From an uncultured Opitutaceae bacterium (GTDB taxonomy: Bacteria; Verrucomicrobiota; Verrucomicrobiia; Opitutales; Opitutaceae): DNA of 44,052 bases. The position numbers and the translations under genes are program-made. The notes under the pieces are model-generated. The model was not told where the DNA came from, did no database searches, and saw nothing but the letters and a program-made list of their open reading frames with translations. Below are positions 1 through 44,052 of the stretch, piece by piece; within the stretch, counting starts at the first letter, position 1, and each line of letters starts with the position of its first letter. The stretch lies in contig CALFNN010000008.1 of the NCBI GenBank assembly GCA_937902925.1, positions 1 through 44,052 on the forward strand, in the 5' to 3' direction.

Positions 1-3
1 GCA

Positions 4-2259
4 CTACCTCGATTTGAAAAACAAAGACGAGGGCGAACAGTTTTTCGGAATCCTATCACTGAGGTCTTGCACGTCACCCGCATCGAGGATTTCGCCCGGC
101 CCGCCGAGCCGTTGCTGACAGTTGTTGCGAAAGTGCCCCAGCAGCGTGCCGGGCGGGAAGAACTCCGGAAAGGCGACCCGGAGAAACGCCTCCAAGGTGG
201 GTCGAACGGCTTGCGCGATTTCGCGGCTCGCCTGCACCTGTCCAGCGGCGAACCCACGGAGCCGGCTGTGCCGGCGGTCGTGCTCGGTGATGCTGTCCTG
301 ATTGGCGTCCCAGACCACGAGGGTCGAGCCGGTGGGGCTGCGCGCAACCTGCAAGGCGCAGCGGTGGGCGGCGTCCGCCTGCTCCCAGATGCGGCAGAGG
401 AAAGGCTTGTTGTGGGAAAGGACGATTACCTGGGCGACTTCGGCGGCCAGTCGGCGCAGATGCTGCACGGTGGTCAAAGTCCGGTGGTCGTCCAAGCTGG
501 ATACGGGATCGTCGATCACGACGATGGCCTGCGCGCGGTTGGGGTTGCGGTCGAGGGAAGCAAAGAAAAATGCCAACGCGAGCGTGTTGCGATCTCCGGC
601 ACTCAAGGTGGTGCGGAAGGAAGGCTGGCCGGCAGCAGGTTCATTTGCACCCACCGGAACAGGCACATTGTTGATCATGACTTGGTAGTTGCAGGTGGAG
701 CCGACGCGCTGGTTGATCGGTTGCACATTCGCGAGACGGTAACTGGCTTGGAATCGCTCCAAGTATTCGTTCACCCCCGCCTGATAGGCAGGAAAGATCG
801 CTGCGCGGTAGTTCTCCAAAGCTGTGCGTGCCGCGTCCCGCTGCCCCTCGGTTTGGGCCTTAGCCACCTTTTCGGCAAGGTAGGCCGCGCACAGCGCCGC
901 CGTTGCGGCTCCATGACGCGCGCGGGTGGCTTCTAGCCGAGTGACCTCGCCGGCGAGCGTGGCCACATTGGCCCCGGCCGCGCGTTGCTTCACGCCCACA
1001 ATCAGAGCGTTGGCGGTATCCAACCGTTGTGAGAGCGCAGCTACTTGGTCGCAATAGTTCTGGTAGTCGGCAACGGCCGCACGCGCGGCTTCATCCACCG
1101 CTATGCGCTCCAGTGGCGCGTTCGCCTTCTGCCGCAAGGCCGCAATCACGGCATCGCGCGCCCCCTGCCATGCTTGGGCGATGGTCGCGGTGTCCAAATT
1201 GATTTCAGGCGCGTCGCAGAACCGGGACCAGAATCCACGGCGTTCGGTAGCAATACGAATGCTGCGCTCGAACGCAGCGATTACATCGCCGCTATGCGCG
1301 GCCTCAAACGCCCCGAGGGTCGCGTCTATCGTCTGCTTCAGTTGGTCATACGCCTCGCTGAAATACGCCTCGTAATGCTGGATAACCGGCGACCCAGCGA
1401 TCCCCTGCGCACAAAAAGGGCAATGCGCGGCGGCAATCGGTTCGTGGATGCGGCGCATACCATCGGCCACCCAGCCTTCGCCATCAGGACCGAGCGTGGC
1501 CAGATGCTGATGCACCCGCGCGGCCGCGTCGGCCTGCAAGTCCGCGAGATGGCGGTCCAACAGCGCGACCGTTCCGGCCAGGTCCATCGCCGGCATGGCA
1601 AGGGCGGTAAACGCCGGCTGGAGTCGAATGGGCTCCTGCTCGCGGGCGGCGGCGAGGTTTCGTTTCGCGTCAGCGATGGCCGGCTCGACGTCGGCGTGAG
1701 CGGGCAGCGCGCAGAATTGATCGACCGTGAAGCTGCCGCGTTCGGTCGCCGGAATGGTGTCAGCCTTGTCGCGCAGAGCGGCGTTGTGAGCCTCGATCTG
1801 GTCCACTAAATCCCTCAACGCCTTGTTCAATTGGACGCCTTGCGCACCGAGGATCAGCTCATGGAGGTTTTGGCGTTGTTCCGCGCCGACAGCGAGTCCC
1901 GCACAGACATTTTCGGCGACAAAAACATCGTCGAAGACGACGATCTGGCCGAGCGTGCGATTCCACGCCCCGTTTTGGAACATGGCCTGTGGCGGGCCGC
2001 CCGTGCATTCGAGGACCACATGCGGCGCATCCTGTGTGCCTAGTCGGCGACGCTCGGAAATAGGCAGCGCGTTGCCGGACCCAAGCGACCGCAGGATGGC
2101 AGTTAGCGTCGTCTTGCCACGGCCGTTTTCCGCATGAAGTAGGGCGAGGCGGGCCAGCGGGATTTGCGCTCCGGCGCTGACGGCCTCAAAATGGCCGACG
2201 TTACGGAGGAAGTGTAGTCGCTGGATCACGAACATCATATACATACGAGTGCCGAGCAT
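4..2259 (-). CDS. AAA-family ATPase (AAA_13, RloC/PrrC-like), C-terminus possibly abnormal
   Basis: This is a P-loop ATPase of the SMC/RloC-like class. Walker A is ENGRGKTT near residue 45. An ABC-type signature region with SAGDRNTLALAFF is followed by Walker B VIDDPVSSLDD near residue 590, and a late His (VIVLSHNKPF) could be the H-loop. A central CPFC pair in a coiled-coil-rich middle resembles a zinc-hook position. The first ATG gives MLGTRMYMM; the ATG that opens MFVIQRLHFL (2235) fits family N-termini better. It is transcribed divergently from the DUF2971 gene and shares its short promoter gap. Related proteins usually end with a segment containing YANxFHHD followed by about 30 residues. 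Here the reading frame turns into an unrelated basic tail after LSD, so the end may be truncated or frameshifted. A defence role is inferred from the family and from the island context; no anticodon-nuclease triad was identified. Confidence 0.8.
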   Translation of the reverse strand: MLGTRMYMMFVIQRLHFLRNVGHFEAVSAGAQIPLARLALLHAENGRGKTTLTAILRSLGSGNALPISERRRLGTQDAPHVVLECTGGPPQAMFQNGAWNRTLGQIVVFDDVFVAENVCAGLAVGAEQRQNLHELILGAQGVQLNKALRDLVDQIEAHNAALRDKADTIPATERGSFTVDQFCALPAHADVEPAIADAKRNLAAAREQEPIRLQPAFTALAMPAMDLAGTVALLDRHLADLQADAAARVHQHLATLGPDGEGWVADGMRRIHEPIAAAHCPFCAQGIAGSPVIQHYEAYFSEAYDQLKQTIDATLGAFEAAHSGDVIAAFERSIRIATERRGFWSRFCDAPEINLDTATIAQAWQGARDAVIAALRQKANAPLERIAVDEAARAAVADYQNYCDQVAALSQRLDTANALIVGVKQRAAGANVATLAGEVTRLEATRARHGAATAALCAAYLAEKVAKAQTEGQRDAARTALENYRAAIFPAYQAGVNEYLERFQASYRLANVQPINQRVGSTCNYQVMINNVPVPVGANEPAAGQPSFRTTLSAGDRNTLALAFFFASLDRNPNRAQAIVVIDDPVSSLDDHRTLTTVQHLRRLAAEVAQVIVLSHNKPFLCRIWEQADAAHRCALQVARSPTGSTLVVWDANQDSITEHDRRHSRLRGFAAGQVQASREIAQAVRPTLEAFLRVAFPEFFPPGTLLGHFRNNCQQRLGGPGEILDAGDVQDLSDRIPKNCSPSSLFFKSR

Positions 2260-2351
2260 GGAGCCATTCCTAAATGGCCGCGGGGAGCGCGTCGTGCTCC
2301 GGTGGAATGAACTCGCCCGGGCAGTCCCGTTTCGGCGAGGCTCAGGGCAGG

Positions 2352-3089
2352 ATGACAGGCCCTCGACCAGCGGTGCTCTACAAATACCTCAATGCCGAGG
2401 GCGCGAAAGACTTTCTGAAGGCACCCCAGGTGCGATTCAAAGACTGGAGAAAGCTCGATGATTCAATGGAAGTAGTTCCGGGCTTTCGCGCATACGCCGA
2501 AGCCGAAGTCGACGCCTTGGCGACTAAAATGGCGAATGAAACGCTGGTGCCACGGGAAAAATGCGCCCATTACCTGCGCACCACTTCACTGGTTGATCCG
2601 GCCTACCTTGAGGGCCAGATGAGGAAAGAATTCCTTGCGCAGGAGAGCACACTGTTCGTCTGTTCGCTAACAGCGCGTCCGGAATCGGGTGCCATGTGGG
2701 CGCACTATGCGGAAAATCACCGTGGTATCGTCTTCGGCCTGGCCGGAGCTATTGATCGGCTTTGTCAGATGGTTCCGTGTGGGCTTGAGCGCATGACTTA
2801 TTCGGAGCATCGCCCGCAGATTACCTTTCCTATTGCCGACCGCGGAGCGTTGCGGGAGGCGGTTTTCACAAAATGCGAGGATTGGCGATACCAGGCTGAA
2901 TGGCGGTTGGTTGCGAATAAGGCATCGACCGCTCCTCTGGCGGTGCCGGAGGTAGCCGAGATCATCGTGGGATTCGACGTGTGCGAGGAAATCACGAATC
3001 TTGCAGTGGCGCTGAAAGCACAGGGTGTGAAAGTGGCCAAGGCTTATCCGGACCCGGCGTTCCATCGCGTGGCGTTCAAGGCTCTTTGA
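2352..3089 (+). CDS. DUF2971 family protein
   Basis: The protein (245 aa from this start) opens with LYKYLNAEGAKDFL and carries the DUF2971 hallmarks: an early FKDWRKLDDSME segment, a central CSLTARPESGAMWAHYAENHRGIVFG block, and EAVFTKCEDWRYQAEWRLV towards the C-terminus. The biochemical function of the family is unknown, but its members are frequent in phage-defence and mobile islands. An in-frame ATG at 2274 would add 26 residues of low-complexity sequence. The ATG at 2352 places the conserved LYKY motif at the usual distance from the start, so I prefer it. The gene lies divergent to the ATPase and 11 bp upstream of the DUF429 gene, so the last two are probably co-transcribed. Confidence 0.8.
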   Translation: MTGPRPAVLYKYLNAEGAKDFLKAPQVRFKDWRKLDDSMEVVPGFRAYAEAEVDALATKMANETLVPREKCAHYLRTTSLVDPAYLEGQMRKEFLAQESTLFVCSLTARPESGAMWAHYAENHRGIVFGLAGAIDRLCQMVPCGLERMTYSEHRPQITFPIADRGALREAVFTKCEDWRYQAEWRLVANKASTAPLAVPEVAEIIVGFDVCEEITNLAVALKAQGVKVAKAYPDPAFHRVAFKAL

Positions 3090-3100
3090 CCGTGTGTCCA

Positions 3101-3805
3101 ATGATAACGCTCGGAATCGATCTTTCATCTCAGCCGACGAATACAGCCGCATCGGTGATCGATTGGGAGGACGGTCGCGCCATCGCACGGCCCCCGTGTT
3201 TGCACTGCACCGATGAAGACTTGTTGCTGCTAATCGATGGGGCCGACGCGACCGGCATCGATGCGCCGTTCGGTTGGCCAATAGAATTCGTCGCCGCAGT
3301 TAACAACTGGCCGCATGACACGTGGTCCCAAGCCGGCCGGGACCGATTGCGCTTCCGCGAAACAGATCGATTTGTCCGCACCATGCAATCGGTTTGGCCG
3401 CTCAGCGTGTCCACCGACACGATTGCGCTTCCTGCCATGCGGGCGATGTCATTGCTGAAAAAGTGCGGCGTGACCGACCGCAGCGGAGACGGAAAGTTTT
3501 TCGAGGTTTACCCGGCGGCCAGCCTTCGTGCTTGGAGCATGACCAGTCGCGGCTACAAGGAGGCGAAGAAGCCGGAATGTATCGATGCGCGACATCGGAT
3601 GCTGGCCTCACTTCGCGTCGCGATGCCGTGGCTGGTGGCACCGGATGACTACGCCGAAGACGCGGATGCGCTCGATTCGCTCGTTGCGGCCTTAACGGCT
3701 CGCGCTGCATCGCAAGGTCGCACCATACAGCCTGGTTCCTCCCAAATCGATGCTGCCAAATGCGAAGGATGGATTCACATCCCCAGCGGCATTCCGGAGC
3801 CTTGA
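3101..3805 (+). CDS. DUF429 family protein (predicted RNase H-fold)
   Basis: The 234-residue protein begins MITLGIDLSSQPTNTAA, the typical first strand of DUF429 with an acidic residue inside a GIDLS motif. A second acidic strand, GADATGIDAPFGWP, follows near residue 50, and DDYAEDADALDSLVAA lies near the C-terminus. These three acidic positions match the actinoid nucleolytic fold assigned to DUF429, whose members are predicted nucleases of unknown target. The open frame extends upstream into the DUF2971 gene. The ATG at 3101, 11 bp after the DUF2971 stop, is the sensible start and implies one transcript. It sits between the ATPase/DUF2971 pair and a toxin-antitoxin pair, so a defence-related role is plausible but unproven. 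Confidence 0.8.
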   Translation: MITLGIDLSSQPTNTAASVIDWEDGRAIARPPCLHCTDEDLLLLIDGADATGIDAPFGWPIEFVAAVNNWPHDTWSQAGRDRLRFRETDRFVRTMQSVWPLSVSTDTIALPAMRAMSLLKKCGVTDRSGDGKFFEVYPAASLRAWSMTSRGYKEAKKPECIDARHRMLASLRVAMPWLVAPDDYAEDADALDSLVAALTARAASQGRTIQPGSSQIDAAKCEGWIHIPSGIPEP

Positions 3806-3849
3806 TTGAGGGGGGCTTGAGGGTTGCCGGGCACGAATGAAGCTTTGCA

Positions 3850-3883
3850 TTTGAAACAAAAACATGCTCACTTTTGTTTCAAA
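3850..3883. promoter_or_regulatory. Perfect 12-bp inverted repeat at the AbiE antitoxin start (probable operator)
   Basis: TTTGAAACAAAA at 3850-3861 is mirrored exactly by TTTTGTTTCAAA at 3872-3883 with a 10-base centre. The palindrome is AT-rich in a GC-rich neighbourhood and covers the first possible start codon (3864) of the antitoxin gene. It ends one base before the second in-frame ATG (3885). AbiEi-type antitoxins are known to repress their own operon by binding inverted repeats in the promoter, so this is the obvious operator candidate. Its position suggests either a start inside the operator or a very short leader. Confidence 0.6.
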
Positions 3884-4508
3884 AATGGGCAGACACGCAC
3901 AGTCCACAGACTCCAAGGTGACGGACCGCATTAAACAGCAGTCTGCGGGCTGGGTTTTTTCCGCAGCCGATTTCCGTGACTTAGGCAGCCCTATGGCCGT
4001 TCGTCTCGCCCTTATGCGCCACGCTAAGAAAGGCGGCATCCGCAAAGTTGGTCGTGGGCTTTATGACCGGCCGCGCCAATTGGCCCGGCTGGGCCGCACG
4101 CTTCCCCCACTTTCGGAAAACGTCGTTCAGGCCATGCAGGCCCGCGATCATTCGAGAGTTCTTCCGTCCGGCGCTCACGCCGCCAATTTGTTGGGGCTTT
4201 CCACGCAAGTTCCGGTTCGCGCCGTCTATCTCACCGACGGTCGTGCGCGCAATGTGCCATTGGGACAGCAGCAGATTGTTTTTAAACACGCCGCGACCCG
4301 ACAGATGGCGACGGCGGGGCGCATCAGCGGCACCGTGATCCAAGCCCTGCGGTGGCTCGGTCGAGATCAGATTGATCCGGCGACAATTACCACGCTGCGT
4401 CACCGGTTGTCAGACCAAGACAAGAAGCAGCTTTTGCAGGATCTTCGTTACGCACCAGCATGGATCGCTGACATCATGCGGCAAGTCGCGGAGCCGGCAG
4501 CAACCTGA
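3864..4508 (+). CDS. AbiEi-like antitoxin (DUF6088 family), type IV toxin-antitoxin
   Basis: This is a 214-residue basic protein with an N-terminal winged-helix-like region (VTDRIKQQSAGWVFSAADF, LMRHAKKGGIRKVGRGLYDRP). A domain typical of DUF6088/AbiEi follows (VLPSGAHAANLLGLSTQVPVR, then YLTDGRARNVPLG). It ends 2 bp before a nucleotidyltransferase gene of the AbiEii family, the classic AbiEi-AbiEii order. In this family the antitoxin both counteracts the toxin and represses the operon. The 12-bp palindrome at 3850-3883 overlaps the first ATG. The ATG at 3885 (MGRHAQ) may be the real start; neither has an obvious ribosome binding site. Role inferred from family and gene pairing. Confidence 0.8.
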   Translation: MLTFVSKMGRHAQSTDSKVTDRIKQQSAGWVFSAADFRDLGSPMAVRLALMRHAKKGGIRKVGRGLYDRPRQLARLGRTLPPLSENVVQAMQARDHSRVLPSGAHAANLLGLSTQVPVRAVYLTDGRARNVPLGQQQIVFKHAATRQMATAGRISGTVIQALRWLGRDQIDPATITTLRHRLSDQDKKQLLQDLRYAPAWIADIMRQVAEPAAT

Positions 4509-4510
4509 CC

Positions 4511-5533
4511 ATGGACGATTACTTTGCATTGTCACCGGACGAGCAGCGCGGCTATTGCGAACTGGCGGCCGCCCAAATCAAACTCGACGCACCCAGCATC
4601 GAGAAGGATTTCTGGGTGTGCTGGATTCTACGGGAGACGTTTCTCCTGCCGAAGACCGGCTCACACCTGACCTTCAAGGGTGGCACTTCGCTCTCCAAGG
4701 GATGGAAATTGATCCAGCGCTTTTCGGAAGACATCGACGTGGTGATCGCCCGCGAATTTCTCGGATTCGGTGGGGACAAGGAGCCAGAAGCCGCGGACAG
4801 TAGAAAACAACGCGAAGTGAGACTGGAAGAGTTGCGCGACGCGTGCCGCGTTTACGTTCAGAACGTCCTTACTGGAGAATTACGGGAGCGACTCCAATCT
4901 CGGCTTCCCAAACACATCGAATGGCGGCTGGAGAACGACCCGAACGATCCTGACCAGCAAAGTTTGCTTTTCGTGTATCCCAGCGCCTTCTCGCGCGGGG
5001 CCTATCTTAATCCCCAAGTGAAATTGGAATTTGGTGCCCGCTCGGATACGGAACCCTCCGCGAGACCGATCATCCAGCCCTATCTTGCCGAGGCTCTGCC
5101 AGGCGAATTGAAGGACGCATCATTTCCGGTCCACACCGTCGCGCCGGAGCGAACGTTTTGGGAGAAAGCGATGCTGCTTCACGAAGAGAACTACAGCACC
5201 AAGCCGAAACCAAATCCCCGCATGGCCCGTCATTATTATGACCTGTGGTGCTTGCTCGGTGCAGGCGTGGGCGAGAAGGCGGTGTCCGCTCCGGGACTTT
5301 TCGAAACCGTCGCACACCATCGGGCGATTTTCTTCCGCAAGAAAAAGGAGGCACAGGATTCACTTCAGCCCGGCACGTTGGCGATTTTGCCGCGTGAAGA
5401 TCGGCGGACAGCGTGGGAACAGGATTACGAAGCGATGCAGGCCGCGATGTTTTTTGGGCCGGTGCCTTCGTTCGCGAAGATTTTGGGTGCGGTCGGCGAA
5501 TTCGAGAATCGTTTCAACAAAACGGCCCGGTGA
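4511..5533 (+). CDS. abiEii: AbiEii/AbiGii-family nucleotidyltransferase toxin
   Basis: The protein (340 aa) has the nucleotidyltransferase core of AbiEii toxins: IEKDFWVCWILRE near residue 33, FKGGTSLSKGWKLI (the GGTSLS glycine-serine motif) near residue 55, and RFSEDIDVVI with the metal-binding DxD-like acidic pair near residue 73. Later blocks such as TFWEKAMLLHEEN and RMARHYYDLWCL also match the family. Members transfer nucleotides to RNA and stop growth, giving abortive infection or plasmid stabilisation. The start lies 2 bp after the antitoxin stop, so the two are translationally coupled. All active-site motifs appear intact, so the pair may be functional. Confidence 0.85.
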   Translation: MDDYFALSPDEQRGYCELAAAQIKLDAPSIEKDFWVCWILRETFLLPKTGSHLTFKGGTSLSKGWKLIQRFSEDIDVVIAREFLGFGGDKEPEAADSRKQREVRLEELRDACRVYVQNVLTGELRERLQSRLPKHIEWRLENDPNDPDQQSLLFVYPSAFSRGAYLNPQVKLEFGARSDTEPSARPIIQPYLAEALPGELKDASFPVHTVAPERTFWEKAMLLHEENYSTKPKPNPRMARHYYDLWCLLGAGVGEKAVSAPGLFETVAHHRAIFFRKKKEAQDSLQPGTLAILPREDRRTAWEQDYEAMQAAMFFGPVPSFAKILGAVGEFENRFNKTAR

Positions 5534-5576
5534 GTTGATGCGGATGGAGCGGCTTGCTGATATAAGGGTTCAGTAT

Positions 5577-5990
5577 TTACTGAGTCGGAACCTGTGACCC
5601 TCCTACTTCCTTGAGGTTGAGGAGCAAGGCATCAGCCAACAATTCCTCGTCGTAGGCCAAGCCAACTCGTTCCATTTCCTCGCTCATTTTGAGGGACCAC
5701 GAAGTTGGCATCGGAGGCCCGACCAATGGACGTCCGGGCCGTTGGCTGGCTTGAACGTAGGCGTCGTGATCGAAAAGCCAGGGCCGAGCAGAAAATTCGC
5801 GAAAAATGCGCTCGGCGATGGCGATACCTGGCCAGTCAAAATCGCCATGGTAGTGGCCGCGATTATCAGCAGCCTGAGTTGGCACGCGCAGAGCAGATCG
5901 TCGCGACCCCAGCGCTCGTTAAGATGCGGCCCGAGCCCACGCGTAGATTCATTGGCAGCGTCTTCAACACGGGCGACCTATTTGGCAAAT
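5577..5990 (-). pseudogene. Remnant of a DUF2399 (TIGR02679, Wadjet JetD-like) protein
   Basis: On the minus strand, residues starting GHYHGDFDWPGIAIAERIF match the conserved HGDFDWxG block of DUF2399/TIGR02679 proteins, which resemble JetD of Wadjet-type plasmid-defence systems. The fragment runs to a normal-looking C-terminus (LADALLLNLKEVGG). Upstream, the likely continuation (DAANESTRGLGPHLNERW) is in another frame and is itself preceded by a stop. No ATPase (JetC), JetA or JetB gene accompanies it. The piece is therefore read as a broken C-terminal remnant with at least one frameshift. The family assignment rests on one motif seen by eye. Confidence 0.5.
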
Positions 5991-6034
5991 AGCCCCGCCC
6001 GCCGTGTTACCTTCAATCGTGTCGCTCAGCAAAT

Positions 6035-6136
6035 GCGGCCACGCTTTGCGCATCAGCTCGACCGTTTTCACCCTCGGCCACGCATAGCGCATGTTTAATG
6101 ATTCACATCCCTCAAGAAGCGGCCACGCTTTGCGCA
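6035..6136. repeat. Three iterated 18-bp repeats
   Basis: GCGGCCACGCTTTGCGCA occurs exactly at 6035-6052 and again at 6119-6136. A variant at 6074-6091 (TCGGCCACGCATAGCGCA) keeps the small CGC-N3-GCG inverted core. The spacing between starts is 39 and 45 bases. The repeats lie in non-coding DNA between the decayed DUF2399 fragment and the porin gene. They could be binding sites for a regulator, an iteron-like array, or a small palindromic repeat family. Confidence 0.55.
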
Positions 6137-6168
6137 AGGCCCATGGTTAAACTTGGTGCAACTCCTCA

Positions 6169-6178
6169 CCCCCCCCCC
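6169..6178. repeat. Run of ten cytosines
   Basis: There is a homopolymer of ten C on the + strand in the non-coding gap upstream of the porin terminator. Such tracts can vary in length in vivo, and they are also a common place for sequencing error. No gene reads across it. Confidence 0.7.
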
Positions 6179-6299
6179 GCGGAATATATGCTTTTTGCGC
6201 GCGGAGTTTTCGGGTCAACTATGGGCGGAGCCGGGGTTTCGCGGCCCCTGAAAATGCTGCCGGCCGCGCGCACCCACATGCAACGCGGCCGGCTTTGGG

Positions 6300-6320
6300 G
6301 TAACTGAAGTTCTCAGTTAC
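6300..6320 (-). terminator. Hairpin at the end of the porin gene
   Basis: GTAACTGA (6300-6307) and TCAGTTAC (6313-6320) form a perfect 8-bp stem with a 5-base loop. It overlaps the TAA stop of the porin gene on the minus strand. It is followed on that strand by CCCC rather than a T-run, so intrinsic termination is only a moderate guess; an mRNA 3'-end stabiliser is equally possible. Confidence 0.4.
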
Positions 6321-8539
6321 AAAGCGTGGTCAAAAGAGAAGTAGGCGACCGGGCCGTGGTAGTTGGCGAAACCGCCGGATGTGTCGTTCTTGCTCTCGAA
6401 GTAGCCGGCCTTGGCGTTGCAGATCCAGGTGTCCGAGACCTTGAGCTTCACGCCGACGGTGAAGGAGGAGTCGCGCACCGCCACGCCGTAGGGCATCGTC
6501 TGCGCGGCGAGGACCGGGTTGCCGTTGGCCGCCCGATAGTAGTTACCCTGGACCTGGACATCCATGTCCTTGTTGACGACAAACCCGGCGAGCACGGAGC
6601 CCGTGACGTAGTTGTTATCGGAGTTCTGGACGTTTTTGTTCGTGTCGTAGGCGCTGACCGTCGACGTGGCGACGGTGATCCCGGCGCGCGGGTAGATCGT
6701 GTTGATCACATTGTAGATCACGTTGGCGTTGAGCTGCACGTAGCACGCGGCGTTCGGGTTGATGTCGACCGTCTCGCCGAGCATGTAGTTCTTGCCATCG
6801 AGCGAATCGAAGGCCGGATAAGTGGGCAGGAAGCCCGTGACCTGCATCGTGCTGCGCTGGGCGACAAACCGCGTGGTGCAGCTGACCATGGCGTCCGGCT
6901 TGGCGATGGCGGTGAGCTTGTAACCGGTGCTCTGTGAATCGAGCAGGTAGTAGTCGCCGACCTGGGTCTCGAAGCCGATGCTGTCGTCCTTGTGATCTTT
7001 CGTGAAAACTTCCCCGCGCACGGTCAGCAACGGTGACGCCTTCCAGTTGGCGCCGAGGGTGAAATCGCCGTGGCCTTCGGAGACATGGTTGGTGGCGAGC
7101 GTGCCGTTGGCGGCGGTGAGCGTGTTGTAGGCGGAGGTGTTGCGCTCGGTGCCGTCCAGGCCGCGCTTGCTGCCGACGAAGTAGAGCGAGAGATCCTTGA
7201 TGCCGGTGTAGCGCACTTCGAGCACCGGAGTCTGCGCCTTCTGGTGCTCCTTGGACCAGGCGAGGCGCGGGGTGGTGGTGAGGGTGACGGTCGGCGGCAC
7301 GGCGGTCGTGGCGACCGTGGAAGCGATGACGGAGTAGGTGCTGGAACCGCGGACGTATTCATCCTGGCCACGGAGGGCGACCTTCAAGAGCAGATCCGGC
7401 GTGGCCTTGTAGGTGAACCCGACGTTGCCCGTGTAGCTCTTGACGCGCGAACCGCCGGCCAGACCGGTATAGGTCGCGGTGGCGACGGCCAGCACGCCGG
7501 ACGAGGTGGGCGTAGCCGTGATCGTGGGGCGCGCACCGCTGATATCGCTGTGCAGCAGCTCGTAGTTGGCGCCAACATGGAAGCTCAGTTTATCGTTGAT
7601 CGCGGTGTCCGAATTGAAGGTGAGCCCGCTCGTCTTGGTCGCCAGACCGTCCGACTGGGCAAAGTAGGCCTGGTTGTTCCAGTTCGCGGGCGAGAGGGCG
7701 GCTTTCGCCGCGGGCTGCGCCGCCGACGACAGGCCGGCGACGGACCAGGGAATGACTTCGCCGGGGAAGTTGGTGAAGAAGCGCGAATCGAGGTTCTTGG
7801 TCCGATCGCCTTCCAGCGTGAGCTGCAGGTCCGTGTTCTTGACTTTCTGCTTCACGGTGAGCTCCAGATTCTCATGGCGTTCGCCGAGACGGATGAAGCT
7901 CGGGACGTCCTTGCGAACTTCGGTGATCGGGTTCGGTGCGACGGTGAAGGGCAGGCCGGTGAAGTCGGAGGAGCTCCAGATCGTGGAGTCCTTGCTGCCG
8001 GACCGCAGCTCGTTCGTGTAGCGCACCGTAACGACCGGCACATTCGGGAGCGTCAGCGTGGCTTCGGCCCAGAACTTGCCGCGGTCGGTGTGGCGTTCCT
8101 CCTTGTCGAGGACGTTCCATTGGTTGCTGGTCGGGAAGAACCCGCCGGCGCCATCGTAAAAGGTCCGGAAGCGCTTGAAGCCGACGTCGATGGTGCCGAC
8201 ATCGTTTTTGGCGACGTTGACCCGGCCGAGATAGTCCTCGGCGCCGCTGAGGGCGCGACCATCGATCACCACGGTGGTGGTCTTCGAGACATCCCGGGTG
8301 ATGTGCAGGTCCTCAATGCCGGCGCCGCCGTTGGCGGGCTGGGCGTTGCGGTTGGAAAAGGCGGCCTGGTCGCCCGAGACCATGGGGGCCTGTCCGCTGA
8401 CCTTGATGTAGCTTTCGAAGTTCGGGAAGGCGTCGGCGTTGGCGGCGTCGGCCGCGCGAGTTTGGACGCTCGCGAGGACGAACAGGGCGCCGGCGGCGGT
8501 GCCGGTGAGGCGGAGGAATTGGGAAAGGTTCGCGTTCAT
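6317..8539 (-). CDS. MtrB/PioB-like outer-membrane beta-barrel of a porin-cytochrome conduit
   Basis: The 740-residue protein has an N-terminal signal peptide (cleavage near ALFVLASVQTRA) followed by a long run of alternating polar and hydrophobic strands typical of a large barrel. Near residues 105-170 it has a pattern known from decaheme-associated porins: GVxxVGFKxFRTFYDGAGG, later KFWAEATLTLP and VTVRYTNELRSGSKDSTIW. Strands repeat to the C-terminal AYFSFDHAL. In porin-cytochrome complexes such a barrel sheathes a multiheme cytochrome and lets electrons cross the outer membrane. The gene directly upstream on the same strand (8560-9360, a 20-bp gap) encodes a multiheme lipoprotein, which supports that role. 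The N-terminal CXXC of proteobacterial MtrB is not present. A second, truncated homologue lies at 9849-10750. Assignment to this family is by pattern, not alignment. Confidence 0.7.
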   Translation of the reverse strand: MNANLSQFLRLTGTAAGALFVLASVQTRAADAANADAFPNFESYIKVSGQAPMVSGDQAAFSNRNAQPANGGAGIEDLHITRDVSKTTTVVIDGRALSGAEDYLGRVNVAKNDVGTIDVGFKRFRTFYDGAGGFFPTSNQWNVLDKEERHTDRGKFWAEATLTLPNVPVVTVRYTNELRSGSKDSTIWSSSDFTGLPFTVAPNPITEVRKDVPSFIRLGERHENLELTVKQKVKNTDLQLTLEGDRTKNLDSRFFTNFPGEVIPWSVAGLSSAAQPAAKAALSPANWNNQAYFAQSDGLATKTSGLTFNSDTAINDKLSFHVGANYELLHSDISGARPTITATPTSSGVLAVATATYTGLAGGSRVKSYTGNVGFTYKATPDLLLKVALRGQDEYVRGSSTYSVIASTVATTAVPPTVTLTTTPRLAWSKEHQKAQTPVLEVRYTGIKDLSLYFVGSKRGLDGTERNTSAYNTLTAANGTLATNHVSEGHGDFTLGANWKASPLLTVRGEVFTKDHKDDSIGFETQVGDYYLLDSQSTGYKLTAIAKPDAMVSCTTRFVAQRSTMQVTGFLPTYPAFDSLDGKNYMLGETVDINPNAACYVQLNANVIYNVINTIYPRAGITVATSTVSAYDTNKNVQNSDNNYVTGSVLAGFVVNKDMDVQVQGNYYRAANGNPVLAAQTMPYGVAVRDSSFTVGVKLKVSDTWICNAKAGYFESKNDTSGGFANYHGPVAYFSFDHAL

Positions 8540-8559
8540 GGCGTGCTAGGTTTGGGGCC

Positions 8560-9360
8560 TTAGTAGCGGAAGTGGTTGTTGGCGTTGGAACCGTGCGGCG
8601 CCTCGTGGCAGCTCGCGCTCCAGCAGGTGCCCTGCATCAGGCGGGAGTTGTGATTCTCCGACGTGTGACGGATGGCGTTGGCGTTGATCTGGCCGGTGAC
8701 TCCCGGATCGGGCGCCTCGAGATGGCAGCGGAGGCAGAGATTCGCGTCGCGGGCGACGAGCATCTTCTGGTTGATCGTGCCGTGCGGATTGTGGCAGGCG
8801 ACGCAACCCTCGCGCATGGCGCCGTGCTCGTAGACGAACGGGCCCTTTTGCTCGGTGTGGCACTTGGTGCAGACGGCGTTTTGGGCCTCGAGATTGGCGC
8901 CGGTGCCGGCGATCGCGTTGCCCTTGTGCACCTCATGGCAGTCGGCGCAGCTCATCTTGCCGTTCAACACCTGGTGGCTGTTGGGCAGACTGAACTGGGC
9001 GCGCTTGTCGAGGTGGCACTGGAAGCAGGTCTCGGGGGACTTGCGGGGATTCACGATCGTGCCCTTGCCGCCGCCAGCGGCGACATGGAGGCTGCCGGGG
9101 CCATGGCACGCTTCGCAACCGGTGTCACCGACCTTGGCGTCGGTGAGGTGGAGGCGGGCGTGCGAGGCCGTGGCGAAGTGGTCGGTCTGGTCGGAGTGGC
9201 ATTGCGCGCACTCCTTGCTGCCGACGTATTTCGCGCCGGCGATTTGGGGCGCCGCCACGATCGTGCGGTTCGCCGTCACGCATCCGATCAGCACCACACC
9301 CCAAAGGGCCGTGCCTCCGAAGATGAGGGTAGTTTTCGTCCAGCGAGGGCGGAAGTTCAT
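8560..9360 (-). CDS. Octaheme c-type cytochrome lipoprotein (MtrA/DmsE-like)
   Basis: From the ATG at 9360 the protein is 266 aa. It has an N-terminal hydrophobic stretch ending in the lipobox-like LIGC, so it is probably a lipoprotein. Seven CXXCH motifs follow in order (CAQCH, CEACH, CFQCH, CADCH, CTKCH, CVACH, CLRCH), plus an eighth with four spacer residues, CWSASCH, close to the C-terminus. The layout resembles the DmsE/MtrA periplasmic electron carriers, which usually have ten hemes; here there are eight. It is transcribed just upstream of the MtrB-like barrel, forming a probable porin-cytochrome conduit. The open frame extends upstream to 9693 without family resemblance, so the internal ATG with signal sequence is preferred. 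Which electron acceptor it serves is unknown. Confidence 0.85.
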   Translation of the reverse strand: MNFRPRWTKTTLIFGGTALWGVVLIGCVTANRTIVAAPQIAGAKYVGSKECAQCHSDQTDHFATASHARLHLTDAKVGDTGCEACHGPGSLHVAAGGGKGTIVNPRKSPETCFQCHLDKRAQFSLPNSHQVLNGKMSCADCHEVHKGNAIAGTGANLEAQNAVCTKCHTEQKGPFVYEHGAMREGCVACHNPHGTINQKMLVARDANLCLRCHLEAPDPGVTGQINANAIRHTSENHNSRLMQGTCWSASCHEAPHGSNANNHFRY

Positions 9361-9848
9361 GGTGTAGAGTTTTAGGTTCGTTGGCCAGCGGAGGAACCAG
9401 CAGGGCTGGTTCAGCGCTCGCACTTTGCCTGAATATCGGCGCGACGGCTGCGCATGCCTTGCCTTGTTCGGCGCGCGTTTTGCCGTAATTTGCGGTCGTT
9501 TTTCTCGCCGCCGGGCGTCGCCTTGGGGCGCAACCGTCCGCCGACGAGCGGTTGCACCGGGCTGATTCGCGAGGGACCGGCTGGCGCGACGGCCTCGTCC
9601 GCCCGGCGCCAGCCATGCGGCTTTACATTGATCGCCAGCGGTTAGCTTCGCACGGCGCGAGGGCCGATCGAAAATTGGGAGACGGAAATCCACGCGCCCG
9701 CTGGACGCCGGTCTCGCGTCTCAATGGCGGGCGGGTGTGCAACGATTGCGCGGGAGTGCGCGCATCTTGCCCGCGATCGCAAAAAACGCCGGCCGCGAGC
9801 GGGGCTGCGCGACCGGTGGGCGGAAGCTGGAATCGAACGTCGGCGGAC
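9361..9848. other. Non-coding gap upstream of the octaheme cytochrome gene
   Basis: Nearly 500 bases with no convincing gene. It should hold the promoter for the cytochrome-porin pair. GCGCGCATCTTGC at 9758-9770 recurs almost exactly at 10768-10779 beside the truncated porin copy, and inverted near 10920. This may mark duplicated flanking DNA or a shared regulatory site. I could not recognise a promoter. Confidence 0.4.
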
Positions 9849-10750
9849 CTAGAAGCGATACTGGACTTTCGCGTAGAACGTGCTCCCGCGAAAATCGTTC
9901 ATGCCGCCCGCGAGGACGTCGGTGTTGTCCGCGTAGGTGTATTTCAGCGTGTAGCTCAACTGCGGGTTCACCCTGCGGTTCAGCGTGAGGGAGGCGATCT
10001 GCGTCGTCGCGCCCGCGCCGTAGGGGAGGGAGCTGGCCGAATTGTCGACGAAGTTGTCGGCGCGGTAGTAGTCGTAGTCCGCCGAGAGATCGGTTCGGTC
10101 GTCCAGCGCGTAGCCGGTGCTGAACGTGCCGCTGAAGTAGTTGTTGTCGGAGTCGGGCACGCGGTCGGCCGCGGCGCCGGTGAGAGCGGACGCGGGCGTC
10201 ACGGTGCGGTCGGTCACGGGGTTCCCACCGAGCTGGACAAACCAGCGGTCGAGCGGATTCCACGTGGCGGTGGCGCTGACGATGTGAGTCTTGACCTTCG
10301 CGCTGGCGTCGAAGGCGAGCCCGACCTCCTGCGTGCGGATCGTCGACTCCTGGTAGTCGTAACGCGCGACGAGATGGACCAGCAGGGCGGGGCTCCACGA
10401 GGCGCGGACGTTGACGTCGTTCGTGGCGAAATCCTGATGGGTCAGGTAGGCCGGGTAGCGGTCGCCGCTGGTCGGGTCGGGATTGCTGGACGCGCGCGTG
10501 TTGTTGAACGAATTCTGGCGGCCCTTCCAGTAGTATTGGCCCGTGAAGCTGAGGCCGGGCCGCGCATACCAGTTGGCGGTGAACGCGTATTTCTGCTGGT
10601 CCTGCCCGTAGCCGGTCGTGCGATAGGTGGTGTCCACGCCGAGCTCGTTGAGCAGATCCTCGGTGAGCGTGCCGTCGCTGTTCAACCACTCGCCGGCGAA
10701 GCTGACGCAGCCGTCGCGCAGGCCCTCATGCTCGAATACGAACGGGCCAT
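9849..10750 (-). pseudogene. Truncated second MtrB-like porin fused to a scrap of cytochrome sequence
   Basis: The last roughly 285 codons encode barrel strands clearly homologous to the C-terminal part of the porin at 6317-8539. Compare DSDNNYFSGTFSTGY and YYRADNFVDNSASSLPYG here with NSDNNYVTGSVLAGF and YYRAANGNPVLAAQTMPYG there. It ends in a proper barrel-like AKVQYRF. Immediately upstream, residues GPFVFEHEGLRDGCVS resemble GPFVYEHGAMREGCVA inside the octaheme cytochrome (8560-9360). They run straight into barrel sequence with no heme motif. Further upstream the frame continues without signal peptide or family resemblance. The simplest reading is that a second cytochrome-porin pair suffered an internal deletion that joined the middle of the cytochrome to the middle of the barrel. 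It has no export signal and is probably non-functional. Confidence 0.65.
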
Positions 10751-11027
10751 CATCGGCCCGCGGGCTCCGCGCATCTTGCGGGCGGCTGTGCGGATGTTGG
10801 CTTTTGCCGGTTTTTCCCCGAGTGAGCGGCCCCGGCGGATCGGGTGGGGGAGCCGGTTTCTGCGTAATCTCCCCCGCAAGAAACGCGCAGTCGCGAGGGC
10901 AAAAAATGCGGCAGGCCTGCCAAGATGCGCCGAGCGGCGGGCGCGCATTTCGCCGATAGTGCACCTGCAGCCGGCCGTGTGCCGATTTCTGCTGCGCTCG
11001 TTACACCAAGAATACTTCCCCGCTCTT

Positions 11028-11363
11028 ATGAAGACCTCCCACCGAATTGTCGGGCTTGTCATCGCGTCCGCCGCGCTTGCGACGGGTGCCTATTGCGCCG
11101 ATGGCTCGACCAACTGGACCGACCAATGCGCCAAGTGCCACGGCGCCGACGGCAAGGGTGAAACCAAGATGGGCCGCAAGCTCGGCATCCTCGATCTCAC
11201 CGACGCGAAGGTGCAGGCCAGCTTCACCGACGAGGACATCGTCAAGGCCATCAAGGAGGGCAAGAAGGACAAGGAGGGCAAACTCGCGATGAAAGCCATC
11301 GAGGGTCTCTCCGATGACGACATGAAGGCCCTGGTGCCGGTCGTCCGCGCGCTCAAGAAATAA
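11028..11363 (+). CDS. Small monoheme cytochrome c (c553-like), periplasmic
   Basis: A 111-residue protein with a clear signal peptide (cleavage after AYCA) and one heme site, CAKCHGADGKG, near residue 34. The usual class I cytochrome c helices follow (FTDEDIVKAIKEGKKD, LSDDDMKALVPVVRAL), and a Met in KLAMKAIEGL is suited as axial ligand. It is a soluble electron shuttle. It stands at the head of the tetraheme/ferredoxin/NrfD gene string and is divergent from the truncated porin. The gap between (10751-11027) should contain its promoter but shows no clear boxes. The cytochrome at 37410-37742 is a paralogue with the same CHGADGKG heme site. Confidence 0.9.
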   Translation: MKTSHRIVGLVIASAALATGAYCADGSTNWTDQCAKCHGADGKGETKMGRKLGILDLTDAKVQASFTDEDIVKAIKEGKKDKEGKLAMKAIEGLSDDDMKALVPVVRALKK

Positions 11364-11396
11364 TCCGCCCGCCTCGGCCCAACCACCGGCGGCGTC

Positions 11397-12068
11397 ATGG
11401 CAACTTCACCTCAACCCGGCCCGGGAGACGGAGTGGCGCGCACCAATCTCCTGCTCGGGGGATTGACCCTCGTGTTCTTCGCGCTCGCCGGCCTGCTCAC
11501 GAAGAATCTCTGGGGCCACCTGGCGCCGAAGCAGAATATTCCGCTCGTCGACAGGAAATTCCTCGAGACGACGCCCTGGCGCCAGACCTACGCCGATCTG
11601 GTGAAGGCCAAGGAGGATCTCTCGGACTACGATTGCTACGGCTGCCACGAAAAGAACAAGCCGCCGCCGATCCGCTACGACGCGAATCAGAAAATCGTCA
11701 TCCCGAAGGAGCATTCCGACATCGTGATGGGCCATGGCTCGCACGACCGGAACAACAACTGTTTCAACTGCCACAACGAGGCGAATCTCCTCACGCTTCA
11801 GGTGCGCGACGGCCGCCAGGTCGGTTTCGACAACATCCCGCAGCTCTGCGGCAGTTGCCACGGCCCGACCTACCGCGACTGGGAGGCCGGCGCGCACGGC
11901 CGCATCAGCGGCAGTTGGGATCACACCAAGGAGGGCCAGTTCACGCGGCTGAGCTGCGCGAATTGCCACAACCCGCACGCGCCGCGGATTCCCACCCGCG
12001 AGCCGGCGCCGCCGCCGCATCCGCTCCGCGTGCCCACCCCGGCGGCCGAGTCCGCCGCCACCCCCTGA
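11397..12068 (+). CDS. Membrane-anchored tetraheme cytochrome c
   Basis: The 223-residue protein has an uncleaved N-terminal membrane helix (LLLGGLTLVFFALAGLL, about residues 18-35). A periplasmic part follows with four CXXCH motifs: CYGCH near 80, CFNCH, CGSCH, and CANCHNPHAPR near 187. A proline-rich C-terminal tail ends the protein. It lies 33 bp after the small cytochrome c gene and 1 bp before the ferredoxin gene. Together with the NrfD subunit this gives the set cytochrome c / FeS protein / NrfD, as in NrfBCD, Qrc or Hmc-type complexes that exchange electrons between the quinone pool and periplasmic cytochromes. No molybdoenzyme (QrcB-like) subunit is present here. Confidence 0.85.
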   Translation: MATSPQPGPGDGVARTNLLLGGLTLVFFALAGLLTKNLWGHLAPKQNIPLVDRKFLETTPWRQTYADLVKAKEDLSDYDCYGCHEKNKPPPIRYDANQKIVIPKEHSDIVMGHGSHDRNNNCFNCHNEANLLTLQVRDGRQVGFDNIPQLCGSCHGPTYRDWEAGAHGRISGSWDHTKEGQFTRLSCANCHNPHAPRIPTREPAPPPHPLRVPTPAAESAATP

Positions 12069-12069
12069 C

Positions 12070-13014
12070 ATGTCCCTCCCGCCGCCCGCTCCCGACAAGA
12101 CTTCCGACGCCGCGATGTCGCGCCGCAGCTTTTTGCGCGGCTCGGCCATGTTCGGCGGCCTCACCGCCCTCGCCGCGAGCCTCTCGCCGCTGCGCGAGTT
12201 GAGCGACTTCACCAACACCGAGCAGTTCCTTCAGAAATACTACAAGGAACTCACGCCGGACGACATGAAGCAGGTCCTCGCCCGCATCGAGGGCGAGGTC
12301 GAGAAGCAATACGGCGTGCGACCGCACGTGCGCGACCTCAAGCCGATGGACGGCGTCGAGTTCGTCTACTGCCTCAATCTCACGCGCTGCATCGGCTGCC
12401 GCAAATGTGTCCACGCCTGCGTCAACGAGAACAACCAGTCGCGCAACCCGGAGATCCAATACATCCGCGTCCTGCGGATGCCCCACGGCTCGCTCGACAT
12501 CGACAAGGCCGAGCAGAACTACCACCCGAAGCAGGTGCCCGAGCCGGGATTTTTCTACATGCCGGTGCAATGCCAGCAGTGCCACACCCCGCCCTGCGTG
12601 AAGGTCTGCCCGGTGCACGCCACGTGGCAGGAGAAGGACGGCATCACCGTGATCGACTACGACTGGTGCATCGGCTGCCGCTACTGCGAGGCCGCGTGCC
12701 CCTACTGGGCGCGGCGGTTCAATTTCACCAAACCCGAGATCCCGAAGGAGCGCCTGAACCCCAACATGGCCTACCTCGGCAACCGGCCGCGCAAGCAGGG
12801 CGTGATGGAGAAATGCCACTTCTGCATCCAGCGCACCCGCGCGGGCCGCTACCCGGCGTGCCTCGAGGTCTGCCCGGTGGGCGCGCGCAAATTTGGCAAC
12901 ATCCTCGATCCGGACAGCGAGGTTTCCTACATCCTCCGCGAGAAGCGCGTGTTCATCCAGTTGAAGGAGGAGATGGGGACGTCGCCGCGGTTCTTCTACT
13001 ATTTCGACAAATGA
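12070..13014 (+). CDS. Tat-exported 4x[4Fe-4S] ferredoxin subunit (NrfC/HybA-like)
   Basis: The protein (314 aa) begins with a twin-arginine signal (SRRSFLRGSAMFGG, about residues 17-30). Four cysteine clusters follow: CIGCRKCVHAC, CQQCHTPPCVKVCP, CIGCRYCEAACP, and CHFCIQRTRAGRYPACLEVCP. This is the standard NrfC/HybA/DmsB arrangement for four [4Fe-4S] clusters, placed on the periplasmic side by Tat export. It would wire the NrfD quinone site to the tetraheme cytochrome. Gaps to its neighbours are 1 bp upstream and 67 bp downstream, so a single operon is likely. All cluster cysteines appear present. Confidence 0.9.
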   Translation: MSLPPPAPDKTSDAAMSRRSFLRGSAMFGGLTALAASLSPLRELSDFTNTEQFLQKYYKELTPDDMKQVLARIEGEVEKQYGVRPHVRDLKPMDGVEFVYCLNLTRCIGCRKCVHACVNENNQSRNPEIQYIRVLRMPHGSLDIDKAEQNYHPKQVPEPGFFYMPVQCQQCHTPPCVKVCPVHATWQEKDGITVIDYDWCIGCRYCEAACPYWARRFNFTKPEIPKERLNPNMAYLGNRPRKQGVMEKCHFCIQRTRAGRYPACLEVCPVGARKFGNILDPDSEVSYILREKRVFIQLKEEMGTSPRFFYYFDK

Positions 13015-13081
13015 GCGCGCCGCACACCCTGCGGCGCCCGGCCGCTGCGCCCGCCCGCCCGAACCCCGACTCACTCGCAAA

Positions 13082-14842
13082 ATGATCTCCGCCGCGCGCA
13101 ACTATTTCCGGTTTCTCTGGCGCTGCGCCCGGGTCGCGTTCGTCGGCGACTGGCGCTACTACGCCTGGATGGGCGCGCTCACGATCTTCGTGCTGCTCGG
13201 GCTCAATGCCTACTGCAAGCAGTTCGTCAACGGACTCATCACGACCGGCATGAGCGACGAGGTTTCCTGGGGCGTCTACATCGCCAATTTCACCTTCCTC
13301 GTCGGCGTCGCCGCCGCCGCCGTGATGATGGTGATTCCCGTCTACATCTACGACAACGAGGAGCTGCACGACCTCGTGATCTTCGGCGAACTGCTCGCGG
13401 TCGCCGCGATCATCATGTGCCTGCTCTTTGTCACGGTCGATCTCGGCCGGCCGGATCGCTTCTGGCATCTCATCCCCGGGCTCGGTCAGCTCAATTTTCC
13501 CGCCTCGATGCTGAGCTGGGACGTGATCGTGCTCAACGGCTACCTGCTGCTCAACGTCTGGATTTGCGGCTACCTGATCTACATGCGCTACCAGGGGAAA
13601 AAGCCGTCGAAGTGGTTCTACATTCCCTTCGTCTTCATCGCCATCGTCTGGGCCGTCTCGATTCACACCGTCACCGCGTTTCTCTACGTCGGCCTCGGTG
13701 GCCGGCCGTTCTGGAATTCCGCGATCGTCGGCCCGCGCTTTCTCGCCTCCGCCTTCGCCGCCGGCCCCGCGCTGATCATCCTCGCGCTTCAGGTCATCCG
13801 CCGCGTCACGGCCTCGACGTCCACGCAGGAGGCGGCGGTCTTGCGGGCGGCAACCACCGTTCATCCGGCGAGCCGCGCGGCGACGTTCGACGATCTCGAT
13901 CTGCTCTCCTGCCACCTGCCCGAGCTCGCGGCGCTGACCCCCGACGAGCGCACGAAATGCCTGGAAGGCGCGACGGTTTTCGACGTCGCGGGTGGCGAGG
14001 TGCTGCTCAAGCAGGGTGAGACCGACGCGCATGCGTTCTTCGTGCTCAACGGCCGGGTGGTCGTGAAACGCGAGGAAAGCGGGCGCTTCCGCATCACGCG
14101 GAGCGTCGTCCCCGGCGGCCAGTTCGGCGAGGTCTCGGCGCTCAACGCCACGCCGCGCATGGCCACCGCCATTGCGGAGGAGCCGACCCGCGTGCTCCAG
14201 TTGCCGGCCGCGGCGCTGCGCGCGATGATGCAGAATCGCAAGGTCGAGCCGGTCATCCGCTCGCACATGTCCGAGCGGCTCATGATCACCGACCACGCGC
14301 TGCTCACGCTGCGCGCCATCGTGCAGGTTTCGATGATCATCAATGTATTCCTCCTCGCGTGCGAGGTGTTCAAGGAATTCTACTCCGGCACGGCGCACGG
14401 CATCTCCGCGAAATACCTCTTCGTCGGCCTCGACGGTCATCACGCGCTCGTGCCGTGGATCTGGACCGCGATCGGCTTCAACCTGATCGCGATGGTCATC
14501 CTCGCACTGCCGGTCAGCCGCAGCCTGCGCTACCTCAATATCGCCTGCGTCCTCGCCATCGTGGGCATCTGGATCGAGAAGGGCATGGGTCTGGTCATCC
14601 CCGGGTTCATCCCGACGCCGCTCGGCGCCGTCGTCGACTATCTGCCATCGCTCAACGAGACGCTCGTTTGTCTCGGCATCTGGGCGTTCGGCCTGCAGCT
14701 CTACACTATCTTCCTCCGCATGTCCGTGCCGATCCTCCAGGGCCGGATGACGAAGGCGAATGAAGCGCAGGCGGCGGAATCCAGAATTCAGAATCCTGGA
14801 TGGAAGAATCTCCAACCCGCCGCCAACCGCCAGCCCTCCTGA
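13082..14842 (+). CDS. NrfD/PsrC-type membrane subunit with an embedded cyclic-nucleotide-binding domain
   Basis: The 586-residue protein is split. The N-terminal half (about residues 25-240) has six membrane helices of NrfD type, including SWGVYIANFTFLVG and DLGRPDRFWHLIPG, the region that forms the quinone site. Residues about 245-395 form a soluble domain of the CAP_ED/cNMP-binding fold (GGEVLLKQGETDAHAFFVLNG). Its phosphate-binding cassette, FGEVSALNATPRMAT, keeps the conserved Glu and Arg. From about residue 400 the NrfD helices resume (four more, including IWIEKGMGLVIPGF and ETLVCLGIWAFG). The domain would sit between helices 6 and 7. It follows the ferredoxin gene and is presumably the quinol-oxidising anchor of that complex, controlled by cAMP or cGMP. 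The last about 20 codons lie in a palindromic element (14776-14854) and look like an acquired tail. Confidence 0.85.
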   Translation: MISAARNYFRFLWRCARVAFVGDWRYYAWMGALTIFVLLGLNAYCKQFVNGLITTGMSDEVSWGVYIANFTFLVGVAAAAVMMVIPVYIYDNEELHDLVIFGELLAVAAIIMCLLFVTVDLGRPDRFWHLIPGLGQLNFPASMLSWDVIVLNGYLLLNVWICGYLIYMRYQGKKPSKWFYIPFVFIAIVWAVSIHTVTAFLYVGLGGRPFWNSAIVGPRFLASAFAAGPALIILALQVIRRVTASTSTQEAAVLRAATTVHPASRAATFDDLDLLSCHLPELAALTPDERTKCLEGATVFDVAGGEVLLKQGETDAHAFFVLNGRVVVKREESGRFRITRSVVPGGQFGEVSALNATPRMATAIAEEPTRVLQLPAAALRAMMQNRKVEPVIRSHMSERLMITDHALLTLRAIVQVSMIINVFLLACEVFKEFYSGTAHGISAKYLFVGLDGHHALVPWIWTAIGFNLIAMVILALPVSRSLRYLNIACVLAIVGIWIEKGMGLVIPGFIPTPLGAVVDYLPSLNETLVCLGIWAFGLQLYTIFLRMSVPILQGRMTKANEAQAAESRIQNPGWKNLQPAANRQPS

Positions 14843-14854
14843 ATTCTGGATTCC
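14776..14854. repeat. Inverted-repeat element forming the 3' end of the NrfD gene
   Basis: GGAATCCAGAATTCAG at 14776-14791 is the exact reverse complement of 14839-14854, with 47 bases between. A second nearby pair (GGAAGAAT at 14802-14809 and ATTCTTCC at 14857-14864) extends the symmetry. The left arm starts inside the NrfD frame and the right arm contains its TGA stop, so the element supplies the last codons. It then ends 14 bases before the next gene. It may be a miniature palindromic insertion or a strong mRNA hairpin between two cistrons. Confidence 0.65.
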
Positions 14855-14868
14855 AAATTCTTCCGCCC

Positions 14869-15420
14869 ATGGCCAAGCAACTCACTGCGGACGACGCGAA
14901 ACAATCCCTCACCGCCCACGTCGAGGCGAAGGGCGTCGAGATTTATCTGAAATACGGCCCGCAGCTCGACTGGGGTGCGCTGCAGCGCCTGCTGGAGGAT
15001 CGCGTCTACGTGCGCTACCCCGTCGAGATCGCCTTTGCCGCGGAGCCGTTGCTCCCCGGCGAATTCGCGCAGCCCGTGGCGAAAGGCGAGAGTCCCGAGG
15101 ACGGTTTCACGATGTTCGTGCACCCGCTGTTCCAGGCGCAGCTCGACCTCTTGCCCGCCCTCGTCCTCTACCAGTTGGTCGCCGTGAATTACGGTGTGTT
15201 TGCCTCGTCCGACGACGCCGAGACCTTCGGCGCGGCTGCGCTCGGCCTCACGCGCGACGAATACTACGCGACGATCTGCGCCGCCGCCGACCAACTCGGC
15301 GCCGACGCCCCGACCGACATTACTGGCGCTCCGATGGAATACGAGCAAGTCGGCAACGGGTGCGGCAGCGGTGCCAATGGCGACGGATGTGGCGGCGGCT
15401 GCAGTTGCGGCGGGCACTGA
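14869..15420 (+). CDS. Uncharacterised protein with Gly/Cys-rich C-terminal tail
   Basis: I do not recognise this 183-residue protein. It has no signal peptide or membrane helix. The body is mixed alpha/beta (GVEIYLKYGPQLDWGALQRLL, then VYVRYPVEIAF and LTRDEYYATICAAAD). The C-terminus is a striking GCGSGANGDGCGGGCSCGGH tail with four Cys and a final His that could bind a metal or cluster. It begins 26 bp after the NrfD stop, just past the palindromic element, and is probably co-transcribed with the redox module. A role in maturation or metal handling for that complex is only a guess. Confidence 0.7.
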   Translation: MAKQLTADDAKQSLTAHVEAKGVEIYLKYGPQLDWGALQRLLEDRVYVRYPVEIAFAAEPLLPGEFAQPVAKGESPEDGFTMFVHPLFQAQLDLLPALVLYQLVAVNYGVFASSDDAETFGAAALGLTRDEYYATICAAADQLGADAPTDITGAPMEYEQVGNGCGSGANGDGCGGGCSCGGH

Positions 15421-15505
15421 TCGGCCCCTTTGCGCGCCTGCCACGCGTTTCACGCCTGCATGGACGGCGCAGCCATGACGCGGATGTGACGCGGGCGTCG
15501 CATCC

Positions 15506-15534
15506 GAGGTTGTCAACTATTGGTTGACAACCTC
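15506..15534. promoter_or_regulatory. Perfect 12-bp palindrome between convergent genes
   Basis: GAGGTTGTCAAC at 15506-15517 pairs exactly with GTTGACAACCTC at 15523-15534 around a 5-base centre. It is relatively AT-rich and sits in the gap between the Cys-tail gene and the DUF2339 gene, which face each other. It could be a bidirectional terminator, although no T-run follows on either strand, or a repressor operator. The TTGACA inside it also looks like a -35 box, but no gene starts near it. Confidence 0.45.
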
Positions 15535-15674
15535 CGCTCGACGGCGGTTGCCGGGATTTTCCGCGTGGAAACGCGCTCGATGCCGGCGAGGGCTCGCGCG
15601 GCTGGCGTTCACGATGGAGGCGGATCACGCCGGCGACGCGAGGCCGGCGCGCACGCTTTGACCCGGCCGCCCCG

Positions 15675-17339
15675 CTAAGCGGGTGGCGATGGAGCAACAA
15701 CGGTCGCGCGCTGCCGTTTCCGCAGCCGCGTGAACACGAGCGACACGATCAGGAGCACCGTGCCCAGCACGAGAAACGACAGCACGCGGAACACCGGCTC
15801 GAATTGCCGCGTGCCGAGCGTCACGAGGTAGAAAGTCGTCAGCAGCAGCGTGGCGTGGCCCATCCAGCGGTATTTCTGGTTCCGCACGATGAAGTTCATC
15901 ACGTAGTAGCCGACCGCCAGCCCGACCCAGGCCAGCGCGACGTGCCGCGACGGCACGAGGTGATAGAGCGCATACGGAAACACGACAAACGCGCTCAAGA
16001 GATAGGCGTTGCGCATCAGCCCCGTCTTCAGCTCCAGCCGTTCCTTTTGCCAGTTGAGGATCCGCGCGCTGACCAGCGCCACGATCCCGAAGCCGACACT
16101 GATGCCCGATTCCTTCTCCGCGACCACGATGTAGCCGAGCACGATGCCGAGGTAGATCAGGAAATTGGCGACCACGATGAAGCGGGACCGGAACCAGATC
16201 GCCGTCGTCACCACGATCACGCTCTGCAGCGAGAGCCAGACAAACACGTCGGGTGCGGCGGTCGCCTTGATGATCGCCATGCTCAGCGCCATGTAGCCGG
16301 TCATCGCGTAGAGAAACGTGGAAACATGGCTGCGCTCGCGGACCCAAAAGGCCACCGCCAGCCCGAGAAACACCAGCGACGCCGCCAGATGCGCCGGCGC
16401 GAAGATCGTTCCGTGGCGCGCCAGCGTGTGCAGAAAGAAGACGCCATAACCGAGGGCGCAGTTGAGCAGCGCGCTCGTGTTCGTGAGTCCGTCCTCGACG
16501 CGGTGGTCCCGTCGCAGCAACGGACCCGCCGCCAGGATCACCGCGACCACGAGGACGAACCCGGGTGCGACCGACGGCCCGGCGACAAACTGGAACGGCC
16601 GGCCGAGGAAAGGATCGTTACCGGCCCAGGCGAAATAAGTCGCGTAGCCGAGCGGGATGCCCGCGAGCGCGAGACCCGGCCAGTTGTTCTTGAGCGCGCC
16701 GGCGACGGCGAGCGCGGCCAGCACCACGACCGCCGGCAGCAGGAAACTCCCGGCGCCCACCGCCACCGCGGTCACATGGCCGAGGACGAGCGCGAGCCCG
16801 ACCAGCCACGGAGATTTGCGCCGGTAGGCGAGGACCAGGTTCAGTGCCACGACCGCCACGAGCGCGGCGCGGCCGATGAAAGTGTCCGTGGCCAGCACGT
16901 GCCGCGTGCCGAAGAAATACAGTCGCAGCGTCGCGAAATAGAAAAGCGCCATCGCGACGCCGCGCAGATGGCCGGACACGAGTTCGAAGGATTGCCGCCA
17001 CATCCGGGCCAGTGCGAAGAGCCCGATGGCCAGTGCGCCGCCGATCAACGAGGGCACGGCCGCCGGCAGGCTCGCATACGGCAGCGACATCATGAAGATG
17101 GCGCCGAGCGTGAGAACGGCGATGCCGACCTTCGCGAACCAGTTCTGGCCGACCTCGAATTCGAGTTCGTCCTCCGTGCGGCCCGCGACCGCCGTTAACT
17201 CGATTGGCGAGGCTGGGGCGGCATCGGGTTCCGTGGCGGCAAGGTTGACGCGGGCCTCGAGCCGGGCGACGCGCGCCTCGAGTTCCGCGATGTGGCGCAT
17301 CGCGGCATCCTCCCGGGGAGACTCGTTGGGCTCGTTCAT
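15675..17339 (-). CDS. DUF2339 family multi-spanning membrane protein
   Basis: A 554-residue protein. The N-terminal about 35 residues form a short coiled coil (MRHIAELEARVARLEARVN), followed by a linker and the motif ENWFAKVG-like GQNWFAKVGIAVLTLGAI near residue 70. More than a dozen hydrophobic helices then run to the C-terminus (LVLGTVLLIVSLVFTRLRKR). This coiled-coil plus W-F-A-K-V-G plus many-helix layout is typical of DUF2339, whose function is unknown. It is transcribed towards the redox module's last gene, from which it is separated by the palindrome at 15506-15534. No sign of truncation. Confidence 0.75.
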   Translation of the reverse strand: MNEPNESPREDAAMRHIAELEARVARLEARVNLAATEPDAAPASPIELTAVAGRTEDELEFEVGQNWFAKVGIAVLTLGAIFMMSLPYASLPAAVPSLIGGALAIGLFALARMWRQSFELVSGHLRGVAMALFYFATLRLYFFGTRHVLATDTFIGRAALVAVVALNLVLAYRRKSPWLVGLALVLGHVTAVAVGAGSFLLPAVVVLAALAVAGALKNNWPGLALAGIPLGYATYFAWAGNDPFLGRPFQFVAGPSVAPGFVLVVAVILAAGPLLRRDHRVEDGLTNTSALLNCALGYGVFFLHTLARHGTIFAPAHLAASLVFLGLAVAFWVRERSHVSTFLYAMTGYMALSMAIIKATAAPDVFVWLSLQSVIVVTTAIWFRSRFIVVANFLIYLGIVLGYIVVAEKESGISVGFGIVALVSARILNWQKERLELKTGLMRNAYLLSAFVVFPYALYHLVPSRHVALAWVGLAVGYYVMNFIVRNQKYRWMGHATLLLTTFYLVTLGTRQFEPVFRVLSFLVLGTVLLIVSLVFTRLRKRQRATVVAPSPPA

Positions 17340-17606
17340 CGGTCGGGGAGGAGGCGCAGGGGCTGGCGGGACGGGCGGGGACCTCGCTGGGCGGCGGGTC
17401 GGGGGAAGATTCGAGAGCGGGCGGCGAAAGCGAAAAAGTGGGCGCGGGGTGGCGCGGATTCCCCGTCAGTATCGTCCGGATCGCGCGCGCGAACTACCGT
17501 CCCGTTGGCCGAAACGCCGCATATTTTGTCCAACGAAACGCGCGGCTGCGCATCCGCTGCCACCAGGCAGCAGAGGTCGGAAGGATTGCGGGTCGAGCCC
17601 TGCCGT

Positions 17607-18971
17607 TTAGCCCGGGGTTGCGAGTTCACCGGCAGCCGCCAGCGAGGGTGTGGTGGCGCGCTGGGCCGCCTCCATCTCGTCGTGCACGTGGGCGCGCATG
17701 GCGTCGCGGTATTCGTTCACCGATTCGAAAAACTCCGACATCATCAGCATGAGCCAATACATGCCGCGCTCCGTGAGCCGCCAGCCCCGCGCGTCGCGCC
17801 GGGCGGCACCGAGCACCTCCAGCGTGCGCAGCTCGCCCCACAGCGTGCGGAAAAACTTCCGTCCGTGCCGCTGGAGCGCCCATTCGCGGTCAAGCCCGAG
17901 CCCGAACATCCGCACGAGGAGCGTGTAGCGCATCCGGTCGCCCGCACCGAGCCGGTGCCGCGCCACGATGCCCGTCAATCCTTGTGCGATCCGGCGCTCG
18001 TAGGATTGCAGCGAAAACGTCGTCGCATGCAGCGTGCCGTCGAGATAGCTGAACGCGCCGCTGCCGACGCCGACATAATTTTCCGCCGCCACGATGTATT
18101 CGTCGCCGCCGCCGCCGCGCCGCGTGAAGCACCACGCCGAGGTGGGGGCGAACGCGGGTTGCAGCCGCCGCTGGATCGCCTGGTAAAACGTGCGGAGCCG
18201 GCGCGGATCGGGCGCGCCCATCGTGTCGCGCATCCGGCGCAGCACCGTGGGCGAGGTCATCAACGGATAACAGGAAACTTGGTTCGCCCCGGTCGACTCG
18301 AAGATGTCGAGGTCGCGCTCCAGCGACGCCAGCGACTGGTGCGGCTGGTTGAAGATGAGGTCGACGTTCAGGGTGGGGAACAGCCCCGCCGCCGCGCGCA
18401 GGTGCGCCACGATCTCCTCGGCGCTGCCGTATTTCTCGTAGCGGTCCATCTCGCGCAGGAGTTGGTCGTCGAAGCTCTGCACCCCGACCGACAGCCGCGT
18501 GACGCCGGCGTCCCGCAGCGTGGTCATCACCGCCGGGCGCAAGTCCTTCGGGTTGGTCTCGACCGAGATTTCCCGCACGCCGAACAGCGAGCGCACGAGC
18601 CCGATCGTCGCCGCAAGTTCTTCCGGTTCGGTGGTCGGCGTGCCGCCGCCGAAGTAGACGCCGGAAAATTTATGGCCCGCCGCGTGGTAGAGTTGGATTT
18701 CCCGCCGCAGCGCCGCGAAGTAGCGCCGCGCCTGCTCGTGGCAGTGTTGCACGCGGTGAAACGAGCAGAACGGGCACAACACTTCGCAGAACGGGACGTG
18801 CACGTAAAGGTAGGCGCCGTCGTCCCGCGGCGCGGCCGGCACCGCGCCGTCCGCCTCCTCCATCCGCAGGAACCCACGGGTGCGGAACCGGAAGATCCGG
18901 ATGAGGAGCGAATCGATGAGCGGTGAATCGAACATGCGGGAAACGCCGGCTGGCGGTGGTTCCGCCTCCAT
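17607..18971 (-). CDS. HemW/HemN-like radical SAM protein (coproporphyrinogen oxidase family)
   Basis: A 454-residue protein with the radical SAM triad CEVLCPFCSF (CX3CX2C) near residue 63, preceded by the family motif YLYVHVPFC. GVYFGGGTPTTEP near 105, VETNPKDL, RLSVGVQSFDD and VDLIFNQPHQS follow, which is the HemW/HemN order. The C-terminal third is longer than in HemW and diverges. HemW-type proteins bind heme and act as heme chaperones or, in other branches, decarboxylate coproporphyrinogen or open the heme ring; which applies here is not decidable by eye. A heme-related function fits a locus with about 45 heme sites. The start could also be the ATG at 18935 (MFDSPLIDSLL). About 270 bases of apparently empty DNA separate it from the DUF2339 gene. 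Confidence 0.8.
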   Translation of the reverse strand: MEAEPPPAGVSRMFDSPLIDSLLIRIFRFRTRGFLRMEEADGAVPAAPRDDGAYLYVHVPFCEVLCPFCSFHRVQHCHEQARRYFAALRREIQLYHAAGHKFSGVYFGGGTPTTEPEELAATIGLVRSLFGVREISVETNPKDLRPAVMTTLRDAGVTRLSVGVQSFDDQLLREMDRYEKYGSAEEIVAHLRAAAGLFPTLNVDLIFNQPHQSLASLERDLDIFESTGANQVSCYPLMTSPTVLRRMRDTMGAPDPRRLRTFYQAIQRRLQPAFAPTSAWCFTRRGGGGDEYIVAAENYVGVGSGAFSYLDGTLHATTFSLQSYERRIAQGLTGIVARHRLGAGDRMRYTLLVRMFGLGLDREWALQRHGRKFFRTLWGELRTLEVLGAARRDARGWRLTERGMYWLMLMMSEFFESVNEYRDAMRAHVHDEMEAAQRATTPSLAAAGELATPG

Positions 18972-19146
18972 TGTCGGCCAAAGCCGGCCGGACCACTACC
19001 GGCTCATTGCCCGATGCTCCGCATTTGTTGTCCACTCGTCAGATTTTGCATCGCCCCGGGCAAGAAGTGCCGCGGATTCGTCAACGGATGCGAAGACGCC
19101 CCCTCGGGTGGGGCTATGATGGCACTTGGCGAAACCGCCACTTCCG

Positions 19147-21393
19147 ATGCCAGCTCCCGAAATCAGTCCCGCCGATCCGCGTTCGGTCCTCCCGGTCCGG
19201 CGCGTCTGCCGGATGGTTGCGCTGTGGTGCGCCGTATCGCTGGGGCTCGCCGCCCGGGCCGCCGAACCGGCCAAGCCCGCCGCGCCCGCGCCAAATTCCA
19301 GCGCGAGCTGTCTCGAGTGCCACAGCGACCACGACCTCTCGATGCGCAAGGGCGGCCAGAAGGTCGCACTCTTCGTCGACGCCGCCGTCGGGGCGAAATC
19401 CGTCCACGCCTCGCTCGAATGCACCGACTGCCACGAGAAATTCGACGGCGACAGCGTGCCGCACCGGTCGCCAATGGTCGCAGTGGATTGCGTCACCTGC
19501 CACGAGGACACGGCGAAGAAGCACGCCTTTCACCCGCGGATCGCGCAGAGCCCGATGCCGGCGGGTCCCGATACCTCCTGCGTGACGTGCCACGGGAAAC
19601 ACGACATCGCCCGCGTGAAGAGCGCGGCCTTCGCCTTCAACGACGGCCCGCAGGCCGACTCGTGCGGCCAGTGTCATCAGGCGGCGCGCGATCATTTCAA
19701 GGCCTCGGCTCACGGGCGCGCGTTCGCGGCGAAGGAGGCCAACGCTCCCGACTGTCTCACGTGTCACCGTCAGCCGATCGTGGCAACGGCGCCTGCGACG
19801 CTCACGCTCGACCAGAAGATGGCGCAGACGAAGCAGTGTGAATCCTGCCACGTCGGGAAGGAAAACGTCGCGGGCCAGGCGCTGCGCGGCGTGAAATTCG
19901 TCGCGGCATTCGACCAGAGCGTGCACGGCGCGGCCTTGCACGCCGGCAAGGTCGCCGCCGCGAATTGTGTCGACTGCCATGGCGCGCACGAGATGAACCG
20001 CGCGATGGCTGCCAGCGCGAAGATGAACAAGCTCCACGTCGCCGAGACTTGTGCGAAGTGCCACGAGAAGCAGGCCGCGGAGTTCGGCGGGAGCGTGCAT
20101 GCGGCCGCGTTGCGCAGGGGCAACGTCGATTCGGCCGCCTGCACCGATTGCCACGGCGAGCACGACATTCTCAAGCACACCGACCCGGCGTCGCCCGTGA
20201 GCGCAAAGAACGTCGCCCAGCAGGTCTGCGCCAACTGCCACGCCTCGCTCCGGCTGACGCAGAAATACGGGCTGCCCTCGCAGTCGTTCCAGACTTTTTC
20301 CGATAGTTACCACGGACTCGCGGTGCGCGGCGGCGCGGTGGAGGTGGTCAACTGCGCGAGCTGCCACAGCTCGCACGCCATCAAGTCGCAGACCGACCCG
20401 ACCTCCACGATCAACCCGGCGCACCTCGCGCAGACGTGCGGCCAGTGCCACCCGGGCGCCAACACCCGCTTCGCCGTCGGCAAGGTTCACGTCAGCCCCG
20501 AGGCGGCGCACGGTGCTGCCAGCAGCCCGGTCCTCTATCTCATCTCGAGCCTCTACGTCATCCTCATCGTCCTCGTGGTGGGCGGGATGATGGCGCACAA
20601 CGCACTCGATCTCCTGAAGAAAATCCGCCGCAAGCTCGCGATCCAGCAAGGCCTGATCGAACCCGAGCACGTCGCGCATCGCCTCTACCTGCGAATGACG
20701 GTGCACGAGCGCTGGCAGCACGCGGTGCTCGTGGTCAGCTTCACGCTGCTCGTCGTCACGGGCTTCATGCTGCGTTATCCCGAGGCGTGGTGGGTCGTGG
20801 GCATCCGCAACCTGAGCTCGCGCGCCTTCGAGTGGCGGAGCTGGATTCACCGCGGCGCCGGCGTGGTGATGCTCGCCTCCGGCCTCTGGCATTTCTGCTA
20901 TCTCGCCTTCACGGCGGCGGGCCGCTCGCTGTTCCGCGACATCCTGCCGCGGTGGCGCGATGCCACCGACCCGCTCGCCGTGATGAAATACAACCTTGGG
21001 CTCGCGCCCACGAAGCCGCGCTTTGGCCGCTTCTGCTACATCGAGAAGGCGGAATACTGGGCGATGATGTGGGGCACGTTCCTGATGGGGCTCACCGGCT
21101 TCATGCTCTGGTTCGACAACACCTCGATCGGCCTCTTCACCAAGCTGGGCTTCGACATCGCGCGCACGGTGCACTTCTACGAGGCGATTCTCGCGACGCT
21201 CGCGATCGTTGTCTGGCATTTCTATTTCGTCATCTTCAACCCCGACATCTATCCGATGAACCTCGCCTGGCTGACCGGCCGGATGTCGGAGGAGGAACTG
21301 CTGGAAGAACACCCGCTCCAACTCGAGCAACTCAAGGCCGGGGAGAAGGCGGCGAAACCCCGCCCCCCGCCGGAGCCGCCACCGCCGGCTTGA
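19147..21393 (+). CDS. CbcL-like fusion: 13-heme cytochrome c plus b-type membrane cytochrome
   Basis: From the ATG at 19147 the protein is 748 aa (a TTG at 19126 is also possible). A signal peptide (MVALWCAVSLGLAARAAE) precedes thirteen CXXCH motifs: CLECH, CTDCH, CVTCH twice, CGQCH, CLTCH, CESCH, CVDCH, CAKCH, CTDCH, CANCH, CASCH, CGQCH. After about residue 465 there is a membrane helix (PVLYLISSLYVILIVLVVGG) and then a four-helix b-type cytochrome domain of the HydC/FdnI kind with His ligands (VHERWQHAVLVVSF, IHRGAGVVMLASGLWHF, VHFYEAILATLAIVVWHFYF). Fusions of this type, such as Geobacter CbcL, oxidise menaquinol and pass electrons to periplasmic cytochromes. A paralogue with eleven hemes is at 29575-31779. 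The C-terminal tail is proline-rich. Confidence 0.9.
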   Translation: MPAPEISPADPRSVLPVRRVCRMVALWCAVSLGLAARAAEPAKPAAPAPNSSASCLECHSDHDLSMRKGGQKVALFVDAAVGAKSVHASLECTDCHEKFDGDSVPHRSPMVAVDCVTCHEDTAKKHAFHPRIAQSPMPAGPDTSCVTCHGKHDIARVKSAAFAFNDGPQADSCGQCHQAARDHFKASAHGRAFAAKEANAPDCLTCHRQPIVATAPATLTLDQKMAQTKQCESCHVGKENVAGQALRGVKFVAAFDQSVHGAALHAGKVAAANCVDCHGAHEMNRAMAASAKMNKLHVAETCAKCHEKQAAEFGGSVHAAALRRGNVDSAACTDCHGEHDILKHTDPASPVSAKNVAQQVCANCHASLRLTQKYGLPSQSFQTFSDSYHGLAVRGGAVEVVNCASCHSSHAIKSQTDPTSTINPAHLAQTCGQCHPGANTRFAVGKVHVSPEAAHGAASSPVLYLISSLYVILIVLVVGGMMAHNALDLLKKIRRKLAIQQGLIEPEHVAHRLYLRMTVHERWQHAVLVVSFTLLVVTGFMLRYPEAWWVVGIRNLSSRAFEWRSWIHRGAGVVMLASGLWHFCYLAFTAAGRSLFRDILPRWRDATDPLAVMKYNLGLAPTKPRFGRFCYIEKAEYWAMMWGTFLMGLTGFMLWFDNTSIGLFTKLGFDIARTVHFYEAILATLAIVVWHFYFVIFNPDIYPMNLAWLTGRMSEEELLEEHPLQLEQLKAGEKAAKPRPPPEPPPPA

Positions 21394-21460
21394 GCCGGCG
21401 CGGATGGTGGCGCGGCTTATTGATTTGCCGCGTCAGCGGCGGCCGGCTGAGAGTCGCCGC

Positions 21461-21979
21461 ATGAACCCCCGCCTCGCCGTCCTGCTGGCTTGCGTCGTGA
21501 TCGTTCCGTCGTTCGCCGGGGAGCCGGCGAAAAACGCCGCGCCGCCGGGGAAGACGGTCGTCGCAACCCTGCCGGCCTCCGCGGCGGTGCTGACGGCGCC
21601 ACTCGGGTTGAAAGACGGCGCGATCGGCCAGCCGGAGCAGACGGAGCTGCCGGCCGGAGGCAAGGCCGTGTTCGCCTTCACGGTCGCCAAGGCCGGCGCC
21701 TATGTGGTTCACGCGGTGGTGAACGCGCCCGGCGAGGACGCGAATTCGTTTTACGTGAACATCGACGCCGACCCGAAGGATCCGCTGATGGTCTGGGATT
21801 TCGACGTGACCAACGGATTCGAGGAGCGGACCGTGAGCTGGCGGGGCAACGGTTCGCCCGAGAAGGATGAGATCGCCCCGAAGGTCTTCCAGCTCACCGC
21901 CGGCGCGCACCGGCTCATCGTCGTGGGCCGCGAGCCGGCGCAGTTGAAGAGCGTCGCCATCGTCGCCGGCAGTAACTGA
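21461..21979 (+). CDS. Exported protein with a carbohydrate-binding-like beta-sandwich
   Basis: From the ATG at 21461 the protein is 172 aa with a clear signal peptide (LAVLLACVVIVPSFAGE). The mature part has alternating strands such as AVFAFTVAKAGAYVVHAVVNAP, NSFYVNIDADP and FQLTAGAHRLIVVGREP. This resembles CBM6/CBM35-like modules that appear in many Verrucomicrobial exported proteins. It follows the 13-heme cytochrome gene by 67 bp and may be co-transcribed; its link to electron transfer is unclear. Family assignment is by general pattern only. Confidence 0.6.
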   Translation: MNPRLAVLLACVVIVPSFAGEPAKNAAPPGKTVVATLPASAAVLTAPLGLKDGAIGQPEQTELPAGGKAVFAFTVAKAGAYVVHAVVNAPGEDANSFYVNIDADPKDPLMVWDFDVTNGFEERTVSWRGNGSPEKDEIAPKVFQLTAGAHRLIVVGREPAQLKSVAIVAGSN

Positions 21980-22106
21980 GGATGCACGACCAATTCAGGC
22001 GCGTTCCGCCGCCGGCCGACTTTTTGCCGATGCCTGTAACTTCTGGGCGGGTGGCCGTGTATGACGGGAACCAATCCAGGATGGAGCCCACTTTCTCCGA
22101 ATCACC

Positions 22107-23081
22107 TTGAACGCCCCCGCCACGGCAGCGCCGCTTGTTCCCCCGGCCCCGCGGTCCGCCGGGAATTTCGTCATTGAGGCCCACGGCCTGACCAAGGTTT
22201 ACGGCGCGCAGCGCGCGTTGTCCAATGTCAGCGTCCAGGTTCCGCCCGGCACCATCGGGCTCCTCGGGCCCAACGGCGCGGGCAAGAGCACGTTCATCAA
22301 GTGCCTGCTCAACCTCGAGACGCCCACCGCCGGCACCGCGCAGGTGCTCGGCGTCGACATCCGCGCCCGCAACCGCGCCTCGCGTGAAAAAGTGGGCTAC
22401 AGCCCCGAGCAGGACTGCCACATCGCGGGCATGGCGGGCTGCGAATACGTCACCTACTGCGGCCAGCTCGCCGGCATGCCGTTCCGGAAGGCGCGCCAGC
22501 GCACGCACGAGATCCTCGACCTTGTCGGCATGGGCCAGGAGCGCTACCGGCTCGTCGACACCTACTCGACCGGCATGAAGCAGCGCGTGAAACTCGCGCA
22601 GGCTCTCGTGCACGACCCGGAGATCGTCTTCCTCGACGAGCCGACCAACGGCCTCGATCCCTCCGGCCGCGAACACATCTTGCAACTCGTCGGCTCGCTC
22701 TGGCGCGACCTCGGCATCAGCGTCGTGATGTGCTCGCACCTGCTGCGGGACATCGAGCGCGTGTGCGACCGCGTGATGATCATCGGCCACGGCCGGTTGC
22801 TCGAGCACGACAGCATCGTGGGCTTGAAAAGCCGCCACCGCCGCATCGTCGAGATCGCGCCGGCGGGCGAGACGGAGCGGTTCCAGGCGGCGCTGACGGG
22901 AGCGGGCCGGACCGTGGTGAAGCTCTCCAACGGCAAGCTCCGCGTCGAATCCGCGAGCGACTCGATCGAGTGGGTGCTCGAGCTGATGCGCGACCAGCAC
23001 CTGCCGCCCGCCGAGATCGTCGCGAACCCCGACGCCCTGCACGAGTTGTTCATCCAATCGATCGCCGCCGACCATGGATAA
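22107..23081 (+). CDS. ABC transporter ATP-binding protein
   Basis: A 324-residue nucleotide-binding subunit. Walker A is GPNGAGKS near residue 55, the Q-loop region is GYSPEQD, the signature is the degenerate YSTGMKQRVKLAQ near residue 155, Walker B is IVFLDEPTNGLDP, and the switch His lies in VVMCSHLL. A C-terminal extension of about 90 residues is typical of the NosF/CcmA-like exporter ATPases. The frame opens with TTG; no ATG is available before the conserved start of the domain. The stop overlaps the permease start by 8 bp, so it is the first of a four-gene operon of two ATPase/permease pairs. Substrate unknown. Confidence 0.9.
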   Translation: MNAPATAAPLVPPAPRSAGNFVIEAHGLTKVYGAQRALSNVSVQVPPGTIGLLGPNGAGKSTFIKCLLNLETPTAGTAQVLGVDIRARNRASREKVGYSPEQDCHIAGMAGCEYVTYCGQLAGMPFRKARQRTHEILDLVGMGQERYRLVDTYSTGMKQRVKLAQALVHDPEIVFLDEPTNGLDPSGREHILQLVGSLWRDLGISVVMCSHLLRDIERVCDRVMIIGHGRLLEHDSIVGLKSRHRRIVEIAPAGETERFQAALTGAGRTVVKLSNGKLRVESASDSIEWVLELMRDQHLPPAEIVANPDALHELFIQSIAADHG

Positions 23082-24063
23082 CACCGTCGATCTCAGCCGG
23101 TGGCGCGACGTGCCGCGCGGCGTCACCTACCGCCGGTGGACGATCGTCGTCGCGGGGCTGCGCAGCTTGTTTCGCATTCGGTTTTTCAAGGCCGTCCTGA
23201 TCGTCGCGTGGGTGGGCGGTGCGCTGATCGCCGGCGCGGGGTTTGTCTTCAGCCAGTCGCTCGCGAGCGGCGGCTGGCTCGAAACACTGGCCCAGCACAC
23301 CAGCGCGCGCGCCGAGGCGTTGTTCACGGTGCTGGCGGGCCTGATGGCGATTTATCCCGACATCGTCGTGCGCACCTTCTTCACGTTTGTTTTCTGGGTG
23401 CACTCGTTCCTCGGGTTGTGGTTCAGCCTCCTCGCGCTCACGGTCCTCGTGCCCCAGCTCATCACGCGCGATCGCGCCAGCAACGCCCTGATCGTCTACC
23501 TCGCGCGGCCGCTCACCTCGGTGGATTACCTGCTCGGCAAGCTCGGCATCATCGTCGGCGTCCTGCTGCTCGTGTGGACCGGTCCGCTGCTGTTCGGCTG
23601 GCTGCTCAGCATGTTGTTCGCGACCGATCGCGACTTCATCGTCTATTCGCTGTCGCCGCTGGTGCGCGCGCTGCTGTTCAACGCCGTCGCGATGGTCGCG
23701 CTCGCGGCGATCGCGCTCGGCGTGTCGGCCCTTGGCCGCCGGCCGCAGCTCACCACGGTGGTGTGGATGAGCCTGTGGCTCCTGTTTGGCGTCATCGCCG
23801 CGCAACCGCGCGCGGCGGTCTGGCTCCAACGCCTGAGCTACACGCAGGATCTGGGCGAGGTGCGGCAGGAGGTCTTCCGCCTCGACGCCGCCCTCACGGA
23901 TGCGGCGACCAATCTTCCGATCCTCAACCAGCAGTTCGTCACCAACCTGACCAGCGCCGGAAAAAAGGCCGAGGCGACCGATTTCAACGGCGCGCTGGCG
24001 GCTCTCGGCGTTTTCGTCGTGGCCTCGTCGCTGGTGTTTTTCCGCAAGCTCCGACCCGAATGA
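23074..24063 (+). CDS. ABC transporter permease (ABC-2/NosY-like)
   Basis: The 329-residue membrane protein has about six to seven helices (AVLIVAWVGGALIAGAGFVF, WFSLLALTVLVPQLI, LGIIVGVLLLVWTGPLLFGWLL, AMVALAAIALGVSALG). The cytoplasmic motif ITRDRASNALIVYLARPLT is characteristic of ABC-2 type permeases that pair with NosF-like ATPases. A periplasmic segment lies before the last helix. It overlaps the upstream ATPase gene by 8 bp and the downstream ATPase gene by the 4-base ATGA. Transported substrate not evident. Confidence 0.85.
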   Translation: MDNTVDLSRWRDVPRGVTYRRWTIVVAGLRSLFRIRFFKAVLIVAWVGGALIAGAGFVFSQSLASGGWLETLAQHTSARAEALFTVLAGLMAIYPDIVVRTFFTFVFWVHSFLGLWFSLLALTVLVPQLITRDRASNALIVYLARPLTSVDYLLGKLGIIVGVLLLVWTGPLLFGWLLSMLFATDRDFIVYSLSPLVRALLFNAVAMVALAAIALGVSALGRRPQLTTVVWMSLWLLFGVIAAQPRAAVWLQRLSYTQDLGEVRQEVFRLDAALTDAATNLPILNQQFVTNLTSAGKKAEATDFNGALAALGVFVVASSLVFFRKLRPE

Positions 24064-24989
24064 ACGCCGTCGCCCAAGCCGAAAACCTGAGCCGCTTCTA
24101 CGGGATGATTCTCGGATTGAACAACGTGTCGTTTGCCATCCGTCCGGGCATCACGGGCATCGTCGGCCCGAACGGGGCGGGCAAGACGACGCTGTTCCGC
24201 CTGTTGCTCGGCCAGATCCAGCCGAGCTCCGGCGAGCTCACGGTTTTTGGCGAGCGGCCGTGGAACAACCCCGCCGTGCAGTCGCGCCTCGCGTATTGCC
24301 CCGAGAGCGAGGCGATGCCCGCCGGCCTCCGGCCGCTGGAGTGGCTCACCGGCCTCGGGATGATCTCCGGGCTGTCCGCGGTCGACGCCGGGACCCGCGC
24401 GCGCGCGGCGCTCGCGCGCGTGAAGCTCGGCCCGGAGCACTGGCGCAAGCGCGTGACCGCCTACTCGAAGGGCATGAAGCAGCGCGTGAAACTCGCGCAG
24501 TGCCTCCTGCACGAGCCCCAGCTCGTCATCCTCGACGAGCCGATGAACGGTCTCGACCCGATGGGCCGGGAGGACATCGCGGTGATCCTCCAGCAACTCG
24601 CGGTCGAGGGTGTCAGCGTGCTGATCTCGAGCCACATTCTCCACGACCTCGAGGCGTTGTGCGCGGATTTCATCCTCCTGCGCTGGGGACGGATTCCCCG
24701 CTCGCTCAACGAGTCCACCTCGGCCGAGGCGCGCACGCGCTGGCCGGAGGCGACGACGTTCCGCTGCGAGTCGCCGGAAAAGCTCGCGCGCTTCCTCTTC
24801 GCGCGCGACCTGCTCCGCGGCTGCGACATCGTGCCCGACACCGGCACGCTCCACGCGCGCTGGCGCGAGCCGGAGAAGTTTTTCGCGAGCTACCATCAAC
24901 TGCTGCTCGAGAGCGGCGTCCGCATCTTCGAGGTGCAGGGCACGGCCACGTTTCTCGAGAAGGCCATCGATCCCACCGTGCACGCATGA
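24060..24989 (+). CDS. ABC transporter ATP-binding protein, second copy
   Basis: A 309-residue ATPase: Walker A GPNGAGKTT near residue 38, the Q-loop-equivalent AYCPESEAMP, signature YSKGMKQRVKLAQ near residue 140, Walker B LVILDEPMNGLDP, and switch His in VLISSHILHDLE. It shares the KGMKQRVKLAQ block with the first ATPase, pointing to duplication of an ATPase/permease pair. The ATG at 24060 overlaps the permease stop as ATGA. It is followed in the same way by the next permease. The C-terminal 80 residues are a regulatory extension. Confidence 0.9.
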   Translation: MNAVAQAENLSRFYGMILGLNNVSFAIRPGITGIVGPNGAGKTTLFRLLLGQIQPSSGELTVFGERPWNNPAVQSRLAYCPESEAMPAGLRPLEWLTGLGMISGLSAVDAGTRARAALARVKLGPEHWRKRVTAYSKGMKQRVKLAQCLLHEPQLVILDEPMNGLDPMGREDIAVILQQLAVEGVSVLISSHILHDLEALCADFILLRWGRIPRSLNESTSAEARTRWPEATTFRCESPEKLARFLFARDLLRGCDIVPDTGTLHARWREPEKFFASYHQLLLESGVRIFEVQGTATFLEKAIDPTVHA

Positions 24990-25771
24990 ACCCGGCCGCC
25001 ACCTTTTCCCCGCCGCGGGTCGTCCCGAACCTTGCTCATGCGTGGGGCGGCGTCTGGCGGCTCACGTTTCGCCGATTCCTGCTGCCCGGCCACTGGCTGA
25101 CGCTGGCGGCGGGCCTCGCGGTGCTTGCGCTGATGTTTCTGGGCGGGGTGCACGGCCGCGATACGGATCGCTTCCTCGGGTGGGCGGCGGACTTCTATGT
25201 CACCTTGCTGGTGCCGGCGCTGGCGTTCATGGCGGGGGCCGGCGCGATGCGGGACGAGCTGAAATCCGGCACGGTCGACTACGTGCTGACCCGGCCCGTG
25301 CCGCGGCCCGCATTTGTCGCGTTCAAGTTCCTCGCCCATACGATTTGCGCGCAGCTCGATTTCCTGGTCGCGTTCGTCCTGGTGATGGTGCTGGCCCGCG
25401 CGATTCAGGTGCCGGATCTCGCCACGATCGGGCCGAAACTGCTCCTGGGCCAGGTGCTCATGATCACGGCGTTCAGCGGATTTGGTTTTCTCTGCGGGAC
25501 GATCACGTCGCGCTATGTGGTCATCGGCCTCGTCTACGCCGGGGTCATCGAGGCCGGGGTCGGGCAGATTCCCACGCAGGTCAGCAAATTGTCGATGACG
25601 CACCAGACCCGGGAACTGCTCGGGATTCTGCTCGGCCGCCTCACGCCGGAGGCGACCTCGCCGGGGCTCGCGGGCACCACAGGCCTCATCCTCGCGTTTA
25701 CCGTCGTGACCCTCGCGGTGGCGGCGGCGATCTTCACGTGGCGCGAGCTCACCGGCCCCGCGGATTCTTGA
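24986..25771 (+). CDS. ABC transporter permease, second copy
   Basis: The protein (261 aa) has around six helices (HWLTLAAGLAVLALMFLGG, FYVTLLVPALAFMAGAGAM, LDFLVAFVLVMVLARAI, LLLGQVLMITAFSGFGFLCG, LILAFTVVTLAVAAAIF). The ABC-2 loop MRDELKSGTVDYVLTRPVPR is equivalent to the ARPLT segment of the first permease. The ATGA overlap with the preceding ATPase gene shows tight translational coupling. Together the four genes form two ATPase/permease pairs that could act as a heterodimeric exporter. They stand between the cytochrome genes and the ECF sigma trio without an obvious substrate-binding partner. Confidence 0.85.
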   Translation: MNPAATFSPPRVVPNLAHAWGGVWRLTFRRFLLPGHWLTLAAGLAVLALMFLGGVHGRDTDRFLGWAADFYVTLLVPALAFMAGAGAMRDELKSGTVDYVLTRPVPRPAFVAFKFLAHTICAQLDFLVAFVLVMVLARAIQVPDLATIGPKLLLGQVLMITAFSGFGFLCGTITSRYVVIGLVYAGVIEAGVGQIPTQVSKLSMTHQTRELLGILLGRLTPEATSPGLAGTTGLILAFTVVTLAVAAAIFTWRELTGPADS

Positions 25772-25830
25772 ATCCGCTGTAACCTCCGGCGCCCGGCCCG
25801 GGTAGAACCGGCAACCACCTCTCCGCTCCC

Positions 25831-27267
25831 ATGAAAAAACATTTCCTCGTTTTCGCCGCGTTCGCCCTGCCGCTCCTGTCCGCCACCCCGTCCCACGCGG
25901 GCATCGATCCCGCGATCGTCTCCGCCGACGCGCGCTGGCTGGTTTACGCCGATCTCGATTCGCTCCGTGAGGGAGCCATCGGCAAGGAACTCATCGCCTT
26001 CGGCGAGAAGATGCAGATCGACACCGCCGGCGGCAAGCTGGGCATCGACTGGCAAAAATTCCTGGCGACGATCGGCTCGGCCACCGCCTACGGCACCAAC
26101 ATCTCGCCGGACCCGAAGCAGATCGACGGCACGCTGGTGATCCAGGGCTCGGCCGATTTCCGCAAGATCGCCGAGAGCGCCTTGATCCAGCTCAATCTCG
26201 CCAACCCGAAGGCCGTCGCCGAGATCACCGATCTCCCTTTTTCGGCCTATGTCGCGATGAACACCCAGAAGGAGGGGGCGGAGCGGCAGGAAGTCGTCAT
26301 CGCCTTTCCGCCCGAGCCCATCGTCATCATCAGCAAGTCGAAGCCGCAGATCTTGAAGGCGCGCGACGTGTTTCGCGGCGCGGCGCCCTCGCTGGCGAAG
26401 ACCCCGACCTCCCCGCTGGCGAAGTTCGTCCACGGCGCCGACGGCGCCTACCTCTTCGCGGCGAGCGCCGTGCCGGCGGAGAAGTTTTTCCCGGACGACG
26501 GCCCGCAGGCGCGCATCCTGAAGATGGCCGACGCCGGTTCGCTGGCGCTCGGCGAGCGCGGCGAGAACACCTTCGCCCACGTCGAACTCGTCGCCAACTC
26601 CGACCAGATGGCGGAAAAGCTGATGAAGATCATGCAGGGCATGACCGCGATGATGTCGCTCGCCGAGACGAACGACAAGCAGCTCGCCGATTTCCTGAAT
26701 TCCGCAGCCGTCGATCGCCACGGCGACGCCGTCACGCTCGATGTCGCGTATGCGAGTGCCCGGCTGGCTGCGATGATCAAGAGCCTCAATGCGCCGGCAG
26801 GCCGGCCGCAGGATCGCGCCGCCAGCCGCGTCGTGCAGATGGTCAACGGCCGCGCGCTCGCCGAGTGGCAGGCCGAAGCCGGCCCGGCCGCGCCCGAGGG
26901 CAGTCCGGCGCCGGTTACGTCCCGCGCCGTCGAAAATGTGACGCTGAAAAACGGCTCGCTGATCACCCTCGCCCGCAACAACAATGGCGGCAAAAGCGTC
27001 CGCTTCGATCGCATCGAAATCGCGGCGGCGGACGGCACCGGTGCGCCGCTCACCTTCCGCTCCGGCTATATGCGCACGTCCGGGCCGCGCGGCAACTGGC
27101 AGCAATTCGAGTTTCCCGGCGCGGACGGCACTTACCGCTTGAAGGTTTTCTACGTGAACGACCCCGAGGGCAAAGCGTCCTTCGCCGTCAGTGCCCGGGA
27201 CCCCGTGGCGCCGGCCGCCGCGGCCGCGCCATCGGGCGGATCGACGCCGCCGGCGAAAACGAACTGA
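25831..27267 (+). CDS. Exported hypothetical protein preceding an ECF sigma factor
   Basis: A 478-residue protein with a textbook signal peptide (MKKHFLVFAAFALPLLSATPSHAG). The mature part begins with the phrase DARWLVYADLDSLREGAIGKEL, and the first 330 residues look like a repeated alpha/beta unit. A short charged linker precedes a C-terminal part rich in strands (VRFDRIEIAAADG, GTYRLKVFYVND) and an Ala/Pro tail. I do not recognise a named family. Directly after it (no gap) come the sigma factor and the anti-sigma gene, so it may be the envelope component sensed or controlled by that pair. Confidence 0.75.
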   Translation: MKKHFLVFAAFALPLLSATPSHAGIDPAIVSADARWLVYADLDSLREGAIGKELIAFGEKMQIDTAGGKLGIDWQKFLATIGSATAYGTNISPDPKQIDGTLVIQGSADFRKIAESALIQLNLANPKAVAEITDLPFSAYVAMNTQKEGAERQEVVIAFPPEPIVIISKSKPQILKARDVFRGAAPSLAKTPTSPLAKFVHGADGAYLFAASAVPAEKFFPDDGPQARILKMADAGSLALGERGENTFAHVELVANSDQMAEKLMKIMQGMTAMMSLAETNDKQLADFLNSAAVDRHGDAVTLDVAYASARLAAMIKSLNAPAGRPQDRAASRVVQMVNGRALAEWQAEAGPAAPEGSPAPVTSRAVENVTLKNGSLITLARNNNGGKSVRFDRIEIAAADGTGAPLTFRSGYMRTSGPRGNWQQFEFPGADGTYRLKVFYVNDPEGKASFAVSARDPVAPAAAAAPSGGSTPPAKTN

Positions 27268-27855
27268 ATGATGACCCTCGCGCCCGAGCCTCCCGCGGCC
27301 GGATCGCTCCCGGATCCGAACGACCCGGGTTGCGACGAGGCGGCGCTCATCCGCGAGGCCGCCGGCGGCGACTCCCGCGCCTTCGGCGAAATCGTCCACC
27401 AGCATCACGGCCGGGTGTTCAACTATCTGCGCCAGATGACGCGCCAGCACCAGGACGCCGAGGACCTCACGCAGCAGACCTTTATCAAGGCTTACCAGCA
27501 CCTCGCGCGTTTCGACCGGCAGCGGCCGCTCATCAACTGGCTCCTCACCATCGCGCGCAACACCGCCCTCAACCATTTCCGCGACGTGAAAAAATGGCAG
27601 GAGATTCCGGCTGACACCGCCGGCGCCGAGCCCACGCCGGCCCGCGCGGCGGAGCAGAAGGAGCAGGGCGAGAATCTCTGGGCGCGCGCCCGGGCGCTGC
27701 TGCCGGCGCGCGAGTTCGAGGTGCTCTGGCTGCGCTTCGCCGAGGAAATGTCCACGCGCGAGACCGCGGCCGTCGTCGGTTTGACGGAAACGCATGTCAA
27801 GGTATTGGTGTTTCGCGCGCGCCAGGCGTTGTTGAAAGGAGTGAGACCCACATGA
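27268..27855 (+). CDS. ECF-type RNA polymerase sigma factor
   Basis: The protein (195 aa) has region 2 (FGEIVHQHHGRVFNYLRQMTRQHQDAEDLTQQTFIKAYQHL, with the DAEDLTQQTF core) and WLLTIARNTALNHFRD. Region 4 near residue 140 carries a helix-turn-helix (LPAREFEVLWLRFAEEMSTRETAAVVGLTETHVKVLVFRARQAL). This is a standard extracytoplasmic-function sigma factor. Two ATGs are adjacent (27268 and 27271). It starts right after the exported protein's stop and its own stop overlaps the next gene by ATGA, so all three genes are one unit. Target promoters are not visible. Confidence 0.92.
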   Translation: MMTLAPEPPAAGSLPDPNDPGCDEAALIREAAGGDSRAFGEIVHQHHGRVFNYLRQMTRQHQDAEDLTQQTFIKAYQHLARFDRQRPLINWLLTIARNTALNHFRDVKKWQEIPADTAGAEPTPARAAEQKEQGENLWARARALLPAREFEVLWLRFAEEMSTRETAAVVGLTETHVKVLVFRARQALLKGVRPT

Positions 27856-28442
27856 AGAATTCCCCGACCAGCCAACCCCGCTTCACCTGCCGCGTCGTGC
27901 GCGGCTGGATCTCGATTTTTGGCGACGCCACCGGCGGCGAACCGCGCGGCTTGGGCGCCGCGCACCTCGCCGGCTGCGAGGAGTGCCGCGAATTCTTCGG
28001 CGCCTGCGACGAGCTCGCGCTGGCCCTCAAGCGCGACGCCGCCCGCGAGTGGCGCGAACCGCCCGGCGGACTCGAACAGAAAATCATGCGTGCCGTGAAC
28101 CAGTCCGCGCCGGCGCCGTGCCCGCGCGCCGCGCGCCACCTGCCGGCGGTGTTCGCCGGTGTCGCGGCGTGCGCCGCGGTGGCCGCGGTCGTGCTCCTGC
28201 AATCGCCGCCACCGCTGGCCGTGTCGCGGTCGCCCGTCGCGGTCGCGGTTGCGCCGCGCGCTCCGGCGGTTGCACCCGATCAGGTTTGGGCTTCGCTGAA
28301 GCCGTCGACAGACGCGTTGCTCGCCGGCGACCCGCTGCAGCACGAGGTCGATGCCGTGGTGTCCGATGCGCGCACGGCCTTCCGTTTTCTGGAAAGAAAC
28401 TTCCTGCCGTCGATGCCCGAGACGCAGGGCCGGAGCGGTTAA
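27852..28442 (+). CDS. Putative anti-sigma factor, zinc-finger-like, single membrane helix
   Basis: A 196-residue protein. The N-terminal HLAGCEECREFFGACDELA resembles the HxxxCxxC zinc motif of anti-sigma factors. A single hydrophobic helix follows near residue 98 (LPAVFAGVAACAAVAAVVLL), then an Ala/Pro-rich periplasmic segment ending with an alpha-helical part. The order sigma then anti-sigma with an ATGA overlap is the usual ECF arrangement. It would hold the sigma factor at the membrane until an envelope signal arrives. Confidence 0.75.
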   Translation: MKNSPTSQPRFTCRVVRGWISIFGDATGGEPRGLGAAHLAGCEECREFFGACDELALALKRDAAREWREPPGGLEQKIMRAVNQSAPAPCPRAARHLPAVFAGVAACAAVAAVVLLQSPPPLAVSRSPVAVAVAPRAPAVAPDQVWASLKPSTDALLAGDPLQHEVDAVVSDARTAFRFLERNFLPSMPETQGRSG

Positions 28443-28557
28443 CCGATCCATCCGCGATCCGCCTCGCTGTCGACGGCGTCGTTGACCGCCTGGCTCGACA
28501 GCCGGCTCGCTTGCCGATCCGCTCGGCGCTTGATCGCTGGCATCCGCCGCGACAAGG

Positions 28558-28703
28558 TCCCAACTGTCCGTCGCAGTCCTCTCTTCAACCGCGCAATGCC
28601 CTCGGGCGAAAAATTCACCCCACCAGCCCGGCAATTCCCTCACCGCCGTGAACTCGCGCAGTGAATTAATACATCGGACTAAGGACGAACAACAGTGTTG
28701 GGC
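28558..28703. repeat. Imperfect long inverted repeat ending in GTTGGGC (weak attC-like)
   Basis: TCCCAAC (28558-28564) plus the following TGTCCGTCGCAGTCC finds an imperfect reverse complement in GGACTAAGGACGAAC and GTTGGGC (28676-28703). The outer boxes resemble the RYYYAAC and GTTRRRY boxes of integron attC sites; the right box matches that consensus fully and the left misses one base. The site is about 146 bases, slightly longer than most attC sites. A small lower-GC gene starts 30 bases after it. No integrase gene is in the window. Confidence 0.3.
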
Positions 28704-28732
28704 AAGAATAGCGACGACCAACCCAAGAAGAA

Positions 28733-28951
28733 ATGAGCGACACAACGAAAACCATCCTTGTCGGCGTAGCATTTCTCATCATCGCGATTGGTTCATCGTT
28801 ATTCCTCATCCGCTACCTTCGAAAAACGGTTCAGACGTATGGCGGTCCAATTGAACGAGAACCATGGTGGCGATTGTGGCCATGGTGGCTGGTTGTCATC
28901 GTTCTAGCTGGAGCCATCATTCGCGCTGCAATCAGTATCTTTATGAAATGA
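28733..28951 (+). CDS. Small two-helix membrane protein
   Basis: This 72-residue protein consists of one helix near the N-terminus (TILVGVAFLIIAIGSSLFLI), a short charged loop (RKTVQTYGGPIEREPWWR) and a second helix (LWPWWLVVIVLAGAIIRAAISIF). Its base composition is clearly more AT-rich than its neighbours. I do not recognise a family. Its size, composition and position after a GTTGGGC box fit a mobile cassette gene, but it could equally be an ordinary orphan. Confidence 0.55.
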   Translation: MSDTTKTILVGVAFLIIAIGSSLFLIRYLRKTVQTYGGPIEREPWWRLWPWWLVVIVLAGAIIRAAISIFMK

Positions 28952-29149
28952 ACCGAACTGAGTCCGAGCAAATTTCAGAGCCAATCTTTATGAACAGGAA
29001 AAGGCCCAGCCGTCGCAGCCAACGCCCGGCAGTCATCCGTAACTCGACCATCGTGCCTCCGCGCCACACGGCCTTCTCACTCCAAGAAAGAAAGTTTGCC
29101 CGCTCGGCCGGGCGCGGCTGATCTCAAACGTTGGCGCAGAAAGATTCAT

Positions 29150-29500
29150 ATGAGTAGTAGACGCGCAAAGATTCTTTCGGTGGTCAGCTTGGCGCTTGCC
29201 GTTTCAGGCATCGCGCTCTCACCGCCACAATGGATCGGCCTTGGTGTGGCGGTTTGGTGTGGAGTTCTCCACGGAGGGCTTTTCATCGATGCTGACCAGA
29301 GAAAAAGGAACGATGCCCGTGTCCTGGCTCCACTACCGGTCGTTGTTGGCTGGGCGGTTTGTTCGGTTATGACCAAACGGAGTAACCAAGGAGGCGAGAT
29401 TCCCTTGGGTGCATCGCTTCAATTTGTCGGCGTCGCTTACTTTTTGGGATTTGGGATCATCTCGATTTACCTCACGAAAAAGCGCGAGAAAAAGAACTGA
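29150..29500 (+). CDS. Small multi-spanning membrane protein
   Basis: From the ATG at 29150 the protein is 116 aa with about four helices (ILSVVSLALAVSGIAL, WIGLGVAVWCGVLHGGLFI, LAPLPVVVGWAVCSVM, SLQFVGVAYFLGFGIISIYL) and a lysine-rich end (TKKREKKN). It is lower in GC than the surrounding genes. No family was recognised. It follows the two-helix gene after about 200 bases that contain the matched pair GCCAAC (29018) and GTTGGC (29130), and lies tail-to-tail with the 11-heme cytochrome gene. Confidence 0.55.
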   Translation: MSSRRAKILSVVSLALAVSGIALSPPQWIGLGVAVWCGVLHGGLFIDADQRKRNDARVLAPLPVVVGWAVCSVMTKRSNQGGEIPLGASLQFVGVAYFLGFGIISIYLTKKREKKN

Positions 29501-29574
29501 TCCAGCCGCCAGCAACGGTCTTCAACAAGCAGGCCTAGGCAGGCCACCGCGCCGCCGGGCGCCGGCTCGCGGGC

Positions 29575-31779
29575 TCAATGCCCGAGGCGCGAGGTCATCG
29601 CGTAGACGATGAGCACGAGCAGGACGAGGCCGGTGCCGAAGAAGAAAAAGCCCATGGCCTTGGACATGGCCTTGCGGCCCTCCCATTCGTCCTTCACGCG
29701 GTGCGCGTCGAGGCGGCCGGCGGCGACCAGGCGGTCATACCACCGCTTCCGCTCGTGCAGCATCTCGGTCTTCGAAACGCGGCCCGAGAAGATCACGGTG
29801 TCCATCGGGAATTTCTCGATCCGGAAATGCGTGTTGAAAAAGTGGAAGGTGAAGATGAAGCCCGCGGCGAGCAGCGCCTCGTCCGAGTGGACGACGAGCG
29901 CGATGTTGATCACCCAGCCCGGCAGGAAGAGCGTGAAGAACTTCGGGAACCACATGATGAGCCCGGACACGCCGATGATCGTCACGCCCCAGAAGACGGC
30001 GAGGTAGTCGAAGCGCTCCCAGTAGGTCCAGCGGTCGAACTGCGGCCGCGGGCCCTTGCCGAAGAACCATTTCTGGTGGGCGACGAAATCGCGCCAGTCC
30101 TGGATCGACGGCACCATCGAGTCGGGCCCGAAGATGGCGCGCCAGACGCGTCGCAGTTCGATCCGGCCGGTCTCGGGATTGCGCATGGTCGCGCGGCGGC
30201 GCCACATCGCCGGCCCGAGGGCGCCAAGGTGCAACACAAAGTAACCGAACGTGACGATCGCGCCGAAGTGATGCAGCGCGCGCGCGACCGAGGCGCCGCC
30301 CATGTAGTGGAAGATGGTCTTCGCCCAGTCGGTGTAGTAGAATTTGAGCGGCATGCCGGTGATCACGAGGAGCAGGAAGCTCGTCACGACCAGCAGGTGC
30401 AGGAAGCGCTCGAACGGCGTGAAACGGGTGTATTGGACGTCGTCGGTGTTCGATTTGATGACCGCCTCGCGGAAAGTCTTCGAGTCGGTCAGGTAGAGAT
30501 ACACCGAACGGAAGAGCCAGAACGCGGTGTGCAGGCCGAAGAAGGCGAACGTGCCGATCAGCAGCGCCGTCATGAACAGGAAAACCTTGTTCAGGATCGG
30601 GTAGTTGACCTTGTCGAGCGGGTTGGCGTGCGGCTGGTATTTCGTGAACGCGGCGTTGACGCCGGGGTGGCACTGCTGGCAGGTGCCGACGATCTTGTCC
30701 TTCGAGAGATGCGAGCGCGGGTCGCTGACGGGGAATACGTCGTGATGGCCGTGGCAGTCGTAGCACGCGGCGACATCGGAGGCGACGTTTGGCTGGCCGA
30801 GCGCCATGGCCTTGCCGTGATAGGTTTCGCGGTAGTGCTCGAGCCGGTCCTCGTGGCACTTGCCGCAACTGATGTCGCTCAGCTCCTTGAAGTGGGCGGT
30901 GGCTGGTTTCTCGATGTCGTGCGCACTGTGGCAGTCGGTGCAGACGGGGCCGCGCTTGTCGCCCTTGGCGAGGAGCTGGCCGTGGATGCTCGAGTTGTAG
31001 ACATCCTCGATGCCGACGTGGCAGGTGCCGCAGGACTTCGCGATGTTGGCGTGGCTCGTGCGGGAATCCTTGTCGATGCTGCGCTTGATGTCGTGGACAC
31101 CGTGGCAGTCGTTGCACGAGGGTGCGACGATGAGGCCCATTTTCACGAGCGCCTTGCCGTGGATGCTGTCGAGGTAGTGGCCGGCGGCCTCGGTCTTGCC
31201 CATGCGGTATTCCTTCGTGATCTCCGGGTTGTCGTGGCAGGTGCCGCAGGTCTTGGGGAGGTTGAGTTTGTAGACGGGCGAGTCGGGTTGCTTCACCGGC
31301 ACGATGTCGTGCGTGCCGTGGCAGCTCGCACACGAGGCGGCATCGGACGCGCCGAGTTTGTGGCTCATGCCGTGGATGCTCGCCTGGTATTGCTCGACCG
31401 GCTTCGCGTGGCAGGTTGCGCATTGCGCGGGCGGCAGTTTCGACGGGTGGGGCACCTCGGCGATGGTCGCGTGGCAGTCGACGCAGTTGAGTTTGCCGTG
31501 AACCGATTTTCCGAAGACTTCGGGGCGGACGCCGATCCAGACGGGTTGCTCGCCTTTCTTGCGCGGCTTGAATTCGGCCTCGTGGCAATCCATGCAGTCG
31601 CTGTTCGGCACGGCGGGTTTGGCGGGCGCCACCGTCGCGGCGACGGGAGCCGGGGTGGGCGACGCGGCGGCTGGCGCGAGGACCGCCGGTTCGGCCGCGT
31701 GGGCCAGGCCGAGGGAAAAGAACAGGAAGGCCAGCGGGCGCAGGGCTGGGGGACGGCATCCGGGTCGCGTGGCGTTCAT
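29575..31779 (-). CDS. CbcL-like fusion: 11-heme cytochrome c plus b-type membrane cytochrome
   Basis: The protein is 734 aa. Its signal peptide (LRPLAFLFFSLGLAHAAE) precedes eleven CXXCH motifs: CMDCH, CVDCH, CATCH, CASCH, CGTCH, CNDCH, CGTCH, CTDCH, CGKCH, CYDCH, CQQCH. After about residue 400 there are a membrane helix (VFLFMTALLIGTFAFFGLHTAF) and b-type cytochrome helices with His ligands (FERFLHLLVVTSFLLLVITG, ALHHFGAIVTFGYFVLHLG, VVHSDEALLAAGFIFTFHFFNTHF). A final C-terminal helix (AMGFFFFGTGLVLLVLIVYAM) is absent from the 13-heme paralogue at 19147. It is a probable menaquinol:cytochrome oxidoreductase of the inner membrane. Two such enzymes in one locus may work at different redox potentials. 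Confidence 0.9.
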   Translation of the reverse strand: MNATRPGCRPPALRPLAFLFFSLGLAHAAEPAVLAPAAASPTPAPVAATVAPAKPAVPNSDCMDCHEAEFKPRKKGEQPVWIGVRPEVFGKSVHGKLNCVDCHATIAEVPHPSKLPPAQCATCHAKPVEQYQASIHGMSHKLGASDAASCASCHGTHDIVPVKQPDSPVYKLNLPKTCGTCHDNPEITKEYRMGKTEAAGHYLDSIHGKALVKMGLIVAPSCNDCHGVHDIKRSIDKDSRTSHANIAKSCGTCHVGIEDVYNSSIHGQLLAKGDKRGPVCTDCHSAHDIEKPATAHFKELSDISCGKCHEDRLEHYRETYHGKAMALGQPNVASDVAACYDCHGHHDVFPVSDPRSHLSKDKIVGTCQQCHPGVNAAFTKYQPHANPLDKVNYPILNKVFLFMTALLIGTFAFFGLHTAFWLFRSVYLYLTDSKTFREAVIKSNTDDVQYTRFTPFERFLHLLVVTSFLLLVITGMPLKFYYTDWAKTIFHYMGGASVARALHHFGAIVTFGYFVLHLGALGPAMWRRRATMRNPETGRIELRRVWRAIFGPDSMVPSIQDWRDFVAHQKWFFGKGPRPQFDRWTYWERFDYLAVFWGVTIIGVSGLIMWFPKFFTLFLPGWVINIALVVHSDEALLAAGFIFTFHFFNTHFRIEKFPMDTVIFSGRVSKTEMLHERKRWYDRLVAAGRLDAHRVKDEWEGRKAMSKAMGFFFFGTGLVLLVLIVYAMTSRLGH

Positions 31780-31971
31780 GGCGTTGTCCCACTATGCGGC
31801 CAAAAGGTGCGCAGCCGCTACGCAGCCATTGACCGTTGATGCGCAGCGATTGGCGGCAATGGGCGCGAGCACAAGAAGCGCCCAGTCTTGGTCAATAAAT
31901 GCGACGACGCTTCCGCCCGGTGGGCCTACCGTCGTCCAGTTCAAATCTCCCCCAAGAGAAGGAGCCCCATC

Positions 31972-32253
31972 ATGCCCACCATCAAAATCAACCTGGAATA
32001 CGCCGAATACGATGCCGTGGAGCGCTTCGCGTCCGGCCTGAACGTGAAACCCGAGGCGGTCGCGTATTGTGCACTCAACCGCCTCATGCTCGAGGCCCGC
32101 AATCCCGAACTGCGCGAGGAAATCAAGCAGACGTGGGACTGGCACCGCGAAAACCTCCCGCTCTGGAGCGACTCCGCCGGCGGCCCGCATGGCTACGAGG
32201 GCAAGGCCGACTCGGATCCGGCGCCGAGCAAGTATCTTGAGCCTCGCGTCTGA
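31972..32253 (+). CDS. Small conserved-looking hypothetical protein
   Basis: A 93-residue soluble protein starting MPTIKINLEYAEYDAVERFA, with a helical middle (KPEAVAYCALNRLMLEARNPELREEIKQTW) and a polar C-terminus. GGAG about ten bases before the ATG gives one of the few good ribosome binding sites in the window. The helical part resembles a ribbon-helix-helix-like dimer unit but the match is weak, so no function is assigned. It is divergent from the 11-heme cytochrome gene and followed 28 bp later by a tiny Cys-rich gene. Confidence 0.6.
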   Translation: MPTIKINLEYAEYDAVERFASGLNVKPEAVAYCALNRLMLEARNPELREEIKQTWDWHRENLPLWSDSAGGPHGYEGKADSDPAPSKYLEPRV

Positions 32254-32281
32254 GGCCGGGGACAATCCGGAGCCTCCCGTC

Positions 32282-32434
32282 ATGCTCGGCCCTTGTGGCC
32301 CGGGATGCCGTTTTGCGGAAAGACTGCCGGAGCCGGCGCTGGACTACGTCTGGTGCACGCGGCGCGGCATGCCGCGCTCGATCCCCGACGAGGGCGATGG
32401 ATGTCCGTGGTTCAGCGCGAGAGTAGCGCGTTGA
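32282..32434 (+). CDS. Tiny Cys-rich protein (50 aa)
   Basis: This reads MLGPCGPGCRFAERLPEPA, then DYVWCTRRGMPRSIP and GDGCPWFSARVAR. The four cysteines (CGPGC, WC, GDGC) are spaced like a small zinc or metal-binding knuckle. The composition is far from random and the C-terminal GDGCPWF looks conserved-like. A purine-rich GGAG lies about 11 bases before the start. It follows the 93-residue hypothetical gene by 28 bp. It is too short to assign to a family by eye. Confidence 0.45.
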   Translation: MLGPCGPGCRFAERLPEPALDYVWCTRRGMPRSIPDEGDGCPWFSARVAR

Positions 32435-32559
32435 CGAGATTCGGGTGCCGATTTCGGCTCCATGAAATCAGCGCGCCGGCACCCACCGACGGCAGTCCGG
32501 GATGGGCCAGCGAGATCGGTTTTAGCCGAAGAATTGGCCGGAGCGTCGGGCGTGATCGC

Positions 32560-34233
32560 TCACGCGTAGTCGCGATACACCGGTTCGAACATTCGTTCGC
32601 GAATATCCGCCACGGGGTCGGCCGGACGCGGCGCGCCGGCGAGCCCGGCATCGTGCGCTGCGGCGGCGACGGCCGCGGCGATCTGGAGCGAGACCTCGCG
32701 CACCTTCGTGAGCGACGGGTAAACACGGCCGAGCGCGAGATCCTCCGGGCCGACCAGCCCGGCGAGGGTCCGCGCGGCCACGAGGAACATCCCGTCCGTG
32801 ACTTCCCGTGCCTCGCTGGCGAGCGCGCCGAGCCCGACGCCGGGAAAAATGTAGATGTTGTTGCCCTGGCCGGGCACGTGCGTCCGGCCGTTGAGCTCGA
32901 CCGGCGCGAACGGGCTGCCGCTGGCGAAGATCGCCCGGCCGCCCGACCAGGCGTAGGCCTGTTCGGCGGTGCACTCGGCCTTGGAGGTCGGGTTCGACAG
33001 CGCGAAGATGATCGGCCGCGGATTCAGCGCGATCATCGCCTCCACGATTTCGCGGGTGAAGGTCGCCGGCGTGCCCGACACGCCGATGAGCGCGGTCGGT
33101 TGCAGGACGTTGACGGCCTCGGCGAGCGTGGCGACGGGCCGGTGCTCGTGCGCATAGGGCAGCTTGTGGGCGGCGAGATGGTCGCCACGATCCTTCACGA
33201 CGAGGCCCTTCGAGTCGACGAACCAGCAGCGCGCGCGGGCCTCCGCGGCGCCCAGGCCCTCGGCCTGCGCGGCGGCGACGAAGAGATCGGCAATGCCGGT
33301 GCCGGCCTCGCCTGCGCCGAGAAAGAGGATTTTCTGCCGGGCGAGCGTGCTCTGCGTGAGCCGGAGCGCGGCGATGACGCCGGCAAGCGCGACGGCCGCG
33401 GTGCCCTGGATGTCGTCGTTGAAGCTGGGGAGACGGTGCCGGTAGCTGCGGAGGAGGCGGAACGCGTTCGTGTTCCCGAAATCCTCCCACTGCAGCAGCG
33501 CCCGCGGGAAGACCTCCTTCACCGCGAGCACGAACTCCTCGATGAAGTCGTCGTAGTCCGCACCGCGGGCGCGTTTTTCCTTGCTGCCGATGTAGGCGGG
33601 TCCGGCCTGGAGCGAGGCGTTGTCGGTGCCGACGTCGAGCGTGATGGGCAGCGTGTAGCTCGGGTGCAGCCCGGCGCACGCGGTGTAGAGCGAGAGCTTG
33701 CCGACGGGGATGCCCATGCCGAGCGCGCCCAGGTCGCCGAGCCCGAGGATGCGCTCGCCGTCCGTGACGACGATGAGCCGCACGTCCGGCTGGGGCCAGT
33801 GGCGGAGGATTTCCGCCACGCGGCCGCGCTCGTGCAACCCGATGAACATGCCGCGCGGCTTGCGATAGATCGAGCCGTAGTGCAGGCACGCCTCGCCGAC
33901 GGTCGGCGTGTAGATGATCGGCACCATCTCCTCGATGTGCGCGATGACGAGGCGGTAGAACAGGATTTCGTTCCGGTTCTGGAGATTCACGAGGTAGATG
34001 TATTTCTCCAGGTTGGTCGGCTTGCCGCGGAAGGAATTGTAGGTGCGCTCGAGCTGTTCCTCGAGGGTGAACACCCGCGGCGGCAGCAGCCCGCGCAGCC
34101 CGAGCATGTCGCGTTCGCGCTCGGTGAAGGCGGTGCCCTTGTTGAGGAGCGGATCGGCGAGCAATTGCGGGCCGCGCAGGTGGTGCGTCTCGCCCCAGGC
34201 GGAGAGGCCGGTCGGGGTGGATGGTTGGTTCAT
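32560..34233 (-). CDS. maeA: NAD-dependent malic enzyme
   Basis: The 557-residue enzyme converts malate to pyruvate and CO2 with reduction of NAD(P). Family blocks are all in place: the N-terminal YTPTVGEACLHYGSIYRKPRG (about residue 110), VVTDGERILGLGDLGALGMGI, YTLPITLDVGTDN, the metal/substrate loop WEDFGNTNAF, FNDDIQGTAAVALAGV, and the Rossmann FLGAGEAGTGIADL. The long SfcA/MaeA-type length fits the NAD class, but cofactor choice is not certain. An open frame continues upstream through gltD in another frame, which is an artefact. It is the last gene of a minus-strand string beginning with a small cytochrome c and the ImcH-like cytochrome. Confidence 0.9.
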   Translation of the reverse strand: MNQPSTPTGLSAWGETHHLRGPQLLADPLLNKGTAFTERERDMLGLRGLLPPRVFTLEEQLERTYNSFRGKPTNLEKYIYLVNLQNRNEILFYRLVIAHIEEMVPIIYTPTVGEACLHYGSIYRKPRGMFIGLHERGRVAEILRHWPQPDVRLIVVTDGERILGLGDLGALGMGIPVGKLSLYTACAGLHPSYTLPITLDVGTDNASLQAGPAYIGSKEKRARGADYDDFIEEFVLAVKEVFPRALLQWEDFGNTNAFRLLRSYRHRLPSFNDDIQGTAAVALAGVIAALRLTQSTLARQKILFLGAGEAGTGIADLFVAAAQAEGLGAAEARARCWFVDSKGLVVKDRGDHLAAHKLPYAHEHRPVATLAEAVNVLQPTALIGVSGTPATFTREIVEAMIALNPRPIIFALSNPTSKAECTAEQAYAWSGGRAIFASGSPFAPVELNGRTHVPGQGNNIYIFPGVGLGALASEAREVTDGMFLVAARTLAGLVGPEDLALGRVYPSLTKVREVSLQIAAAVAAAAHDAGLAGAPRPADPVADIRERMFEPVYRDYA

Positions 34234-34346
34234 GCCACAGGATATCGGACCGCGGCGCGGCTGCCTGCTCAGTTCTTGCGGTTTGCTGCGCCGAATTTTG
34301 TGAACGGTGAGAAATGCCCGCCGCCCGGCGCGAAATTTTGGACGCG

Positions 34347-35795
34347 TTATGCGCCCGCGGCCGGCGCGTGAGTCGTGAGATAGCGGTGGATGCCCTGCGC
34401 GGCCTTGCGGGCGTCGCGGACGGCGTGCACCACCAGGCTTGGGCCGCGGACGGAGTCGCCGCCGGCGAACACGCCGGGCACGTTCGTCATCTGGTCGCGG
34501 TCGACGATCAGGCTGCCCCAGTCGGTCATCGCGATCTTCGCGAAATCGCTGCCCTCGGGAAACGGCACCGGGTCGAAGCCATAGGCGACGAGGATCAGGT
34601 CGGCGGGCACGAGGAACTCGGAGCCCGGCACCGGCCGTGGCTTGCGCCGGCCGGACGCGTCGGGTTCGCCGAGCGCCATCCGCACGCAGCGCACGGCGCT
34701 GACGGCGCCATGGCCGTCGTCGACGAGCTCGAGCGGGTTGGTGAGAAACTCGAACTGCGCGCCCTCCTCGAGGGCGTTGTAATATTCCTTCCGGCTGCCG
34801 GGCATGTTGGCGAGGTCGCGGCGGTAGAGGCAGACGGCGGACCGGGCGCCGGAGCGGAGCGCGGTGCGCAGGCAGTCCATCGCGGTGTCGCCGCCGCCGA
34901 GCACCGCAACGCGGGCGCCGGCGACGTCGACGGGCGGAAAATCCTCCGGCGAGACGCCGACGTTTTTCTGGATGAGGAAGGGCAGGGAAGGCAGCACGCC
35001 GGCGAGCCCGGCGCCGGGCACATCGAGCGCCTTCGCCTGCTGGGCGCCGATGCCGAGGAACACGGCGTCGAAGTCGCGCCGCAATTCCGCGAGGCTGACG
35101 TCGCGACCCACGTGCACGCCGCGGCGGAACTCGACGCCATTCTTTTCGAGGAGCTGGATGCGCCGTTCGACGACGGATTTTTCGAGCTTGAAGGCCGGGA
35201 TGCCGTTGACGAGCAGGCCGCCGGGGATCTGCTGCGATTCGAACACGGTCACGGCGTAGCCGAGCTGGGCGAGTTCGTCGGCGGCGGCCATGCCGCCGGG
35301 GCCGGAGCCGATCACCGCGACGCGGCGGCCGTTGGCGGGCGCGCGGGTGAGTTCCACGGCGCCGTGATAGAAGGCGTATTCGTTGATGAAGCGCTCGACG
35401 GCGCCGATCGCGACGGGCTCGGCGCGGCAGTTGAGGATGCAGGCGCCCTCGCACAGCCGTTCCTGCGGGCACACGCGGGAGCAGATTTCCGGCATGTTGC
35501 TCGTCGTGCGCGAAATCGCGGCCGCCTCGAGGAACTGGCCCTGCGCGGCGAGCGCCAGCCACTCCGGGATGCGGTTGGCGAGCGGGCAGCCCTCCATGCA
35601 GAGCGGGTTCGGGCACTGGATGCAGCGGCTCGCCTGCGCGCGGACCGTCGCCTCGTCGTAGCTGGAATAGATCTCCCGGAAGTCGCCCACGCGCTCCGCG
35701 GCCGTGCGCTTGGGCGGCGCGGCGCGGGCGATCGTCCGCCACGCGTATTTGGCGTTGGGCGGGGCTTCGGGTTTCGGTGGCATGGGCGGATTCAC
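34347..35795 (-). CDS. gltD: Glutamate synthase small-subunit-like flavoprotein (GltD family)
   Basis: The protein (482 aa) has the N-terminal Fer4_20 domain with cysteines RCIQCPNPLCMEGCPLANRI (about residue 58) and CSRVCPQERLCEGACIL. The FAD-binding Rossmann motif VIGSGPGGMAAADELAQLG lies near 160, and the NADPH-binding VLGGGDTAMDCLRTALRSGA near 300. GVFAGGDSVRGPSLVVHAVRDA closes the fold. Such proteins are the beta subunit of glutamate synthase, but the same module serves as NAD(P)H:acceptor electron-transfer subunit in other complexes. No large GltB subunit is in the window, so a role outside glutamate synthesis is possible. It lies 25 bp after the ImcH-like gene and 113 bp before malic enzyme. 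Confidence 0.85.
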   Translation of the reverse strand: MNPPMPPKPEAPPNAKYAWRTIARAAPPKRTAAERVGDFREIYSSYDEATVRAQASRCIQCPNPLCMEGCPLANRIPEWLALAAQGQFLEAAAISRTTSNMPEICSRVCPQERLCEGACILNCRAEPVAIGAVERFINEYAFYHGAVELTRAPANGRRVAVIGSGPGGMAAADELAQLGYAVTVFESQQIPGGLLVNGIPAFKLEKSVVERRIQLLEKNGVEFRRGVHVGRDVSLAELRRDFDAVFLGIGAQQAKALDVPGAGLAGVLPSLPFLIQKNVGVSPEDFPPVDVAGARVAVLGGGDTAMDCLRTALRSGARSAVCLYRRDLANMPGSRKEYYNALEEGAQFEFLTNPLELVDDGHGAVSAVRCVRMALGEPDASGRRKPRPVPGSEFLVPADLILVAYGFDPVPFPEGSDFAKIAMTDWGSLIVDRDQMTNVPGVFAGGDSVRGPSLVVHAVRDARKAAQGIHRYLTTHAPAAGA

Positions 35796-35820
35796 GGGGG
35801 GTGCGCGCGCCCGCGGGCGG

Positions 35821-37317
35821 CTATTTCTGGATGCCGCCGTTGTGGCAGTCCGAGCAGGTGAGGTCGGGATCGAGCTCGCCGCCCGGGTGGTTGAATTTCA
35901 GGCCCTTCGCCGAGAGCGTCTCGAGGTCGGGGCCCTTGCCTTGTGCGATGATGGTGTGGCACGAGTTGCAGTCGCTCGAGCGCACCGGCTGGCCGAGCTC
36001 GGTCTTGTGCTTGTCGTCGTGGCAGCGGAAGCAGCCGAGCCAGTCCTTGTGGCCGATGTTGTTCGGGTAGACGCGCCAGTCGGCCTTCCGCTCGGGGAAG
36101 ATGGTCGTCGAGTAAAGGGTCTGCACCTCGGAGACGATGGTCGCGAGCTCCGGGGCGTCCTTGTATTTGGCGCGGAGGTAGTCCGCGATCTTCTGGTTGG
36201 CCACGGCGTCGGTCGTCATGTCCGGTTGCGTCATCGCCTTGACGGCCTCGCGCTTGATGAAAGGCACGGAGGTGGGCAGGGCGCCCGCGGCCATGGCGCG
36301 CTCGACGGCCTCGTTGGCGGTCGGGAAGACGTGCGCGGGCCGGTTATGGCAGTCCATGCAGTCCATCACGCGGATCTGGTCCGCCGGCGGCTCGCCCTTG
36401 AAGGACTCGATGCGAAACACCTTGGCCGTGCCGGTCTTCAGGTCGGTCACGCGCATCCACGGGATGTCCTGGCGCTTGTCGTCGATCGCGAGGTATTCGA
36501 CGCGGTTGTCCGGGTTGACGTGCCAGTGGATGCCGCCGATCGGGCTGCCGGGCTGGCCCAGGTTGACGCGCATCAGCATGCGGACGTCGAACTCGGTGTT
36601 CTTTTTGTCGGAGAGGAAATGCTGGTTGCTGACGTCGACGTTCCCGTTGAACTTCTGCGGCCAGTGGCATTTTTCGCAGGTGTCCTGGGCGGGGCGGAGG
36701 TTCTTGATCGGGGTGGCGATCGGCCGCTTGTAGTTGTCGAGGGTGTAGGCGATGAGCTGGTGCGTGCCGTTGATCTTGGCCTTGATGAACCACTGCGCGC
36801 CGGAGCCGACGTGGCACTCGACGCAGTCGACGCGGGCGTGCGCGCCACGCTTGTAGGCGACGAACTCCGGGTTCATCGCCGCATGGCAGACCTGGCCGCA
36901 GAACTGCGTGGACTCCGAATAAAGGTAGGTCTGGTAGCTGCCGAAGGCGCTGAGGATGAGAAAAGTCAGCGCGCCCAGGCCGAAGAGCGTCAGCCGGCGG
37001 CGCTGGCGGGCATTGGAAAAATCGAGCCGCCACTTGTCCGGCTTGGTGGCGGCGTGCTTGATCGCCCAGCGGCGCTGCATGATGGCGCCGACAAAGACCG
37101 CGACGAGCCCGGCGATCAGGAACCCGGGGGCGACGATGTAGGTGAAGATTCCGAGGTAGGGATTCTTGTCGCCCTGCGTGAAATCCATCCAGACGAGGAA
37201 CGCGAACGAGAACAACCCGCCCGCCGCCACCACGCCGCCGACGGCGCTGATCCAGTTGTTGAAATTCGAACGCGCGACACGTTCGGCGGTGGTCGGAGTG
37301 GGGACGGGATCGGACAT
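35821..37317 (-). CDS. ImcH-like heptaheme membrane cytochrome (NapC/NirT family), menaquinol dehydrogenase
   Basis: The protein (498 aa) has three N-terminal membrane helices (WISAVGGVVAAGGLFSFAFLVW, YIVAPGFLIAGLVAVFVGAIM, LTLFGLGALTFLILSAFG). Seven heme sites follow. The first is unusual, CGQVCHAAMNPE, with three spacer residues and a nearby Met as in NapC/NrfH quinol-proximal hemes. Then come CVECH, CEKCH, CMDCH, CFRCH, CNSCH and CSDCH. Size, helix number and heme count agree with Geobacter ImcH, which passes electrons from menaquinol to periplasmic cytochromes when acceptors have relatively high potential. A small cytochrome c gene lies 92 bp upstream on the same strand and could be its partner. 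Orthology to ImcH is inferred from architecture only. Confidence 0.85.
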   Translation of the reverse strand: MSDPVPTPTTAERVARSNFNNWISAVGGVVAAGGLFSFAFLVWMDFTQGDKNPYLGIFTYIVAPGFLIAGLVAVFVGAIMQRRWAIKHAATKPDKWRLDFSNARQRRRLTLFGLGALTFLILSAFGSYQTYLYSESTQFCGQVCHAAMNPEFVAYKRGAHARVDCVECHVGSGAQWFIKAKINGTHQLIAYTLDNYKRPIATPIKNLRPAQDTCEKCHWPQKFNGNVDVSNQHFLSDKKNTEFDVRMLMRVNLGQPGSPIGGIHWHVNPDNRVEYLAIDDKRQDIPWMRVTDLKTGTAKVFRIESFKGEPPADQIRVMDCMDCHNRPAHVFPTANEAVERAMAAGALPTSVPFIKREAVKAMTQPDMTTDAVANQKIADYLRAKYKDAPELATIVSEVQTLYSTTIFPERKADWRVYPNNIGHKDWLGCFRCHDDKHKTELGQPVRSSDCNSCHTIIAQGKGPDLETLSAKGLKFNHPGGELDPDLTCSDCHNGGIQK

Positions 37318-37409
37318 GGTAAAACAGGAAGGGTGGGTGGGGGCGCGGGAGAACCGGCGCGGGCGGCCGGTTCCCCCGCATTAGTGGACCTGGCGGAGAC
37401 GGCCCGTGA

Positions 37410-37742
37410 TCAGGCCTTGAACTTGCGGACGTAGGCGACGAGGTCCTTGATCTCGGCGGCGGAGAGATCGTCCTTGAAGGACTTCATCTTCTCCTTGCCG
37501 TTGTCGGACACGCCGTCGGTGATGGCCTTGGTCATCTCTTCGTCGGTCATCTTGGCCTGCACGGCGGCGTCGGTGTAGTCCTTGAGATTGAGTTTTTTTC
37601 CGATCTTGGTCAGGCCCTTGCCGTCGGCGCCGTGGCACTTCGTGCAATTATTGTCCCAGTTGTCGGAGGCGGTGGCGGCGGAGGCGATCGCGGCGCTGGC
37701 GGCGAACGCGAGCGCGAGGAGGAGCGTGGTTGGGTATTTCAT
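37410..37742 (-). CDS. Small monoheme cytochrome c (c553-like), periplasmic
   Basis: The 110-residue protein has a signal peptide (MKYPTTLLLALAFAASAAIASA), one heme site CTKCHGADGKG near residue 33, and the cytochrome c fold helices (MTDEEMTKAITDGV, LSAAEIKDLVAYVRKFKA). Met residues in KEKMKSFKDDLS can serve as axial ligand. It is a close paralogue of the cytochrome at 11028-11363. It heads the minus-strand string that contains the ImcH-like cytochrome and is divergent from the lipoprotein/ResB/CcsA operon. The longer open frame up to 37820 lacks a sensible start. Confidence 0.9.
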   Translation of the reverse strand: MKYPTTLLLALAFAASAAIASAATASDNWDNNCTKCHGADGKGLTKIGKKLNLKDYTDAAVQAKMTDEEMTKAITDGVSDNGKEKMKSFKDDLSAAEIKDLVAYVRKFKA

Positions 37743-37958
37743 AAGTGGTGAGAAATTACGGCCCGAGTATGGCAACTCTGGAGCGCCGTGGCTGTGCATG
37801 GATTGCTGAGAATCGAGCAAACTTTGCCGAGCCCGGGGCCAACGGATGCGCAGCCGCGTGGCACTTCCACAAGGACTGACCAGAGCTGCGCAAGGAATGC
37901 GGAGTCACGGAAAAGGGGGTCTGGCAGACTCGCGGCGCGCTAATTCCCGGCGCAAGAT

Positions 37959-38609
37959 ATGACCACTGAATCCCACCCACACTTCCGCGGCCGCGTTGGC
38001 GGCGCGGCGTTTCTCCTCCTGGCCCTGCTGCTCGCGGGTTGCCAGAAAACCGAGGTCACCTCCGTGCGCGTGCCGAAGGAGAAGGACGTCGAACTTCCGG
38101 TCACCGTGGCCGCCGGCGCGACCGCCACCGCCCCCGCGGGCATGGCGGCGACGCCGGTCGCCGCGGCGGCCGGTTCCGGGCTGACTTGGTCGGCTCCCGC
38201 CGGCTGGCCGGCGAAGCCGCTCAGCACGATGCGCAAGGGCAGTTACACGGTCCCGGGCGCCGCCGGCGCCGAGGCCGATCTTTCCATCACGGCGTTTCCC
38301 GGCGCCGTCGGCGGCGAACTCGCCAACGTCAACCGCTGGCGCGGCCAGGTCGGGCTGCCGCCGGTCGCCGAGGGCGAACTCGAGGCCGCCGTCGCGCGCG
38401 TCGCGCAAAACGGCCTCGCCTTCACCGTCGTCGACCTCGCGGGCGCCGACACCGCCCGCGGCCAGCGGATGCTCGGCGCGATGGCGCCCTTCGAGGGCTC
38501 GGTCTGGTTCTTCAAGCTCACGGGCCCCGATGCGCTCGTCGCGGCCACGAAGCCCGCGTTCCTCGAATTTCTCAAAACCGTCAAGGCCGCCGCGCCCGCC
38601 CACCCATGA
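37959..38609 (+). CDS. Hypothetical lipoprotein at the head of the cytochrome maturation operon
   Basis: The 216-residue protein begins with a signal sequence ending in the lipobox LLAGC (about residue 28). An Ala/Thr-rich linker and a C-terminal globular part follow (GLTWSAPAGWPAKPLSTMRKG, EADLSITAFPG, GSVWFFKLTGPDALVAATKP). The last phrase resembles domains of Verrucomicrobial and Planctomycetal lipoproteins placed beside cytochrome maturation genes. Its stop overlaps the ResB start by ATGA, so it is part of the same operon. Function unknown; a role in cytochrome maturation is inferred from position. Confidence 0.7.
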   Translation: MTTESHPHFRGRVGGAAFLLLALLLAGCQKTEVTSVRVPKEKDVELPVTVAAGATATAPAGMAATPVAAAAGSGLTWSAPAGWPAKPLSTMRKGSYTVPGAAGAEADLSITAFPGAVGGELANVNRWRGQVGLPPVAEGELEAAVARVAQNGLAFTVVDLAGADTARGQRMLGAMAPFEGSVWFFKLTGPDALVAATKPAFLEFLKTVKAAAPAHP

Positions 38610-39778
38610 AGACCGTTCTCCGCGACCTCCGCGATTTCTTCGTCTCCCTCAAGCTCACCGTCGCCCTGCTCGTGCTCGGCATGGTGCTGGTGTTCGCCGC
38701 GACGCTCGACCAGACGAATCTCGGCATCTGGGGCATCCAGCAAAAATGGTTCCGCACGTTCGTCGTGTTCCAGGGCGTGGGCGGCGTCGGCGTGCCGATC
38801 TTTCCCGGCGGCTACCTCATCGGCGGGCTGCTCCTGGTGAATCTCCTCGGGGCGCACTTCGCGCGCTTCAAGCTCACCTGGCGCAAGTCCGGCATCTTCC
38901 TCACGCACGCCGGCCTCATTCTCCTGCTCGTCGGCGAACTCCTGAGCGGCCTCTGGCAGGAGGACTACCACATGCGCCTCAGCGAGGGCGACACGAAGAA
39001 CTACGCGGAGAGTTTCCGCGACAACGAACTCGCCCTCACCGACACGACCGACGCGAACTTCGACGCCATCGTCGCCATTCCCGAGGCGCTGCTCGCGCGG
39101 CACGCGGAGGTCCAGCACCCGAAGCTGCCGTTCCGGGTCGTGACCAAGGCCTACTACCCGAACTCGCTGCTCCAGATGCGCGCGGCCGGCGGCCCGCCCT
39201 CGCTCGCCACCACCGGCCTCGGCCTGAACGTCGTCGCGGCGCCGCAGCCGATGACCTACAAGCAGGACGAGACCAACACCCCCACCGCCTACGTCGAACT
39301 CGTCGGCCCCGACGGCCCGGCCGGCACGTTCCTCGTCTCCACCGGCCTCGTCGGCCCGCAGCGCTTCGACTACGCCGGCCGGTCGTGGAAGATCACGCTG
39401 CGCGCGAAGCGCACCTACCAGCCGTTCTCGCTCACGCTGCTGAAATTCAACCACGACAACTACGCCGGCACCGACATCCCGAAAAACTTCTCCAGCCGCC
39501 TCCGTCTGACAACGCCGGATGGCCGCGACGACCGCGAGGTGCTCATCTACATGAACAACCCGCTGCGCTACGCCGGCCTCACGTTCTACCAGGCGGGTTT
39601 CGAGAACAACGACCGCACGACGATCCTCCAGGTCGTGCGCAATCCCTCGTGGATGCTGCCCTATGTCGCGTGCTCGCTGATGGCCCTCGGGCTCCTCGGC
39701 CAGTTCGGCATCCACCTCGTCGGCTTCGTCCAGAAGCGCCGCGTCAAATCCAAACTCTCCGTCCCCGCTGTCGCATGA
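38606..39778 (+). CDS. resB: ResB-like cytochrome c biogenesis protein (System II)
   Basis: The protein (390 aa) has the ResB/Ccs1 layout. N-terminal helices are LKLTVALLVLGMVLVFAATL, PGGYLIGGLLLVNLLGAHF and GIFLTHAGLILLLVGELLSG. A large periplasmic domain follows (about residues 120-340, with the family phrase LIYMNNPLRYAGLTFYQAGF). A final helix (LPYVACSLMALGLLGQFGIHLVGF) ends in a basic tail. With CcsA it forms the heme export and attachment synthase that ligates heme to CXXCH motifs. ATGA overlaps join it to the lipoprotein gene before and the CcsA gene after. Its presence in a locus with about 45 heme motifs suggests dedicated maturation. Confidence 0.88.
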   Translation: MKTVLRDLRDFFVSLKLTVALLVLGMVLVFAATLDQTNLGIWGIQQKWFRTFVVFQGVGGVGVPIFPGGYLIGGLLLVNLLGAHFARFKLTWRKSGIFLTHAGLILLLVGELLSGLWQEDYHMRLSEGDTKNYAESFRDNELALTDTTDANFDAIVAIPEALLARHAEVQHPKLPFRVVTKAYYPNSLLQMRAAGGPPSLATTGLGLNVVAAPQPMTYKQDETNTPTAYVELVGPDGPAGTFLVSTGLVGPQRFDYAGRSWKITLRAKRTYQPFSLTLLKFNHDNYAGTDIPKNFSSRLRLTTPDGRDDREVLIYMNNPLRYAGLTFYQAGFENNDRTTILQVVRNPSWMLPYVACSLMALGLLGQFGIHLVGFVQKRRVKSKLSVPAVA

Positions 39779-41628
39779 AATCGATCTTCCCCGCCCTCGC
39801 GGCGCTGGCCACGCTCGTGGCGGTCGCCGTCTCCCTCCGCCCCGCGCACAACCCCGGCGACTACGATGTCGTCGGCTTCGGCCGGCTCCCGACGCTGGTC
39901 AACGGCCGGCTCAAGCCGCTCGACACCGTCGCGCGCACCACGCTCCTCGTCACGCAGGCCCGCCAGCGCGTCACGCTGCCCGACGGCTCCGCGATCTCGC
40001 CCGACGAGTGGCTGCTCGACGTGCTCTTCCGCCCGGCGCTCGCCAACAGCTACCAGACCTTCGAGATCGTCCACCCCGACGTGCTCACGCTGTTCGGCCT
40101 CACGCCCGGGGATGGCGCGGGCAAGAAACGCTTCTCGTTCGACCAGCTCGTCAAGGGTCTCCCTGAACTCGAGCGCCAGTCGAAGCTCGCCGACGCCGTC
40201 GATGCGCCCGTGCGCACGCCGTTCCAGCGCGCGGTCCTCCAGCTCCGCGACAACATCATTCTCTTCCAGCGCCTGCAGGACAGCCTCGTGCCGCCGGGCG
40301 TCGACGACTATCTCGAGCAGGTCGTCGCCCTCGATAAGACGCTGCCCGCCGCAATGAGCGCGCTCACCGCCCAGCGCGCCGGCCAGCCGCACGACGGCGC
40401 GGCCACCAAGCGTCTCCTCGAGCTGAGCCAGAGTTTCGCCGCGATGGACACGCTCGGTTACCTGCTGCCGATCCCGCCGGAGGCCGGCATGACCGTCCCG
40501 TCCGCCTGGAAATCCGCCGGCACGTCGCTGCAGGAAAGCCTGACCACCGGCCGCATCAACCCCGCCGCGCTCACCTTTGCCGCCGCCGGCCTCGCCTGGC
40601 GCAACCACCAGCCCGACGCCTTCAACGCCAGCGTCCACGCCTATCGCGCGCGGCTCGAGGCCGGGATTCCCGCGCTGCTCCAGAAGTGCGACGTCGAGGC
40701 GCGGTTCAATTCCTCGGAGCCCTTCTATACGAGCTCGATGATCTACGTGCTCGCCTTCGTGCTCGCGGTCGTCTCGTGGCTGAAGTGGCCCGACTCGCTC
40801 GGGCGTGCCGCATTCTGGCTCGTGGGCATCGCGTGGGTGCTCGCCACCGCCGGCATCGCCGCGCGCATGTGGCTCGAGGGGCGCCCGCCGGTGACCAACC
40901 TCTACTCGTCGGCGCTCTTCGTCGGCTGGGGCGCCGTGGCGCTCTGCCTCGTGCTGGAGTATTTCTATCGCAACGCCATCGCCACCGTCGCCGCCGGCCT
41001 CGTCGGCTTCGGCACGCTGCTCATCGCCCACCATCTCGCGCTCGGCGGCGACACCATGGAAATGATGCGCGCCGTGCTCGACTCGAACTTCTGGCTCGCG
41101 ACGCATGTCGTCACCGTGACGATCGGCTACTCGGCGACGTTCCTCGCGGGCTTCCTCGCGTTGATCTATGTGGTCCGCGGCGTGTTCACGCGCTCGCTCG
41201 ACCGGCCGACGGCCGACGCGCTCACGCGCATGACCTACGGCGTCGTCTGCTTCGCCACGCTGTTCAGCTTCGTCGGCACCGTGCTCGGCGGCATCTGGGC
41301 GGACCAGTCGTGGGGCCGGTTCTGGGGCTGGGACCCGAAGGAAAACGGCGCGCTCATCATCGTGCTGTGGAACTCGATCATCCTGCACGCGCGCTGGGGC
41401 GGCCTGGTGAAGGCCCGCGGCCTCGCGATGCTCGCGATCTTCGGCAACGTCGTGACGGCGTGGAGCTGGTTCGGCGTGAACATGCTCGGCGTCGGCCTGC
41501 ACAGCTACGGCTTCATGGAGTCGGCGTTCTGGTGGCTGATCGCGTTCGTCGCGACGCAACTCGCCGCGATCGCGATCGCCGCGCTGCCGACGACCAACTG
41601 GCGGAGCTTCCGCCCCACCGCGGCGTAG
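39775..41628 (+). CDS. ccsA: CcsA/ResC-like cytochrome c synthase subunit with long N-terminal extension
   Basis: The protein (617 aa) starts with a hydrophobic helix and then about 300 residues of soluble, probably periplasmic sequence (FGRLPTLVNGRLKPLDTVAR and following). The CcsA core begins near residue 320 and contains eight or so helices. The tryptophan-rich heme-handling motif WGRFWGWDPKENGAL lies near residue 520, and His residues flank it (IAHHLALGG, NFWLATHVV, VGLHSYGF). CcsA proteins of other bacteria are often only about 300-400 aa; the extension here is like that in some Bacteroidota and Planctomycetota fusions. Coupled to ResB by ATGA. Confidence 0.9.
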   Translation: MKSIFPALAALATLVAVAVSLRPAHNPGDYDVVGFGRLPTLVNGRLKPLDTVARTTLLVTQARQRVTLPDGSAISPDEWLLDVLFRPALANSYQTFEIVHPDVLTLFGLTPGDGAGKKRFSFDQLVKGLPELERQSKLADAVDAPVRTPFQRAVLQLRDNIILFQRLQDSLVPPGVDDYLEQVVALDKTLPAAMSALTAQRAGQPHDGAATKRLLELSQSFAAMDTLGYLLPIPPEAGMTVPSAWKSAGTSLQESLTTGRINPAALTFAAAGLAWRNHQPDAFNASVHAYRARLEAGIPALLQKCDVEARFNSSEPFYTSSMIYVLAFVLAVVSWLKWPDSLGRAAFWLVGIAWVLATAGIAARMWLEGRPPVTNLYSSALFVGWGAVALCLVLEYFYRNAIATVAAGLVGFGTLLIAHHLALGGDTMEMMRAVLDSNFWLATHVVTVTIGYSATFLAGFLALIYVVRGVFTRSLDRPTADALTRMTYGVVCFATLFSFVGTVLGGIWADQSWGRFWGWDPKENGALIIVLWNSIILHARWGGLVKARGLAMLAIFGNVVTAWSWFGVNMLGVGLHSYGFMESAFWWLIAFVATQLAAIAIAALPTTNWRSFRPTAA

Positions 41629-41795
41629 CGCGGTCAACCCGGCTGCGCCCGGTCGGCCGCGATCGTCGTGCTTCGCGCGTGCCTCGCCGGTCGCGCTGCG
41701 GCCCGCGAGGCGCGCGGACAAATTCGGACCGATCCCGGAGCCGGCCGGATTTTCGCGGCGCGTCCTCGCGCCGCGGTCGAACGGACGGGTGGACT

Positions 41796-42008
41796 TCAGT
41801 CCGGCCGTTTCACCAGCCAGCCGCGGAGGTGGTGAAAGATTTCGGTCAAGGTTGCTTCCTTGACGCGCTTTGGCTCGCGCCCGTTGACCCGCAGCCGGTA
41901 TCGCCGTTCACCCCAGATTCCGCGCACTTCAATCGACTCGACTTTGAGAGTGGCGCCGCTCTTTTTGTCCTTGATCGAGACCCGAAAACGCGCGGCAGCC
42001 CTTGGCAT
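41796..42008 (-). CDS. Small basic hypothetical protein
   Basis: From the ATG at 42008 the protein is 70 aa: MPRAAARFRVSIKDKKSGA, then VESIEVRGIWGERRYRLRVNG and TLTEIFHHLRGWLVKRPD. The strand-strand-helix pattern and high positive charge look like a real nucleic-acid-binding or ribosomal-protein-like mini-domain, and the composition is coding-like. An upstream start at 42089 would add 27 residues of less convincing sequence. It is convergent with CcsA and divergent from the cassette-like gene. No family recognised. Confidence 0.45.
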   Translation of the reverse strand: MPRAAARFRVSIKDKKSGATLKVESIEVRGIWGERRYRLRVNGREPKRVKEATLTEIFHHLRGWLVKRPD

Positions 42009-42106
42009 GACCTGGAAAAGAAATTCACCCCTCGAAAACCGCAAGCTTTTGTCCCGTGCGATCCTGCGCACCGGGGCAAGAAATCGCACTAGAGCCGAAT
42101 AACACT

Positions 42107-42467
42107 GTTAGCCAAGAAGACCTCGTATGCCACATTTGAGCAATTCATTCAGCGGTGCGTTGAGGACATTCGCATATTTCATGGCCAGCGGAACACAATA
42201 TACGCTCAAGGGAGTTGACTACCTTTCTCTGTATGGCGAAGAGCCGAGTGCTATTGAGCAGGTCTATGCCATCTTCGCGAACGTTTTGGAGTTGGACGAG
42301 AATGGCCAAGTGATCAACGCCCATTATGCGCAGAAGAGAGCGACCGACTATCTACGAGCATATTGTGATCCAAGCTTCAAAGTTGATCCACCATACGAGG
42401 ATTGGGAGACAGAGCTGCATGAGCCACCACCACGACAAGATTTAAAATGACGAAAAAACAGGCTAAC
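42107..42467 (+). other. Possible integron-type gene cassette
   Basis: The unit starts with GTTAGCC (42107-42113), has a small gene 14 bases later, and ends with GGCTAAC (42461-42467), the exact reverse complement of the opening box. In integron cassettes the first bases (TTRRRY) derive from the cassette's own attC site and are complementary to its RYYYAAC box, which is what is seen here. Each box has one mismatch to the consensus. The rest of the attC would be interrupted by the IS110-family element; after the element, GTTGAAC at 43992-43998 could be the far box. No integrase is present. Confidence 0.4.
42127..42450 (+). CDS. Small hypothetical protein, cassette-like
   Basis: A 107-residue soluble protein (SGTQYTLKGVDYLSLYGEEP, IEQVYAIFANVLELDENGQV, HYAQKRATDYLRAYCDP, YEDWETELHEPPP). 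It is AT-richer than everything around it, which suggests recent arrival. The content looks conserved and acidic, similar in flavour to small orphan proteins carried by chromosomal integron cassettes. I cannot name the family. It stands between matched boxes GTTAGCC and GGCTAAC and directly before the IS110-type element. Confidence 0.7.
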   Translation: MPHLSNSFSGALRTFAYFMASGTQYTLKGVDYLSLYGEEPSAIEQVYAIFANVLELDENGQVINAHYAQKRATDYLRAYCDPSFKVDPPYEDWETELHEPPPRQDLK

Positions 42468-42491
42468 CAGTAGGAATGAGAAGGCGGGTGT

Positions 42492-43580
42492 ATGATCTCC
42501 CGCCGTATGAAGACAAAAATACCTGCTGGTGAAAAACTGACCGTCGGACTGGACCTCGGCGATCGCCGCCACAGCGCGTGCGTCCTCGATGCCGCGGGCG
42601 AGATTCTCGCCGAGGAAGCGATCGTCAACACGCGCGAGTGCCTGGTCGCGTTCAGCGCGCGGTTCCCGACCGCGACCATCGTGATGGAGACGGGCTCGCA
42701 CAGCCCGTGGGTGAGCCGCCTGTTCGAAGCGCGCGGGCATCGCGTCCATGTCGCGAACGCGCGCAAGCTGCGCGCCATCTCCGCGAGCCACACCAAAGGC
42801 GACGACGCGGACGCGCAGATGCTGGCGCGCCTGGGCCGCGCCGATCCGAAGCTGCTGAGCCCGGTGCGCCACCGCCGCGAGGCGACGCAGCGCGCGCTCG
42901 TGCGGCTGAAGGTGCGCGAGGCGCTCGTGCGCAGCCGCGTCAACCTCGTCAACTCGGTGCGCTTCCTCCTCAAAAGCCTCGGGGTGTTCGTGTCGTCCTC
43001 GATCAAGGCCATGGCGTTCACGCGCAAAGTCCGCGCGCAGCTCGCGCGGGCCGATGCCGCGCTGGTCGAGCCGCTGCTCGCCGCCGTCGACGTGCTCAAC
43101 GCGCAGATCAAAGCCCTCGACGCCGAACTGGAGACGCTGGCGCGGGAAACTTATCCCGCGACCGAACGGTTGCGGCAGATCCCGGGCGTCGGTCCGCTCA
43201 CCGCGCTGTGCTTCGTGCTGACGCTGGAAGACCCCAAGCATTTCGCGCACGCGCGGGCCGTCGGACCGTATCTGGGCCTGGTGCCGCGCCGCGACCAATC
43301 GGGCGAGAGCGACAAACAGCTCGGCATCACCAAGGCCGGCCACGTGCAGTTGCGCTGCCTGCTCGTCAATTGCGCGCACTACATCCTCGGACCGTTCGGC
43401 CCGCCATGTCTGCTCCGCGCGGCCGGCGAACGCATCGCCGCGCGCGGCGGCAAGTCTGCCAAGAAACGCGCGGTGATCGCCGTCGCGCGCAAACTCGCCG
43501 TCACGCTCCTCGCACTCTGGAAAACGGGTGCCGATTATCGACCGCTGCCGGAGCCGCCATCGCTGGCGCAGGCCGCTTGA
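42492..43580 (+). CDS. IS110-family transposase (DEDD type)
   Basis: The protein (362 aa, or 357 from the ATG at 42507) opens with LTVGLDLGDRRHSACVLD, giving the first catalytic Asp of the RuvC-like DEDD domain. VMETGSHSPWVS supplies the Glu, and SHTKGDDADAQMLARLG the last two acidic residues. The C-terminal Transposase_20 domain begins RLRQIPGVGPLTALCFVLTL and contains the serine-bearing QSGESDKQLGITKAGHVQLR segment. Members recombine DNA guided by a bridge RNA encoded in the element's non-coding end. All key residues appear intact, so the element may be active. Confidence 0.92.
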   Translation: MISRRMKTKIPAGEKLTVGLDLGDRRHSACVLDAAGEILAEEAIVNTRECLVAFSARFPTATIVMETGSHSPWVSRLFEARGHRVHVANARKLRAISASHTKGDDADAQMLARLGRADPKLLSPVRHRREATQRALVRLKVREALVRSRVNLVNSVRFLLKSLGVFVSSSIKAMAFTRKVRAQLARADAALVEPLLAAVDVLNAQIKALDAELETLARETYPATERLRQIPGVGPLTALCFVLTLEDPKHFAHARAVGPYLGLVPRRDQSGESDKQLGITKAGHVQLRCLLVNCAHYILGPFGPPCLLRAAGERIAARGGKSAKKRAVIAVARKLAVTLLALWKTGADYRPLPEPPSLAQAA

Positions 43581-43863
43581 TTCTTTGTTCCACCCGCAAC
43601 CGCAACGCCTTTCCCGTTCACCCCAGGTCTAACTCCCTTTGGCCACTGCGATCTGACGCCAGCGTGAGCCTCACCGCTCAATGCGTTAACCAGTAAGCAG
43701 GGCCGCCCTTTCCTGCCGCACTTTGGATTCCTCCCTGCACCAGCGCGGCCATTGACGCCGCCACCACGAGTGCGTATGGAAGCCAGACCCACGGGAATGC
43801 CGCCGACCCCAAGCTTCCAAACCGCCGTAGAAAAAAGGTGAACCTTTTTATACAAAACTCTCG
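43581..43863 (+). ncRNA. Candidate bridge RNA region of the IS1111-type element
   Basis: These 283 bases between transposase stop and right repeat carry no convincing gene. In the IS1111 group the bridge RNA is encoded at this end. Two internal words match the element's own junctions. TAACCAGTA at 43687-43695 is identical to the left junction at 42464-42472. ATGGAAG at 43776-43782, followed by CCAGACCC, resembles the right junction ATGGAAG at 43876-43882 with CCAGAGCC close behind. They are candidates for the target and donor guide loops, in the expected order. Confidence 0.4.
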
Positions 43864-43880
43864 ACACGCCTTCTCATGGA

Positions 43881-44052
43881 AGACGCCAGAGCCAACGGCC
43901 ACAGTCAGGGGCTTCGGCGACGCTAAGATTTCGATTTTCATGTCAGCGGCCTCACCAACCATCAGCCCAGTGGCCGCGGCTCACCTTGAACGTTGAACTA
44001 GTGTCCCGTCAGGTAAGTTCGCCGCATAAATGGGCAACCTTGCCGAGGATGA
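43881..44052. other. Right flank of the insertion sequence
   Basis: No complete gene. GTTGAAC at 43992-43998 fits the GTTRRRY box and, with GGCTAAC left of the element, would bound an interrupted site of about 126 bases. An ATG near 44029 opens a frame (MGNLAED) that leaves the window, so a further gene may begin there. Confidence 0.3.

Follow-up and report, generated by a model that had tools for sequence, protein, structure and literature searches.

The window analyzed here, a stretch of 44,052 nucleotides from an uncultured Opitutaceae bacterium, contains an open reading frame (ORF) whose product is a ten-helix DsrP/NrfD subunit with a complete cyclic nucleotide-binding (CNB) domain in the presumed cytoplasmic loop between transmembrane helices (TM) 6 and 7. 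Both component families were already known, and it is the sensor in this position that is new. The features of the locus are as follows.

6317-8539, minus strand: large protein, candidate outer-membrane porin by position and length, with no Pfam match
8560-9693, minus strand: multiheme cytochrome with seven CxxCH motifs, matched below cut-off by the GSU2203 and DmsE decaheme models
11028-11363, plus strand: small monoheme cytochrome c (start chosen by eye); a similar gene lies upstream in many relatives
11397-12068, plus strand: tetraheme cytochrome c in the CbcS/DsrJ position, with CxxCH at residues 80, 122, 151 and 187 and an N-terminal membrane anchor assigned by eye
12070-13014, plus strand: DsrO/CbcT-like four-cluster ferredoxin with a twin-arginine signal (RRSFLRG) and four cysteine clusters; DsrO score of 168.4 bits, below the cut-off of 200
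13082-14842, plus strand: dsrP/nrfD-type quinol subunit with embedded CNB domain (ATG start, 586 amino acids; Pfam, NCBIfam, structural model and fold match)
13082-13810, plus strand: membrane domain part 1, TM1 to TM6 in the model, with Y66, D120, S142 and D147 at the presumed quinol site
13811-14284, plus strand: inserted segment, residues ~244-401, missing from unfused homologues, whose junction is 243/402
13874-14290, plus strand: CNB domain proper, residues 265-403, matched by Pfam and by solved CNB domains
14123-14170, plus strand: phosphate-binding cassette, residues 348-363, with Glu350 and Arg359 in 53/53 fused proteins
14267-14290, plus strand: hinge between the CNB C-helix and TM7, residues 396-403, with Met396, Arg399 and Leu400 invariant in fused proteins
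14291-14737, plus strand: membrane domain part 2, TM7 to TM10 in the model, residues 404-552
14869-15420, plus strand: conserved fourth gene with a Cys/Gly-rich tail, start taken at Met24 of a 206-amino-acid ORF
19126-21393: 13-heme protein fused to a b561-type membrane domain

Both families were recognized in the ORF at 13082-14842 above their cut-offs, Pfam NrfD at residues 55-246 (E value of 3.2e-37; 129.3 bits, cut-off of 25.8) and Pfam cNMP_binding at residues 303-385 (1.3e-18; 67.2 bits, cut-off of 27.5). The NCBIfam DsrP model (NF045798) scored 411.9 bits against a cut-off of 350, in two stretches of the ORF, and alignments to homologues without the insert stop at about residue 243 and restart at 402. 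The cassette motif, FGEVSALNATPRMAT, corresponds to residues 348-362. The original prediction had proposed the fusion of NrfD with a complete cNMP-binding domain in one ORF, which is confirmed by the continuous frame, Pfam, NCBIfam, the model and the relatives. It had also placed the interruption after the sixth helix, with the helices then resuming, and this was exact, as the order in the model is TM1 to TM6, CNB domain, TM7 to TM10. Its description of NrfD-like subunits as plain membrane anchors did not stand: published work reports them, in the part of the text available, as quinone binding and possibly ion translocating (PMC8076601).

The single-chain model of the protein had a pLDDT of 81.8 and a pTM of 0.83. 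Its ten long helices, taken as membrane helices, span residues 24-53, 61-82, 93-121, 143-170, 177-205 and 216-243 and, after the CNB domain, 404-434, 457-475, 482-501 and 524-552. The membrane part has the fold of ActC from alternative complex III, with two four-helix bundles and two extra helices (Z of 30.6 over 362 residues with 6btm_C), and the insert matches solved CNB domains, either cGMP bound (3cl1_A; Z of 16.3, rmsd of 2.3, 126 residues aligned) or cAMP bound (4avb_A; Z of 16.2). Confidence in residues 251-390 was high (block means of 92-97, one block at 86) and the hinge was modeled at lower confidence, the block 391-400, which holds its start, having a mean of 75. The stretches below 50 (52-61, 124-141, 203-207, 503-505, 511-515 and 582-584) are presumed periplasmic loops or tail, and the low-confidence loops on the periplasmic side are where partner subunits would sit.

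Model and charge distribution together predict that the CNB domain lies on the cytoplasmic side, which supports the placement originally proposed. Both termini of R. marinus ActC are cytoplasmic and its quinol site is periplasmic, according to the accessible part of its description (PMC5928083), and if the N terminus is cytoplasmic here too, an insert after TM6 would also be cytoplasmic. The window protein has 12 Lys and Arg residues in the presumed inner loops versus 4 in the outer ones (flanks of the insert excluded), and the same inner excess was found in 53/53 fused rows and in 41/41 rows classed as unfused, a class that in this count includes two cut fused proteins (L081 and L083) and the incomplete L028, L106, L102 and L097. 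A twin-arginine signal in the DsrO-like partner and a hydrophobic segment at the N terminus of the cytochrome would place the electron-carrying subunits outside. A periplasmic CNB domain is disfavored by the helix count, the charge rule and the ActC topology. The domain had also been expected beside the quinone site; it is not, as the quinol site of the NrfD-like family is on the far, periplasmic side of the membrane, close to the Fe-S subunit, according to excerpts of two publications (PMC5928083 and PMC8076601). Any control by the CNB domain would therefore have to cross the helices and act at long range. Y66, D120, S142 and D147 are invariant in the 66 rows of alignment A1 (13 of 79 candidate rows were dropped, minus-strand rows and rows open at an end having been removed earlier). 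Compared by spacing only with the quinone-site residues given for Desulfovibrio vulgaris DsrP in the available text (Tyr52, Asp106, Ser124 and Asp129; PMC8076601), the intervals of 54 and 5 agree and the middle one is 22 versus 18.

Two properties of the locus would favor a sequencing, assembly or binning artifact, namely that the genome is a draft in 105 contigs and that the overall GC content of the insert (0.70) is above that of the core parts (0.62 and 0.62). A higher GC content is, however, expected at a switch from membrane to soluble protein, and third-position GC (GC3) is uniform (0.91 in the insert versus 0.90 and 0.86). In a genome scan, an insertion at the same place was found in 53 (L032 to L084) of the best 80 of 562 confirmed stretches, the other 27 (L085 to L111) being close homologues without it; this selection favors fused copies, so that 53/80 is not an estimate of frequency. 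Two of the 53 fused loci lack the N-terminal part, in two others the contig ends within the insert, and among the loci compared a partly deleted insert was seen only where the contig ends. These are the other NrfD proteins with a CNB domain inside the fold for which the original prediction suggested a search. The remaining samples were drawn within the phylum of the window. Among 189 genomes around that of the window (its own included), 41 had a match, 14 of them fused and 27 with unfused forms only, and all 14 belong to the window's own family; one of these (G042) carries an unfused copy as well. When the phylum was sampled evenly, 387 genomes gave 17 matches, of which 5 were fused, again all in that family. 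A join of two genes within 13,800-14,300, named at the outset as what could undo the prediction, is ruled out by the continuous frame, the fused relatives (53 of the best 80 of 562 loci and 14 of 41 matching genomes) and the uniform GC3, and we regard the probability of an artifact of any kind as negligible.

The records of two loci deserve mention. L070, recorded as "Proteobacteria," carries the fusion and groups with Verrucomicrobia in the core tree. The Klebsiella pneumoniae title of L071 is wrong, since the phylum sample around its genome (G543) returned six other genomes whose matches coincide in contig, position and E value with those of genomes in the phylum sample of the window.

To follow the history of the fusion, a core tree was built from 86 proteins with the insert excluded. 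The contig-end cuts L080 to L083 were dropped; L028 (with internal stop codons), L106, L102 and L097 were left out of trees and comparisons, and L026, L030 and L031 also from the comparison of separating positions and identity and from the segment trees. Fused and unfused proteins were intermingled on this tree, with 13 label changes, at least 6 of them forced by well-supported branches, and a single fused clade was rejected (AU test, P = 0.0029). Nevertheless, all aligned fused proteins share the insertion point and the hinge. It is unlikely that independent insertions hit a single residue time and again, and one gain followed by losses and exchange of the cassette between orthologues fits better. 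Exchange would also be in keeping with the flanking sequence. Trees of separate segments gave 16 label changes for residues 1-130, 8 for 131-243 and 13 for 404-563, and the minimum next to the insert is suggestive of exchange of the cassette together with its upstream flank, counts that are no proof because the segments differ in information. Of the ten core positions that discriminate best between fused and unfused proteins, seven (239, 405, 557, 172, 563, 241 and 548) are near the junction or on the cytoplasmic side (ranking without a formal test), three (189, 231 and 465) are in mid-membrane and none is periplasmic; four periplasmic positions (521, 437, 141 and 214) appear among those ranked 11 to 25. 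This clustering, with the low count for 131-243, is compatible with exchange; the same pattern could equally reflect co-adaptation of the cytoplasmic face to the CNB domain.

Glu350 and Arg359, at positions that we take to hold the ribose and the cyclic phosphate as in known CNB domains, are present in all 53 distinct fused proteins whose sequence covers the site, so that the retention of both residues noted in the window extends to all of these relatives. Phe348, Gly349 and Ser352 are also invariant in the fused proteins, and the cassette ranks second in conservation among 111 sixteen-residue windows of the CNB domain. The mean fraction of the majority residue is 0.85 in the cassette, 0.68 in the rest of the CNB domain, 0.34 in linker 1 (from TM6) and 0.86 in the hinge (396-403), the last being conserved like the membrane core (0.88 and 0.87). 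The C-helix is the moving part of CNB domains, and a loose linker 1 with a conserved hinge is what we would expect if the C-helix pulls on TM7.

The insert is under purifying selection, with dN/dS of 0.09-0.28 for the CNB domain in 10/10 close pairs, versus 0.02-0.09 for the N-terminal and 0.01-0.29 for the C-terminal core; these values come from simple counting in pairs hand-picked for closeness, some of which share rows. The CNB domain was above the N-terminal core in 10/10 pairs, and it evolves faster than the core (mean identity of 0.58 versus 0.84 and 0.80). With all ligand residues in place, the predicted cNMP site of the sensor looks intact. The best-scoring solved sequences were CNB domains of cGMP- and cAMP-dependent kinases, and structures of DNR (2z69_C) and FNR also match the fold. 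The residue after Arg359 varies among the 53 proteins (M in 18, T in 13, V in 10, A in 5, L in 3, E in 2 and Q in 2) and so leaves the choice between cAMP and cGMP undecided.

A possible supply of second messenger is encoded in the same genome, where nine class III cyclases and eight CNB matches (including the product of 13082-14842) exceeded the family cut-offs. Two of the cyclases (L112 and L113) show Lys and Asp where, presumably, adenylate cyclases have these residues, for which reason cAMP is the preferred ligand. Cyclases were found in 14/14 fused genomes (median of 5) versus 17/21 unfused genomes of the same family (median of 1; uncorrected P = 0.0007), and the difference in number persisted against a subset of 13 closer unfused genomes (P = 0.007). 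On the tree, however, there are only three independent pairs, too few for significance, and the link between fusion and cyclase number is not relied on here. In one locus (L070), some 5 kb downstream, there is a receiver-cyclase ORF, as confirmed by reading it, which we take as a hint; a similar match in L069 comes from the profile only. No cyclase was found beside the other loci among the best 80 of 562, with a profile that was poor in that 4 of its 8 inputs (L115, L117, L118 and L119) were on the wrong strand.

The tetraheme cytochrome and DsrO-like genes lie directly upstream from dsrP in 78 of the best 80 of 562 loci (51/53 fused and 27/27 unfused; the two misses start inside dsrP), and the redox complex that the original prediction saw in the tetraheme cytochrome and four-cluster ferredoxin is complete by gene content. 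The fourth gene (14869-15420) was matched in 68 of these 80 loci (47/53 fused and 21/27 unfused) and starts near the end of dsrP in 65; it gave no Pfam family and no PDB fold match at an E value of 0.001 or better. As dsrA was not found (0 matches to TIGR02064 in the window's genome, 95.07% complete), this is not a Dsr sulfite reduction complex. Nearby, on the opposite strand, lie the candidate porin and the seven-heme cytochrome. Freshwater Verrucomicrobia have been proposed to carry out extracellular electron transfer through a porin-multiheme system that has homologues in Opitutus; in the part of that work available, the inner-membrane step of this system is drawn only as "ET in IM" (PMC5615132). 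By its proximity to such genes, the present operon is a candidate for this step.

Taken together, we think that the locus probably encodes a cNMP-gated menaquinol:cytochrome c oxidoreductase of the Cbc4/DsrJOP type, whose electron output would respond to cAMP or possibly cGMP, ligand binding and gating being what we infer here. The four Fe-S clusters would relay electrons to the tetraheme cytochrome, from which further cytochromes, and perhaps an outer-membrane conduit, would receive them. The cNMP made by the class III cyclases of the cell would bind at Glu350/Arg359, and the C-helix of the CNB domain would then move, with activation as the mildly preferred sign of the effect. The CNB domain is dispensable for the complex as such, since close homologues with an equivalent operon lack it (27 of the best 80 of 562 loci). 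A wider formulation, on which we would place an even bet, is that of a second-messenger-receptor oxidoreductase in Verrucomicrobiota, in which cAMP or another cNMP directly gates the outflow from menaquinone, probably to extracellular acceptors, and whose subunits, in other respects orthologues, have time and again acquired, shed or exchanged the sensor cassette at a single exact position.

In the main alternative, the same domain might bind cNMP and serve in assembly, dimerization or localization, for example, by recruiting a cytoplasmic partner or stabilizing the complex at high cAMP. Between TM6 and TM7 it would be well placed to affect pairing, since these helices contribute to the ActC-ActF dimer interface of alternative complex III (PMC5928083, from the text available), and linker 1 is loose and variable. 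We consider this role unlikely, though, because the hinge between the CNB domain and TM7 is as conserved as the core, which suggests mechanical coupling. A further option, suited to a domain that sits in a redox complex, is that it responds not to a cNMP but to heme, NO, redox state or a different small ligand, like CooA, DNR or FNR-type proteins of the CRP superfamily; the DNR and FNR structures do match its fold. To our knowledge, however, those superfamily members that sense through heme, NO or Fe-S no longer have the cassette, so its retention in 53/53 proteins argues against such a ligand, as do the kinase CNB domains at the top of the solved sequences, and we find this reading improbable. 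Less probable still is that the domain is a structural leftover, tolerated but without a function today. Many close homologues with the same operon around them do without the domain, but where it is present its dN/dS stays at 0.09-0.28 in all ten pairs, Glu350/Arg359 were lost in 0/53 and partial deletions occur only at contig ends.

Bacterial respiratory complexes are generally regarded as regulated chiefly through transcription, the supply of substrate and membrane potential. If gating by cNMP is true, a second messenger would control one branch of respiration allosterically, directly and fast, and the natural pairs of closely similar subunits, one with the sensor and one lacking it, open the idea to a direct test. 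The operon would also provide a candidate for the inner-membrane step of the porin-multiheme system of freshwater Verrucomicrobia, as outlined in the accessible text (PMC5615132), and a possible handle on electron output in engineered electroactive bacteria. The original prediction knew of no described system of this kind, which is borne out within the open-licence literature searched: no NrfD-CNB fusion was described among the papers listed, and "NrfD" and "cyclic nucleotide-binding domain" occurred together in a single open-licence paper, in the available text of which they are separate genes (PMC13332983).

Among known systems, DsrMKJOP is close in that the membrane subunit scores above the cut-off of the DsrP equivalog model and its partner is DsrO-like, and it differs in that the complex described here has the CNB insertion, four hemes instead of the three of DsrJ, a DsrO score below the cut-off and no dsrA found. 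CbcS, the cytochrome of Cbc4, is a tetraheme protein. Cbc4 (CbcSTU) of Geobacter sulfurreducens, a menaquinol:ferricytochrome c oxidoreductase, is described in the available part of its publication as a c-type cytochrome, an iron-sulfur cluster protein homologous to DsrO and an integral membrane subunit (PMC11434368), and the same gene trio is found here, set beside Cbc4 by that description. The difference lies in the membrane subunit, as CbcU is called a b-type cytochrome and likened to NrfD, and the same part of the text, in which "cyclic" occurs 0 times, does not mention a CNB domain (PMC11434368). ActC of alternative complex III (6btm, 6f0k, 8k9e and 6lod) shares the ten-helix fold (Z of 28.6-30.6), whereas a domain between TM6 and TM7 is not described for it in the text available (PMC5928083). 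The second NrfD-type subunit of that complex, ActF, was not found on the contig of the window. The acetyltransferase Pat/Rv0998 is likewise a cAMP-regulated bacterial enzyme with a fused CNB domain (domain match with Z of 16.2), but it is soluble and has no membrane or redox part. The MlotiK1 and SthK channels and the SLC9C1 exchanger, which themselves or through their CNB domains were among the structural matches, do couple a CNB domain to a transmembrane part, in their case on its C-terminal side; those proteins carry ions, whereas here the CNB domain sits between two helices of an electron-transfer subunit.

In the window's own genome (6.0 Mb), nine class III nucleotide cyclases, the presumed makers of cyclic nucleotides, and eight cyclic-nucleotide-binding matches scored over the cut-off, numbers that suggest a rich cyclic-nucleotide signaling network. 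One cyclase gene was found close to the operon in a related locus, L070:

L070:14754-15965, hybrid gene joining a response-regulator receiver domain with a class III nucleotide cyclase, located about 5 kb downstream from the sensor-bearing dsrP

A similar cyclase match was obtained by profile search in locus L069. The operon is also present in public records titled Klebsiella pneumoniae (L071) and Proteobacteria (L070). Sampled by phylum, the genome of L071 falls with that of the window, and the Klebsiella pneumoniae title is therefore wrong; L070 was placed among Verrucomicrobia in the tree.

Three genomes, G528, G538 and G547 (behind the fused loci L052, L066 and L077, respectively), each carry a fused dsrP together with a second, unfused and more distant one (66 to 68% identity); therefore, sensor-bearing and sensor-free paralogues can coexist. 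The last gene of the operon was matched in both sensor-bearing and sensor-free loci, 68 of the best 80 among 562 confirmed stretches:

14869-15420, fourth operon gene

Its product was assigned to no family by Pfam search and had no match at an E value of 0.001 or better in a fold comparison against the PDB. Many copies end in a Cys/Gly/His-rich C-terminal tail that looks metal binding.

At the edge of the window, several genes may represent the border of a defense island, including what is apparently a type IV toxin-antitoxin pair:

3864-5533, DUF6088/AbiEi-like gene and AbiEii gene, side by side (the apparent pair)
4-2259, minus strand, AAA_13 ATPase gene, neighboring the pair

A DUF2971 gene likewise neighbors the pair and belongs to this cluster.

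Two further features of the dsrP region involve multiheme proteins:

19126-21393, single polypeptide with 13 CxxCH hemes and, after them, a cytochrome b561-type membrane domain
6317-9693, minus strand, multiheme cytochrome adjoining a 740-aa protein

The former, which resembles CbcL-type quinol oxidoreductases, may give the quinone pool a second exit. In the latter, the 740-aa protein had no match in the Pfam search; together with the cytochrome it may form a porin-cytochrome conduit like that already proposed for Verrucomicrobia (PMC5615132).
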